A DNA stretch of 46,167 nucleotides from Myxosarcina sp. GA_180221_E-2-1-MAG-40_15 (GTDB taxonomy: Bacteria; Cyanobacteriota; Cyanobacteriia; Cyanobacteriales; Xenococcaceae). The stretch lies in NCBI GenBank assembly GCA_020692205.1, contig JAIMKV010000037.1, positions 1-46,167 of the forward strand, read 5' to 3'. Both the position numbers and the translations under genes were made by a program. The number at the start of each line of letters is the position of its first letter. Position 1 is the first letter of the stretch. Of this stretch, positions 1 through 46,167 are shown piece after piece. The notes below the pieces were generated by a model. The model saw only the letters and a program-made list of their open reading frames with translations. It was not told the DNA's origin and made no database searches.

Positions 1-176
1 CGCTCTCGTTCTTTAACGGGAGTCCCCTGCGCGAATACAGATGGGTTGTATTGACAACTATTTATCTTGTTATTAATCACCTATTAACAGATACAGATAC
101 TTAATAAGTTATTAGATAGTTTATCTTACTACGCTCCTGTAGCTAAAAGCTAATAGCTGAAAATATATATAACCAC
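1..176. other. Left-edge intergenic stretch
   Basis: No convincing coding region is visible on either strand before the nblA terminator. The stretch is AT-rich after the first 50 bases. It contains a TTGACA hexamer at 51-56, but no good -10 partner at 17 bp, so I do not call a promoter. Short AGCT-containing repeats lie near 140-160. Confidence 0.4.
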
Positions 177-209
177 AAAAAAACTTCCCTAAGATTAATT
201 TAGAGAAGT
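177..209 (-). terminator. Rho-independent terminator of nblA
   Basis: Read on the minus strand, a 10-bp stem (ACTTCTCTAA pairing with TTAGGGAAGT, one G-U pair) with a 7-nt loop is followed directly by seven T residues. It lies about 40 bp past the nblA stop codon, as expected for a short monocistronic transcript. Confidence 0.75.
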
Positions 210-248
210 CTAAGATTCGCTTGTTTGTTGATCTTATTTAGTTACTTA

Positions 249-452
249 TTAACTATCGAATAGAGAATCGACAATATCTCTCTCTTGGTTCAAAATCAAC
301 TGCTTATAAATATTGTCTTTATGTAGCATTTGTTCGTGTAGTTGGACTAATAAGTCCTGAGCCTCTTCACGAGACAATGTTTGTACTCTACTGGCAAAGA
401 CTCGATGATTAAATTCTTGTTCTATAGACAGCTTATTTTCTAGCTTATCCAT
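249..452 (-). CDS. nblA: NblA, phycobilisome degradation adaptor
   Basis: Small protein of the NblA family, which tags phycobilisomes for proteolysis by Clp when nitrogen, sulfur or light conditions change. The pattern LSxEQEFNxRxF, then LSREEAQDLLVQLHEQM and a Y(K)xLI segment is the family signature, and 67 aa is the usual size. The ATG at 452 is chosen over an upstream in-frame ATG at 467 because that upstream codon lies inside an excellent ribosome binding site (GGAGGT, 8 nt before the ATG at 452). The gene stands alone with its own terminator. The C-terminal tail (ERDIVDSLFDS) departs from the shorter tails I recall for the family. Identification rests on recognised family pattern; the target (phycocyanin rods) is family knowledge. 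Confidence 0.85.
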   Translation of the reverse strand: MDKLENKLSIEQEFNHRVFASRVQTLSREEAQDLLVQLHEQMLHKDNIYKQLILNQERDIVDSLFDS

Positions 453-789
453 AATTTTTACCTCCATACAGGTAGCTTAGATTCAACAATTACCTAGCAA
501 GATTTAAATTTAATAGTTGATTAATTAGATTTTATTTAAACTATTTATTTAGGCAATTACTGATTACCTTTATATTCTAGACAAATCTTAATAAAGAGCG
601 GCTCTAACTAAAGTAGTAATAACCGAATGTGTTGCGTCAACCAGATCCAGTTTTTAGTCATAAAAATCGCCGTAGACTGAAGTAAATCTCGACGATATTT
701 TGGCTTTATTCAATATATAAATTTGAAGTGGATAAATTAATTTTCTCTAGCTCAATATTAAAGAAAATAGCTATGGTCAATTTAGTCAA
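453..789. other. Intergenic region upstream of nblA
   Basis: This 337-bp AT-rich region holds the nblA promoter and follows the 3' end of the next minus-strand gene. I see no open frame of note and no clear NtcA box (GTA-N8-TAC) that I would defend. Nothing else stands out. Confidence 0.4.
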
Positions 790-1071
790 TTACTCTTGCT
801 CAAGCAATCTAGTAAACTTATCTCTCATATCCTGAATCTTCTGTTCGCATCTGGGTATAGCTACTAAACGGATGTCTATTTCTAAAACATTATCTAATCT
901 AGTCGTTTTTTCCCATACCTTTACTTCGGCAGAGGATTCATGCTGGTAGCGAAACGTCACAACGTCTGACCCTACTTCTAGAATTTCGACATTTTTCAGC
1001 CAGCCATTACTACTTTTGATGTATAACCAAACATTAGACTGACCGATTAGTTCTTTTAGTTTGCTTTCCAT
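790..1071 (-). CDS. Small cyanobacterial protein, possibly DUF6679-like
   Basis: A 93-aa soluble protein with no signal peptide or membrane segment. The central part (residues 10-75) alternates hydrophobic and charged residues in a beta-rich pattern: VWLYIKSSNGW, then VEILEVGSDVVTFRY, then VWEKTTRLDNV and a closing VAIPR. This layout (WL-xxx-W, VTxRY, W-E-x-x-RLD-x-V, PR) resembles a cyanobacteria-specific small family that I associate with DUF6679. The C-terminus is a charged helix. No catalytic motif is visible and the function is unknown. It is on the same strand as nblA but 300 bp upstream, so an operon is unlikely. Confidence 0.55.
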   Translation of the reverse strand: MESKLKELIGQSNVWLYIKSSNGWLKNVEILEVGSDVVTFRYQHESSAEVKVWEKTTRLDNVLEIDIRLVAIPRCEQKIQDMRDKFTRLLEQE

Positions 1072-1310
1072 AAAAAGAAAATTGAATTGTTTACATTATT
1101 AGTAAAATATTTTATCCACTATAAGATATATTTTTTTGATCGGCACGAACATTAATCACAAAACTAATCAGACCTCAGATAGATGGCAAAAACTAAATTG
1201 TGTAATTCTTGGTTGTTATAACCTGAGAAATTAGAGCTAGTTATCAGTTTCGGCGATCGCTATGTCCCTCCATAAATTAAGATTTAGATAAAGTAACCTG
1301 AGCCTAGTTA

Positions 1311-2243
1311 ATGACCAATATCCAATATGTGGCAATGACTGTTGCCAACCTAGAACAGTCAGTCAAGTTTTATTCAGAAGTCCTCTCGTTTCAAAAAATC
1401 AAGGAGACGGAGGTGGCAGGAGAAGATTGGGAAAAGTTGCAGGGAATATTTGGTCTGCGGATGCGAATTGTTCAGATGCAGCTAGGAGAAGAAGTTATTT
1501 CTTTGATGGAATATCTGACACCCCAAGGACGACCAATACCCGTTGATTCTCGTAGTAACGATCGCTGGTTTCAACATATTGCGATCGTGGTGAGTGATAT
1601 GGACAAAGCTTATCAGCAGCTGCGTAAATCTAAGGTTAAACATACTTCTACTAGTCCTCAGCAGTTGCCAGAATGGAATGAAAAACTGGGGGGAGTCAAG
1701 GCATTTTATTTTAAAGATCCTGATGGACACAATCTGGAGTTGATTCAATTTCCTCCAGACAAAGCGGCTCAAAAGTGGTTGCAACAAACAGATAAGTTAT
1801 TTTTGGGAATTGACCACAGTGCAGTGGGAGTAAAAGATGCCGAGGCTAGTTTTGCACTATATCGCGATCATCTTAATTTAGAATTGATGTTACAGGCAGA
1901 AAATTACGGCAATGAATTTGAACACATTACTGGTGTCTTTGGTTCAAGAGTCCAGGTAAACAGCATGAAAGGTGATGCTGGTATTGGTTTTGAATTACTA
2001 GAATATCTTGCTCCCACCAACGGTAGAAATATGCCTACAGACAGTCAGGCTAATGATTTATGGCACTATCAAACAGTTATCTTAGTAGCTGATTTAGCTA
2101 CTTTAGCTACACAATTGCGTTCTGCACCCTGTCGCTTTATTTCTCCTGGCATAGTTAAAATGTCTCACAATGAGTTGGGATTTAGACAGGCGTTGGCAAT
2201 TAGAGATTTAGATGGACACGTTTTGCATTTAGTGGAAGCGTAA
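1311..2243 (+). CDS. VOC-superfamily protein with two glyoxalase-fold domains
   Basis: A 310-aa protein made of two vicinal-oxygen-chelate domains (about residues 3-148 and 165-309). Each begins with a beta strand followed by a helix of the 'VANLEQSVKFYSEVL' / 'VKDAEASFALYRDHL' type and ends with a 'DPDGHNLELIQF' / 'DLDGHVLHLVE' strand. The His in each first strand region and the Glu in the last strand of domain 1 could be metal ligands. The family includes glyoxalases, extradiol dioxygenases and antibiotic-binding proteins, so the substrate cannot be stated. The ATG at 1311 begins directly at the first beta strand. Isolated gene on the plus strand. Confidence 0.85.
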   Translation: MTNIQYVAMTVANLEQSVKFYSEVLSFQKIKETEVAGEDWEKLQGIFGLRMRIVQMQLGEEVISLMEYLTPQGRPIPVDSRSNDRWFQHIAIVVSDMDKAYQQLRKSKVKHTSTSPQQLPEWNEKLGGVKAFYFKDPDGHNLELIQFPPDKAAQKWLQQTDKLFLGIDHSAVGVKDAEASFALYRDHLNLELMLQAENYGNEFEHITGVFGSRVQVNSMKGDAGIGFELLEYLAPTNGRNMPTDSQANDLWHYQTVILVADLATLATQLRSAPCRFISPGIVKMSHNELGFRQALAIRDLDGHVLHLVEA

Positions 2244-2258
2244 ACAATATTTCTCTAG

Positions 2259-2381
2259 GTGACCAAGATAACTAAAACTCGCCTGACTTGGTTGAACCAG
2301 GTTCAGGAGAAAGCTGTTCGCGTTCGCCACATTCTTGATCAAGTCTGTAAAACTAAGGATTTAATGCAGTCGATTCACTAA
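2259..2381 (+). CDS. Possible 40-aa basic ORF, uncertain
   Basis: GTG-started frame 15 bp after the VOC gene stop, encoding 40 residues rich in Lys and Arg (VTKITKTRLTWLNQVQEKAV at its start). There is no clear ribosome binding site. It could be the remnant of a larger gene, for instance a transposase or a helical protein, or a chance frame. No family is recognised. Confidence 0.15.
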   Translation: MTKITKTRLTWLNQVQEKAVRVRHILDQVCKTKDLMQSIH

Positions 2382-2423
2382 GTGCGATCGCCTAAACAAC
2401 AGATTTTTAAATCATTATGGCTG

Positions 2424-2606
2424 CAATGGTTCGGACAGTTTTATTAACGAACTTGTAAGCCTTACAGGACAATAGTTATCAAAATTTGGCTTTTTTCTCA
2501 AGTTAGCTATAAAGCTAACTTTGATTAAATTAAGTTTGCTGATGATAAATGCGAATTCTCTAGGCTTTCAGTCTTTGAAATTATTCAAATTTTGTCCGAA
2601 CCATTG
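2424..2606. repeat. 14-bp inverted repeat pair
   Basis: CAATGGTTCGGACA at 2424-2437 recurs as its exact reverse complement at 2593-2606, 155 bp apart. The arms lie just before the acetyltransferase start codon and could be the ends of a decayed insertion or a long-range hairpin. No transposase is encoded between them. Confidence 0.6.
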
Positions 2607-2625
2607 GGCTGTAGTTATCAAAAAT

Positions 2626-3186
2626 ATGAAAGAAAAGACAGAAAGAGAAAAAATGCTGAATAACGAGTTGTATTTAGCAACCGATCAAGAACTAACTAGG
2701 ATGCACTTTGGCGCACGTCGGCTACTTAATGATTTTAATTGTTCTCTGCCTGATGAACTAGATCGCCAAAAAAACATTGTTGCTAATTTATTTGGCAATA
2801 TTGGGGCAAATTTTACGGTTAGACCGCCTTTTTACTGCGACTACGGTTGTCATATCTTTGCTGGAAATAATTTATATATTAATTACGACTGCACGATTCT
2901 TGATTGCAATACTGTGCATTTGGGCAATGATGTTTTACTCGCACCCAAGGTGCAAATCTATACTGCATATCATCCTACAGATCCCAAATTGAGATTATCG
3001 GGTCAAGAACTAGCAGCACCAGTTAGCATCGGCGATAATGTTTGGCTTGGTGGTGGGGTAATTGTTTGTCCTGGCGTTCTGATCGGCTCGAATGTAACTA
3101 TTGGTGCGGGTAGTGTCGTAACTAAAGATATTCCTGATAATGTTATTGCTGTTGGTAATCCTTGCCAAGTGATCAAAAAGATTTAA
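2626..3186 (+). CDS. Sugar O-acetyltransferase, left-handed beta-helix (Maa/LacA type)
   Basis: A 186-aa acetyl-CoA-dependent O-acetyltransferase of the maltose/galactoside acetyltransferase group. The N-terminus has the helical Mac domain (REKMLNNELYLATDQEL). The rest is a hexapeptide-repeat left-handed beta helix with the catalytic His in 'IYTAYHPTD' and the closing 'GAGSVVTKDIPDNVIAVGNP' strand. I chose the ATG at 2626 over an upstream TTG at 2521: family members start with M-K-x-E-x-E-K-M-L, and the extra 35 residues would cover the 14-bp repeat. The acceptor sugar cannot be told from sequence. It stands alone on the plus strand. Confidence 0.85.
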   Translation: MKEKTEREKMLNNELYLATDQELTRMHFGARRLLNDFNCSLPDELDRQKNIVANLFGNIGANFTVRPPFYCDYGCHIFAGNNLYINYDCTILDCNTVHLGNDVLLAPKVQIYTAYHPTDPKLRLSGQELAAPVSIGDNVWLGGGVIVCPGVLIGSNVTIGAGSVVTKDIPDNVIAVGNPCQVIKKI

Positions 3187-3240
3187 TTTTACCCAGCATT
3201 TAACAATTAGAGTGAGTATTACCTACCTGGTTGTATCTAG

Positions 3241-3720
3241 TTAATTTTCAGCGATCGCTCCTTGTCCAGCAAGAGTATTTTCTAGCAACCTATAAGTAAC
3301 GCCTGCGAATACTGTGAATACTATTCCAGGAATACTTATACCTCCTCCGCTTTCTCCTGTGATCTGAGCAATTCTTATTTCGCCATTGTCGCCTGGAAGT
3401 GCTTTGACTCCATATTGATTGAGGTCATTTTGAACGAAAGGGAAACTTGCTGATTGTGAGTCAATATATGTCGTAAACGCTACTTGATTTTCTGACGCAA
3501 AAATTGATCGATAAAATTAAGGTCTACAGGAATGTAATCAACTCTAAAATCACTATTATCGATAATTGAGGAATTGAAAATAACAGATTGAATTGCTCCT
3601 TGATGATTACTAGTTAAAACTTCTATTTCTAATCCATAATTAGTATTTTCGTGGGTGAGGGGTAAAAGTAATAAATAAATCTGGATATGGGCTGGTTAGT
3701 TCAAGATTATTTGTTTCCAT
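3241..3720 (-). pseudogene. Broken gene with two frameshifts, unknown surface-type protein
   Basis: On the minus strand an ATG at 3720 opens a frame (METNNLELTSPYPDLFITF) that stops after 26 codons. Coding continues in a second frame (LTHENTNYGLEIEVLTSNHQ onward, with SVIFNSSIIDNSDFRVDYIP), then in a third (ASENQVAFTTYIDSQSASFP onward) to a TAA at 3241-3243. The three pieces read together give about 158 residues of even, beta-rich composition. The last part (GEIRIAQITGES, then IPGIVFTVFAGVTYRLL) vaguely recalls cohesin-like surface modules, but I do not assign a family. Either two real indels have inactivated the gene or the assembly has errors here. Confidence 0.6.
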
Positions 3721-3819
3721 GATGTTTAAATATCAGTAGTTAAAATAAGTCAAATTTAATAAGAGAATACAGCCGTATATTTATAGGCGACGTATACTTA
3801 TAAATTCGTTATTTCTGAT

Positions 3820-3865
3820 AATATTATCTGGCTGTTTAAGAAATATTAAACAGCCAGATAATATT
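3820..3865. repeat. 20-bp perfect inverted repeat (hairpin)
   Basis: AATATTATCTGGCTGTTTAA (3820-3839) and its exact reverse complement (3846-3865) are separated by only 6 nt (GAAATA). A weaker outer arm (TTATTTCT at 3809-3816, AGAAATAA at 3881-3888) extends the symmetry. It lies between the divergently oriented broken gene and rsmD, so neither neighbour needs a terminator there. It may be a dispersed palindromic element or the terminator of a lost gene. Confidence 0.8.
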
Positions 3866-4135
3866 TCTAATCTTTATGGCAGAAATAATTTTCTTTATCT
3901 TGAATTTATATTTTGTTTTAAATGGATTGAAATCACAAGATAACGTAACGATGATCGCAGTAATGATGAGATTGAATACAGGGAAAAATTTGCTCGATTA
4001 TGATAACCAACAATAACAATAGCTGATAAAACTATGTACTAAATATTCTCGGTTCGTACTGCCTAAAAGAAGCCTTATTTAATATTTGGCTTGAATATTT
4101 GGCGCGATCGCCCAGCAATTTATTATGATTAAAGT
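3866..4135. other. Intergenic DNA upstream of rsmD
   Basis: About 270 bp, AT-rich, with one 46-codon ATG frame (3876-4016) that has no ribosome binding site and no recognisable product. A HIP1 site lies about 30 bp before the rsmD start. No further structure is evident. Confidence 0.35.
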
Positions 4136-4672
4136 ATGAGAATCTATGGCAATCGACAACTGAGGACAGTACCAGGACAAAGGACTCGTCCCACTGCTGC
4201 CAGGGTAAGGGAAGCTGTGTTTAACATTTGGCGCGATCGCATTCCAGGCTGTAGTTGGCTAGATCTATGTGCCGGGAATGGTTCAATGGGTGCAGAAGCT
4301 TTATGTTGCGGTGCAAGTAAAGTTGTAGGTATTGAACAGTACGGTAAAGCCTGTAAGGTAATTGAACACAACTGGCAGCAGGTAGCCCAATCAGAACAAT
4401 CTTATCAAGTGTTTCAAGGAGATGTATTAGTTAAAATTAAAAAGCTGACGGGACAAAAGTTTGACTGGATTTATTTCGATCCACCTTACGATAGTTATTT
4501 ATATTTACCTGTTTTAAAAGCGATCGCCTCTCTAGAATTAGTTACCCTAGAAGGCGCGATCGCAGTCGAACACAATCCTCAACTTTGGCAAGCTAAAGAA
4601 GTACCTGGATTAAAGATCTATCGCCAGAAGTCCTACGGCAACACAACCCTGAGTTTCTATGCAATGCAATGA
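4136..4672 (+). CDS. rsmD: RsmD, 16S rRNA (guanine-966-N2)-methyltransferase
   Basis: A 178-aa SAM-dependent methyltransferase that modifies G966 (E. coli numbering) of 16S rRNA in the 30S subunit. The N-terminus has the RsmD hallmark 'MRIYGNRQLRTVPGQRTRPT' followed by 'RVREAVFNIW'. The SAM-binding motif I is 'WLDLCAGNGSMGAEAL' (about residues 40-55). The catalytic motif IV of N-methyltransferases is 'YFDPPYDS' near residue 118. Length and start fit the family. The stop codon abuts the upstream region of the glutathione transferase gene, so the two are likely cotranscribed. Confidence 0.92.
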   Translation: MRIYGNRQLRTVPGQRTRPTAARVREAVFNIWRDRIPGCSWLDLCAGNGSMGAEALCCGASKVVGIEQYGKACKVIEHNWQQVAQSEQSYQVFQGDVLVKIKKLTGQKFDWIYFDPPYDSYLYLPVLKAIASLELVTLEGAIAVEHNPQLWQAKEVPGLKIYRQKSYGNTTLSFYAMQ

Positions 4673-4738
4673 TTGGTTGTCGGGAAAATTCACGCTAATC
4701 GCCCCGACAGGGTTTTTCATGATGGAGAAGCAAAATTA

Positions 4739-5743
4739 ATGGCTAAGAACAAATCTCTTCCAGGCAAGTTAATTGTGAAAACGGGCAAGTTTGTTTGGAC
4801 AACAATGTGGCAAATCATGATGTCTCAGCTTGCACCCCGTAACCAAACGGGAGAATATATTCGTCCCGAAAGTCAATTTAGAAAGTTTATTAGCACTAAA
4901 CCAGATAATCTTTATCAACCCGCTGCTAACCGTTACCGTTTGTATGTGGGATTGGGTTGTCCTTGGGCGCATCGTACCTTAGTTACTAGAGCCTTAAAGG
5001 GGCTGGAAGAAGCGATCGCGGTGTCAATCGTCTATCCGTCTCCCGATGCGGGAATTTGGGTATTATCCGAGCCAGAATTAGGTTGCACCACCGTGCCAGA
5101 ACTATATCAGCTATCTCAGTCTGGTTACACGGGGCGTTGCACCGTACCGATTTTATGGGATGATCAGACTAACACAATTGTTAATAATGAAAGTGCTGAG
5201 ATTATTCAAATACTCAACTCAGAATTTAATCAATTTGCCCAGCATCCAGATTACGATCTCTATCCCGAAAATCTTAGATCGCAAATAGACCAGTGGAACG
5301 ATAAGATTTACCATACTGTTAATAATGGGGTTTATCGTTGCGGTTTTGCCCAAACTCAACAGGCTTATACACAGGCAAGTCAGGAAGTGTTTTCTACCTT
5401 AGATGAAATAGATGCAGTTTTAGAAACTAATCGCTACCTTTGTGGCGATCGCCCTACCCTGGCAGACGTAAGATTATTTACTACCTTGTTTCGCTTTGAT
5501 CTTGTTTATTATGGGCTGTTTAAATGCAATCTGCGCCGTATTGAAGATTACAGTAATTTAGGCGCGTACCTGCGAGATTTGTATCAGTTACCAGGCGTTG
5601 CAGCTACCTGTGACTTGGAAAGCATTAAACGGGACTATTACGGTAATTTATTTCCGCTAAATCCTGGTGGGATCATTCCCATTGGACCAGATCTGACCAA
5701 TTTATTACAGCCTCACCATCGAGAAAAAATAACTGTAAATTGA
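4739..5743 (+). CDS. Xi-class glutathione S-transferase (glutathionyl-hydroquinone reductase type)
   Basis: A 334-aa cytosolic glutathione transferase. The thioredoxin-like N-terminal domain carries 'GLGCPWAHRTLVTRAL', whose Cys (about residue 74) is the catalytic nucleophile in Xi-class enzymes. These enzymes use glutathione to reduce glutathionyl-hydroquinones, a role in quinone and oxidative-stress metabolism. 'NNESAEIIQILN' forms the glutathione-binding turn, and the C-terminal helical domain includes 'LCGDRPTLADVRLFTTLFRF'. The ATG at 4739 is preferred over an in-frame TTG at 4673 that abuts the rsmD stop: it has a GGAG box 11 nt upstream and leaves the family's usual N-terminus. Confidence 0.85.
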   Translation: MAKNKSLPGKLIVKTGKFVWTTMWQIMMSQLAPRNQTGEYIRPESQFRKFISTKPDNLYQPAANRYRLYVGLGCPWAHRTLVTRALKGLEEAIAVSIVYPSPDAGIWVLSEPELGCTTVPELYQLSQSGYTGRCTVPILWDDQTNTIVNNESAEIIQILNSEFNQFAQHPDYDLYPENLRSQIDQWNDKIYHTVNNGVYRCGFAQTQQAYTQASQEVFSTLDEIDAVLETNRYLCGDRPTLADVRLFTTLFRFDLVYYGLFKCNLRRIEDYSNLGAYLRDLYQLPGVAATCDLESIKRDYYGNLFPLNPGGIIPIGPDLTNLLQPHHREKITVN

Positions 5744-5802
5744 TAGTTAACACTAAATTTTGTTAATAACATTCATAAACAGGATTTGGTATGACCAATG
5801 AT

Positions 5803-6933
5803 CTACAGTCGATCTTCTCTTTCATCATCTAGCTGTCTTTCATAAGTTTCCTGAAGATTTTGCTGTCTGGTTTTGCGAGAAGTACGCCGATATTTTTTAA
5901 TTTGTAACTTTGGTTCGTATTGACTTTTACCCGAACGCTTAACCTTGAGCTTAAGGCTAGATTCTTCGTCTGGCTGCTGTTGCGATGCTGCTTGACGCGC
6001 GATCGCTTTATCTAAAAAATCTAGATAATACTCATATCTTTCCCAATCTCCTCGGACAACGCAATTTGGCTCATCTCGGTGCAGACAATTACTAAACTGA
6101 CAGCTTCCTTGCTGTAATCTAGCTCTAGCTTCAGGGAAATAATGGGCTAAATTACTGGGGAGACAGTCCAGCTCAGGCTGATTGAATCCTGGACTATCGG
6201 CTAACAAACCACCCCCAGGAAGCTCAAATAACTCTACATGGCGTGTAGTATGACGACCTCGCTGTAGCTTACCCGATACTTTACCAACTCGTAACTTAAT
6301 CGTCGGAATTAAAGCATCAATCAAGCTGGATTTACCAACTCCACTGGGCCCTGCTACCACGGTAATTTTTCCCTTGAGGCGTGACAACAATCGTTCAATA
6401 CCTAGTTGCTGTTCGACGCTAATATAGCTAGCATCATATCCCCACTGCTGAAGACGGTGTTGCCACCACAGCTGTTGTGCTGGCTCAATTAGATCGCACT
6501 TATTAAGACATAAACAAAGTTGTAGAGCCGTAGACTCTGCCTTAACCAAAAAGCGACTTAGCTGCCAAGGATCTAAAGTAGGTTCTTCTAAGGCAAATAC
6601 CAGCAAAATTAACTCGGCATTAGCCACAGGTGGTCGCTCTAGCTCGGTAGTACGATTAAAAACTTCGGCAATTGCTCCTCTGGCATCGAGCCAATCTGGT
6701 TCGACTACTAAAACGCGATCGCCTACCATGACCTTTTGTCCAATTTTTTTGAGTCGAGTCCGACGAGTACAAAGCAAAAACTGGGTTGCGAAGTTGCCTA
6801 CCAGCTTGACTCGATAAAAGTTAGCTTGAACCGCAACTACCGTTCCCCAGATTGGCGCATCAGGAACATCAGATTTTAGACCATTAGGGCGATCGCTATT
6901 TAGTTTTCGAGCAATTAAATCCCAATCACTCAC
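5803..6933 (-). CDS. rsgA: RsgA, ribosome small-subunit-dependent GTPase A
   Basis: A 376-aa circularly permuted GTPase that tests and releases maturing 30S subunits. An N-terminal OB fold (to about residue 75) precedes the G domain in permuted order: G4 'CLNKCDLI', G1 P-loop 'GPSGVGKSS', G3 'DSPGF'. A zinc-binding C-terminal module follows (C-x4-C-x-H-x5-C in CQFSNCLHRDEPNC), then a lysine/arginine-rich tail of about 60 residues, likely for rRNA contact. It starts with GTG and overlaps the preceding gene by 4 nt (GTGA), which implies translational coupling. It is the last gene of the dnaJ-tusA-rsgA unit. Confidence 0.92.
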   Translation of the reverse strand: MSDWDLIARKLNSDRPNGLKSDVPDAPIWGTVVAVQANFYRVKLVGNFATQFLLCTRRTRLKKIGQKVMVGDRVLVVEPDWLDARGAIAEVFNRTTELERPPVANAELILLVFALEEPTLDPWQLSRFLVKAESTALQLCLCLNKCDLIEPAQQLWWQHRLQQWGYDASYISVEQQLGIERLLSRLKGKITVVAGPSGVGKSSLIDALIPTIKLRVGKVSGKLQRGRHTTRHVELFELPGGGLLADSPGFNQPELDCLPSNLAHYFPEARARLQQGSCQFSNCLHRDEPNCVVRGDWERYEYYLDFLDKAIARQAASQQQPDEESSLKLKVKRSGKSQYEPKLQIKKYRRTSRKTRQQNLQETYERQLDDEREDRL

Positions 6934-7208
6934 GACACTACAGGACGACGAACTAACATCGCAAAGAAATCCTGACGTTCATCCAACGCCTCTAGCTGAT
7001 AGCCTTCCATTTTTAAGCTATCGGGAACTTGTTCGATTGGTTCACCAGGATCAAGCCAAACTTCTAATAAAGAGCCAGGGGACATTTGCTCAAGACGAAG
7101 CTTGGTTCTCACAAAATTAATCGGACAAGGTGTCCCGCGTAAATCTAGATAAGCATCTGCGCGATCTGAGGTAGAACTATCCGTACCTTTAAAGGGATCT
7201 AAGTTCAT
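6930..7208 (-). CDS. TusA/SirA-family sulfur carrier-like protein
   Basis: A 92-aa protein of the TusA/YedF/SirA fold. These small proteins carry a persulfide on a conserved Cys and hand sulfur to tRNA thiolation, cofactor or redox pathways. The motif here is '[20 protein letters not shown]': the Cys and the first Pro are kept, but the usual CPxP is CPxN. Residues after it follow the family: G[12 protein letters not shown], then a C-terminal beta strand. The first 18 residues are a polar extension. It overlaps dnaJ (ATGA, 7205-7208) and rsgA (GTGA), so the three are translated in series. The partner of this protein is not known from the sequence. Confidence 0.85.
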
Positions 7209-8341
7209 TTCTGGAACAAACCTCCCAAGAATCCTTCCTTGTTGCCTTTTCCTGTTGTTTCTCCTCTAACGGTAGCCAGCTTTTCTAATAATTCTTTCTC
7301 TTCGGAGTTAATTTTAGTGGGAATATTGATCTTGACCGTAATCAAATGATTGCCTCGGCTAACAGGATTGCCTAACTTAGGTACGCCTTTATTTTCTAAG
7401 GTAAGTACTGTATTAGGCTGAGTACCCGCGGGAATAGTTAGCTCTTCTTTACCGTCAACTGTATTGATCTGCAAATTACAGCCCAAAATAGCTTGTAGGT
7501 AGCTAATGGTAATTTCCGATCTAATGCTAATCCCTTCTCTGGTAAATTCTCGATCAGCTTCGACAAACAAATAAACATACAAATCTCCAGGCGTACCGTT
7601 ACGAACTCCTGCGTCTCCTTCCCCAGAGACTCTAAGACGAGTACCGTTATCTACTCCAGGCGGAATCGTAATTTTCAGCTTTTTAGTTTCTTGCTGACGA
7701 CCAGCGCCATGACAAGTCCCGCATTTTTCCTCAATTACCTGCCCAGTACCATTACAGGTCGTACAGGCTGATACCTGGGCAAAACTACCAAAAGGAGTAC
7801 GAGTAGCGCGACGTACCTGACCACTACCGTTACAGGTGCCACAGGTTTTAACTCCAGTACCTGGTTTGGCCCCCGTACCATCACAGGTTTGGCAAGATTC
7901 GAGGTGGGGAATTTTAATTTGTTTTTCGCCACCGAAAACCGCCTCTCTAAAATCCAGCTTTAAATCTAATCGTAAATCGTCTCCTCTAACTGGCCCGTTG
8001 CGACGGCGAGATTGACCTTGACTGGTGCCAACGCCTCCACCAAATCCGCTAAAAATAGTTTCAAATATATCGGCGAAACCGCCCATATCGTTATAATCGA
8101 ATCCTGATGCTCCTGCTGCACCACCTACACCAGCTTCGCCAAAGCGGTCATACCTAGCGCGAGTTTCTGGTTCAGAAAGAACCTCATATGCACGATTAAT
8201 TTCTTTGAACTTTTCCTCTGCTCCTGGTTCCTTGTTGACATCGGGATGGTATTGACGTGCCAGACGGCGATAAGCACGCTTTAGTTCATCTTTATCTACA
8301 TCACGGGATACGCCCAGGATTTGATAGTAGTCCCCTGCCAT
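7205..8341 (-). CDS. dnaJ: DnaJ, type I Hsp40 co-chaperone
   Basis: A 378-aa full-length type I Hsp40 that delivers substrates to DnaK and stimulates its ATPase. It shows a J domain ([20 protein letters not shown], with HPD near residue 33), a Gly/Phe-rich linker (about residues 75-115), four zinc-binding CxxCxGxG repeats ([32 protein letters not shown]) and a C-terminal substrate-binding and dimerisation domain. It lies 164 bp downstream of dnaK on the same strand and overlaps the tusA-like gene by 4 nt. Confidence 0.95.
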
Positions 8342-8505
8342 AAAATCTTAATTCATTTCTATGTTTTATTGATTGTACTTTAACAAAATCAGAACCAGTA
8401 AATATAGTACGGTTACTACTAAGAGCTAATTATTTTTGATTTGGCTAAATTTTGGTCGACCACAGGTTCTAGATCAACTTAAGGCAAAATGCCATCTGTG
8501 ACCAG

Positions 8506-10521
8506 CTAATCGACTGATTCATAATCATCAAAAGACGTATCGTCATCTATTCCTAAATCATTACCGCTTTCAATCTGAGCATTATTTGATACTCTAACCA
8601 CTGCTTTAATAGTATTATTGCTGTTGGCAGCTAAATCAATTTCGGTTTGAGCATCAGCTACATCATTGTCATCAAAATCTTCAAAGGCAAAAGAGTTGTT
8701 TAATTCCGAATTTTTTTGTTGATAGACCTCCGTACCAATGGCTAACAAAGTTTGACGTAGACTATCTAAGATCTGGCTAATTTCTTTAATGGTAGCGTGG
8801 GGATTATTGCAGGCTATGTTGAACTCCTCTTTAAGACGGGCAATTTGTGCTTTATACTCATCACGAATTAAGTTCCCTTGTTCACTAAGAGTTGAATCAT
8901 AATTGTAAATTAAATTTTCAGCTTGATTTTTTAATTTGACCAGTTCAATGTTACGGCGATCTTGCTCGGCATAGTTGTCTGCTTCTTGGCGCATCTTCTC
9001 AACTTCGCTAGAGCTTAAACCTCCAGTGTTACTAATCGTAATACTTTGCTGTTTTCCAGTACCTTTATCTTGAGCCGAAACCTGTAAAATTCCGTTGACA
9101 TCGATTTCAAATGCTACTTCAATTTGGGGCATTCCTCTAGGGGCAACAGGAATTCCCGTTAGCATAAATTTGCCCAGACTTTTATTGTCTTTTGCCATGG
9201 CTCTCTCGCCTTGAAGAGCATGAATCTCTACGGTTGTTTGTCCATCAGCAGCCGTAGAAAAAACCTGTGATTTGCTAGTAGGGACAGTAGTATTTCTTTC
9301 AATAATTTTAGTAAAGACTTCACCCAGAGTTTCGATTCCTAAAGACAAAGGAGTAATATCTAACAACAAAACGTCTTCTACTTCACCACCTAGCACTCCT
9401 GCTTGGATAGCAGCGCCAGCCGCTACGGCTTCATCTGGGTTAACTGAGCGATCAATTTGCATTCCATCAAAAATCGTTTTAATCGCTGCTTGAACTGCGG
9501 GAATACGCGTCGAACCTCCCACCAGAATAATGCGGTCGATTTCGTTTGGCTTTAAGTCTGAGTCTTTTAAAGCTAACCTGACAGGCTCTAAGGTTTTTTG
9601 GATTAAATTTTTTGATAGTTCTTCAAACTTAGCTCGACTTAATTCAAGTTCAATATGTTTAGGTCCAGTTTCATCAGCGGTGATAAACGGCAGGTTAATT
9701 GAAGTTGTGGGAGCAACAGAAAGCTCTATTTTGGCTTTCTCCGCAGCTTCACGCATTCGCTGGAGTGCCATTTTATCTGTTCTGAGGTCGATTTCTTCTT
9801 GAGCATAAAAGGTTTTGATCATCCAGCGGACAATGACGTTATCAAAGTCATCTCCACCCAAATGATTGTTACCAGCCGTAGCTTTGACCTCAAATACGCC
9901 ATTGCCTAACTGCAACACAGATACATCAAAAGTGCCGCCTCCCAAGTCAAAAACCAGAATATACTCTTCTCTATCTTGTTTATCCAAACCATAAGCTAAG
10001 GCGGCAGCAGTGGGTTCATTAACAATGCGTAATACCTCTAGCCCAGCAATTGTACCTGCATCTTTAGTTGCTTGTCTTTGAGCATCAGTAAAATATGCTG
10101 GAACAGTGATGACCACCTCGGTTACTGGTTCACCCAAAAAGCTTTCCGCATCCGCCTTCAGCTTTTGCAAAATCATGGCAGAAATTTCTTGGGGAGTATA
10201 CTGACGATTTTTAATTTGAACATCGACAGTATCATCCCGACCTGGAATACATTTGTAGGGAATACGCGATCGCTCTTCTTCTGTGTCTTCCCAACGGCGA
10301 CCAATAAAGCGCTTAATGCTGTGAATAGTATTTTGAGCGTTAGTGACCGATTGTCTTTTTGCCAATTGACCTACTAAACGAGTATCACCCTTAGCAAATG
10401 CCACCATACTAGGAGTTGTCCGCGCACCTTCTGAGTTAGCAATGATTACGGGCTTGCCCCCTTCAAGCACAGCAACACAACTGTTGGTAGTTCCCAGGTC
10501 AATACCGATAACTTTTGCCAT
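8506..10521 (-). CDS. dnaK: DnaK, Hsp70 chaperone
   Basis: A 671-aa ATP-driven Hsp70. The nucleotide-binding domain shows '[14 protein letters not shown]', '[20 protein letters not shown]', '[11 protein letters not shown]' and '[13 protein letters not shown]'. The substrate-binding domain has '[13 protein letters not shown]' and '[14 protein letters not shown]'. The C-terminal part is longer and more divergent than in the standard housekeeping form and ends in an acidic run ([13 protein letters not shown]). Cyanobacteria carry several dnaK paralogues; which one this is cannot be settled by eye, though its place between grpE and dnaJ makes it a working member of a complete Hsp70 set. No CIRCE element (TTAGCACTC-N9-GAGTGCTAA) is visible upstream. 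Confidence 0.95.
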
Positions 10522-10666
10522 AGCGCTTAGGCAGTAACTTTCATTTATGTATAAATTATCAAAAAGTTTACAGGGAAACTAGCGGTATTATTCGGCATAC
10601 CGTAATGCATGATCAGTACTTCCATTTAGTCCCAAAACTTTAATCATCTTCGGATCGTAGGATTAC

Positions 10667-11392
10667 TTAATCATCATTTTCTGCGTTTTCTGTCTTTTTC
10701 TCTTCCGAAGTTATCACAGGTTCTTGAGGAACAGCAACTTTAACCATGGCATGACGCAAAATTATATCTTCTAAGACATATCCTCGGATCAGCTGCTCAA
10801 TAACTGTTCCTTCGGGATATTCATCGGTTGGTTGACGCAACATTGCTTCGTGATAGTTAGGATCGAATTCTTGGCCTTCGGGACGCATTGCCGACACTCC
10901 CATCTTTTTCAGGCACTCGACCAAAGTTTTATATACTCCTTGATAGCTGGAATGAATTGCTTTTTCCCCATCGCCTTCAGGTTTAAGCTGGGTTCTGGCG
11001 CGCTCAAAGTTATCGATCACTGGCAACAATTCGATGATCACATTTTTTTTAACCTGTAGTTCCAGGTTTTCTTTTTCTTTGACAGTTCTACGACGAAAAT
11101 TCTCGAAATCCGCAGCTAATCTAGCATACTGCGCTTTTGACAAGTCTGCCTGCTGGCTTTTTTCATCTAAAAGCTGTTTAAGATTGGCATTTTCTTGCTG
11201 GAATGCAGCAAAGATTGCTTCATTCTCATCAGCAGCTTGACCATCTGCTTCTGTTCCTGAATCGATTTCTGTAGCTTGCTCTGTCTCTAAAATAGTCTCT
11301 GATGCAGGATGATTATTGTCTGCTGAATTATCAACAACAACAACTTCGGGATTTTCGGAAATGATTTCTGATTGTTTTTGCTCTTCAGTCAT
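10667..11392 (-). CDS. grpE: GrpE, nucleotide exchange factor for DnaK
   Basis: A 241-aa exchange factor that releases ADP from DnaK. An acidic, probably disordered N-terminus (about residues 1-65) leads into the long dimerising coiled coil (QQENANLKQLLDEKSQQADL onward), then the GrpE core 'YARLAADFENFRRRTVKEKE' and the C-terminal beta wing 'GYVLEDIILRHAMVKVA'. It is the first gene of the minus-strand chaperone cluster, 145 bp ahead of dnaK and divergent from pilB. Confidence 0.95.
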   Translation of the reverse strand: MTEEQKQSEIISENPEVVVVDNSADNNHPASETILETEQATEIDSGTEADGQAADENEAIFAAFQQENANLKQLLDEKSQQADLSKAQYARLAADFENFRRRTVKEKENLELQVKKNVIIELLPVIDNFERARTQLKPEGDGEKAIHSSYQGVYKTLVECLKKMGVSAMRPEGQEFDPNYHEAMLRQPTDEYPEGTVIEQLIRGYVLEDIILRHAMVKVAVPQEPVITSEEKKTENAENDD

Positions 11393-11820
11393 CGGAATAT
11401 TTGTCTCTCCACGTACAAAATATAAGATATTGCATTCTTTGGCAGAATTAACAGTTTTTATTCAGGCTTGGCTGGATTAGAACTGTCTGATCAATAGCTA
11501 GGCGATCGCCTAGCAAACCCTATAAATAGTTCTCTTTTAAAGTCATCATAAGATATTTTCTTGCCAACTTTATCTGGTTACCAGGCAGAGACATTTGATT
11601 GTCAAACATTACCAGTCGTCGAAGATGACGATCTGCGTAGGGCTGATACTACACAAGACTCCACAACTTCTTTCCGCAACTAAATTTTGTTTTGCCGCTT
11701 GAGTTAGAAACCATAACTGAGGAACTTTTTTAAATAACTAGGTTTGGTCTGGGTTCATTGAAATTTTAACTAAACTTTGGGGAACACTAGCTAGCATGAC
11801 CGAGATATTTTTACTTTTTT
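11393..11820. other. Divergent promoter region between grpE and pilB
   Basis: This 428-bp region serves both grpE (minus) and pilB (plus). The one clear structure is an 18-bp perfect palindrome GCTAGGCGATCGCCTAGC at 11497-11514, built around a HIP1 core. No CIRCE element, sigma-32-like box or good open frame is seen. The pilB start has no evident Shine-Dalgarno sequence. Confidence 0.5.
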
Positions 11821-13824
11821 ATGGCTTATTCCTCCTCTAACAAAACTCGGGCGATCGCCCTACGTAATAACTTATCCCCTTTTGGTAACCAATTGGTACA
11901 AAAAGGGTTTATTGATGGTGACCAAATGCAGAAGGCTCTGGCTGAGAGTCGCAAAACGGGACGCTCTTTAGTAGAAATATTAGAATCGGCTACGGGAAAA
12001 CAGCTGCCACCAGATTTACTGCGTCAATATAAAAAACATCATTTATTTGAGCTGAAAGTTCTTTTCGGCGTGGAGTCAGTCGATCCCGAAATAGAAACGG
12101 ATAAATTTAGTAATAATCAGATGGGGGAGTTGATTAACTCTCTGATTCCTTTAGATATTTGCCGTCGTTACCGTCTAATTCCGCTACAAAAAAAAGAGGG
12201 TGAAAAACCTGTTTTGGTCGTGGCAATGGTGGATCCAGATAACCTCGAAGCCCAAGACGATCTTAATCGCATTCTGCGACCAAAAGGGATTACGGTTGAA
12301 AGACAGGTTATTACTCAATCTGACTATCAAGAGCTAATTGATCGGTTTTTAGACGAGCAGGTAAAAAAAGACACGATTAAGCAAAAAGAAGTTAATGTTG
12401 ATGTTTCTTTAGAACTAGATAATTTTGAATTTAATTTAGAAGAAACAGATGACGAATTAGCCGATGACTTGGGTGCGGTAAACGAAGCTCAGGCAGCACC
12501 AATTATTACTCTGGTCAATAAAATTTTGGCAAAAGCATTACAAGATGGGGTTTCTGATATCCACGTTGAACCCCAGGAAGAAGGCTTGAGAATACGCTAT
12601 CGTAAAGATGGTGTTTTGATCAAGCCTTTTGACAAAATGCCGAAACACATTATCCCTGCTGTAATTGCTCGTTTCAAGATTATGGCAGAGCTTGATATAG
12701 CTGAAAAGCGTTTGCCTCAAGATGGTAAAATTCGTCGGATGTTCCAGGGAAGAAAGGTGGATTTTCGCGTCAGTACTCTACCTAGCCGTTATGGAGAAAA
12801 GGTAGTACTCAGGATCTTAGATAACACAGCTACCCAGTTAGGTCTAGATAAACTAATTTCTCACGAGCCTACTTTAGAGATTGTTAGAGATATGGCAAAA
12901 CGTCCTTTTGGCATCATCTTAGTCACAGGACCAACTGGTTCGGGTAAATCTACCAGTCTTTATTCTGTATTAGCCGAGAGAAATAGCCCTGATATTAATA
13001 TCAGTACCGCTGAAGATCCAATTGAATATTCGCTTGATGGCATTACCCAAGTACAGGTAATTCGCGAAAAAGGGATGGATTTTGCCTCGATTCTGCGAGC
13101 TTTCTTAAGACAAGATCCTGATGTGATTCTAGTCGGTGAGACGCGAGATCCAGAAACCGCTAAAACGGCAATTGAAGCAGCATTAACTGGTCACTTGGTA
13201 CTGACTACTTTACATACCAATGATGCAGCAGGTGCGATCGCGCGTTTGGATGAAATGGGTGTTGAACCGTTTATGATTTCTGGTGCTTTGGTCGGGGTTT
13301 TGGCTCAAAGACTAATGCGACGAGTTTGTGGCGAATGCCGTATTGCCTATAACCCGACTAAAGAGGAATTGTCTAGATTTGGTTTATCAGCCTCGACAGA
13401 TGAGGAAATTGTTTTTTACAAAGCTCATAAATTAGACGTAGAACAGCTTTCCGCCGCTAAAGCTAATGGCAGTCTGTGTCCAAAATGCAATGGTGTTGGC
13501 TATAAAGGTCGAGTTGGGGTATACGAGGTAATGCGTAACTCTGAAAGATTACAAACGTTAATTAACGAGGGGGCAAATACTGATCGCATTAAGGAAACAG
13601 CTGTAGATGAAGGCATGATCACAATCCTGGCATATAGTCTGAATTTGGTTAAAGAAGGTCATACCACCCTGGAAGAGGTTGAACGGGTAACCTTTACTGA
13701 CTCAGGCTTAGAAGCCGAATTGAAGGCTAAACGTAAAAGTGGTTTAACCTGTCGTACCTGTAGCGCGGAGTTACAGCCTGAATGGTTAGATTGTCCTTAT
13801 TGTATGACTCCCCGTTTTAGTTAG
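11821..13824 (+). CDS. pilB: PilB, type IV pilus extension ATPase
   Basis: A 667-aa hexameric GspE/PilB-family ATPase that powers pilus assembly at the inner membrane, needed in cyanobacteria for twitching motility and DNA uptake. It has an N-terminal MshEN-type domain (about residues 20-180), a Walker A 'GPTGSGKST' near residue 370, the Asp box 'STAEDPIEY', a Walker B 'RQDPDVILVGETRD' near 430, a His box 'GHLVLTTLHTNDA', and the zinc tetracysteine of assembly ATPases (CGEC near 503, CPKC near 553). A second, C-terminal zinc ribbon (CRTC...CPYC, about residues 645-662) is an extra. It heads the pilB-pilT-pilC operon. Confidence 0.95.
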   Translation: MAYSSSNKTRAIALRNNLSPFGNQLVQKGFIDGDQMQKALAESRKTGRSLVEILESATGKQLPPDLLRQYKKHHLFELKVLFGVESVDPEIETDKFSNNQMGELINSLIPLDICRRYRLIPLQKKEGEKPVLVVAMVDPDNLEAQDDLNRILRPKGITVERQVITQSDYQELIDRFLDEQVKKDTIKQKEVNVDVSLELDNFEFNLEETDDELADDLGAVNEAQAAPIITLVNKILAKALQDGVSDIHVEPQEEGLRIRYRKDGVLIKPFDKMPKHIIPAVIARFKIMAELDIAEKRLPQDGKIRRMFQGRKVDFRVSTLPSRYGEKVVLRILDNTATQLGLDKLISHEPTLEIVRDMAKRPFGIILVTGPTGSGKSTSLYSVLAERNSPDINISTAEDPIEYSLDGITQVQVIREKGMDFASILRAFLRQDPDVILVGETRDPETAKTAIEAALTGHLVLTTLHTNDAAGAIARLDEMGVEPFMISGALVGVLAQRLMRRVCGECRIAYNPTKEELSRFGLSASTDEEIVFYKAHKLDVEQLSAAKANGSLCPKCNGVGYKGRVGVYEVMRNSERLQTLINEGANTDRIKETAVDEGMITILAYSLNLVKEGHTTLEEVERVTFTDSGLEAELKAKRKSGLTCRTCSAELQPEWLDCPYCMTPRFS

Positions 13825-13841
13825 GACAGTGAAGGTGATGG

Positions 13842-13876
13842 GAGCTAAGAGCTAAGAGCTAAGAGCTAAGAGCTTA
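13842..13876 (+). repeat. Heptamer tandem repeat (GAGCTAA x5)
   Basis: Four perfect copies of GAGCTAA (13842-13869) and a fifth with one change (GAGCTTA, 13870-13876). The array begins 17 bp after the pilB stop and ends 53 bp before pilT. A pure 7-bp array in an operon spacer is a candidate slippage site, but copy changes here would not shift any reading frame. Confidence 0.85.
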
Positions 13877-13929
13877 AAAACAGTAATCAATGTTTGAGAA
13901 GTTATGGAAAATTTTAAGAGGAAAAAGCT

Positions 13930-15048
13930 ATGGATTTAATGATTGAAGACATGATGGAGCAATTGGTGGAGATGGGTGGCTCTGATATGCACATCCAGGC
14001 TGGCGCACCAATATATTTTCGCATTAGCGGTAAATTGACTCCTATTGGTGATGAGCTATCTCCTCAAGAGTGCCAAAGGTTAATTTTTAGTATGCTCAAT
14101 AACAATCAAAGAAAGGAATTGGAGCAGCATTGGGAGCTAGATTGTTCCTACGGGGTGAAAGGTTTAGCTCGATTTCGGGTCAATGTCTATAAAGAGCGAG
14201 GATGTTATGCTGCCTGTCTGCGGGCATTGTCTTCTAAAATTCCCAACTTTGATCAGCTAGGTCTACCTGATGTAGTCAGAAGAACCACTGAACGACCACG
14301 AGGACTCGTCCTGGTAACAGGACCCACTGGTTCTGGTAAGACTACAACCTTAGCAGCGATGCTAGATTTAATCAATCGCAGCCGAGGCGAACATATTCTG
14401 ACGGTAGAAGACCCAATTGAATATGTTTTTGATAACGTCAAGAGTTTATTTCATCAACGGCAAAAAGGAGAAGATACTAAAAGTTTTGCCAATGCCCTAA
14501 AAGCTGCGCTGCGCGAAGATCCCGATATTATCCTGGTAGGAGAAATGCGGGATTTGGAGACAATTTCTTTGGCAATCTCCGCAGCAGAAACAGGTCACTT
14601 AGTATTTGGTACTCTGCACACTAATTCTGCTTCAGGAACAGTGGATCGGATGATTGATGTTTTTCCTGCTGGTCAACAGGCGCAAATTAGAGCCATGTTG
14701 TCTAACTCCTTGATCGCCGTCTTTAGTCAAACCCTAGTCAAAAAGAAAAATCCTAAACCTGGGGAATTTGGACGGGTCATGGCACAGGAAATTATGATTG
14801 TTACTCCAGCGATCGCCAATTTAATCCGTGAAGGGAAGGCAGCTCAAGTGTATTCAGCAATTCAAACAGGTGCCAAGATGGAGATGCAAACTATGGAACA
14901 GGCTTTAGCCGATTTGATTAAAAAAGGCGTGGTAAGTATGGAAGAGGGATTGGCTAAAAGTTCTCGGCCTGATGAGCTACAGCGTCTTGCAGGTGCTGCT
15001 GCTGGCATGGGCATGATCAGCAATACTCAAAATGCCAAACGTCATTAA
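13930..15048 (+). CDS. pilT: PilT, type IV pilus retraction ATPase
   Basis: A 372-aa hexameric ATPase that depolymerises pili to produce retraction force. It shows the PAS-like N-terminal domain (ending near residue 115), Walker A 'GPTGSGKTT' near residue 131, Asp box 'LTVEDPIEY', Walker B 'REDPDIILVGEMRD', His box 'GHLVFGTLHTNSA', and the PilT-specific C-terminal segment with 'TPAIANLIREGK'. It lies 105 bp after pilB and 52 bp before pilC. The ATG at 13930 follows a GAGGAAAAAGCT ribosome binding site. Confidence 0.95.
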   Translation: MDLMIEDMMEQLVEMGGSDMHIQAGAPIYFRISGKLTPIGDELSPQECQRLIFSMLNNNQRKELEQHWELDCSYGVKGLARFRVNVYKERGCYAACLRALSSKIPNFDQLGLPDVVRRTTERPRGLVLVTGPTGSGKTTTLAAMLDLINRSRGEHILTVEDPIEYVFDNVKSLFHQRQKGEDTKSFANALKAALREDPDIILVGEMRDLETISLAISAAETGHLVFGTLHTNSASGTVDRMIDVFPAGQQAQIRAMLSNSLIAVFSQTLVKKKNPKPGEFGRVMAQEIMIVTPAIANLIREGKAAQVYSAIQTGAKMEMQTMEQALADLIKKGVVSMEEGLAKSSRPDELQRLAGAAAGMGMISNTQNAKRH

Positions 15049-15100
15049 TTGATCTTCAACCTAACTATTTTTTATTACCAACTCAGCTATTAGTTTATTC

Positions 15101-16315
15101 ATGTCTATATTCATAGCAAAAGTCAAAGACAATTCTGGCAAAATCTTTAAAGAAAAAATTGAAGCTGCTTCTGCCGAACAAGCTCGTCTAGTGCTAAAAA
15201 ACAGATATGTAGCTGTCGGTAAGGTCAGCAAGTCCAGTTTTGAAATCGATCTTACTCAGCTACAGTTGATGTTAGCCAAAGTAACGGTTAAGGATAAAGC
15301 GATATTTTCTCGTCAGTTTTCCGTCATGGTAAATGCGGGAGTAGCGATTGTTCGGGCTTTGGGTATCCTTTCAGACCAAGCTCCTAATCCTAAACTTAAA
15401 AAAGCTTTATTGGCAATTAGTGCCGAGGTGCAACAAGGCATTAGTTTATCGGATTCAATGATTAAGCACCCTGAGTGTTTTAATAATTTATACGTCGCTA
15501 TGGTAGAGGCGGGGGAAACTGGTGGGGTACTCGACGAAGTCCTGATGCGACTTTCTAAACTATTAGAAGATATGGCAAAGTTGCAAAACCAAATTAAGTC
15601 GGCTATGGCTTACCCGGTAACGGTAGGAATTTTTGCGGTAATTGCCTTTTTGGGGATGACCATTTTTTTAATTCCTGTTTTTGGCGGTATTTTTGAGCAG
15701 TTAGGCGCAGAATTGCCGCTGCTGACGAGAACTATGCTGACTATCAGTGGTATTCTTCGTAGTTGGAAAGTCATTATTCCGATTGCGGCTTTTGTCGGTA
15801 TTAGCTTTTTGCTCCGTACTTACTATAAAACACCGGCAGGTCGCTTACAGATTGATGCTTTTTTGTTGAAAGCACCTTTGTTTGGCGATCTAAATGAAAA
15901 AATCGCTGTAGCTCGTTTTTGTCGGATTTTTGGAACTCTAACTCGCTCGGGTGTGCCTGTACTTCAATGTTTTGATATTGTCTGTGACACCATTGGCAAT
16001 CAGGTGCTGGTTAACGCAGTTATGGCTGCCAAAAACGATATTCAACAGGGTGGCATGATTTCCTTGGCAATTCAAAAAGAAAAAGTTTTTCCGCCTTTGG
16101 CAATTCAAATGATTAGTATCGGGGAAGAAACTGGTGAACTAGACGGCATGATGGAGAAAGTCGCCGATTTTTACGAAGATGAAGTAGAACAGGCAGTCAA
16201 AGCTCTGACCAGCATGATTGAGCCAATTATGATGGTCGGTATTGCCTTGATGGTAGGAACAATTCTACTTTCAATGTATTTGCCCATGTTCTCCATCTTC
16301 GACCAGTTAGGATAG
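15101..16315 (+). CDS. pilC: PilC, type IV pilus inner-membrane platform protein
   Basis: A 404-aa polytopic GspF/PilC protein on which the PilB and PilT motors act. Two T2SSF repeats are visible, each with a 'FSRQFSVMVNAGVAIVRAL' / 'FCRIFGTLTRSGVPVLQCF' start and an 'MVEAGETGGVLDEVL' / 'MISIGEETGELDGMM' core. Membrane segments fall at about residues 170-195, 222-240 and 370-398. It is third in the operon and is followed after 17 bp by an unknown gene. Confidence 0.95.
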   Translation: MSIFIAKVKDNSGKIFKEKIEAASAEQARLVLKNRYVAVGKVSKSSFEIDLTQLQLMLAKVTVKDKAIFSRQFSVMVNAGVAIVRALGILSDQAPNPKLKKALLAISAEVQQGISLSDSMIKHPECFNNLYVAMVEAGETGGVLDEVLMRLSKLLEDMAKLQNQIKSAMAYPVTVGIFAVIAFLGMTIFLIPVFGGIFEQLGAELPLLTRTMLTISGILRSWKVIIPIAAFVGISFLLRTYYKTPAGRLQIDAFLLKAPLFGDLNEKIAVARFCRIFGTLTRSGVPVLQCFDIVCDTIGNQVLVNAVMAAKNDIQQGGMISLAIQKEKVFPPLAIQMISIGEETGELDGMMEKVADFYEDEVEQAVKALTSMIEPIMMVGIALMVGTILLSMYLPMFSIFDQLG

Positions 16316-16332
16316 TTACTCAGCGAAATCCC

Positions 16333-16908
16333 ATGACATCAATCAAAAAATCTGACTACGAAACTTTACTAGCTGAATATAGTACTCGTAGCGGGGCGAT
16401 CGCTTTACTTAAGCAACATCGCCCTTATCTTGAAGTATTACCCAGTATTCGCCGACCAGAACAGAGTCTAATTACAATTCCACTTCCTGTAGTCCGTATC
16501 CGCCGACCAGAATTAAGCTTAAATAATCCTTTACAAGTGAAAACTCCTCGCGTTGCTACTTCCTTGTCGTGCGATTTGGCAATTTTGATGTGCGATCCAG
16601 AGTGGAAAATTAAGATGGGTACAGAGATTATTGTTTTTATCCATCGTCCAGAAGAGGATTTTTCTGACTTAGTTGATCGCTGGCGTAAAACCCAGGTTGA
16701 TCTAGACCGAGACTATGAATGGTTAATGCCACCTAACGAACAGCACATGATTAGTGAAGCAGGTGAGGAGATCAAGCCATTATTTGTCGTGTTTGAAGGA
16801 ACGGGCGATCGCATTAAGCAAGGTCTTGCTGGTGCTGGATTTCCCTACATTGTGCAATCTCTCAATTCTGCTTTAGAATCTGAGATTAGCGAAATGATCT
16901 CAGATTAA
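16333..16908 (+). CDS. Unrecognised 191-aa protein, fourth gene of the pil operon
   Basis: I do not recognise a family. The protein is soluble by appearance, with no signal peptide or membrane helix. A short internal repetition occurs at about residues 38-65, where 'IRRPEQSLITIPLPVV' is followed by 'IRRPELSLNNPLQV'. The second half has a helical, acidic character (PEEDFSDLVDRWRKTQVDLD) and then a beta-like 'IKPLFVVFEGTGDRIKQGL'. The gene begins 17 bp after pilC and ends 1 bp before a strong terminator, so it is almost certainly cotranscribed with the pilus motor genes. A role in pilus function is inferred only from this position. Confidence 0.75.
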   Translation: MTSIKKSDYETLLAEYSTRSGAIALLKQHRPYLEVLPSIRRPEQSLITIPLPVVRIRRPELSLNNPLQVKTPRVATSLSCDLAILMCDPEWKIKMGTEIIVFIHRPEEDFSDLVDRWRKTQVDLDRDYEWLMPPNEQHMISEAGEEIKPLFVVFEGTGDRIKQGLAGAGFPYIVQSLNSALESEISEMISD

Positions 16909-16909
16909 G

Positions 16910-16955
16910 AGGTTCGGAGAGTAAAGAAAACTTCCTCTACTCTCCGAACCTTTTT
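16910..16955 (+). terminator. Rho-independent terminator of the pil operon
   Basis: A perfect 14-bp stem (AGGTTCGGAGAGTA pairing with TACTCTCCGAACCT) with a 14-nt loop is followed by a run of T residues (16951-16955). It begins directly after the stop codon of the 191-aa gene and closes the pilB-pilT-pilC transcript. Confidence 0.92.
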
Positions 16956-17001
16956 ACCTTCTTATCTTTAAAAGTAGTTTCTCAATTCATACTGGAGAAA
17001 T

Positions 17002-17613
17002 TTAATGCGGATAATTTCCTGTTCGAGCATTACTATCCGAACGCGGTTGAATTACTCCGTAACCACCATGATTGCGACTGTAGATTACGTTAATTTCATC
17101 GGTTTCGCTATTGTGAAACATATAAAAATCGTGGTCGATCAGCTGAAGCTGTTCTAATGCTTCTTGGGTAGTCATCGGCGACATAGTAAAATATTTGGTT
17201 CTAACCACTTCTACAGGTAACTCTGCTGGGCGATCGCTATTTAGCTCTTTAATTTCTACTACATCTTCACTATCGACAATTTCTTCTTGGCGTGTCTGAG
17301 TATGGGCGTTTTTGGCCAAATGCTTTTCTTTGTATTTGCGCAACTGGCGGGCAATTTTATCTGCCACCATATCGATACTTGCATAGAGATTTTCGCTACC
17401 TTCTTGAGCTCGAATCACTGTCCCATTGGCAAACACTGTTACTTCAGCCTTATGTTTTCTTTCGATCCGTGAGTTGCGAGCTACAGACAAGTGAACATCT
17501 ACTTTTCCAGTTATATTTTGAAAATGTTTAACTGCCTTTTGTAATTTCTGTTCTACATAATCATGAATAGATTCTGTGACTGTAATGTTATTTCCTTGGA
17601 TCAAAAGCTTCAT
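17002..17613 (-). CDS. lrtA: Long-form ribosome hibernation factor HPF (LrtA)
   Basis: A 203-aa protein that binds the 30S subunit and, in the long form, joins ribosomes into inactive 100S dimers in the dark or under starvation. The N-terminal HPF/RaiA domain is clear ([20 protein letters not shown] at its start, then '[20 protein letters not shown]' and '[18 protein letters not shown]'). A variable acidic linker leads to the dimerising C-terminal domain ([20 protein letters not shown], ending at [16 protein letters not shown]). The cyanobacterial orthologue, LrtA, is known as a light-repressed transcript with a long 5' leader, which would fit the 514-bp gap upstream. It is convergent with the pil operon. 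Confidence 0.92.
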
Positions 17614-18127
17614 CTTCGCTACTCCATAATATACAGTTTGAAAGCCAATAAAAGTAGATCAGGCACTGCTAGGAAATTGTAGTAAAATACACGAATCTCT
17701 TAACTTAAAAAAGTTTGCTTTGATTAAAATAATAGGTGGCAAATATTACTTTTTTAACTTTAAAAGAATACACTTTAATTAAACATTTTAAAGACTATAT
17801 AGGTACATCGATTATAGCCGCTAATCTTTGTTTAACCAAAGTTACTGTAATCTCTAAATATTCTTTGCTCAAGCAATCATGTAAGATTAATCGAGTTATT
17901 CAATCGAGATCTGGCTGGTTTGAATTTAAACCTGACAAAATTATATCTTTGCATTTGAGATAGTTTACAGTTTAGTTTATCCTTCTGCAATTTCTTCAAG
18001 CAATGCTTTATTTTTAAATAGCTTTATAACCAAAATGTTAACACTTTGTAGCTTGCAAAACATTAAAACAGCCGTTTTTTTCATGTTATGTTACATTGAT
18101 TGACATTTATTAAACTAGGCGAGCAAT
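17614..18127. other. Divergent region between lrtA and lipB
   Basis: This 514-bp AT-rich region holds the lrtA promoter and leader on the minus strand and the lipB promoter on the plus strand. A GTG-started 75-codon plus-strand frame (17736-17963) exists but shows no recognised domain or ribosome binding site, so I do not call it a gene. The size of the gap fits a long, possibly structured lrtA 5' leader. Confidence 0.45.
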
Positions 18128-18781
18128 ATGCTACAAAGTAGAAAAATTTGTCGATTAGATAATCAAGAAATAGTTGAATACAGTCAAGCCTGGGAATACC
18201 AGAGATCGCTTGTTGCCCAAAAAATCAATAATTCTCAACTAGATGATGTTTTGATTCTGTTAGAGCATCCTCCTGTTTACACATTAGGAACAGGTTCAAC
18301 TGCGGATTTTCTCAAGTTCGATCCACAAAAGAGCGAATTCGAGATCCATCGTATTGAACGGGGTGGGGAAGTAACATACCATTGTCCTGGTCAATTAGTC
18401 GGCTATCCGATTATGAATCTGCGCTATTATCGCCAAGACTTACATTGGTATCTGAGACAATTAGAAGCAGTCATCATTAATACTGTAGCTAACTATGGGT
18501 TAAAGGCCTATCGTGTTCCTAAATTGACTGGTGTTTGGCTAGAAGGAAAAAAAATTGCAGCTATTGGCATCAAAGTTCGTCGTTGGATTACAATGCATGG
18601 ATTTGCTGTAAACGTATGCCCTGATATGAGTGGATTTAAGCAGATAGTTCCCTGCGGTATCGTCGATAAGCCAGTGGGAAGTTTAGCAGAATTTATGCCC
18701 AATATCACCGTAGAAAAAATCAGAGTTGACGTAGCAGAAGCTTTCGCTAAAGTATTTGAGGTGGAATTAGTTGAACAATAG
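18128..18781 (+). CDS. lipB: LipB, octanoyl-[ACP]:protein N-octanoyltransferase
   Basis: A 217-aa enzyme that moves octanoate from acyl carrier protein to lipoyl domains of 2-oxoacid dehydrogenases and glycine cleavage H protein, the first step of lipoate synthesis. Motifs seen are '[14 protein letters not shown]', the substrate loop '[18 protein letters not shown]', '[20 protein letters not shown]' (with the catalytic Lys) and 'MHGFAVNV', and the acyl-accepting Cys in 'IVPCGI'. LipA, the next enzyme, is encoded 21 kb away (39226-40119). The ATG follows a GGCGAG box. Confidence 0.95.
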
Positions 18782-18843
18782 GGTAGAGATGAAGTTAAAT
18801 AGTTGAGACGGTTATTTATCATTGGTCATTAACAACATCATCT

Positions 18844-19617
18844 ATGAATCAATCATCTCTTAAACCTATTGATAGTTACCGCTGGAGCAAGATTCGTCTC
18901 CTCGCTACCGACATGGATGGTACGTTAACTCAAGAAGAGATGTTTAATTTTAAGCTATTTCAGACTCTAACCAGACTATCTACTGCGGGAATAGAGGTAT
19001 TAATTACTACGGGACGTTCGGCAGGATGGGTTCAAGCGATCGCCACTTATTTGCCAGTTGTAGGAGCGATCGCCGAAAATGGCGGTTTATTCTATTGGAA
19101 TCACCATCCTCAAGCGAATTTAATTAGCCAAGGAAATATTGATGAACACCGTCAACAGCTAAGGCGAGTATTCCAGATCCTCAAAACTAAGTTTCCCCAA
19201 ATTCAAGAGTCGTCAGATAATCGATTTCGCTTAACCGACTGGACGTTTGAGGTAAAAAATTTGAATGTAACTGAATTAGAGCAAATTGATCGTGTTTGTC
19301 AGTCTGAAGGCTACGGTTTTACCTATAGTACGATCCAGTGTCACATCAAACCGAAGTATCAGAATAAAGCTTCTGGTTTGCGCCAGGTTATTGCGCAATA
19401 TTTTCCCGATTTAAAACCAGCAGAGATATTGACCATTGGCGATAGTCCTAATGATGAATCTCTGTTTAATCAGCAAGAATTTCCTCTTTCTGCGGGAGTA
19501 GCTAATGTATTAAAGTATCAAGATCAACTAAAATATTTACCTGCCTATGTGACCAACAAAGCTGAGGGAGAAGGATTTTGCGAACTAGCAGAACTAATTA
19601 TCAGTCATCGCCAATAA
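18844..19617 (+). CDS. HAD-superfamily (Cof/IIB type) phosphatase
   Basis: A 257-aa hydrolase. Motif I is 'LATDMDGTL' with the nucleophile Asp23 and acid/base Asp25. Motif II is 'LITTGRS', and the type IIB cap lies between about residues 85 and 175. Motifs III and IV are a Lys in 'PKYQNKASGLRQVI' and the acidic 'TIGDSPNDESLF'. Such enzymes dephosphorylate sugar phosphates or related metabolites; the substrate is not readable. It lies 62 bp after lipB, possibly cotranscribed. It converges with the next gene with only 15 bp between stop codons, spanned by the palindrome AGCTTAATTAAGCT (19620-19633). Confidence 0.85.
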   Translation: MNQSSLKPIDSYRWSKIRLLATDMDGTLTQEEMFNFKLFQTLTRLSTAGIEVLITTGRSAGWVQAIATYLPVVGAIAENGGLFYWNHHPQANLISQGNIDEHRQQLRRVFQILKTKFPQIQESSDNRFRLTDWTFEVKNLNVTELEQIDRVCQSEGYGFTYSTIQCHIKPKYQNKASGLRQVIAQYFPDLKPAEILTIGDSPNDESLFNQQEFPLSAGVANVLKYQDQLKYLPAYVTNKAEGEGFCELAELIISHRQ

Positions 19618-19632
19618 TTAGCTTAATTAAGC

Positions 19633-20778
19633 TTATCTTCCCACTGCCCCTGAAGCCAAAGCAGGGAATCTCACTATATAGAAAGGCGGTTGAAAGTCAT
19701 TTTCTCCATTATTTAACGGTGGAGAATTCTGTAATTGGCTGACAGTGACATAAACATAATTATCAGGACTAAACGCCATGCCATCAGTCCAACTTAGTAA
19801 TTTTTCATCTTGATACAAAGTTTGATATGCACCAGTTTCATCGACAACGCCGATCGCATTATCGGTAATGGAAGTAAGATAAACATTACCAGCATTATCT
19901 ACGGTAATACCATCGCAAATTGGCTTGTCGCCATAGCGTTGAACTCTGCTAGATAATTCGGATTCAGAAAGAGATTCATCTAATAAATCTTCTGTAGAAA
20001 CACGATATAAAGATGTGCCACTCATGGGTGCATAATAAACCCATTCATTGTTTGGATCGACGGTAATCGGGTTGGCACCGATTTTAGCTGGTTCTCCTCC
20101 CATATTGATTATGCGTTCGTTGATGATCAAGGGAATATCTTCGGGACGAGTTGAGATATCTCCTTCTAATACCCTGCGAGAGAATCCTGTATTGAGATCG
20201 ACTACGATTAAGGCAGAATTATCACCGCTAGCAGTATCGGTAACATAAATTGCATTATGGTCAAGATCCACCGCCAAATCGTTCAAAAATGAATCGTCAG
20301 CAATAATTGGCTGTGGTAGATAGATAACCTGATAGAGTTCCTCATTTTCCGTATCCCAGCCGACAATCTTACCTGGTTGTCCTTCTCCTGTACTTTGATC
20401 AAGCATCCAGACTACGCCGTCGTGATCTGAACGAAGTCCCAAAACTGTATTTAGACCAACTCCGTTTTGATTAGGCTGACTACTCCAAGCTTCATTGGGA
20501 AAAGGTATAACGCTTCCATCTGATAGCACTTCTACTACCCGTAAAGGCGCACCATAAAATTGATGCTGACTCATAATTAATCTGTTGTCTGGCGTAATGG
20601 CAATATTACCTGGGGGGTGTTCAGCCGCAAATTCAGCTACAATCTCAAGTGCATCGTTTTGGGCGCCTACAGGATGATGAACAGTAGAAGCTAATAAAAC
20701 AGCAATAATCGCCACAGATACTAAATAAGCCCAAAAACTCTGTATGCGTCGAATTGAATGACTTCTATGGTCGATCAT
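19633..20778 (-). CDS. Secreted major-royal-jelly/Yellow-family beta-propeller protein
   Basis: A 381-aa protein with an N-terminal signal or anchor segment (about residues 13-38, SFWAYLVSVAIIAVLLAST) followed by a six-bladed propeller of the MRJP/Yellow family. Typical patterns are 'PPGNIAITPDNRLIMSQHQF', 'NTVLGLRSDHDGVVWMLDQS', 'LNDLAVDLDHNAIYVTDTAS', 'DGITVDNAGNVYLTSITDNA' and 'WTDGMAFSPDNYVYVTVSQL'. Bacterial members are periplasmic or exported proteins of mostly unknown substrate; some are annotated as gluconolactonase- or dopachrome-tautomerase-like. The ATG at 20778 is preferred over an upstream TTG at 20802 because it gives a normal signal sequence. It lies 31 bp downstream of the IMPase-like gene and is probably cotranscribed. 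Confidence 0.82.
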   Translation of the reverse strand: MIDHRSHSIRRIQSFWAYLVSVAIIAVLLASTVHHPVGAQNDALEIVAEFAAEHPPGNIAITPDNRLIMSQHQFYGAPLRVVEVLSDGSVIPFPNEAWSSQPNQNGVGLNTVLGLRSDHDGVVWMLDQSTGEGQPGKIVGWDTENEELYQVIYLPQPIIADDSFLNDLAVDLDHNAIYVTDTASGDNSALIVVDLNTGFSRRVLEGDISTRPEDIPLIINERIINMGGEPAKIGANPITVDPNNEWVYYAPMSGTSLYRVSTEDLLDESLSESELSSRVQRYGDKPICDGITVDNAGNVYLTSITDNAIGVVDETGAYQTLYQDEKLLSWTDGMAFSPDNYVYVTVSQLQNSPPLNNGENDFQPPFYIVRFPALASGAVGR

Positions 20779-20809
20779 CTTGAAGTGGCAATACGTTATC
20801 AACCGAATA

Positions 20810-21685
20810 TTATGAAGTACTGCTACTCTGTTTTTGACAGGCTGCTAACAAATCTTGATGTACTTGAGGAGAATTAGCCACGATCGCGCCATCATAACTA
20901 TAATCTTTGCAGGTATGGAGAGGCGGCAGAGGTAAACCGTCAAACCCCGTAACAATACAGCCATTTTCTTGCGCCATAAAAGCTAGTGCTGCGCTATCGA
21001 TAAATTTACCTCTTTTAGTAATCCAGCCAATCAAATCTCCTGAAAATATGCCATTGTAGTTGGGAAATTGAACCGAAGAGGAATAACAGTTTTCTAGATC
21101 AATTACTTGATATTTATCTTGTAATGCAGGTTTTAAATGTGCCATTCCCCAGCCAAGCAGTATTGCTTGACGAGGATTAGTTATGGTTAATGGTGTGCAG
21201 TCATCTAAATCTTGTGCCAAATTTCCCCGATATACTCCTTGGTTTTTAATGGTGTAGTAGTAACAGTTTTGTGCGGGGGAAAGAGCAATTACCGCTTCAT
21301 AACTATCAGCATTGAGAATATTGAGAATAATCTGATAATTATCAAAGCCATCAAGATAGTATTTAGTACCGTCAATTGGGTCTAAAGTAATTAAATAATT
21401 ATTTGTGTTTAATTCAGTAGAAGAAAAATATTTAGTATTGCGTGATTGTTCATACTCTTCCCCGTAAAAAGCCAGATCGGGATAAGTTCCTAGTAAAGCC
21501 ACCTCGATTAAAATTTGAATCGATAAATCTGCATCAGTAAGTGCTGCTGATAATATGTTATTCCCGGTTTCCTTGGCTGGTAACGAGATAATCTTAGTTT
21601 GAATCTGATGTGCATAACCCGCAGCTACTCGCAAATGTGGTAGTAACGTCTGAAGTATTTCACGAGGGGAGGGTTTAGAAGACAT
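20810..21685 (-). CDS. Inositol-monophosphatase-family phosphatase
   Basis: A 291-aa member of the lithium-sensitive IMPase/FBPase/CysQ superfamily. These metal-dependent phosphatases act on inositol phosphate, fructose bisphosphate or 3'-phosphoadenosine 5'-phosphate. Metal-binding signatures are 'ALTDADLSIQILI', 'AFYGEEYEQS' and 'ITLDPIDGTKYYLDGFDNYQ' (the DPIDGT box near residue 100), with a distal Asp in 'GKFIDSAALAFMAQENG'. The substrate cannot be told by eye; the family members differ outside these motifs. It is the first gene of a two-gene minus-strand unit with the MRJP-type gene. Confidence 0.85.
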   Translation of the reverse strand: MSSKPSPREILQTLLPHLRVAAGYAHQIQTKIISLPAKETGNNILSAALTDADLSIQILIEVALLGTYPDLAFYGEEYEQSRNTKYFSSTELNTNNYLITLDPIDGTKYYLDGFDNYQIILNILNADSYEAVIALSPAQNCYYYTIKNQGVYRGNLAQDLDDCTPLTITNPRQAILLGWGMAHLKPALQDKYQVIDLENCYSSSVQFPNYNGIFSGDLIGWITKRGKFIDSAALAFMAQENGCIVTGFDGLPLPPLHTCKDYSYDGAIVANSPQVHQDLLAACQKQSSSTS

Positions 21686-21928
21686 ATATAAGTTAAGTTG
21701 AGCTGGATTTTATATTTGAAAACACGTTAAGTTAATTAATATGGGATTTTAACTCAAAATATATTTGGTAATTAACTTATTGTCTGAAGCGTGGAGGATA
21801 AATGTTTAAAGATTAATAGTTTTTGCCTCCATCGTTAACAGAAATTACTAAAATCAATTTTAATCAATTTTTTTAGCTTGATCAGTGTTCAACTATTAAA
21901 AACCAATTAATTAAGTATCTAGAGTGTA

Positions 21929-22792
21929 ATGTGGACAGAAATTGCTCAAGCCATAAGCCAGGCGACAGGCGAAAAATTTGCGATCGCCAAGAAAAAATCT
22001 GTCAGTGGTGGCTGTATTAATCAAGGTTATCGAGTCAGTGGTGATAATGCAGAATACTTCGTCAAGCTGAATGATGCTTCTCAGGTCGAGATGTTTGCAG
22101 CTGAAGCTTTGGGACTAAAGCAAATGTACGCTACACAGACAATTACTGTCCCTCAACCGATCTGTTGTGGAACAGCAGCTAATTCTAGTTATATCGTGCT
22201 GCAATGGCTGAATTTAGGAGGCGGTAACAGCCAAAGCTACCAAGAAATGGGTCGTCAGTTAGCCGCAATGCACCGTAAGGGGATAAGTCAACGCTTTGGT
22301 TGGCAACGCAACAACACCATCGGTTCTACGCCTCAGATCAATACCTGGACAGATAGCTGGGCAGATTTTTTTGCCGAACATCGTATCGGTTATCAGTTAA
22401 AACTAGCTAAACGTCGCGGAGGAAATTTTCTGGATCCAAATCAAGTAGTTAATGCAGTCAGAAATAAACTAGCAGATAGACAACCTGAAGCCTCTTTAGT
22501 CCATGGCGATTTATGGTCGGGTAATGCTGCGATCGCAACTGATGGTTCACCTGTGATCTTAGATCCTGCTACTTATAATGGCGATCGCGAAACTGATGTG
22601 GCCATGACCGAACTATTCGGCGGTTTTCCGCCTGCTTTCTATCATGGCTATAACGCAGCCTGGCAACTGGACAGCGGTTATCAACTGCGTAAGAGTATTT
22701 ATAATCTTTATCACGTCTTAAATCACTTCAATCTCTTTGGTGGAGGATACGCTAATCAAGCTAAAAGAATAATTGGGCAGATAATTTCTTGA
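21929..22792 (+). CDS. Fructosamine kinase family protein (ketosamine-3-kinase like)
   Basis: A 287-aa small-molecule kinase of the fructosamine-3-kinase family, which phosphorylates sugar adducts on protein amines so that they fall off (deglycation). The N-lobe shows 'KSVSGGCINQGYRVSG' and 'YFVKLND'. The catalytic loop is 'LVHGDLWSGNAAI' (near residue 193), and the metal-binding segment is 'VILDPATYNGDRETDVAMTE', followed by 'GGFPPAFYHGYNAAW' and 'YNLYHVLNHFNLFGGGY', all family hallmarks. It stands alone between minus-strand genes. Confidence 0.9.
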   Translation: MWTEIAQAISQATGEKFAIAKKKSVSGGCINQGYRVSGDNAEYFVKLNDASQVEMFAAEALGLKQMYATQTITVPQPICCGTAANSSYIVLQWLNLGGGNSQSYQEMGRQLAAMHRKGISQRFGWQRNNTIGSTPQINTWTDSWADFFAEHRIGYQLKLAKRRGGNFLDPNQVVNAVRNKLADRQPEASLVHGDLWSGNAAIATDGSPVILDPATYNGDRETDVAMTELFGGFPPAFYHGYNAAWQLDSGYQLRKSIYNLYHVLNHFNLFGGGYANQAKRIIGQIIS

Positions 22793-22914
22793 AGTCTGGC
22801 AAGAAAGAATGCTAAAGAGTTAAAATTTTTTGTTAAGGCAATCACATTTTTTATGTGTAGAGATGGGAGAAGCGATCGCAATTTAAAGTAAATAAAGTTA
22901 TTCTGTATAAATTT

Positions 22915-22940
22915 CGCGCAAAGACGCTGAGACGCAAAGG
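22915..22940 (+). repeat. Left arm of 26-bp inverted repeat framing the GxxExxY gene
   Basis: CGCGCAAAGACGCTGAGACG plus CAAAGG. It matches the reverse complement of the right arm (23373-23398) at 23 of 26 positions. Each arm is built of short CGCwAAGA-type units, and the arm lies 3 bp beyond the stop codon of the nuclease gene. Confidence 0.85.
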
Positions 22941-22942
22941 AG

Positions 22943-23320
22943 TTAAAGATTATTTACCAGGCGAGTAATACCGTTCTTAATGAGATCGGTATTAAAGTTG
23001 ATTAGTAAACCTAGGTGTTTGTTGGTGAGGCGTAGATAAGTCAACAGTTGTTTTTTATGAACGGGAGCGATAACTTCCACAGACTTTAATTCAATAATCA
23101 CCATATTCTCGACAATAAAATCTGCTCTAAAGCCTTCCCCTAAGTGTATCCCTTCATAAACCACCAAAATAGGCTTTTGTCTCTCAAACCTTAGCCCACG
23201 CTTCTGCAACTCATAAGCCATAACCGCTTCATAAACAGACTCCAACAAACCCGCACCCAATTTAGTATGAATCTTAAATGCAGCATCCACAATCTCTTTG
23301 CTTATCTCATTCTCTTTCAC
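22943..23320 (-). CDS. GxxExxY protein (PD-(D/E)XK nuclease fold)
   Basis: A 125-aa protein of the GxxExxY family, named for the motif seen here as 'LGAGLLESVYEAVM' (residues 17-30). The nuclease-fold core follows: 'EGFRADFIVENMVIIELKSV', with the Asp and the E-x-K of a PD-(D/E)XK site, and a closing 'LLTYLRLTNKHLGLLINFNT'. The family's biochemical role is not established. Start codon GTG at 23320. The gene fills nearly the whole space between two inverted 26-bp repeats, so I infer a small mobile cassette. I see no target-site duplication that I would defend. Confidence 0.88.
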   Translation of the reverse strand: MKENEISKEIVDAAFKIHTKLGAGLLESVYEAVMAYELQKRGLRFERQKPILVVYEGIHLGEGFRADFIVENMVIIELKSVEVIAPVHKKQLLTYLRLTNKHLGLLINFNTDLIKNGITRLVNNL

Positions 23321-23372
23321 CGATAACCCCTTTGCTTTCTTTCCTTTAATCTCAAAAACTAAACAAATAAAT

Positions 23373-23398
23373 CCTTAGCGTCTTAGCGTCTTAGCGCG
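23373..23398 (-). repeat. Right arm of 26-bp inverted repeat framing the GxxExxY gene
   Basis: On the plus strand this reads CCTTAGCGTCTTAGCGTCTT plus AGCGCG. Its reverse complement aligns to the left arm with mismatches only at positions 6, 15 and 22. The arm lies 52 bp upstream of the GxxExxY start codon. It shows three tandem TTAGCGTC-like units. Confidence 0.85.
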
Positions 23399-23453
23399 AG
23401 ACAAAAAAACCCCCTTGAACAAATAAGAGGATTCAAAAATAACTTAAGCTACA

Positions 23454-24872
23454 CTAAGCAGCAACCAATTCCTTCTCAGTCTTAGATAACTCATTCAACA
23501 ACGCGCTAACATTTTGCTTCGCATCGCCGTAAAGCATTTGATTATTATCCATATAAAACAAAGGATTATCTACCCCTGCATAACCAATACCCAGACTGCG
23601 CTTCATTACCACCACATTTTGAGCTTTCCAAACTTCCATTACTGGCATACCTGCAATGGGGCTAGAAGGATCGTCTAGTGCGCTGGGGTTAACAGTATCA
23701 TTGGCACCAATTACTAACACCACATCAGTATTAGACAAATCATCGTTGATCTCATCCATTTCTAACACGATATCGTAAGGTACATTCGCCTCTGCTAACA
23801 GTACGTTCATGTGTCCCGGCATTCTTCCAGCTACTGGGTGGATGCCAAAACGCACTTCTTTACCTTGCTGGCGAAGAATTTTAGTAATGTCGGAAACGGA
23901 ATGCTGTGCTTGAGCTACCGCCATACCGTAACCAGGTACGATAACCACGCTTTTCGCATCGTTAAGTAATTCTGCTACTTCTTCAACGTTCGTTGCAGTA
24001 GCTTCGCCCATTGGTTTAGCTTCACCAGCAGGTGCAGCACCACTACTACCTTCACCAAAACCGCCCAAGATAACGCTAATAAAGGAACGGTTCATGGCTT
24101 CACACATAATGTAGCTAAGAATTGCTCCACTGCTACCAACTAATGCACCAGTAACGATCAGTACGTCATTGGAAAGCATAAAACCAGCAGCAGCAGCAGC
24201 CCAACCTGAGTAGCTATTAAGCATGGAGATAACCACAGGCATATCTGCGCCACCGATACCCATGACTAGCAGAAAACCTAGTACACAAGCCAATCCAGTC
24301 ATAATTAACAGAGGCTGCAAGCCGTCGGCTGTTCCCATAAACTGTACGCCCAGAACTACCGAACCAATTAGTAATGAGACGTTGATTAAATGACGAGCAG
24401 GCAACATTAGGGGTTTGCTACCAAAAGAACCATTTAATTTGCCAAAAGCTACTACAGAACCAGCAAAGGTAACAGCACCAATGAAGATACCAATATAGAT
24501 TTCTAGTTCGTGGATAGTGGCTTCAACCCCAGTTAGAGTGTTTTCAGGCTGTAAGTAAGTAGCTAAACCAACCAGTACCGCAGCTAAACCAACAAAACTA
24601 TGCAGAATCGCTACAAGTTCGGGCATGGAAGTCATCGCGACTCTAGCAGCGAGAATTGAGCCAATGATCGCCCCAGGAACGATCGCCGCAATCAAAACTC
24701 CGTAACCGTTTACCTGGGCGCTAAGGGCAGTGGCAACAAAGGCGATCGCCATACCAATGATCCCAAACAAGTTACCCCGACGAGCTGTTTCCTGGTTGGA
24801 TAATCCCCCCAGGCTGAGGATAAATAAGGCGCTGGCTGCAATATAAGCAACCGCCACAAGATTATTAGACAT
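23454..24872 (-). CDS. pntB: PntB, proton-translocating NAD(P) transhydrogenase beta subunit
   Basis: A 472-aa subunit of the transhydrogenase that uses the proton gradient to drive NADPH formation from NADH and NADP+, located in cyanobacteria in the thylakoid or plasma membrane. The first 270 residues hold about nine membrane helices (domain II, for example '[20 protein letters not shown]'). The C-terminal domain III binds NADP(H): '[20 protein letters not shown]', '[20 protein letters not shown]', '[16 protein letters not shown]' and the final '[14 protein letters not shown]'. It lies 92 bp after pntA in one unit. A T-run on the minus strand past the stop (23402-23409) may help termination. 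Confidence 0.95.
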
Positions 24873-24914
24873 AAATTAAAGGGATGAAGAATAAATGATG
24901 AAAACCTGTCGGTA

Positions 24915-24936
24915 GGGGCGATTCACGAATCGCCCT
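24915..24936. repeat. REP-like palindrome between pntA and pntB
   Basis: GGGCGATTC-AC-GAATCGCCC at 24916-24935 is a perfect 9-bp inverted repeat with a 2-nt loop. Such GGGCGATTC/GAATCGCCC palindromes are common dispersed repeats in cyanobacterial genomes. Its site between two cotranscribed genes could stabilise the upstream mRNA or tune relative expression. Confidence 0.8.
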
Positions 24937-24964
24937 TATATGAACATAATGTGTATATACGTAA

Positions 24965-26560
24965 TTATTTCTGGAACATTTTGAGCATCCTTTGGGTAAC
25001 CAGGAAGCCACCAGAGATGTTAATTGTGCCAACCAGAATGGCGATCGCGCCTAGAATTACAGAGGGTGAAGTTATTTCTCTAGAGATCTGCAACATACCA
25101 CCCAAAATGATGATGCCGCTAATGGCATTAGTCACGCTCATCAAAGGAGTATGCAGTGCTGGGGAAACGTTCCAAATTACCTGATAGCCAATAAAGCAGG
25201 CTAAGACAAAGACAGTAAAGTGAGATAAGAAAGAAGTCGGCGCACCAATACCAATTCCCAATAAAGCTAACCCAGCTAAAATTACCCAAAGAACACCGCT
25301 ACTAGATTTTTGCTCTTTTGGGGTAACAGGGGTGATTACCGCTTTTGCCTTAGGAGGAGGGGTAGGAGAAGGATTTTCAATCTTGGGTGGTGGCCAAGTT
25401 ACTTTACCTTCATGAACAATTAGCGCACCGCGAACTACTTGATCTTCATAATCTACTTTATAATCTTCCGCCCCACCCATATCTTTGAGCAGGTGCCATA
25501 AGTTTGTACCGTATAGTTGACTTGACTGCGCCGCCATACGGCTAGGTAAGTCAGTTAAGCCGATAATGGTTACGCCGTTGTATTTGTAGATTTCGTTCGG
25601 CTTAGTTACTTCACAGTTGCCACCTTGTTCGGCAGCTAAATCTACCACTACCGAACCTTCCTTCATCATTTCTACCATGTCGGTCAAAATGAGTTTGGGT
25701 GCTGGTCTTCCTGGAATCAATGCGGTAGTAATAATAATATCGACTTCTTTAGCCTGTTCTCTAAACAATGCCATCTCTGCATCGATAAACTCTTTACTCA
25801 TGGTTTTGGCATAACCACCAGAGCCACTACCGTCTTCTTCAAACTCTAGTTCGAGAAATTCTGCACCCAGACTTTCTACCTGTTCTTTAACCACAGGGCG
25901 AGTATCAAAAGCCCTGACAATTGCACCCAGGCTTCTAGCTGCACCGATCGCTGCTAAACCTGCAACACCAGCACCAATTACCATTACTTTCGCAGGTGGT
26001 ACTTTACCCGCTGCGGTAATTTGTCCCGTAAAGAAACGACCAAAGTTGTTTGCTGCTTCGATAACTGCCCGATAGCCCGCAATGTTAGCCATTGAAGATA
26101 AGGCATCCATCTTCTGAGCGCGACTAATTCTAGGCACTGCATCCATTGCCAAAACTGTAGCGTTGCGGGATGCTAGCTTGTTTAATAATTCTTCATTTTG
26201 CGCTGGCCAGATAAAGCTGATTATCGTTTTACCTTCGGGCATTACTTCGATTTCTGAATCTTCAGGAGCGCGTACCTTGAGGATAATGTCAGCTTGTGAC
26301 CAAAGAGAAGCGGTATCGTCAACGATTTGACAATCTGCTTCTTGATAAGAGAGATCGGTAAAGTTAGCTGCTGCACCAGCATTGCTCTCGACCAAAATTT
26401 CAAAGCCCAATTTTTGTAGCTTTTTAACTGTGTTAGGAGTCGCTGCGACACGACATTCGTTAGGGTATATTTCTTTGGGAATGCCAATTTTACGCGGACT
26501 TTCTTTACGTCCTTCTGACTGTTGGCTGTCCTGCGTTTGTCTATTGACGGTTGCGGTCAT
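24965..26560 (-). CDS. pntA: PntA, NAD(P) transhydrogenase alpha subunit, fused form
   Basis: A 531-aa alpha subunit with the NAD(H)-binding domain I (about residues 20-395) and the membrane part (about 430-528) in one chain. Domain I shows '[20 protein letters not shown]', '[20 protein letters not shown]' and the Rossmann motif '[20 protein letters not shown]'. A Pro-rich linker ([18 protein letters not shown]) joins it to the membrane helices. Many bacteria split this subunit into PntAA and PntAB, so the single-chain form is worth noting. It is upstream of pntB, and the pair forms the complete enzyme. Confidence 0.95.
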
Positions 26561-27013
26561 AAATGCTCCTAAAATAAATGTTGACTTGAAAACAATCTAA
26601 AAACTAAAAAATTACCGTCGGCAACAGTAAACATTGATTGAAGCAATTTTTAGTAATATGCAATATGTTTTATCAAGGAGAGAAAAGCTTGCGGTTGATT
26701 TATTTCGCTAAAATTTTAGCTTGAACGATGGTATTAAGCAGATATTTTATCAATGTATAACTTTACTAAAGTTTAGAATAGCTTAATGCTAAATACTCCT
26801 ATTTATTCATTCCTGATTGCTATCCTAAAACGATCCCCAATATTACAGGGCAATCTTTAACTTGTCTTAGTAATTGTCAGCTATTTCCAATTATTTGTTT
26901 GCAAGTCTTTACAATATCTCTTTAATACAAATAGCTGGTAATTTAAAGGCAATAGCAATAAATGTTTGTAATGGTTTTTTACCAAAATATAATACTTAAA
27001 AATAAAACAGACC
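26561..27013. other. Divergent region between pntA and tyrA
   Basis: This 453-bp AT-rich gap must hold the promoters of pntA (minus) and tyrA (plus). I see no open frame, strong palindrome or recognised binding site. The tyrA start at 27014 has no clear Shine-Dalgarno sequence. Confidence 0.4.
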
Positions 27014-27850
27014 ATGAAAATCGGTATTGTTGGATTGGGTTTGATTGGCGGTTCTTTAGGTTTAGATTTGCGATCGCAAGGACATCAAATTATCGGCATA
27101 TCTCGTCAATCTATTACTTGCGAAACTGCATTATCTAGAGGTATTGCCGATCGCGTCAGTACCTCAATGAATTTGCTGCAAGATACGGAATTAGTGATTG
27201 TCTGTACTCCACTAGCAGTGATCGCACCGACAATTAAACAAATCATCCCCTATCTCAACCCAGATACAATCATTACCGATGTGGGTTCAGTCAAACAGCC
27301 GATCGTCACAGAGTGTAGTCAGCTATGGTCAAACTTTATTGGCGGACACCCCATGGCAGGCACAGCCGAAAGTGGTATTGATGCAGCCTTAGCTGATTTG
27401 TTTAGGAATGCAGCTTATGTCTTAACGCCGACAGAACAAACCAAACCAGAGAATTTAGCCAAACTAAAAGCGATCGCGCTAGACTTAAACGCCGTACCGT
27501 ACATTTGTGATGCTCAAATTCACGATCGCGCCGTCAGCTGGATATCTCATTTACCCGTAATGGTGAGTGCCAGTTTGATCGAAGCCTGTCTACAAGAAAC
27601 ACCCGATACTTTAAAATTGGCGCAAATACTAGCTAGTTCTGGCTTTCGGGATACGAGTCGGGTAGGCGGAGGGAATCCAGAATTAGGCATAATGATGGCA
27701 AAATATAATCGATTAGAACTATTGCGATCGCTTCATCAGTATCGAGATAATTTAGATCGTATAATTGACTTAATTGAGCAAGAAAATTGGCAAACTTTAG
27801 CAGAGATATTGCAGACAACAGCTTTAGCTAGAGCAGATTTTTTAAATTAG
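27014..27850 (+). CDS. tyrA: TyrA, prephenate/arogenate dehydrogenase
   Basis: A 278-aa NAD(P)-dependent dehydrogenase of tyrosine synthesis. The dinucleotide-binding start is 'IGIVGLGLIGGSLGLDLRSQ'. Catalytic and substrate segments are 'IITDVGSVKQPI', 'FIGGHPMAGTAESGIDAA' and 'DRAVSWISHLPVMVSASL', with the catalytic His in the last or in the GGHP segment. Cyanobacterial TyrA proteins generally use arogenate and NADP+, but sequence alone here does not prove the substrate. No ACT domain is present, so feedback would act at the active site. An ion channel gene follows 80 bp later on the same strand. Confidence 0.92.
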   Translation: MKIGIVGLGLIGGSLGLDLRSQGHQIIGISRQSITCETALSRGIADRVSTSMNLLQDTELVIVCTPLAVIAPTIKQIIPYLNPDTIITDVGSVKQPIVTECSQLWSNFIGGHPMAGTAESGIDAALADLFRNAAYVLTPTEQTKPENLAKLKAIALDLNAVPYICDAQIHDRAVSWISHLPVMVSASLIEACLQETPDTLKLAQILASSGFRDTSRVGGGNPELGIMMAKYNRLELLRSLHQYRDNLDRIIDLIEQENWQTLAEILQTTALARADFLN

Positions 27851-27930
27851 CCATCTGGCAACAGGGAATTATCTGGTTCAGGCGGTTAATTTACGATTAG
27901 ACAATTTATCATCAGTCAATCAAATCAGTT

Positions 27931-28758
27931 GTGTCCCAAGAATTAGCTGCAACAGAAACATCTCGGGAAAATTTATCGCCAAGAGAAAAGATCGCTTTTT
28001 ATCTAGACAATACCAATACTAATATTGGTTTATGGTCAAATCTCAGCATATTAGGTTTAATCTTGCTCTCTTCGGCTATTTTCGTTGCCCAAACCTATCC
28101 CATTGATAAGCAGCTCAAGTTTAGTTTAGAAATTATCGATTTGGTCATCTTGGTAATCTTTGCCATTGAGTATCTATTGCGTCTTTGGTCAGCCAAAAAT
28201 CCCCAAAAGTTTTTATTTAGTTTGTTCGGTGTAATCGATTTAATTGCTGTTTTACCCTTACTTATAGGTTGGACAGATATTCGCTTTATTCGAGTATTCC
28301 GCTGGTTTCGGATTTTACGAATTATTAGATTTTGGCAACCCGAAAAACCAATATTAGGCTTCAAGACTGGAGATAGCATTGTCTTGGTGCGAATCTTTCT
28401 AACCTTGTTTACGCTAATTTTTGTTTACGCAGGACTAATTTATCAGGTAGAGCATCAAATAAATAGTAATCAGATAGTGAACTTTTTTGATGCTTTCTAT
28501 TTCGTCGTCGTAACTATGACCACTGTTGGCTATGGTGACGTTACGCCTCTATCTCAGGCGGGGAGATTGATGACGGTGTTAATGATTTTCACGGGAGTAT
28601 TATTTATTCCTTGGCAACTAAGTGAATTAATTGCTCAAGTAGTCAAAAAAAACAATTTTGTCGAGCAAACATGCCCTAGCTGTGGACTATCTCGCCATGA
28701 GCCTGATGCTTTGTTTTGCAAACGATGTGGCACAAGATTACCAAGCGATCGCCAATAA
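27931..28758 (+). CDS. Voltage-gated-type potassium channel with C-terminal zinc ribbon
   Basis: A 275-aa six-helix channel subunit of the ion_trans family. S1-S3 are seen at about residues 38-58, 68-86 and 95-112. S4 is the arginine-rich 'IRFIRVFRWFRILRIIRF' (near 118-135). The pore and selectivity filter read 'TMTTVGYGDVTP' (near 195-206), typical for K+, followed by S6 'MTVLMIFTGVLFIPWQL'. The C-terminus holds a zinc ribbon (CPSCG...CKRCG, about 247-268) instead of an RCK domain. It starts with GTG. A role in membrane potential or K+ balance is inferred from family. Confidence 0.88.
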   Translation: MSQELAATETSRENLSPREKIAFYLDNTNTNIGLWSNLSILGLILLSSAIFVAQTYPIDKQLKFSLEIIDLVILVIFAIEYLLRLWSAKNPQKFLFSLFGVIDLIAVLPLLIGWTDIRFIRVFRWFRILRIIRFWQPEKPILGFKTGDSIVLVRIFLTLFTLIFVYAGLIYQVEHQINSNQIVNFFDAFYFVVVTMTTVGYGDVTPLSQAGRLMTVLMIFTGVLFIPWQLSELIAQVVKKNNFVEQTCPSCGLSRHEPDALFCKRCGTRLPSDRQ

Positions 28759-28777
28759 CTTTTGGTCATCAGGTTTA

Positions 28778-28814
28778 TTGACTTAGAGTGAACTCTAAGT
28801 TGTAGGTTATTTAT
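28778..28814 (+). promoter_or_regulatory. MerR-type promoter and operator, apparently leaderless
   Basis: A TTGACT -35 box at 28778-28783 is followed by the perfect inverted repeat ACTTAGAGT-GA-ACTCTAAGT (28781-28800) and a -10-like TAGGTT at 28803-28808. The spacer is about 19 bp, the elongated spacing typical of MerR-controlled promoters, with the operator lying between the boxes. The expected transcription start falls at about 28815, the first base of the MerR gene's ATG. Confidence 0.72.
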
Positions 28815-29252
28815 ATGGCTAGGGATTTAACCATTCAACAAGTAGCTGAAGCAACTGGTCTTAGTGTCCATGCTGTGCGTTACTACGAAAAAGTAGGGCT
28901 TCTAGCTTTAATTCAACGATCAGCTAATGGTCATCGGCGATATTCGCCCGAAGATGTAGTTTGGCTGGAGTTTTTAATGCGCTTGCGTGCCACGGGAATG
29001 TCAATTCAACAGGTTCATGCTTTTGCCAAGTTAGTGCGGGAGCAACCAACAAATGTAAAGGAGCGACGTTTGCTTTTAGAAGCACACCGCGATCGCGTTA
29101 AACAAAATCTGGAAAAGTTAGCTCATAACCTCCAGGTGATTGAGTTGAAAATTGAACATTACCAACACTTAGAAGCAACAGGGAAAAGCGATCTCCACTG
29201 TATATTTTGGCAAAATTATCTGGAACAAATGTCAGATCACAAGTTGCACTAA
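28815..29252 (+). CDS. MerR-family transcriptional regulator
   Basis: A 145-aa regulator with the winged-helix DNA-binding domain at the very start ('LTIQQVAEATGLSVHAVRYY', then 'NGHRRYSPEDVVWLEFLMRL'), followed by a dimerising coiled coil (LEAHRDRVKQNLEKLAHNLQ onward). The paired Cys expected of metal-sensing MerR proteins is missing; only one Cys is present near the C-terminus, so an organic or aldehyde-type signal is more likely. It resembles the group of AdhR-like regulators. The gene probably controls itself through the palindrome directly upstream. The ATG at 28815 is required, because the HTH begins at residue 5. Confidence 0.9.
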   Translation: MARDLTIQQVAEATGLSVHAVRYYEKVGLLALIQRSANGHRRYSPEDVVWLEFLMRLRATGMSIQQVHAFAKLVREQPTNVKERRLLLEAHRDRVKQNLEKLAHNLQVIELKIEHYQHLEATGKSDLHCIFWQNYLEQMSDHKLH

Positions 29253-29391
29253 ATAATCATTTTTTTGATTTTAATTCTGTTTGAAAAGATGGAAAAATCC
29301 ATCGCCAAGTGTCTTCTGATTTACAACATCAGTCGCTAAAATGAAACTTTCTGCTAAATCTCGATTACAACCTGGAATCGCCAGGTTTAAC

Positions 29392-30024
29392 TTAGTGATG
29401 ATCAAAAATATTGGGAAATTGCAGTATATCTAAACCAACAAATACAGGTATTGCTTGAAAACACTGTTGAGCTAATTGTTCACGTCCTTCTCGTTTCAGC
29501 ATCATCGTTAGTTTATCTTTGACATCCAGTAAATACCGAACATCGTTAGCAGCATAATCATACTGCTCTTTAGATAAATTTTCCGCATCCCCCCAATCAG
29601 AACTTTGAGCGCTTTTATCTAATTCTACTCCTGTTAGTTCTGCCACTAAACTTTTTAACCCGTGATTAGAAGTATAAGTACGAGCTAGTTTGCTGGCGAT
29701 TTTAGTGCAAAAAATTGGTGCGGTTTCGATGCCAAAGGTTACCTTAAACTGCGCCACGTCAAAACGAGCGTAATGAAAAACTTTGACCACGTCCCAAGAC
29801 GTTAGCAATTTCTCTAAGTTGGGTGCTTCTGTTTGTCCTTTAGCGATCCGAACTGCGGTAACAAAACCTTGAGTGTCACATAACTGTACTAAACATAAGC
29901 GATCGCGCCCTAAAGCCAAACCCATAGTTTCTGTGTCGATCGCGATCGCCTCAGTCGACATATAACGAGCTAAACTAGCCGCGTCTAAGTCTTGGTCACA
30001 AACTTGAACGTTGTCTAAAACCAT
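29392..30024 (-). CDS. RNase D-like 3'-5' exonuclease (DEDDy)
   Basis: A 210-aa single-domain exonuclease. The DEDDy motifs are visible: Exo I 'IAIDTETMGL' (Asp and Glu), Exo II 'VFHYARFDVAQ' (Asp), and Exo III 'YDYAANDVRYLLDV' (Tyr and Asp). It lacks the HRDC domains of full-length E. coli RNase D, as is usual for the short form in cyanobacteria. RNA 3'-end trimming is the likely role. It lies 9 bp downstream of the CAP-domain gene on the same strand, so the two share a transcript. Confidence 0.88.
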   Translation of the reverse strand: MVLDNVQVCDQDLDAASLARYMSTEAIAIDTETMGLALGRDRLCLVQLCDTQGFVTAVRIAKGQTEAPNLEKLLTSWDVVKVFHYARFDVAQFKVTFGIETAPIFCTKIASKLARTYTSNHGLKSLVAELTGVELDKSAQSSDWGDAENLSKEQYDYAANDVRYLLDVKDKLTMMLKREGREQLAQQCFQAIPVFVGLDILQFPNIFDHH

Positions 30025-30033
30025 ATTGCCAAT

Positions 30034-30594
30034 CTAATTTTCCAAAATGAAAATTTGTGTGAAGTAATATTCCCCTTGTTGATTTTGGGCGATTCCAATA
30101 CCTGTTAGATTATAGTTGCCAACAATGTTTTGTCGATGAGTTTCGCTTTCAATCCAGCCTATTACGGCTTGATCGGCAGGATTACGGTAGCCTTGATTAT
30201 AAGCCACGTTTTCGGCTGCGCTGCGATAATCAAGATTATCTTCTAAAGCTTCAATTCTGCTCTCAAAACCCTGATGACTAAACTCCACCATTTGCTCAGC
30301 CATATTCTGACTGTGAATTTTAGCTTGCTCACTAATTAAAGCATTTAAACTTAGAGGAGCGAGATTCAAAGAACCACGATACTGATTAATTTGTTGATGA
30401 ACCTGCTGCACTAAATTGGTGAATTCTGAGTTTTCAAAGCTGCTTGTGGCTGTTATCATGCTGTCTTGTTTGAGGCAAGTTACCTCAGCAGCGGCACTGG
30501 ATCTTGACCAAGATCCCCAACCCATAACCAACGCTACGGTGAACGTAGCTTTAATTAACCTAAGAGTTGACAGAAAAATTTGTAGTCGATACAC
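30034..30594 (-). CDS. Secreted CAP-domain (SCP/PR1-like) protein
   Basis: A 186-aa exported protein. The N-terminus is basic then hydrophobic (about residues 8-36, ending SSAAAEV), consistent with a signal peptide. The CAP domain (about 60-184) shows 'VHQQINQYRGSLNLAPLSLN', 'AKIHSQNMAEQMVEFSHQGF', 'AAENVAYNQG' and 'IGWIESETHRQNIVGNYNLT' then 'GIGIAQNQQGEYYFTQIF'. The two His residues and Glu residues match the family's cavity. Bacterial CAP proteins are extracellular and mostly of unknown function. The GTG at 30594 begins the signal sequence. Confidence 0.87.
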   Translation of the reverse strand: MYRLQIFLSTLRLIKATFTVALVMGWGSWSRSSAAAEVTCLKQDSMITATSSFENSEFTNLVQQVHQQINQYRGSLNLAPLSLNALISEQAKIHSQNMAEQMVEFSHQGFESRIEALEDNLDYRSAAENVAYNQGYRNPADQAVIGWIESETHRQNIVGNYNLTGIGIAQNQQGEYYFTQIFILEN

Positions 30595-30716
30595 GGCTTT
30601 TAATTAAACGATACAGTTGGTAATCTCTATTGTAGTATAATTGTATGTTTATGTGTCTAGAGTAATCTCAACTATTTTCAAGCCAGGAAAAATTGAATTT
30701 AATCATGCCCGAAGCT

Positions 30717-31949
30717 TTAAAATTGATCGCCTAAGTATTTAGCTACAGTCTCCACGTCTTTATCTCCCCTTCCCGAGCAATTAAAGACAATTCGCTGAGT
30801 TCCTGTCAATTGAGGACAAAGCTGCTCTAAATAGGCAAAAGCATGAGCAGTTTCTAAGGCAGGAATAATACCTTCTAATTCTGATAAGAGGCGCAAAGCG
30901 GAGATCGCCTCAGTATCCGTAACAGCATAGTATTCGGCACGTTGAGTATCTTTTAAATAGCTATGTTCTGGACCCACACCAGGATAATCTAGACCAGCAC
31001 TGATTGAATGAGCTTCAATAATTTGTCCTTGAGTATCTTGAAGTAAATAGCTCATAGCACCATGCAGCACTCCTGGGCGACCTTCAGTTAGAGTAGCAGC
31101 GTGTTTGCCAGAAGCCACGCTTTCTCCAGCAGCTTCTACTCCAATTAAACGAACGCTAGACTCTGGGACAAATTCATAAAATAAACCCATCGCATTAGAA
31201 CCACCACCGACACAGGCGATCGCAATGTCAGGCAGACCGCCCCATTTTTCAGCGCACTGTTGGCGGGTTTCTTTGCCGATGACAGCATGAAAATCTCTAA
31301 CCATCATGGGATAAGGATGAGGTCCTGCTACCGAACCTAGAATATAGTGGGTGCTTTCTACATTAGTTACCCAGTCACGGATTGCCTCGGAAGTAGCATC
31401 CTTAAGCGTGCCAGTACCAGCAGCAACTGGTTCAACCGTTGCCCCCAAAAGACGCATCCGAAAGACATTGAGCTTTTGTCTTTCCATGTCTTCCACGCCC
31501 ATATAAATGATACATTCCAAACCAAAGCGAGCGCAGACTGTGGCAGTAGCTACACCATGTTGTCCTGCTCCTGTTTCGGCAATAATCCGCTTTTTGCCCA
31601 TCCGAATCGCCAAAAGCGCCTGAGCAAGAGCATTGTTAATTTTGTGCGCTCCTGTATGGTTTAAGTCTTCCCGCTTGAGATAAATTTTAGGTTGAAAATC
31701 AGGACGAGTGTAGTGCTGGCTAAGACGTTCGGCAAAATAAAGCGGATTGGCGCGACCAACATAATCTTTGAGTAGCCCCTGTAATTCTTGAGTAAATTCG
31801 GGGTCATTTTTGTATTTATTGTAAGCAGTTTCCAATTCAGCTAAGGCTGGCATCAAAGTCTCTGGCACATATTTACCACCGTAGAGACCAAAACGTCCTA
31901 GCTCATCGGGGACAGATACGCGATCGCGTTTGATTGGAGTAGCAGTCAT
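30717..31949 (-). CDS. trpB: TrpB, tryptophan synthase beta chain
   Basis: A 410-aa PLP enzyme that joins indole (from TrpA) with serine to make tryptophan. Clear landmarks are '[20 protein letters not shown]', the PLP lysine in '[18 protein letters not shown]', '[20 protein letters not shown]', the phosphate-binding '[12 protein letters not shown]', and '[15 protein letters not shown]'. Length is normal for the TrpB1 type. It stands alone; trpA is not adjacent, as is common in cyanobacteria. The ATG at 31949 is supported by the family N-terminus. Confidence 0.96.
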
Positions 31950-32260
31950 AGTACGTTGATTCTAGGTTTACTAGTAGAGGCTATAACAATTTTACCTTTT
32001 AGTGTGATTAAGCTCTCAACCTTTAGCTATGAGTATTTATTGAACTGCCTTAGTGAAAATACTTTTACTTTTATATTTATTAGGCGGCATTGGTTTGATA
32101 AAGTTAGAAAAAGATCAAGTCCAGATAGCTAACCGCGTTGATTACGATATCTTCAATCATGCTCTGGGTCAAAAATTAATTGGCTCAAAGTCACAGCTTA
32201 ATTAATCACGATGAAAACAGCAATCCTGCTAATTTATTTTTCTAACAAATTCCTAACGAT
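31950..32260. other. Region between trpB and TPR gene
   Basis: This 311-bp region holds the trpB promoter on the minus strand and a possible 50-codon ORF on the plus strand (32053-32205). No strong palindrome or known regulatory site is seen. A trp attenuator or T-box is not apparent on the minus strand. Confidence 0.4.
32053..32205 (+). CDS. Possible 50-aa small protein with N-terminal hydrophobic segment
   Basis: A GTG-started frame of 50 codons. It opens with a hydrophobic run (KILLLLYLLGGIGLIKLE) and continues with an amphipathic, soluble-looking part (QIANRVDYDIFNHALGQ). Composition is coding-like, but no ribosome binding site is obvious. It lies 55 bp before the TPR gene on the same strand. 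No family is recognised. Confidence 0.3.
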   Translation: MKILLLLYLLGGIGLIKLEKDQVQIANRVDYDIFNHALGQKLIGSKSQLN

Positions 32261-33157
32261 GTGAAATCAAATTTTTCTAGATTAGCCAAAATTGTAATTT
32301 GTTTATTAGTTATCGGGGGAATTACCGGAGCAAGTTTTTATTTAATCGCTAAATATTTTCAACTTCAACAGCTATACCAAGCTAAAGATTTGCTAACTCA
32401 AAAAAAATATGCCGCAGCAATTACTGCTTATGATCAACTATTGCAAACTGACATCAGTAAGTCTCACCTCCTGTGGATTAATCGCGGATTTGCCTGGTCG
32501 GGATTAAAGCAATACGATAAGATGTTGCAATCTTGTTCGGTAGCCACTGTAATTGAACCCAACGCTCCCATGGGTTGGAACTGTCGTGGAGAAGCTTTAT
32601 ATCACTTGGATCGACTTGAAGCTGCTCGCCAAGCTTTTGAGCAGGCGATCGCCATTAATGCTCAAGAGCCAACTTTTTGGCTCAACCAAAGCCAAGTTTT
32701 AGCTCGCCTACAACGGCATTCCCAGGCAATCGCTGCTAGTGAGCAAGCAATTGGATTACTCTTAAAATCACCACATAATCCAACTAATCGCCATAATTTA
32801 GCGATCGCCTTAACTCAAAAAGGACAAAGCTGGTTAAAGCTAAATCAGAACCAAAAGGCGCTATCGGCTTTTGAGCAGTCTTTAGTATATTTACCAGCCG
32901 ACTTGTCGGCCCTACAAGGTCAAGGAATTGCTCAATATAAATTGGGTCATTATAACGAAGCAATTACAGCTTTTACCAAGATTCTACAGCGTAAAGATTT
33001 ATCGTCAGAGCAGCAGGCAATTAACTGGCTATACACAGGAATTAGCCTTTGTGATTCTGATCCTACGGCTGCACAACAGGCTTTTAAACGAGTTTTAAAC
33101 TTGACTACAGACTTGCAAGCAAAAGCAATTGCCAAAGCTGGCTGTGGTATTCGCTAA
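32261..33157 (+). CDS. Membrane-anchored TPR-repeat protein
   Basis: A 298-aa protein with one N-terminal membrane segment (about residues 10-30, IVICLLVIGGITGASFYLIA) and then tetratricopeptide repeats to the end. Repeat units include 'KKYAAAITAYDQLLQTD', 'APMGWNCRGEALYHLDRLEA', 'PTFWLNQSQVLARLQRHSQA' and 'ALQGQGIAQYKLGHYNEAIT'. It is probably a periplasmic or lumenal scaffold for protein contacts. Start codon GTG at 32261. It converges with ruvC 24 bp downstream. Confidence 0.85.
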   Translation: MKSNFSRLAKIVICLLVIGGITGASFYLIAKYFQLQQLYQAKDLLTQKKYAAAITAYDQLLQTDISKSHLLWINRGFAWSGLKQYDKMLQSCSVATVIEPNAPMGWNCRGEALYHLDRLEAARQAFEQAIAINAQEPTFWLNQSQVLARLQRHSQAIAASEQAIGLLLKSPHNPTNRHNLAIALTQKGQSWLKLNQNQKALSAFEQSLVYLPADLSALQGQGIAQYKLGHYNEAITAFTKILQRKDLSSEQQAINWLYTGISLCDSDPTAAQQAFKRVLNLTTDLQAKAIAKAGCGIR

Positions 33158-33181
33158 CTAAAAGCTGAAAATAAATATAGA

Positions 33182-33679
33182 TTAAACACTTTGATGAAAC
33201 CAGGCAGTTAAAGCGATCGCTAAAGCATCGGCAGCATCATCAGGACGGGGAATAAAGTCTAAAGCTAGTTCTCGCGCTACAGCTGCTTGAACTTCCAGTT
33301 TGTCGGCATTACCATAGCCTGTTAAAGCCTTCTTGATTTCTGGCGGGGTAAATTCTACGTAAGGTAGACGAGCCTGACTGAGAACTAACATTAAGACACC
33401 TCGTGCTTGAGCAACGGTAATAGTGTGACTCATGCGATAAAAGAATAGCTTTTCTACAGCCACCAGATCGGGATTGATTTCGTTAATTAAAGTATGTAAA
33501 TCGTCATAGATAGTACAAAGGCGATCGCCAAAAGGGGTTTTAGCGGCAGTTTCAATTACCCCAAAATCTTTAAGCTTAACCAAATCAATTGGATCGACTT
33601 TGCCTGAGGTATGACAGATAATAGTGCCGAAGCCTAATATAGCTATTCCTGGGTCTAATCCTAAGATTTTAATTTCCAT
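33182..33679 (-). CDS. ruvC: RuvC, Holliday junction resolvase
   Basis: A 165-aa RNase-H-fold endonuclease that resolves four-way junctions made by RuvAB. The catalytic acids lie in '[16 protein letters not shown]' (Asp near the N-terminus), '[12 protein letters not shown]' (Glu) and the C-terminal '[16 protein letters not shown]' (two Asp). The ATG at 33679 is preferred over an in-frame TTG three codons upstream, since family members start M-x-I-L-G-x-D-P-G. It stands alone, apart from ruvA and ruvB. Confidence 0.93.
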
Positions 33680-33844
33680 TTTTGGCAAGATACGATTAAT
33701 CTTAAAACCATAAGCTATTTAAATTATTGAATGTGTACTAGTACTCATAGTTATTTCAGCTTGCTAGGTCGTTTGCAGCTCAAGTGTTTAGGTTTATGAT
33801 AACTACTCGGGCATTGATACCTAGAAAATGGTTTTTTATCTGAG

Positions 33845-35188
33845 ATGAAAAATTCATCTTTTTCGCGCAAAAAAAATCTTGGTCACAGAACTCGATTATT
33901 CAAGTGGCTGTCTCCTGGATTATTTATTAAACGATGGTTACTCTTAAGTGCTAGCGGTTTTGTTTTGGCAGTTATTGGGACTGCTATTTGGAGCAAGCTT
34001 ACGCCGATTTATCGGCTACTATCTTTGACCTCAGAGTTTTTAGAATTTTTAACTACCGTTGTTCCTAGTTATGTTTCTGGACCGATTGTTTTGATCGCGG
34101 GAATATTTCTAATTTTTTGGGGTCAATCTCGCACTATGGGTTCGATTACTGATGTATTAGGAGTGAATAAAGACAAAGGACTGGTCGATATGTTGCTAGA
34201 CCGTCGTCGTCTTAATCGTGGCCCAAAGATTGTTGTTGTCGGTGGAGGAACTGGGCTATCTACTCTCTTACGAGGTCTAAAAGAATATAGCAGCAACATT
34301 ACGGCTATTGTTACCGTAGCCGACGATGGAGGCTCTTCTGGAAGGCTCAGAAGGGAAATAGGAGTATTGCCTCCTGGAGATATTCGTAACTGTCTAGCCG
34401 CTTTAGCAGACGAAGAGGAATTGCTGACTGAATTATTTCAATATCGCTTTAAAGCAGGAGATGGTTTAATTGGGCATAGTTTTGGCAATTTGTTTCTTAC
34501 GGTGATGAGCGAGATTACTGGAGATTTAGAACAAGCGGCAACTGCTAGCTCAAAAGTTTTAGCTATTAGCGGTAAAGTTTTACCTTCTACCCTAAGTGAT
34601 GTTAGTTTGTGGGCAGAAATGGAAGATGGCAGACTAATTAAAGGAGAATCTAATATTCCTGAGGCCAAAGGCAGAATCAAAAGCATTGGCTGTATTCCAG
34701 CAAATCCTCCTGCACTCCCCGCAGCAGTAAAAGCAATCCAAGAAGCAGAATATATTATCATTGGGCCAGGCAGTCTTTATACCAGTATTATTCCTAATTT
34801 ATTAGTGCCTGATATTAGAGATGCGATCGCTAACGCTAATATTCCTCGCATTTATGTTTGTAATATTATGACTCAACCTGGAGAAACAGAAGGTTATAGC
34901 GTTGCCGACCATATTCGAGAAATAGACCGCATCAGTAAACGAAAATTGTTTGATGCTGTCTTAGTACATCGTCAACTGCCTAGTCCTCTATCATTACAGC
35001 GCTATGCTCTAGAAAATTCTCATCCAGTTGATTTAGATCGCCAAGAAATTGCCGAACTAAATCGAAGGATAGTTATGGCAAACGTGATGGAGGAAGATTT
35101 ATCAACGGGTCATGTACGCCACAGCTCAAATCAGCTAGCTAGAGTCTTGTTGCGATGGTACAGTGGCAAGTGGCAGTCGAAAATTTAA
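33845..35188 (+). CDS. YvcK/CofD-like family protein (UPF0052), membrane-anchored
   Basis: A 447-aa protein with two predicted N-terminal membrane segments (about residues 30-49 and 76-93) and a C-terminal YvcK domain. The Rossmann-like domain shows '[20 protein letters not shown]', '[19 protein letters not shown]', '[20 protein letters not shown]' and '[18 protein letters not shown]'. YvcK proteins bind UDP-sugars and affect carbon flow and cell shape in Firmicutes. The membrane anchor is a cyanobacterial-style addition. Whether it has transferase activity is unknown. Confidence 0.88.
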
Positions 35189-35260
35189 TAGTTGAGAGGC
35201 TTTTTCTTGGAAGTATTGCCTTTAAATATTAAAATATATTGTAGTTAGTCAAAGAGATAA

Positions 35261-35312
35261 GGGAAGTAACAAAGCAAAACAGCCTAGTCAGCCCGCTTTA
35301 CTTTGTTATCCC
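35261..35312. repeat. Large imperfect hairpin between yvcK-like and tsaE genes
   Basis: GGGAAGTAACAAAG at 35261-35274 pairs with CTTTGTTATCCC at 35301-35312, with a 2-nt bulge and a 26-nt loop. No T-run follows, so it is not a standard terminator. It may stabilise the 3' end of the upstream transcript or be a dispersed palindrome. Confidence 0.5.
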
Positions 35313-35485
35313 AACTTAAAGTTACTTGGCTTATTAATAATCTATCAATTCATTATGAAGAACGTGTATTGCAACCCACTGATTAATATAAAATTTCGAT
35401 AAACTTTTTCTGTGCCTCAAATAGTCACTTTTATGCTGAGCTCATCAGCCAGTATTTTTTATTTTTAAATTAAGGCTTGCGAGCC

Positions 35486-35965
35486 ATGCCGACAATACTT
35501 TTGCCTACTCTCCAAGATACTCAGCATCTTGGTTATCTACTAGGTAAACATCTCCTTCCTGGTAGCACTATTTTACTGTTGGGTAATTTGGGGGCAGGAA
35601 AAACCACGTTAGTTCAAGGAATTGGTCAGGGTCTTGATCTTAGTGAGTTGATAGTCAGCCCTACTTTTACGCTAATCAACGAATATTTAGAGGGTCGTAT
35701 ACCTCTATATCACCTAGATTTATATCGTTTAGAACCGAGTCAGGTAGATAATATCTATCCCGAAATCTATTGGTCGGGTATTGAAGTAGAGCCTGGTATT
35801 ACGGCGATCGAATGGTCACAACGCTTATCCATTCGACCTTCAAGCTATCTCGAAATTGAGCTAGCTGCTACTGCATCAGGCAAAAGAAAAGCCTTCCTTC
35901 AACTTTGTGGTACAAATACCTACGATTTAAACTTTCTCCACAGCTTTCCCTTAGTTCTTGAATAG
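35486..35965 (+). CDS. tsaE: TsaE, tRNA t6A-synthesis ATPase
   Basis: A 159-aa P-loop ATPase that activates the TsaB-TsaD complex in making threonylcarbamoyl-adenosine-37 in tRNAs. The P-loop is 'GNLGAGKTTLVQGIGQGL' near residue 35, followed by 'IVSPTFTLINEY', 'PLYHLDLYRL' and 'GITAIEWSQRL', the family's other hallmarks. The ATG at 35486 is chosen over a TTG three codons upstream. A bidirectional terminator separates it from petG. Confidence 0.93.
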   Translation: MPTILLPTLQDTQHLGYLLGKHLLPGSTILLLGNLGAGKTTLVQGIGQGLDLSELIVSPTFTLINEYLEGRIPLYHLDLYRLEPSQVDNIYPEIYWSGIEVEPGITAIEWSQRLSIRPSSYLEIELAATASGKRKAFLQLCGTNTYDLNFLHSFPLVLE

Positions 35966-35986
35966 TGATAAAGCATAATAGATAGA

Positions 35987-36041
35987 CAAAAAAAAAGAGT
36001 GAGGAAACCAAATTTATAGTTCACTCACTTCACTCAGTTTT
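35987..36041. terminator. Bidirectional terminator between tsaE and petG
   Basis: Nine A residues (35987-35995), then GAGTGA (35996-36001), and later TCACTC (36020-36025 or 36029-36034), followed by TTTTT (36037-36041). Either TCACTC copy can pair with the left arm. The hairpin with A-run and T-run serves the convergent tsaE (plus) and petG (minus) transcripts. Confidence 0.7.
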
Positions 36042-36092
36042 TGATTGATATCTTCGGGTTAAGTGTTCAAAATAAAAGTTTGCTGTTAAAAG

Positions 36093-36209
36093 CTAGTCAA
36101 TACCTAATTGATTACCACGCTTGTACTGCATGTAGGCAGCGAAAAACAGTCCTGCTAAGGTAATAAAAATTAGACCTAGAACAATACCCAAAAGTAGAGG
36201 CTCTATCAT
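36093..36209 (-). CDS. petG: PetG, cytochrome b6f complex subunit V
   Basis: A 38-aa single-helix membrane protein needed for assembly and stability of the cytochrome b6f complex in thylakoids. The sequence begins '[20 protein letters not shown]' and ends '[10 protein letters not shown]', matching the PetG pattern (M-x-EPLL-x-GIVLGLI, then TLAGLF and Y-x-Q-Y-x-RG). A GGAGAG ribosome binding site lies 6 nt before the ATG. The gene is too short for common length cut-offs. It is divergent from the cytM-like gene 204 bp away, so two electron-transport genes share one promoter region. Confidence 0.95.
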
Positions 36210-36413
36210 AAATATCTCTCCTTAAAATAAATTATTTAACTAAAATATATCCTACGCTAATTTTGGTATGGCTGTCATCCAAACCAAGCTAGAGCAAAAT
36301 TAGCAAAAATGGAACTATAATTGCATCTTGCTTTAGCTTGCCTTTAAGTTCTAAGCTATTTTATAAATCATAATAAATATAAGTAAACATTCATAAATTT
36401 TTTAAGATCAACA

Positions 36414-36788
36414 GTGGATAACCAGTTAGTCCAATCTCGTGTTTGGCTAAACCGCCTTATATTAATCATCATGGCTGTAATGCTTATTGTCGGTTGTAGC
36501 ATTCTGGGTATCTATTGGCAAAAAACTTCTGACCCTTATGCTTATGATGTATTGTCCTTAGAGGGAGATGCTCAAAAAGGTTTGGCTATATTTCAAATCA
36601 ATTGTGCAGGATGCCACAATTTGCGAGCAGATCAGAATGTTGGACCGAGATTAGAAGACATTACTAAACGCAAATCTCAGCGAGACATTATCACCCAGGT
36701 AACTAGTGGTAGAACCCCGCCAATGCCGAAGTTTCAGCCCAGCAAACAAGAAATGGCAGATTTACTTAGTTATTTGAGTCAGCTTTAA
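36414..36788 (+). CDS. cytM: Membrane-anchored c-type cytochrome, CytM-like
   Basis: A 124-aa monohaem cytochrome c. An uncleaved anchor is likely (about residues 12-36, LNRLILIIMAVMLIVGCSIL). The haem-binding motif is 'INCAGCHNL' (CxxCH), and the methionine ligand lies in 'GRTPPMPKFQPSKQEMADLL'. This end segment (TPPMPxFQP then MADLLSYL) is typical of CytM, a low-level cyanobacterial cytochrome that dampens respiration or photosynthesis. Cytochrome c6 would have a cleaved leader and a different end. Start codon GTG at 36414. Divergent from petG. Confidence 0.85.
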   Translation: MDNQLVQSRVWLNRLILIIMAVMLIVGCSILGIYWQKTSDPYAYDVLSLEGDAQKGLAIFQINCAGCHNLRADQNVGPRLEDITKRKSQRDIITQVTSGRTPPMPKFQPSKQEMADLLSYLSQL

Positions 36789-36850
36789 ACTCAATAGCAG
36801 TCAATCAGCTTCTCGATTGACTGCTATTAATGATTTGAATTAAATTTTAA

Positions 36851-37102
36851 TTAAAATCTTTCTACACTACCAAGGAAGACTGGTTCGACTCGAATGGCTA
36901 AAACGCTTTTAGGCCGTAGTACCATATACTCTCCCTGAATATTTTTAATTGGTACATTGACAAAATCTTCGGAATCAGGTTTTGTTACCAGTTCATTGCT
37001 GTACCATTTTTGGAATTCTTGAACAGTATTGAATCGAACTTCTTCTCTGTGACCACCAGAAATTAAGATATGAACTGCGTATTCGTCGGCTTTTCTAGGC
37101 AT
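36851..37102 (-). CDS. Small conserved-looking protein, unrecognised
   Basis: An 83-aa soluble protein. It begins with a basic segment and a beta strand ('DEYAVHILISGGHREEVRF'), then an amphipathic helix ('TVQEFQKWYSNEL'), then more strands ('EDFVNVPIKNIQGEYMVLRP' and 'SVLAIRVEPVFLG'). The even pattern of strands and the coding-like composition support a real gene. I do not know a family name. It is convergent with the cytM-like gene and lies downstream of sigA on the same strand. Confidence 0.65.
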   Translation of the reverse strand: MPRKADEYAVHILISGGHREEVRFNTVQEFQKWYSNELVTKPDSEDFVNVPIKNIQGEYMVLRPKSVLAIRVEPVFLGSVERF

Positions 37103-37408
37103 AGAAACTAGTTGAAAACTGTAATTCTATAGTTCCCATAAATCCGCTGAGAAACGTCATTAAAGCCTAAATAATTAGATCAAGAGAAAGCTCGTTGAGC
37201 AGTTTTAGATTAGTTTGAGAAAAAGAGTGCGATCTCACTATGTGATTAGACAATAAACCTAGAAGCAGAGGGGGAACTATCCTCAAATCCACTGAAAACT
37301 TACCCACGTGAGACAGATGAGTTAAAGGCGATCGCAGGTAGGGTTATCGGCGCAACTTGATTGGCAAAATGATGGCCGAGAGACAACTTTGATCTTTGCT
37401 CGAATACC

Positions 37409-37436
37409 AAAAAGGGTTAAGCAATGCCTAACCCTT
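37409..37436 (-). terminator. Rho-independent terminator of sigA
   Basis: Read on the minus strand, AAGGGTTA pairs with TAACCCTT across a 9-nt loop and is followed by TTTTT (the A-run at 37409-37413). A second palindrome, AGCTTTAA-AATA-TTAAAGCT (37439-37458), sits between this hairpin and the sigA stop codon. Confidence 0.82.
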
Positions 37437-37458
37437 ACAGCTTTAAAATATTAAAGCT

Positions 37459-38721
37459 CTAACTTAGTGACTCTAGATAATCTCTAATCAGGTTTCTACG
37501 TCGGGGTTGACGTAGTTTTTGCAAAGCCTTAGCTTCAATTTGCCGTACTCTTTCGCGAGATAGTTCTAAACAGCGACCAATTTCCGCCAGAGAAAATGGT
37601 TTTTCGCCACCAAAACCAAAGCGCATCTGAATTACTTCCCGTTCACGACTGGTTAATTCTGATAGCAAATAATGCAAGTCTTTCTGTAAAGATTCCCGCA
37701 TTAAGGTTTCTTCTGGAGAAGCACTTTCAGTTTCCAGTAAATCGCCTAACTCAGTGTCTTTCTCTTTGCCGACTTTGATTTCTAAGGAAACGGAACGAGG
37801 TACACGCAACAAAACTTCGCGGATTTGAGCAGCAGTCATGTCTAGCTCTTTAGCAATATCCTCGATTTTGGGAGTACGTCCTTTTTCTTGAGAAATTTTG
37901 CGCTGAGCTTTTTTAATTTTGTTGAGCTTTTCGGTGATATGGACAGGGAGGCGAATTGTTCTACTTTGAGTGGCGATCGCTCTGGTGATGCCCTGGCGAA
38001 TCCACCAGTAAGCATAAGTACTAAAACGGTAGCCTTTTGTGGGATCAAACTTTTCGACTGCTCTTTCTAAGCCGAGAGTTCCCTCTTGAATCAGATCGAG
38101 TAATTCTAAACCACGATTTTGATATTTTTTGGCGACAGAAACTACTAGGCGTAAATTCGCCTTAATCATGTGTTCTTTGGCGCGGATCCCATTTTTTTGA
38201 ATTTTGTCTAATTCTTTGGCATCGCAGCCCATGGTTTCTGCCCAAGCTTGTTTGCCTGCGGCTAACTTTGCTTTTAAAAGAGGAATTTCCATACCCACCG
38301 CCAGGGACCATCTTTTGATTGAAGGACGATGACTAAGCTGAGTTACGAGACGGTCGTGTACGTCAACCAACTGAATAAATTCTTGCAAAATTACGTTACC
38401 AGCTTCGGCAGCTTCAGCACGTTGTTCTAAAATATTTATATGGCGTTGAACTTTTTGTGCTTCTGAAACTTCTTCATCTCTTTCTAATAGAGGAACTCTG
38501 CCAATTTCCTGTAGATATAATCTGACTAGATCGGTAGTAGTACGACTGCCTCGGCGAGAAATAGTATCTGGATCTGCACTATCTAGATCGAGTTCAACCA
38601 GCTCTTCTGGGAACTTGTCAACACTATCTAGATCATGGTTAACTTCTGAATCTAAATTAATATCAGTGTCAGGTGAAGAATTGTCTCCTTCGGTTTCAAC
38701 GTATGAAGAATTAGCAAGCAT
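37459..38721 (-). CDS. sigA: Principal RNA polymerase sigma factor SigA (group 1)
   Basis: A 420-aa sigma-70 factor. An acidic N-terminal part (to about residue 60) leads into region 1.2 ('TTDLVRLYLQEIGRVPLLER'). Region 2 has 'MIKANLRLVVSVAKKYQNRG', 'LLDLIQEGTLGLERAVEKFD' and the -10 recognising 'YRFSTYAYWWIRQGITRAIA'. Region 3 has 'IRLPVHITEKLNKIKKAQRK', and region 4 has the -35 recognising helix in 'SLAEIGRCLELSRERVRQIE'. The length and N-terminal extension fit the essential group-1 factor rather than group-2 paralogues. A hairpin lies in its 5' leader. Confidence 0.88.
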   Translation of the reverse strand: MLANSSYVETEGDNSSPDTDINLDSEVNHDLDSVDKFPEELVELDLDSADPDTISRRGSRTTTDLVRLYLQEIGRVPLLERDEEVSEAQKVQRHINILEQRAEAAEAGNVILQEFIQLVDVHDRLVTQLSHRPSIKRWSLAVGMEIPLLKAKLAAGKQAWAETMGCDAKELDKIQKNGIRAKEHMIKANLRLVVSVAKKYQNRGLELLDLIQEGTLGLERAVEKFDPTKGYRFSTYAYWWIRQGITRAIATQSRTIRLPVHITEKLNKIKKAQRKISQEKGRTPKIEDIAKELDMTAAQIREVLLRVPRSVSLEIKVGKEKDTELGDLLETESASPEETLMRESLQKDLHYLLSELTSREREVIQMRFGFGGEKPFSLAEIGRCLELSRERVRQIEAKALQKLRQPRRRNLIRDYLESLS

Positions 38722-39150
38722 AGCGTTCTCTTAATGACGACTCCAGTGAAGGTTGTGGTCACAGATTACTCAGACGCAAGACGACGGAGTCTGCTGTGAC
38801 TATTGGTGAATGTGACTTCCTCCTCTGAAAATAGATTGCCCAATTCATCATTAAAATGAACATCAACCGCAGTTTTTTTGGCTATTTCTCGGTTTGGCGC
38901 TTCTATTTTCAGTAACAACACGGTTGGCTGAATGTTGTTTAAATCACTTGGATTTTGAGGAAGTCCTTAAATATTGCTTTATGGTGTGTGGAAGTATATG
39001 TCCAATTAAAAGTTCCTGAAACTAAAAAAATGTTACATTTGTTTACCTACTACTTTAAGCGATCGCTTGATTAAACTAGTCAAAAAGTATGGCAATTCTT
39101 TTGCAGACAAGAAATACAGCAGCTTTGGCTTTTAGTTCCTCAAAATAACC
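38722..39150. other. Long upstream region of sigA
   Basis: About 430 bp lies between the lipA terminator and the sigA start. It contains a hairpin close to the start codon (38758-38800) and is otherwise AT-rich with no open frame. The size suggests several promoters or a long leader. Confidence 0.45.
38758..38800 (-). promoter_or_regulatory. Stem-loop in the sigA 5' leader
   Basis: GTCACAG at 38758-38764 pairs with CTGTGAC at 38794-38800, and inner arms CAGAC (38771-38775) and GTCTG (38789-38793) form a second stem. On the sigA strand this two-stem hairpin would end 36 nt before the ATG. It may affect mRNA stability or translation. No T-run follows. Confidence 0.5.
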
Positions 39151-39183
39151 AAAAAAAAGAAACCGTCAATCGAGCGCGGTTTC
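39151..39183 (-). terminator. Rho-independent terminator of lipA
   Basis: On the minus strand GAAACCG (39183-39177) pairs with CGGTTTC (39165-39159) across an 11-nt loop, followed by eight T residues (A-run at 39151-39158). It lies 43 bp past the lipA stop, so lipA and sigA are separate transcripts. Confidence 0.87.
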
Positions 39184-39225
39184 GTTATTGTCGAAAATGT
39201 GGAAAATAAAGCCTGCTCTCAGTGA

Positions 39226-40119
39226 TTACACCGAAGCAATATTAGGTTTTTGACGAGGATAAAGCTGCATCAAGGCTCTAACTTGTTCGGCATGATAGGA
39301 ACTACGGGTTAAAGGACTAGATACCACCTGCAAGAAACCAATCGACTCGCCAAATTCTTGCCAAGCTTGGAATTGTTGAGGATTGACGAAATCTTGGACT
39401 CCTAAATGTTTCTGAGAAGGCTGAAGATATTGTCCAATAGTCAAAATATCGCAGTCAACATCTCGTAAACCCTGGATAACTTCTCTTACTTCTTCATCGG
39501 TTTCACCCAAACCAACCATGATGCCAGATTTGGTATATACCCAAGGCGCAAGATCCCGGGAACGTTGTAAAAGTTCGAGCGATCGCCGATAATTCCCTTG
39601 AGGGCGTACTCTTTTATATAGTCGGGGAATAGTTTCGGTATTGTGATTCAACACATCAGGTTGAGCAGCCAAGATAACTTCTAAGGCATCCCAATTGCCA
39701 CATAAATCGGGAATAAGCAGCTCAATTGTAGTTTGCGGCGAAACTTTACGCACCTCTTCAATACAGCGTACAAATTGCGACGCACCCTCATCTGGTAGAT
39801 CGTCGCGATTTACCGAAGTAATTACTACATGATTAAGCTTAAGACGGCGTACTGCTTTGGCTAGCTGCAACGGTTCATTGGCATCTAAAGCCTGGGGCTT
39901 TTTCTCAAAGTCAATATCACAATAAGGACAAGCGCGAGTACAGGCTGGCCCCATAATCAGAAAAGTTGCTGTACCAACACTAAAGCATTCTCCAATATTG
40001 GGACAAGATGCTTCTTCGCAGACGGTATTTAGCGATAGATCGCGCAAGATCTCTTTAACGCTTCCTACTCGTTCAAATTGCGGTGCTTTTACCCTTAACC
40101 AATCTGGCTTTACTACCAC
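39226..40119 (-). CDS. lipA: LipA, lipoyl synthase (radical SAM)
   Basis: A 297-aa radical-SAM enzyme that inserts two sulfur atoms into octanoyl groups to make lipoyl cofactor. The auxiliary 4Fe-4S cluster is bound by '[12 protein letters not shown]' (CxxxxCxxxxxC), the SAM cluster by '[10 protein letters not shown]' (CxxxCxxC), and the C-terminal '[10 protein letters not shown]' carries the conserved RSSY serine. Partner enzyme LipB is at 18128-18781. Many cyanobacteria have two lipA copies; only this one is seen here. Start codon GTG at 40119. Confidence 0.95.
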
Positions 40120-40146
40120 GCCTTAATTGCTCCAGTTTATTAATTT

Positions 40147-40301
40147 TGACTCTTGTTTATTTTATCTTGCCTAAAGTTACCTGGATTGATTTTCTACTCA
40201 AACAACTACTTAGAAATTACGAGAATAATCGGGCAGAATTGAGCGTATTTCCTCAATTACCTAAATATTTATCTGGTTCTTTGGGAACTATAAAAAAGTA
40301 A
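40147..40301 (+). CDS. Possible 51-codon remnant ORF before the barrel gene
   Basis: Downstream of the divergent lipA start there is a plus-strand frame from a TTG (LTLVYFILPKVTWIDFLLKQ, ending SGSLGTIKK) with coding-like codon use. It ends 21 bp before the outer-membrane gene. No ribosome binding site or family is recognised. It could be a small gene or the tail of a deleted one. Confidence 0.2.
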
Positions 40302-40322
40302 ATCACAAAGATTGTATTTTAA

Positions 40323-41054
40323 ATGTCATCAAAAGATAGTTGCATCGCATCAATAGTATCTATCTCAGGACTATTAACCATGCCAAATATGGCTCAGGCA
40401 AAAGATATTGAAAGTTACGAAGATTATCGGATGTATTGTAGTCCAGCAGCTTATCAGTATGGCATTCAAAGTTCAGATTGCGATCGCTATAAAGATATTT
40501 ACGAGAATCAGCTTCAAGAGGAGTTAGAACAACGGCAAATTAGAAGAAGAAATACGAAGCAAGAAGAGAATGATGCAAACCAAGGTAATCCTATTAAAGG
40601 TTATATAGGCGGTTCTTTGGGTGTATTTTTTCCAGATTCAGATGTTTTAAATACAGGGTTAGGAGTTAGTCTTTATGGTGGTGCCAAATTTAATAAGTAT
40701 TTTGCGACTGATATAGAAATTGATTTACTAGGTGGTGGAACTATATCTTCAGATATAGCCTATGGTGTATTTGCAGCGTTTATCAACCCCAAGTTTATCT
40801 TGCCCTTCACCGATAAAGAAAATAGTGCATCTGCATATTTAAGCCCAGGTATTGGCATATCTACTTTAGGTGTAGGTGATGGAGACATAACGGTAACAGA
40901 CGATACTCGCCTTACTTGGCAAGCTAAAGCAGGAATATCCGCACCTGTTAGTAAAAGATTAAGTATTTTTGGACAAATAAGATATACTAGCCAATTCGAG
41001 GAAAACACTGTTGATTTCTTTGGAACAGAAATAGGTCTTAATTTTGAGTTTTAA
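40323..41054 (+). CDS. Outer-membrane beta-barrel protein
   Basis: A 243-aa exported protein. The N-terminus is a signal peptide (cleavage likely after 'MPNMAQA', residue 27). Next comes a short Cys- and Tyr-containing segment (two Cys within about 20 residues) and a charged coiled-coil-like stretch (ENQLQEELEQRQIRRRNTKQ). A barrel domain of alternating residues follows ('GYIGGSLGVFFPDSDVLNTG', 'ATDIEIDLLGGGTI', 'AKAGISAPVSKRLSIFGQIR') and ends in Phe, the usual outer-membrane assembly signal. It resembles small OmpA/opacity-type barrels. The function is unknown. Confidence 0.8.
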   Translation: MSSKDSCIASIVSISGLLTMPNMAQAKDIESYEDYRMYCSPAAYQYGIQSSDCDRYKDIYENQLQEELEQRQIRRRNTKQEENDANQGNPIKGYIGGSLGVFFPDSDVLNTGLGVSLYGGAKFNKYFATDIEIDLLGGGTISSDIAYGVFAAFINPKFILPFTDKENSASAYLSPGIGISTLGVGDGDITVTDDTRLTWQAKAGISAPVSKRLSIFGQIRYTSQFEENTVDFFGTEIGLNFEF

Positions 41055-41061
41055 AGTTATT

Positions 41062-41112
41062 AGGTGAGTTAAACACATCTGTATTTTTATGGATATTTAC
41101 GGCTCACCTTTT
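41062..41112 (+). terminator. Probable terminator of the barrel gene
   Basis: AGGTGAG at 41062-41068 pairs with CTCACCT at 41103-41109, followed by TTT. The loop is long (34 nt), so this is weaker than the other terminators in the window. Confidence 0.5.
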
Positions 41113-41199
41113 CAAAAATAGTTATTTTTATATGTTTCTATATGAAGTAATAAGTAATTAAAATACGGAAGCTAATTGGAATGACTATACTTACCTTTT

Positions 41200-41598
41200 T
41201 TACCGCCAATTTTCTACTGACAAGCCTTCAATTTTAGAAAACTCTTTAAGATTACTTGTTACTACAATTAAATTGTTTGCCAGTGCTGTTGCGGCAATTA
41301 AGAGGTCGTAATAGCCAATGGGACTACCAGCTTGTTTTAGTTCGCTTCTAATTTTTGCTGCCATATTAGCTTCTGCAATAGAAAAATCAATAGTTTTAAT
41401 TTTTTGATAAATAGCCTCTAATTGAGGAGTAATTGTTTGGCTCAAGCTGGGTTTTAGTTTTAACCCATACTCAATTTCAAATCTGGTAATGGATGAGACA
41501 AAAATATTATAGGGGTTCTCTTGCTTAAGTCTTTGCATAGTTTTGATCTCACCTTTTATATAATCTGAAAGACTACAAGTATCTAACAAATAAGTCAT
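41200..41598 (-). CDS. VapC-type PIN-domain toxin
   Basis: A 132-aa ribonuclease of the PIN fold. The acidic metal-binding residues are Asp in 'YLLDTCSLSDYIKGE' (residue 6), Glu in 'SSITRFEIEYGL', and Asp in 'IGYYDLLIAATALANNLIVV', followed by 'TSNLKEFSKIEGLSVENW', typical of VapC toxins that cut tRNA or rRNA. Its ATG shares one base with the stop codon of the upstream antitoxin gene (TAATG), so the two are translationally coupled. Confidence 0.9.
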   Translation of the reverse strand: MTYLLDTCSLSDYIKGEIKTMQRLKQENPYNIFVSSITRFEIEYGLKLKPSLSQTITPQLEAIYQKIKTIDFSIAEANMAAKIRSELKQAGSPIGYYDLLIAATALANNLIVVTSNLKEFSKIEGLSVENWR

Positions 41599-41825
41599 TA
41601 AAAAATGTCTTCCTTCGGTTTGAGTAGATTATCTTCTCTGCTAATTTCAAACCCTGGACAACCTTGCCAATTTAAGATTTCTTCTCCCCAATTTGTTGCT
41701 TCACGCTCTTCGATCAATCGAGCTATGGCTTCATTGACCAAATGGTTACGTGATACCTCTTCTCGTTCAGAAATCGCCTGCAATTTTTTGCCTAAATCAT
41801 CGTTAAGGTAAATACTAAAATTCAT
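41598..41825 (-). CDS. VapB-like ribbon-helix-helix antitoxin
   Basis: A 75-aa protein with a ribbon-helix-helix DNA-binding N-terminus ('FSIYLNDDLGKKLQAISERE' then 'VSRNHLVNEAIARLIEERE') and a toxin-neutralising C-terminal tail (NWGEEILNWQGCPGFEISRE). It should bind both its own promoter and the PIN toxin. The pair lies between the barrel gene and the GHL10 gene, with a 42-bp gap upstream to the GHL10 stop. Confidence 0.88.
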   Translation of the reverse strand: MNFSIYLNDDLGKKLQAISEREEVSRNHLVNEAIARLIEEREATNWGEEILNWQGCPGFEISREDNLLKPKEDIF

Positions 41826-41867
41826 TAGCTTAAATTTATAACATCACATAACATATTATAAGTTATT

Positions 41868-42956
41868 TTAAGCTTCTGGATCAAAATATTCTGGTAAAGT
41901 TGCTAGACGATCGTAACCAGCAGATTTAAATAGTGCGATCGCAACTGCATCATTATTTTTGCGCAACCCTTCATAATGGAAAAATACCTGTCCAGATAAA
42001 TGGCGATCGCGATTAGTTTTAATACACTTAATTAAATCTTTAGTAGTTACATCTTTACCATTGGCAGTAAACGTAATTCCTGGGGCAAACTTAGATAGTG
42101 AATTGCGATCAAAAGTTTTAATTAGCTGCTTTACTTCTTGGTTATAGCCAGAGAAACTAGGACGATAAATTTGCGGATGAATAAGATCGCATAAGCCTTT
42201 TTCTACCCAAGCTTTCGCATCTTGCAATAAGTTATTTAAACAGAAAGGATATACAGCAGGAGATAAAGAAACAAGTGCCTGGGGTTTAATTGCTTTTACT
42301 TCTTGATACATTTTGGCTAAAAAGTCGGTTAATAAATCAGCGCGCCACTGTATCCACTGCTTGTCATGATGGTTTTGAGGAGGAAGTTTGCCAAAGACGG
42401 ATTGATATTGACGGATAGTATCGCTATCATATCCTGCGGTAACGGGGAGTGCGGGAAGGCGATCGCAACCTTGGATTCCATCTACACTATAATTACTGAC
42501 AATCTCAGTAATTATTTCTAGCATAAACTGCTGTACTTGAGACTGAAAAGCATTCATCCAGGTTAAGCCACCATGTCTGACTTTTGCGCCGTCTTTGTCT
42601 ATTGCTTGCCAATGGGGATATTTTTTTAAAATATGTCCTCCGCTGAGGAGATGAGAAGCAGCAAAGCCATATTCCAACCAGGGAATAACTTTAATCTGAC
42701 GCTGGTGTGCTGCGGTAATAATTTCTGATAAAGGATTGCGCTGCTGTTGTTCATAATAAGGATCGATGACAGGCAACTTATATCGATTCATCACTTGACT
42801 GGGATAAAGAGTATAACCCCGATTCCATACCACAGGAAAGATTATGTTAAAGCCGTAAGACTGCAAAAAATCCATTGCCTCAACAATGTTATTTTGTGAC
42901 TCTAATACCTGGCTGTGAGGACGATTAGCGATCCAAATCCCGCGTATTTCTGACAT
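41868..42956 (-). CDS. GHL10-type glycosidase-like protein (family 10-like, UPF0748-related)
   Basis: A 362-aa TIM-barrel protein of the glycosyl-hydrolase-like 10 group. Landmarks are 'EIRGIWIANRPHSQVLESQN' at the start, 'FNIIFPVVWNRGYTLYPSQV', 'QIKVIPWLEYGFA', 'HGGLTWMNAFQSQVQQFMLE', 'SVDGIQGCDRLPAL' and 'DLIHPQIYRPSFSGY'. The Glu in 'WLEYGF' and Asp in 'DGIQGCD' are candidate active-site acids. No signal peptide is seen, so it acts in the cytoplasm. The substrate is not known. Its ATG overlaps the stop of a 28-aa membrane miniprotein (TAATG). Confidence 0.83.
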   Translation of the reverse strand: MSEIRGIWIANRPHSQVLESQNNIVEAMDFLQSYGFNIIFPVVWNRGYTLYPSQVMNRYKLPVIDPYYEQQQRNPLSEIITAAHQRQIKVIPWLEYGFAASHLLSGGHILKKYPHWQAIDKDGAKVRHGGLTWMNAFQSQVQQFMLEIITEIVSNYSVDGIQGCDRLPALPVTAGYDSDTIRQYQSVFGKLPPQNHHDKQWIQWRADLLTDFLAKMYQEVKAIKPQALVSLSPAVYPFCLNNLLQDAKAWVEKGLCDLIHPQIYRPSFSGYNQEVKQLIKTFDRNSLSKFAPGITFTANGKDVTTKDLIKCIKTNRDRHLSGQVFFHYEGLRKNNDAVAIALFKSAGYDRLATLPEYFDPEA

Positions 42957-43042
42957 TAAGCTTGATTACTAAAATATATTGCGGCAATTACGATTAATCC
43001 TAGTAAAAATAACGGCACTAAAAGATTCACTGGTTCAATCAT
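42956..43042 (-). CDS. 28-aa single-helix membrane miniprotein, unrecognised
   Basis: A 28-codon ORF: 'MIEPVNLLVPLFLLGLIVIA' then 'AIYFSNQA'. It is essentially one membrane helix with a short acidic N-terminus and a polar C-terminus. A strong ribosome binding site (AGGAG, 7 nt before the ATG) and a stop codon overlapping the next ATG (TAATG) show that it is translated and coupled to the GHL10 gene. Known small photosynthetic subunits (PetG, PetL, PetN, PsaM, PsbM, Psb30) do not match by eye. The gene is too short for usual annotation. Confidence 0.7.
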   Translation of the reverse strand: MIEPVNLLVPLFLLGLIVIAAIYFSNQA

Positions 43043-43172
43043 TGATAAACTCCTGCATCTGATGACTGATTTTACGGGCAAGGACTTGATAAAACCAAAT
43101 GACTAAATACTTAAAAGCCAGACGGATGTTTAAACCTTGATTCCATCTAAAGAATAATTCAGCTTAAACATT

Positions 43173-43811
43173 TTATAATTGCTTTTTTACCCAACTGCGA
43201 AAAGCTTTTATCCCCTTATTTCTGCCTTCGATTCGACACTGATTCAAATATTGAGGAATTACTTCAATTAAAGAAAAATTAGCAAAAATACTACTTTGAT
43301 TTGACTCTACATATTTACCATCTAATAATAGTAAAATTTGTAATTTACCACGTTTATATTGCCATAATTCTGGGACACCTAAAGACTGATAAATCTCTGG
43401 ATGAGAACGATTAGTAATATCTATTTCTAAAGCTAAATCTGGTGGCGGATCGATAGTTAAATCTAAGCGATTTCTGCCTCTAACTACGGCTTCATTTTGG
43501 ATATAAAAACAACTATCAGGTTCAATTCCTTTGAACATTAACTGATTTTTAAAAGTAGTAGAACCCAAAGGACAAAATTCAATATCTAGTTCTTCTAAGA
43601 GAATTTTTACAAAGTCACTAATATATTCTTTATTAACCTCGTGTTCTAGTAAAGGGGTCATAATTTCTAATTGTCCTTGGTCATAAGCTATTCTAGAACC
43701 GCGATTTTCGCCCAAATCTTCTAAAATAGACTCAAATTCAGCCCAGGTAACATCATCTAACACTACTGTTTGTCCTGGCGGAACTATAATTCTTTTTACT
43801 TCTAGCAACAT
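43173..43811 (-). CDS. Uma2-family (DUF820) nuclease-fold protein
   Basis: A 212-aa protein of the Uma2 family, highly expanded in cyanobacteria, with a restriction-endonuclease-like fold. The core is 'GIEPDSCFYIQNEAVV' and 'PPPDLALEIDITNRS', with the acidic residues of the putative active site, followed by 'YQSLGVPELWQYKRGKLQIL'. A cleavage activity has not been shown for most members. The ATG at 43811 is preferred over a GTG eight codons upstream, because that GTG lies inside a HIP1 site. Many copies per genome suggest spread by duplication. Confidence 0.87.
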   Translation of the reverse strand: MLLEVKRIIVPPGQTVVLDDVTWAEFESILEDLGENRGSRIAYDQGQLEIMTPLLEHEVNKEYISDFVKILLEELDIEFCPLGSTTFKNQLMFKGIEPDSCFYIQNEAVVRGRNRLDLTIDPPPDLALEIDITNRSHPEIYQSLGVPELWQYKRGKLQILLLLDGKYVESNQSSIFANFSLIEVIPQYLNQCRIEGRNKGIKAFRSWVKKQL

Positions 43812-43927
43812 AGTTTTATCATGATGCGATCGCACTATTAATTAAATTTATCTAGAGATGATAATCTAAAAGTCATTGGATGTTATCATCCTAATCTGTT
43901 TCAATAATCAGGTATCTAACGACATTA

Positions 43928-44341
43928 ATGACATTAAATATCGAACTGTTGGAGAGTAGCTTTAGTCTAGTCAAAGAACACGACACGAATTTTACTCAAA
44001 CATTCTATCAAAACCTATTTACTGACTATCCAGAAGTTCAACCACTATTTGCCCATTCCCAAATGGAAAAACAGAGAAAAAAATTGTTTGATTCTTTAGT
44101 TTTGACGATTGACAGTTTACGTCAACCAGAAATTTTAACTGAAACCCTTAGAGGTTTAGGTACTAAACATATCAAATATGGTGTTTTACCAGAACACTAT
44201 CCGATGGTAGGAAATAGTCTCTTAAAATCTTTGGAATCTTTTTTAGGAGAAAGTTGGACAGATGAAGTTAAACAAGCTTGGATTGAAGCCTATACTGCGA
44301 TCGCTCAATTGATGCTAGAAGGAACAAATTTACAGGAATAG
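43928..44341 (+). CDS. Single-domain globin (flavohaemoglobin-type)
   Basis: A 137-aa full-length globin without a reductase domain. Helix A-B is 'SLVKEHDTNFTQTFYQNLFT', the CD corner has Pro and Phe in 'YPEVQPLFAH', the E helix starts 'MEKQRKKLFDSLV' (Gln at the distal site by eye), and the proximal His lies in 'GTKHIKYGVLPEHYP'. The closing helices are 'WTDEVKQAWIEAYTAIAQLM'. Such globins bind O2 or NO or sense oxygen. It stands alone. Confidence 0.88.
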   Translation: MTLNIELLESSFSLVKEHDTNFTQTFYQNLFTDYPEVQPLFAHSQMEKQRKKLFDSLVLTIDSLRQPEILTETLRGLGTKHIKYGVLPEHYPMVGNSLLKSLESFLGESWTDEVKQAWIEAYTAIAQLMLEGTNLQE

Positions 44342-44465
44342 CACATACTATTTTACGTCTGATGTGAATGAGGAAAAGATAGAAGATGAAAGTTACCAAA
44401 AAGTGCGATCGCGATATATTTTTTTCGGCGTGATTCCAAGTCGCTTGACTCGATCTAATCACTAG

Positions 44466-44858
44466 CTAGATCGGAGGGTTAACTTTATCATATTCATCTC
44501 TAGCAATTTCTACCTGCTGAAAGTTCTCCGTAGACCAATCACACATGCTTTTGAGGACTCGATTGAGCGTTAAACCTAGCGGCGTGAGAGAATATTCTAC
44601 CATTGGCGGGACGACGGGATATACCTTGCGTTCAATCAGTCCATTGCGTTCCAAATCTCGTAGAGTCCGCGTCAACATTCGTTGGGAAATGTTGCCGATT
44701 TCGCGTTGAAGTTCGCCGTAGCGTTTGGTACTGTGGGAGAGAACATACAGCACAGCGACAACCCATTTATCAGCGATTAAATCGAGAGTTTGGCGAAGGT
44801 AAGGATGTTCGTCGAGGAGAGAACGTGAATTAATTTTGGGTTTAGGCATATATTTCAT
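44466..44858 (-). CDS. HxlR-family winged-helix regulator
   Basis: A 130-aa DNA-binding regulator of the HxlR/MarR-like group. Landmarks are 'DLIADKWVVAVLYVLSHSTK' (helix 1), 'RYGELQREIGNISQRMLTRT' (recognition helices), 'LRDLERNGLIERKVYPVVPP' (wing) and 'VEYSLTPLGLTLNRVLKSMC'. One Cys near the end and none in the N-terminus, so the redox Cys of some family members is absent. The ATG at 44858 is preferred over a GTG two codons earlier. It is divergent from an isochorismatase-family gene and probably regulates it and itself. Confidence 0.9.
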   Translation of the reverse strand: MKYMPKPKINSRSLLDEHPYLRQTLDLIADKWVVAVLYVLSHSTKRYGELQREIGNISQRMLTRTLRDLERNGLIERKVYPVVPPMVEYSLTPLGLTLNRVLKSMCDWSTENFQQVEIARDEYDKVNPPI

Positions 44859-44896
44859 ACACACATTTGGGTATGTATAGCACTATTTTGTATGTA
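44855..44896. promoter_or_regulatory. Candidate HxlR operator repeats
   Basis: GTATGTA occurs twice on the plus strand (44871-44877 and 44890-44896), 19 bp apart, directly upstream of the HxlR gene. The first copy also forms an imperfect palindrome with ATACACA at 44858-44864. The layout fits an operator that overlaps the regulator's own promoter and lies upstream of the divergent hydrolase gene. Confidence 0.45.
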
Positions 44897-45016
44897 CTTG
44901 TTTTTTTGATGGTACTTACAGCATAATTGATTGATACTAAAACGTAACCCTAAACCGAAAATTAACTGATTAAATTTCCAAGAGAAATCGCAATTACTCA
45001 GGAGCTAAACCCCATC

Positions 45017-45607
45017 ATGAACAATATCTTTCAGCCTCAAAATACCGCATTACTGCTAATAGATCATCAAATCGGCACCATGCAGTTGATTAAGAATATT
45101 TCATTAGATGTGGTGAAGCGTCACACCCTAGCATTGGCGAAGACCGCGAAGATTTTGAATATGCCAGTGGTTTTAACTAGCAGCCAGGAAGAAAATATGC
45201 AAGGATCGCTGCTGCCAGAATTGCAGGAGATTGTACCCGAAGCCTTTGCTGCTAGAGTTAAACGGGCTGGAATTGTTAACGCTTGGAACGATCCAAATTT
45301 TAAGAATGCAGTCGCTGCCACAGGTCGCAAGAATTTGATTATGGCAGGGGTGACGACGAGCGTTTGTTTAGTGTTTCCCGCGATCGATGCAGTCCAAGCG
45401 GGATATAAAGTTCAAGCAGTTATGGATGCTTCTGGATCGCCCTCCGATCTTGCTGAGGAAATGTCTCGTCATCGGATGGAAACAGCAGGTGTCGTGTTGA
45501 CTGCCACTGACACGATCATGGCAGAGTTAGCACAGGATTGGAGTACGTCCGCAGGTCAACAAATTATTCAGGTGATGTTCCAAAACGTATTGCCCGCGAT
45601 CGTCTAG
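45017..45607 (+). CDS. Isochorismatase-family cysteine hydrolase
   Basis: A 196-aa hydrolase of the isochorismatase-like fold. The catalytic triad is visible: Asp in 'ALLLIDHQIGTM' (near residue 17), Lys in 'FAARVKRAGIVNAWNDPNF', and Cys in 'MAGVTTSVCLVFPAIDA' (near residue 117). Members include nicotinamidases and various amidases; the substrate is unknown. GGAG lies 11 nt before the ATG. It is followed by a YciI gene 25 bp later and is divergent from the HxlR regulator. Confidence 0.9.
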   Translation: MNNIFQPQNTALLLIDHQIGTMQLIKNISLDVVKRHTLALAKTAKILNMPVVLTSSQEENMQGSLLPELQEIVPEAFAARVKRAGIVNAWNDPNFKNAVAATGRKNLIMAGVTTSVCLVFPAIDAVQAGYKVQAVMDASGSPSDLAEEMSRHRMETAGVVLTATDTIMAELAQDWSTSAGQQIIQVMFQNVLPAIV

Positions 45608-45632
45608 TCCCACTATTTACAGAGAGAAACTT

Positions 45633-46034
45633 ATGATGGAGAAGAAGCAAATGAATCGCATCGAAGCCAGTAAAATCATTGATAGTTCTGCACCCTCACT
45701 GCGGATGCAACTTTATGTCGTTACTTCTATTGCCAATAGCCTGGAAGAAGTCAAGCAAATATTACCCGAACATCGTGTTTACTTAAAAGAACTAGAAGAA
45801 CGTGAAGTGTTATTTGGAGCAGGGCCACTCTGGACAGATGACGGTGATTATTTTGAAGGCGATGGGATGTTAATCTATCGGGCTGCATCAGTCGCCGAAG
45901 CAAATGCGATCGCCCAAGCCGATCCAATGCACAAAAGCGGTGCGCGTACCTTCAAAATTCGTCCCTGGTTATTGAATGACGGTAGCATTACTATTCGCGT
46001 GACATTATCAGAACCTCAGCGGAGCCTGCTTTAA
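45633..46034 (+). CDS. YciI-family protein
   Basis: A 133-aa protein with a YciI-like ferredoxin fold. The core runs from 'PSLRMQLYVVTSIANSLEEV' through 'LPEHRVYLKELEEREVLFGA', 'GDGMLIYRAASVAEANAIAQ' and 'ADPMHKSGARTFKIRPWLLN'. The His and Asp pattern of YciI enzymes (a His in 'LPEHRVYL' and Asp in 'QADPMHKSG') is kept, consistent with a small dehalogenase- or isomerase-like activity. The reaction is unknown. It forms a unit with the isochorismatase-family gene. Confidence 0.85.
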   Translation: MMEKKQMNRIEASKIIDSSAPSLRMQLYVVTSIANSLEEVKQILPEHRVYLKELEEREVLFGAGPLWTDDGDYFEGDGMLIYRAASVAEANAIAQADPMHKSGARTFKIRPWLLNDGSITIRVTLSEPQRSLL

Positions 46035-46068
46035 CTTGTCAGTTTCCACCCTCATTTAACGCAGATAT

Positions 46069-46167
46069 ATGTCTAGCCTTAGTAGAATTTTCAATCTTTT
46101 AGCAGTTATCTTCCTCAGCTTGTTTTCAGGTGCATTTTTGTTTATTGCACTTGTTGTAGTCACAATG
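46069..46167 (+). CDS. Partial gene at right edge: membrane protein N-terminus
   Basis: An ATG at 46069 opens a frame that is still open at the window end (33 codons). The residues are 'MSSLSRIFNLLAVIFLSLFS' followed by more hydrophobic sequence ('GAFLFIALVVVTM'), a clear membrane segment or signal. It is 34 bp after the YciI stop, so probably in the same operon. No family is recognisable from this piece. Confidence 0.5.
   Translation, partial: MSSLSRIFNLLAVIFLSLFSGAFLFIALVVVTM

Follow-up and report, generated by a model that had tools for sequence, protein, structure and literature searches.

The DNA considered here, termed the window, is a stretch of 46,167 nucleotides from a Myxosarcina genome, in which a 484-bp segment is located between a fructosamine kinase gene (positions 21929-22792, forward strand; PF03881, 398 bits) and pntB, the gene for NAD(P) transhydrogenase subunit beta (23454-24872, reverse strand; NF006974, 712 bits), both of which stand outside it. 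The segment is bounded by two inverted arms, each constructed of three 8-bp units of the form CRCNNAG that point at the enclosed gene. The left arm (22915-22940, forward strand), which matches the arm pattern with 0 mismatches, consists of CGCAAAGA-CGCTGAGA-CGCAAAGG, and the right arm (23373-23398, reverse strand), adjoining the region downstream of pntB, consists of CGCTAAGA-CGCTAAGA-CGCTAAGG. Between them lies one GxxExxY gene of 125 codons on the reverse strand (22943-23320), the stop codon of which is 2 bp from the left arm and the GTG start of which is 52 bp from the right arm; the latter gap is occupied by a leader (23321-23372, no strand assigned), delimited from alignments and by reading the related loci L192 and L195 by eye. 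The arms agree as inverted repeats at 23 of 26 positions, whereas 500 dinucleotide shuffles of the flanks averaged 16.4 and never exceeded 20; this confirms the arm pair, and its tandem CGCwAAGA-like units, proposed in an initial annotation. Since the longest exact run common to both arms is only 8 bases, an exact-repeat search with a seed of 9 was blank there. The list of open reading frames contains no second gene-sized frame between the arms and hence no transposase, as that annotation had stated, and the element accordingly lacks the transposase of its own by which insertion sequences and transposons are recognised. The host genome (4.87 Mb in 131 contigs) harbors one GxxExxY gene and ten arm-like sites at no more than three mismatches, versus 0 for the reversed control, so that eight arms are found away from the gene.

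The encoded protein falls within the GxxExxY family by a match above the curated cut-off along the whole of TIGR04256 (152 bits, cut-off 35; profile positions 1-116 of 116), and PF13366 (PDDEXK_3; 147 bits, cut-off 22) was the sole profile to pass its cut-off in that search. Residues D67, E77, K79, Q91 and Y95, which we take to be the D, ExK and QxxxY motif positions, are unchanged in the aligned columns of 15 diverse members. The AlphaFold2 model (pLDDT 95) found as its top Foldseek neighbour 4ic1 (SSO0001), presumably a Cas4, at a modest level (E 1e-3, TM by query 0.49-0.61), followed by lambda/LHK exonucleases; weak matches to Cas4- and CRISPR-type profiles are in line with such a fold, the Cas4 profile reaching 14 bits, below its cut-off of 22.7. 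From its residues and modelled fold, the protein is predicted to be a PD-(D/E)XK nuclease with an alpha-beta core like that of Cas4 and lambda exonuclease, sharing with them the invariant D, ExK and QxxxY positions. It differs from these enzymes in being shorter (125 aa) and in giving no match in a PDB sequence search, and its two immediate neighbours, fructosamine kinase and pntB, include no CRISPR or recombination gene; a Cas4 of CRISPR adaptation would be expected beside cas1/cas2. The gene is under purifying selection, with dN/dS of 0.04-0.18 in 11 of 12 GxxExxY pairs, the twelfth (L052/L050) being out of frame and excluded. None of 50,697 phage records matched the protein at E 1e-5, and a phage origin of the cassette was set aside; matches were present in 8 of 72,556 plasmid records. 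In the literature searched, namely the open-licence articles of PubMed Central, neither a function for GxxExxY proteins nor any work pairing the gene with flanking arms turned up.

Arms were next sought wherever the family occurs. Among 291 cyanobacterial genomes, 66 contain TIGR04256, with 105 matches and at most five per genome; 90 of these were read, 15 weak or fragmentary ones being omitted, and 89 were scored, the flanks of L087 being short. Scoring relied on a de novo inverted-repeat search in 350-bp flanks at a score of at least 14, with shifted intervals of the same loci as controls. Inverted arms were detected at 67 of the 89 loci versus 3 of 509 controls, and when flank homology was used to merge the loci into 37 sites, arms were present at 24 of the 27 that remain with armless clades set aside. 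A genome scan extended the sample to the best 80 of 572 relatives, including Bacteroidetes, Acidobacteria, Planctomycetes, Chloroflexi, Verrucomicrobia, Desulfobacteraceae and two archaeal records. Of these best 80, 78 were scored (L256 and L289 unscored), and arms occurred at 55 of the 78 versus 5 of 464 controls with four cyanobacterial loci included, or at 52 of 74 versus 6 of 440 outside the cyanobacteria; one archaeal record (L287) has arms and the other (L288) has none.

The orientation of the units is equally regular. When at least two CRCNNAG units were required on each side within 200 bp of the gene, inward-pointing units were found on both sides at 45 of 48 loci of the A clade of the protein, compared with 0 of 45 farther out, 0 of 48 for outward units and 0 of 39 in the other cyanobacterial clades. 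For the non-cyanobacterial loci among the best 80 of 572, the corresponding figures are 45 of 74 inward, 13 of 74 outward and 3 of 58 farther out. The reversed motif overlaps with the tandem; it reached two or more on both sides at 10 of 48 A-clade and 5 of 74 non-cyanobacterial loci. The units vary regularly about C-R-C-N-N-A-G, with a spacing of chiefly 8 (222 cases) or 9 bp (131 cases). Arms are a general feature of the GxxExxY gene, and the window pair is a typical case of a widespread pattern. The supposition that the repeats always flank the gene at a fixed distance holds in part: arms accompany most of the arm-bearing clade, and the arm-to-gene distance varies among the cyanobacterial loci. 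A chance origin of the window repeats is ruled out by the shuffles and the shifted-interval controls, and a peculiarity of a single genome by the arms at many cyanobacterial and non-cyanobacterial loci.

An arm runs to about three units, each 8-10 bp long and repeated in tandem, and three kinds of unit were distinguished, namely CRCNNAG (8-9 bp), GCAGAT (10 bp) and an AATC type (9-10 bp). In a tree of 89 proteins, from which L102 was left out, all 45 loci typed as CRCNNAG are inside one clade of 49, the remaining four being untyped, and GCAGAT arms form a clade of three. The AATC type occupies a clade of 24, with 17 typed, six untyped and one typed as GCAGAT; this last row was typed by regular expression, and its inverted repeat reads AATC units. 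The domain persists without arms in two divergent clades, of 12 rows together, and in a lone row on a long branch. Arm type requires 12 changes on the tree, versus 38.6 with shuffled labels, and as few changes were reached in 0 of 200 shuffles. Moreover, three genomes (G283, G198 and G097) each hold copies that differ in arm type, which excludes host composition as the cause. Within the CRCNNAG arms, arm distance also follows protein distance (Mantel rho 0.21 over 63 loci, 0 of 2000 permutations as high; 26 same-site loci were removed and a few pairs sharing one flank retained). Unit type tracks protein clade, not host. This co-divergence makes it likely that the protein recognises its own flanking arms, as the initial annotation had surmised.

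The window's own site was compared in the region downstream of pntB, taken as the anchor, in 13 genomes of the genus. The gene is present in six of them (G000, which is the window's genome, G377, G372, G367, G375 and G366, in the last of which it is interrupted by a contig end). G370 retains a 19-aa gene remnant and an arm, G373 and G368 carry an arm and no gene within the 754 and 1156 bp read, respectively, and G371, G369, G376 and G374 possess neither gene nor arm. In G384, a relative at the level of the family, a gene-less arm hairpin with arms below the scan length was recognised by eye at the same place. The site is polymorphic within the genus, and gene-less orthologous loci, for which the initial annotation had advised a search, do exist in close relatives, at this site and elsewhere. 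In G377, G372, G367 and G375, an extra gene that the window does not have lies between the cassette and a further arm facing the same way, the product in G367 carrying a phosphopantetheine-attachment domain; in G372, the cassette's own arm on that side is reduced. Leader-like stretches were seen by eye inside both same-facing arms in relatives with the extra gene (L192 and L195). In L195, this gene (3099-3878, forward strand) belongs to PF00550, the phosphopantetheine-attachment domain, and adjoins the cassette as a possible passenger; L192, L194 and L220 likewise have a gene between same-facing arms beside the cassette.

One shared intergenic site, designated family f6, lies between a gene that by its look we take to encode a methionine-gamma-lyase and an FrhB-domain gene. 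The cassette sits there in either orientation, with collinear flanks and breakpoints at or near the arms. The site was searched for in 89 genomes and read in 88 (G295 was left out). Among the 48 genomes with both neighbour genes, the cassette is forward in 18, reversed in seven and without its gene in 23. In nine of the 23 gene-less sites the gap is just 13-32 bp long, and arm remnants can be made out by eye in at least four (L118, L130, L141 and L171); L141 is a perfect arm hairpin of 14 bp whose loop is 6 nt. Contrasts occur within a genus, G335 having the cassette that G292 and G365 lack, and G116 having the cassette of which G352 keeps a remnant. At three loci (L159, L129 and L163), the arms are broken by, or enclose, what looks like a further dispersed repeat with the core CAGTGCGTTG.

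The identities of flanks and gene at this site are weakly coupled (Spearman 0.21, 276 pairs; for this and the orientation analysis the decayed L120, L121 and L124 were left out, and L036, L045 and the window added). L132 and L140 agree in both (flanks 94.1%, gene 92.9%). By contrast, L145 and L142, which are oppositely oriented, have flanks 93.3% and genes 70.4% identical; the values are 92.4% and 68.7% for L036 and L104, of one genus and again opposite in orientation, and 91.7% and 63.8% for L116 and L114, also of one genus. Closely similar flanks around distant genes indicate that the cassette alone was replaced. Orientation requires three changes on the best tree, and well-supported branches force only one. 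Presence and absence, two orientations, replacement at fixed sites and gene-less arm hairpins are all observed. The proposal of a mobile cassette is thus upheld as far as occupied, empty and remnant states at orthologous sites go, the window's included; no target duplication was definable at the junctions read, base-level resolution was obtained for no insertion into a wholly new site, nor was an insertion of precisely 484 bp resolved. What the data show most directly is a cassette that is replaced, inverted or lost at fixed sites, not one that transposes to new ones. Since several sites are common to many genera, long stable inheritance of the cassette also occurs. One such site, common to 11 loci from 10 genera, is bordered by a NOV_C-domain gene (L016, 28-1350), the domain being demonstrated for L016 and the other ten loci sharing homologous flanks. 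Within its coding region, the L016 gene also has two inward-facing arms, at 368 and 482, with no GxxExxY gene between them, and a similar pair occurs in L369.

Arms are further dispersed without the gene. A CAC-type arm pattern is matched in 33 of the 291 cyanobacterial genomes, with up to 265 copies, versus 0 for the reversed control. A GxxExxY gene is present in 25 of these 33 genomes versus 41 of the 258 others (p = 4e-12, a figure that ignores host relatedness). With more than two arms per gene required, the counts are 24 of 32 versus 42 of 259, and for A-clade genes at the loci read 23 of 33 versus 13 of 258, both again ignoring host relatedness. A CGC-type pattern gave 18 of 21 versus 48 of 270 and likewise ignores relatedness; this is a weak test, because many of its matches may be the genes' own arms and its reversed control matches common variants, and the CAC-type pattern, with its control at 0 throughout, is the better one. 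The initial annotation had held that arms scattered without any link to the gene would count against a cassette; eight of the ten arms in the window's genome are indeed solitary and up to 265 occur elsewhere, but the gene is enriched where arms are found. Given this strong enrichment, the solitary arms are read as gene-less derivatives, in the manner of REPs and RAYTs. The exceptions are G190, with 265 CAC-type arms and a sole GxxExxY copy (L090) of an armless clade, G214, with 274 CGC-type matches and a sole copy (L102) that is broken and has GCAGAT arms, and the eight of 33 arm-bearing genomes without any GxxExxY gene, among them G005, G039 and G266 with 34-47 arms each.

Thirty arm places, among the first listed in G005 and G190, were read, four pairs being read from both arms. 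Sixteen belong to inward pairs, three to outward pairs and 11 are single, compared with 5 of 390 control windows that hold an arm at all; the 16 inward-paired places amount to 12 distinct pairs, and the loop is 6 nt at 10 of the 16. Four hairpins of G190 (L346, L356, L372 and L374) show recurring outer ends, AGGGTTTTA-like on one side and TGAAATTTCAGGTTA-like on the other, as if they formed a multi-copy mini-element with fixed boundaries. In the window's genome, six of the eight solitary arms are embedded in one or the other of two further families of small repeats with ends of their own, so part of the dispersal is hitch-hiking, and self-mobile arms are unsupported in this genome. The first family, about 110-120 bp long with ends like TATAGCNRTCGAA, embeds an arm at L006 (right half of the repeat only), L007 and L011, as well as at L341 and L344 of G367; the second, with ends like GAAGTYCGYTT, carries an arm at L005, L008 and L010. 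The L011 copy lies within coding sequence, its arm being in the variable linker of a gene that we take by its look to be PP2C-like; the stretch is 111 nt longer than in G372, and the ends of the insert could not be fixed from the alignment with G372.

On this evidence, the 484-bp segment is read, with a probability of roughly 65%, as a selfish, homing-like cassette, in which a nuclease resembling Cas4 and lambda exonuclease is placed between inverted copies of its predicted recognition site. The protein would bind the tandem units, possibly with several subunits per arm, and would cut or process arm DNA. Repair from a cassette copy bearing the arms could then copy the gene into the cut site in a homing-like manner. 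A fused arm pair is nearly symmetric and might receive the cassette either way round, which would account for its being seen in both orientations. Where the gene is lost, arm hairpins would stay behind; these could act as landing pads or be spread in trans like REPINs. More generally, the observations suggest that GxxExxY cassettes are small selfish DNA elements of a type so far unrecognised, which also leave gene-less hairpin repeats around genomes. The modest level of the best fold match, the armless clades, the stable sites common to many genera and the want of an intact matching gene in the most arm-rich genomes weigh against this reading, and the cassette could also be flipped by arm-to-arm recombination in which the nuclease has no part.

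The best-surviving alternative, which we nonetheless regard as improbable, takes the arms for common repeats of the host, mobilised by an unrelated transposase or some other element, and the nuclease gene for a passenger that chanced to lie between two copies. It would account for the six of eight solitary arms lodged in other repeat families, for the arm-bearing genomes without the gene and for G190 and G214, the most arm-rich genomes, which have no intact matching copy. Against it stand the tracking of protein clade by arm type, across hosts and inside one genome alike, and the presence of the same CRCNNAG units beside the gene in further bacterial phyla and one of the two archaeal records. 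A slightly poorer prospect is that the gene is a host-useful nuclease of repair or defence, the arms serving as an operator or as favoured recombination sites and the flips arising by homologous recombination. Purifying selection, sites common to many genera, one of them beside the NOV_C-domain gene, and the weak CRISPR/Cas4-type profile matches would suit such a role, whereas selfish spread fits better with the patchy presence in 66 of 291 genomes, the replacement by distant cassettes at the f6 site, and the decay to remnants together with dispersed gene-less hairpins. The very unlikely proposal that the arms act in RNA, as a long transcript hairpin protecting or processing mRNA or as a terminator, could draw on the pairing of the arms when the segment is folded as single-stranded DNA (z = -3.7) and on their maintained complementarity, but was set aside because paired-arm differences on the sense strand show no wobble asymmetry (107 G-U-compatible versus 121 A-C, p = 0.39), no Rfam family matched, and a stem does not need repeated units.

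If the reading as a selfish cassette is true, the widespread GxxExxY proteins, which the present results tie to a short repeat recurrent in many genomes, and that repeat itself would come under one mechanism, that of a nuclease paired with tandem-unit arms of its own. This would account for a class of short intergenic repeats, supply a RAYT/REPIN-like system whose nuclease is unrelated, and let a protein-to-repeat code be read off natural co-variation. A broader and more tentative reading, to which we give somewhat less than even odds as a whole, would make TIGR04256 the enzymes of an unrecognised class of minute selfish elements in bacteria and some archaea, in which a Cas4-like nuclease reads tandem-unit arms, the cassette homes into arm-bearing sites either way round, gene-less hairpins are driven to hundreds of copies, and IVP four-helix genes between inverted 7-bp arrays represent a parallel second class.

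Several known systems offer comparison. In RAYT/TnpA-REP systems, as described in PMC3116915 and PMC8266576, a small nuclease-type gene is associated with a dispersed short repeat, which also occurs as gene-less inverted doublets forming hairpins, and enzyme groups and repeats co-evolve. GxxExxY cassettes are similar in that the gene is tied to a dispersed repeat that also forms gene-less hairpins, G190 and G214 being exceptions. They differ in the enzyme, since RAYTs are HuH transposases and the GxxExxY protein is a predicted PD-(D/E)XK nuclease, in arms composed of 8-10 bp tandem units and set in inverted pairs, and in the turnover of the gene, either way round, at fixed sites. PF13366 alone passes its cut-off and the fold neighbours are PD-(D/E)XK proteins, not HuH tyrosine transposases; the enzymes being unrelated, the cassettes are not placed among RAYTs, and the likeness in layout and dynamics stands. 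By analogy, the best reading is that they work like RAYT/REPIN with an unrelated enzyme. As to enzyme-less elements with short inverted repeats in many copies, the gene-less arm hairpins fit the MITE description, whereas the window element carries a gene.

Homing endonuclease genes cut the empty allele at a defined site and are copied in by repair. The free-standing ones (cf. PMC10448857) share with the present cassette a small nuclease gene and an exchange limited to the cassette at a fixed site; here, however, the arms are part of the cassette and also occur dispersed, orientation varies and a cut site in the empty allele is not defined. The S23/IVP intervening sequences of 23S rRNA are selfish elements of about 0.4 kb with one small ORF, according to PMC4990558. 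The GxxExxY cassette is likewise about 0.4 kb with one small ORF, but has another protein, resides outside rRNA and shows no sign of RNA-level constraint. Elsewhere in genomes, IVP loci have the same architecture with a different protein: in a sample of 30 scored loci, part of all IVP matches (L012 at C48:22681-22989 in the window's own genome, and L301-L329), inverted arrays of mainly 7-bp tandem units enclose the IVP/S23 four-helix-bundle gene (PF05635) at 18 of 30 loci versus 2 of 174 controls.
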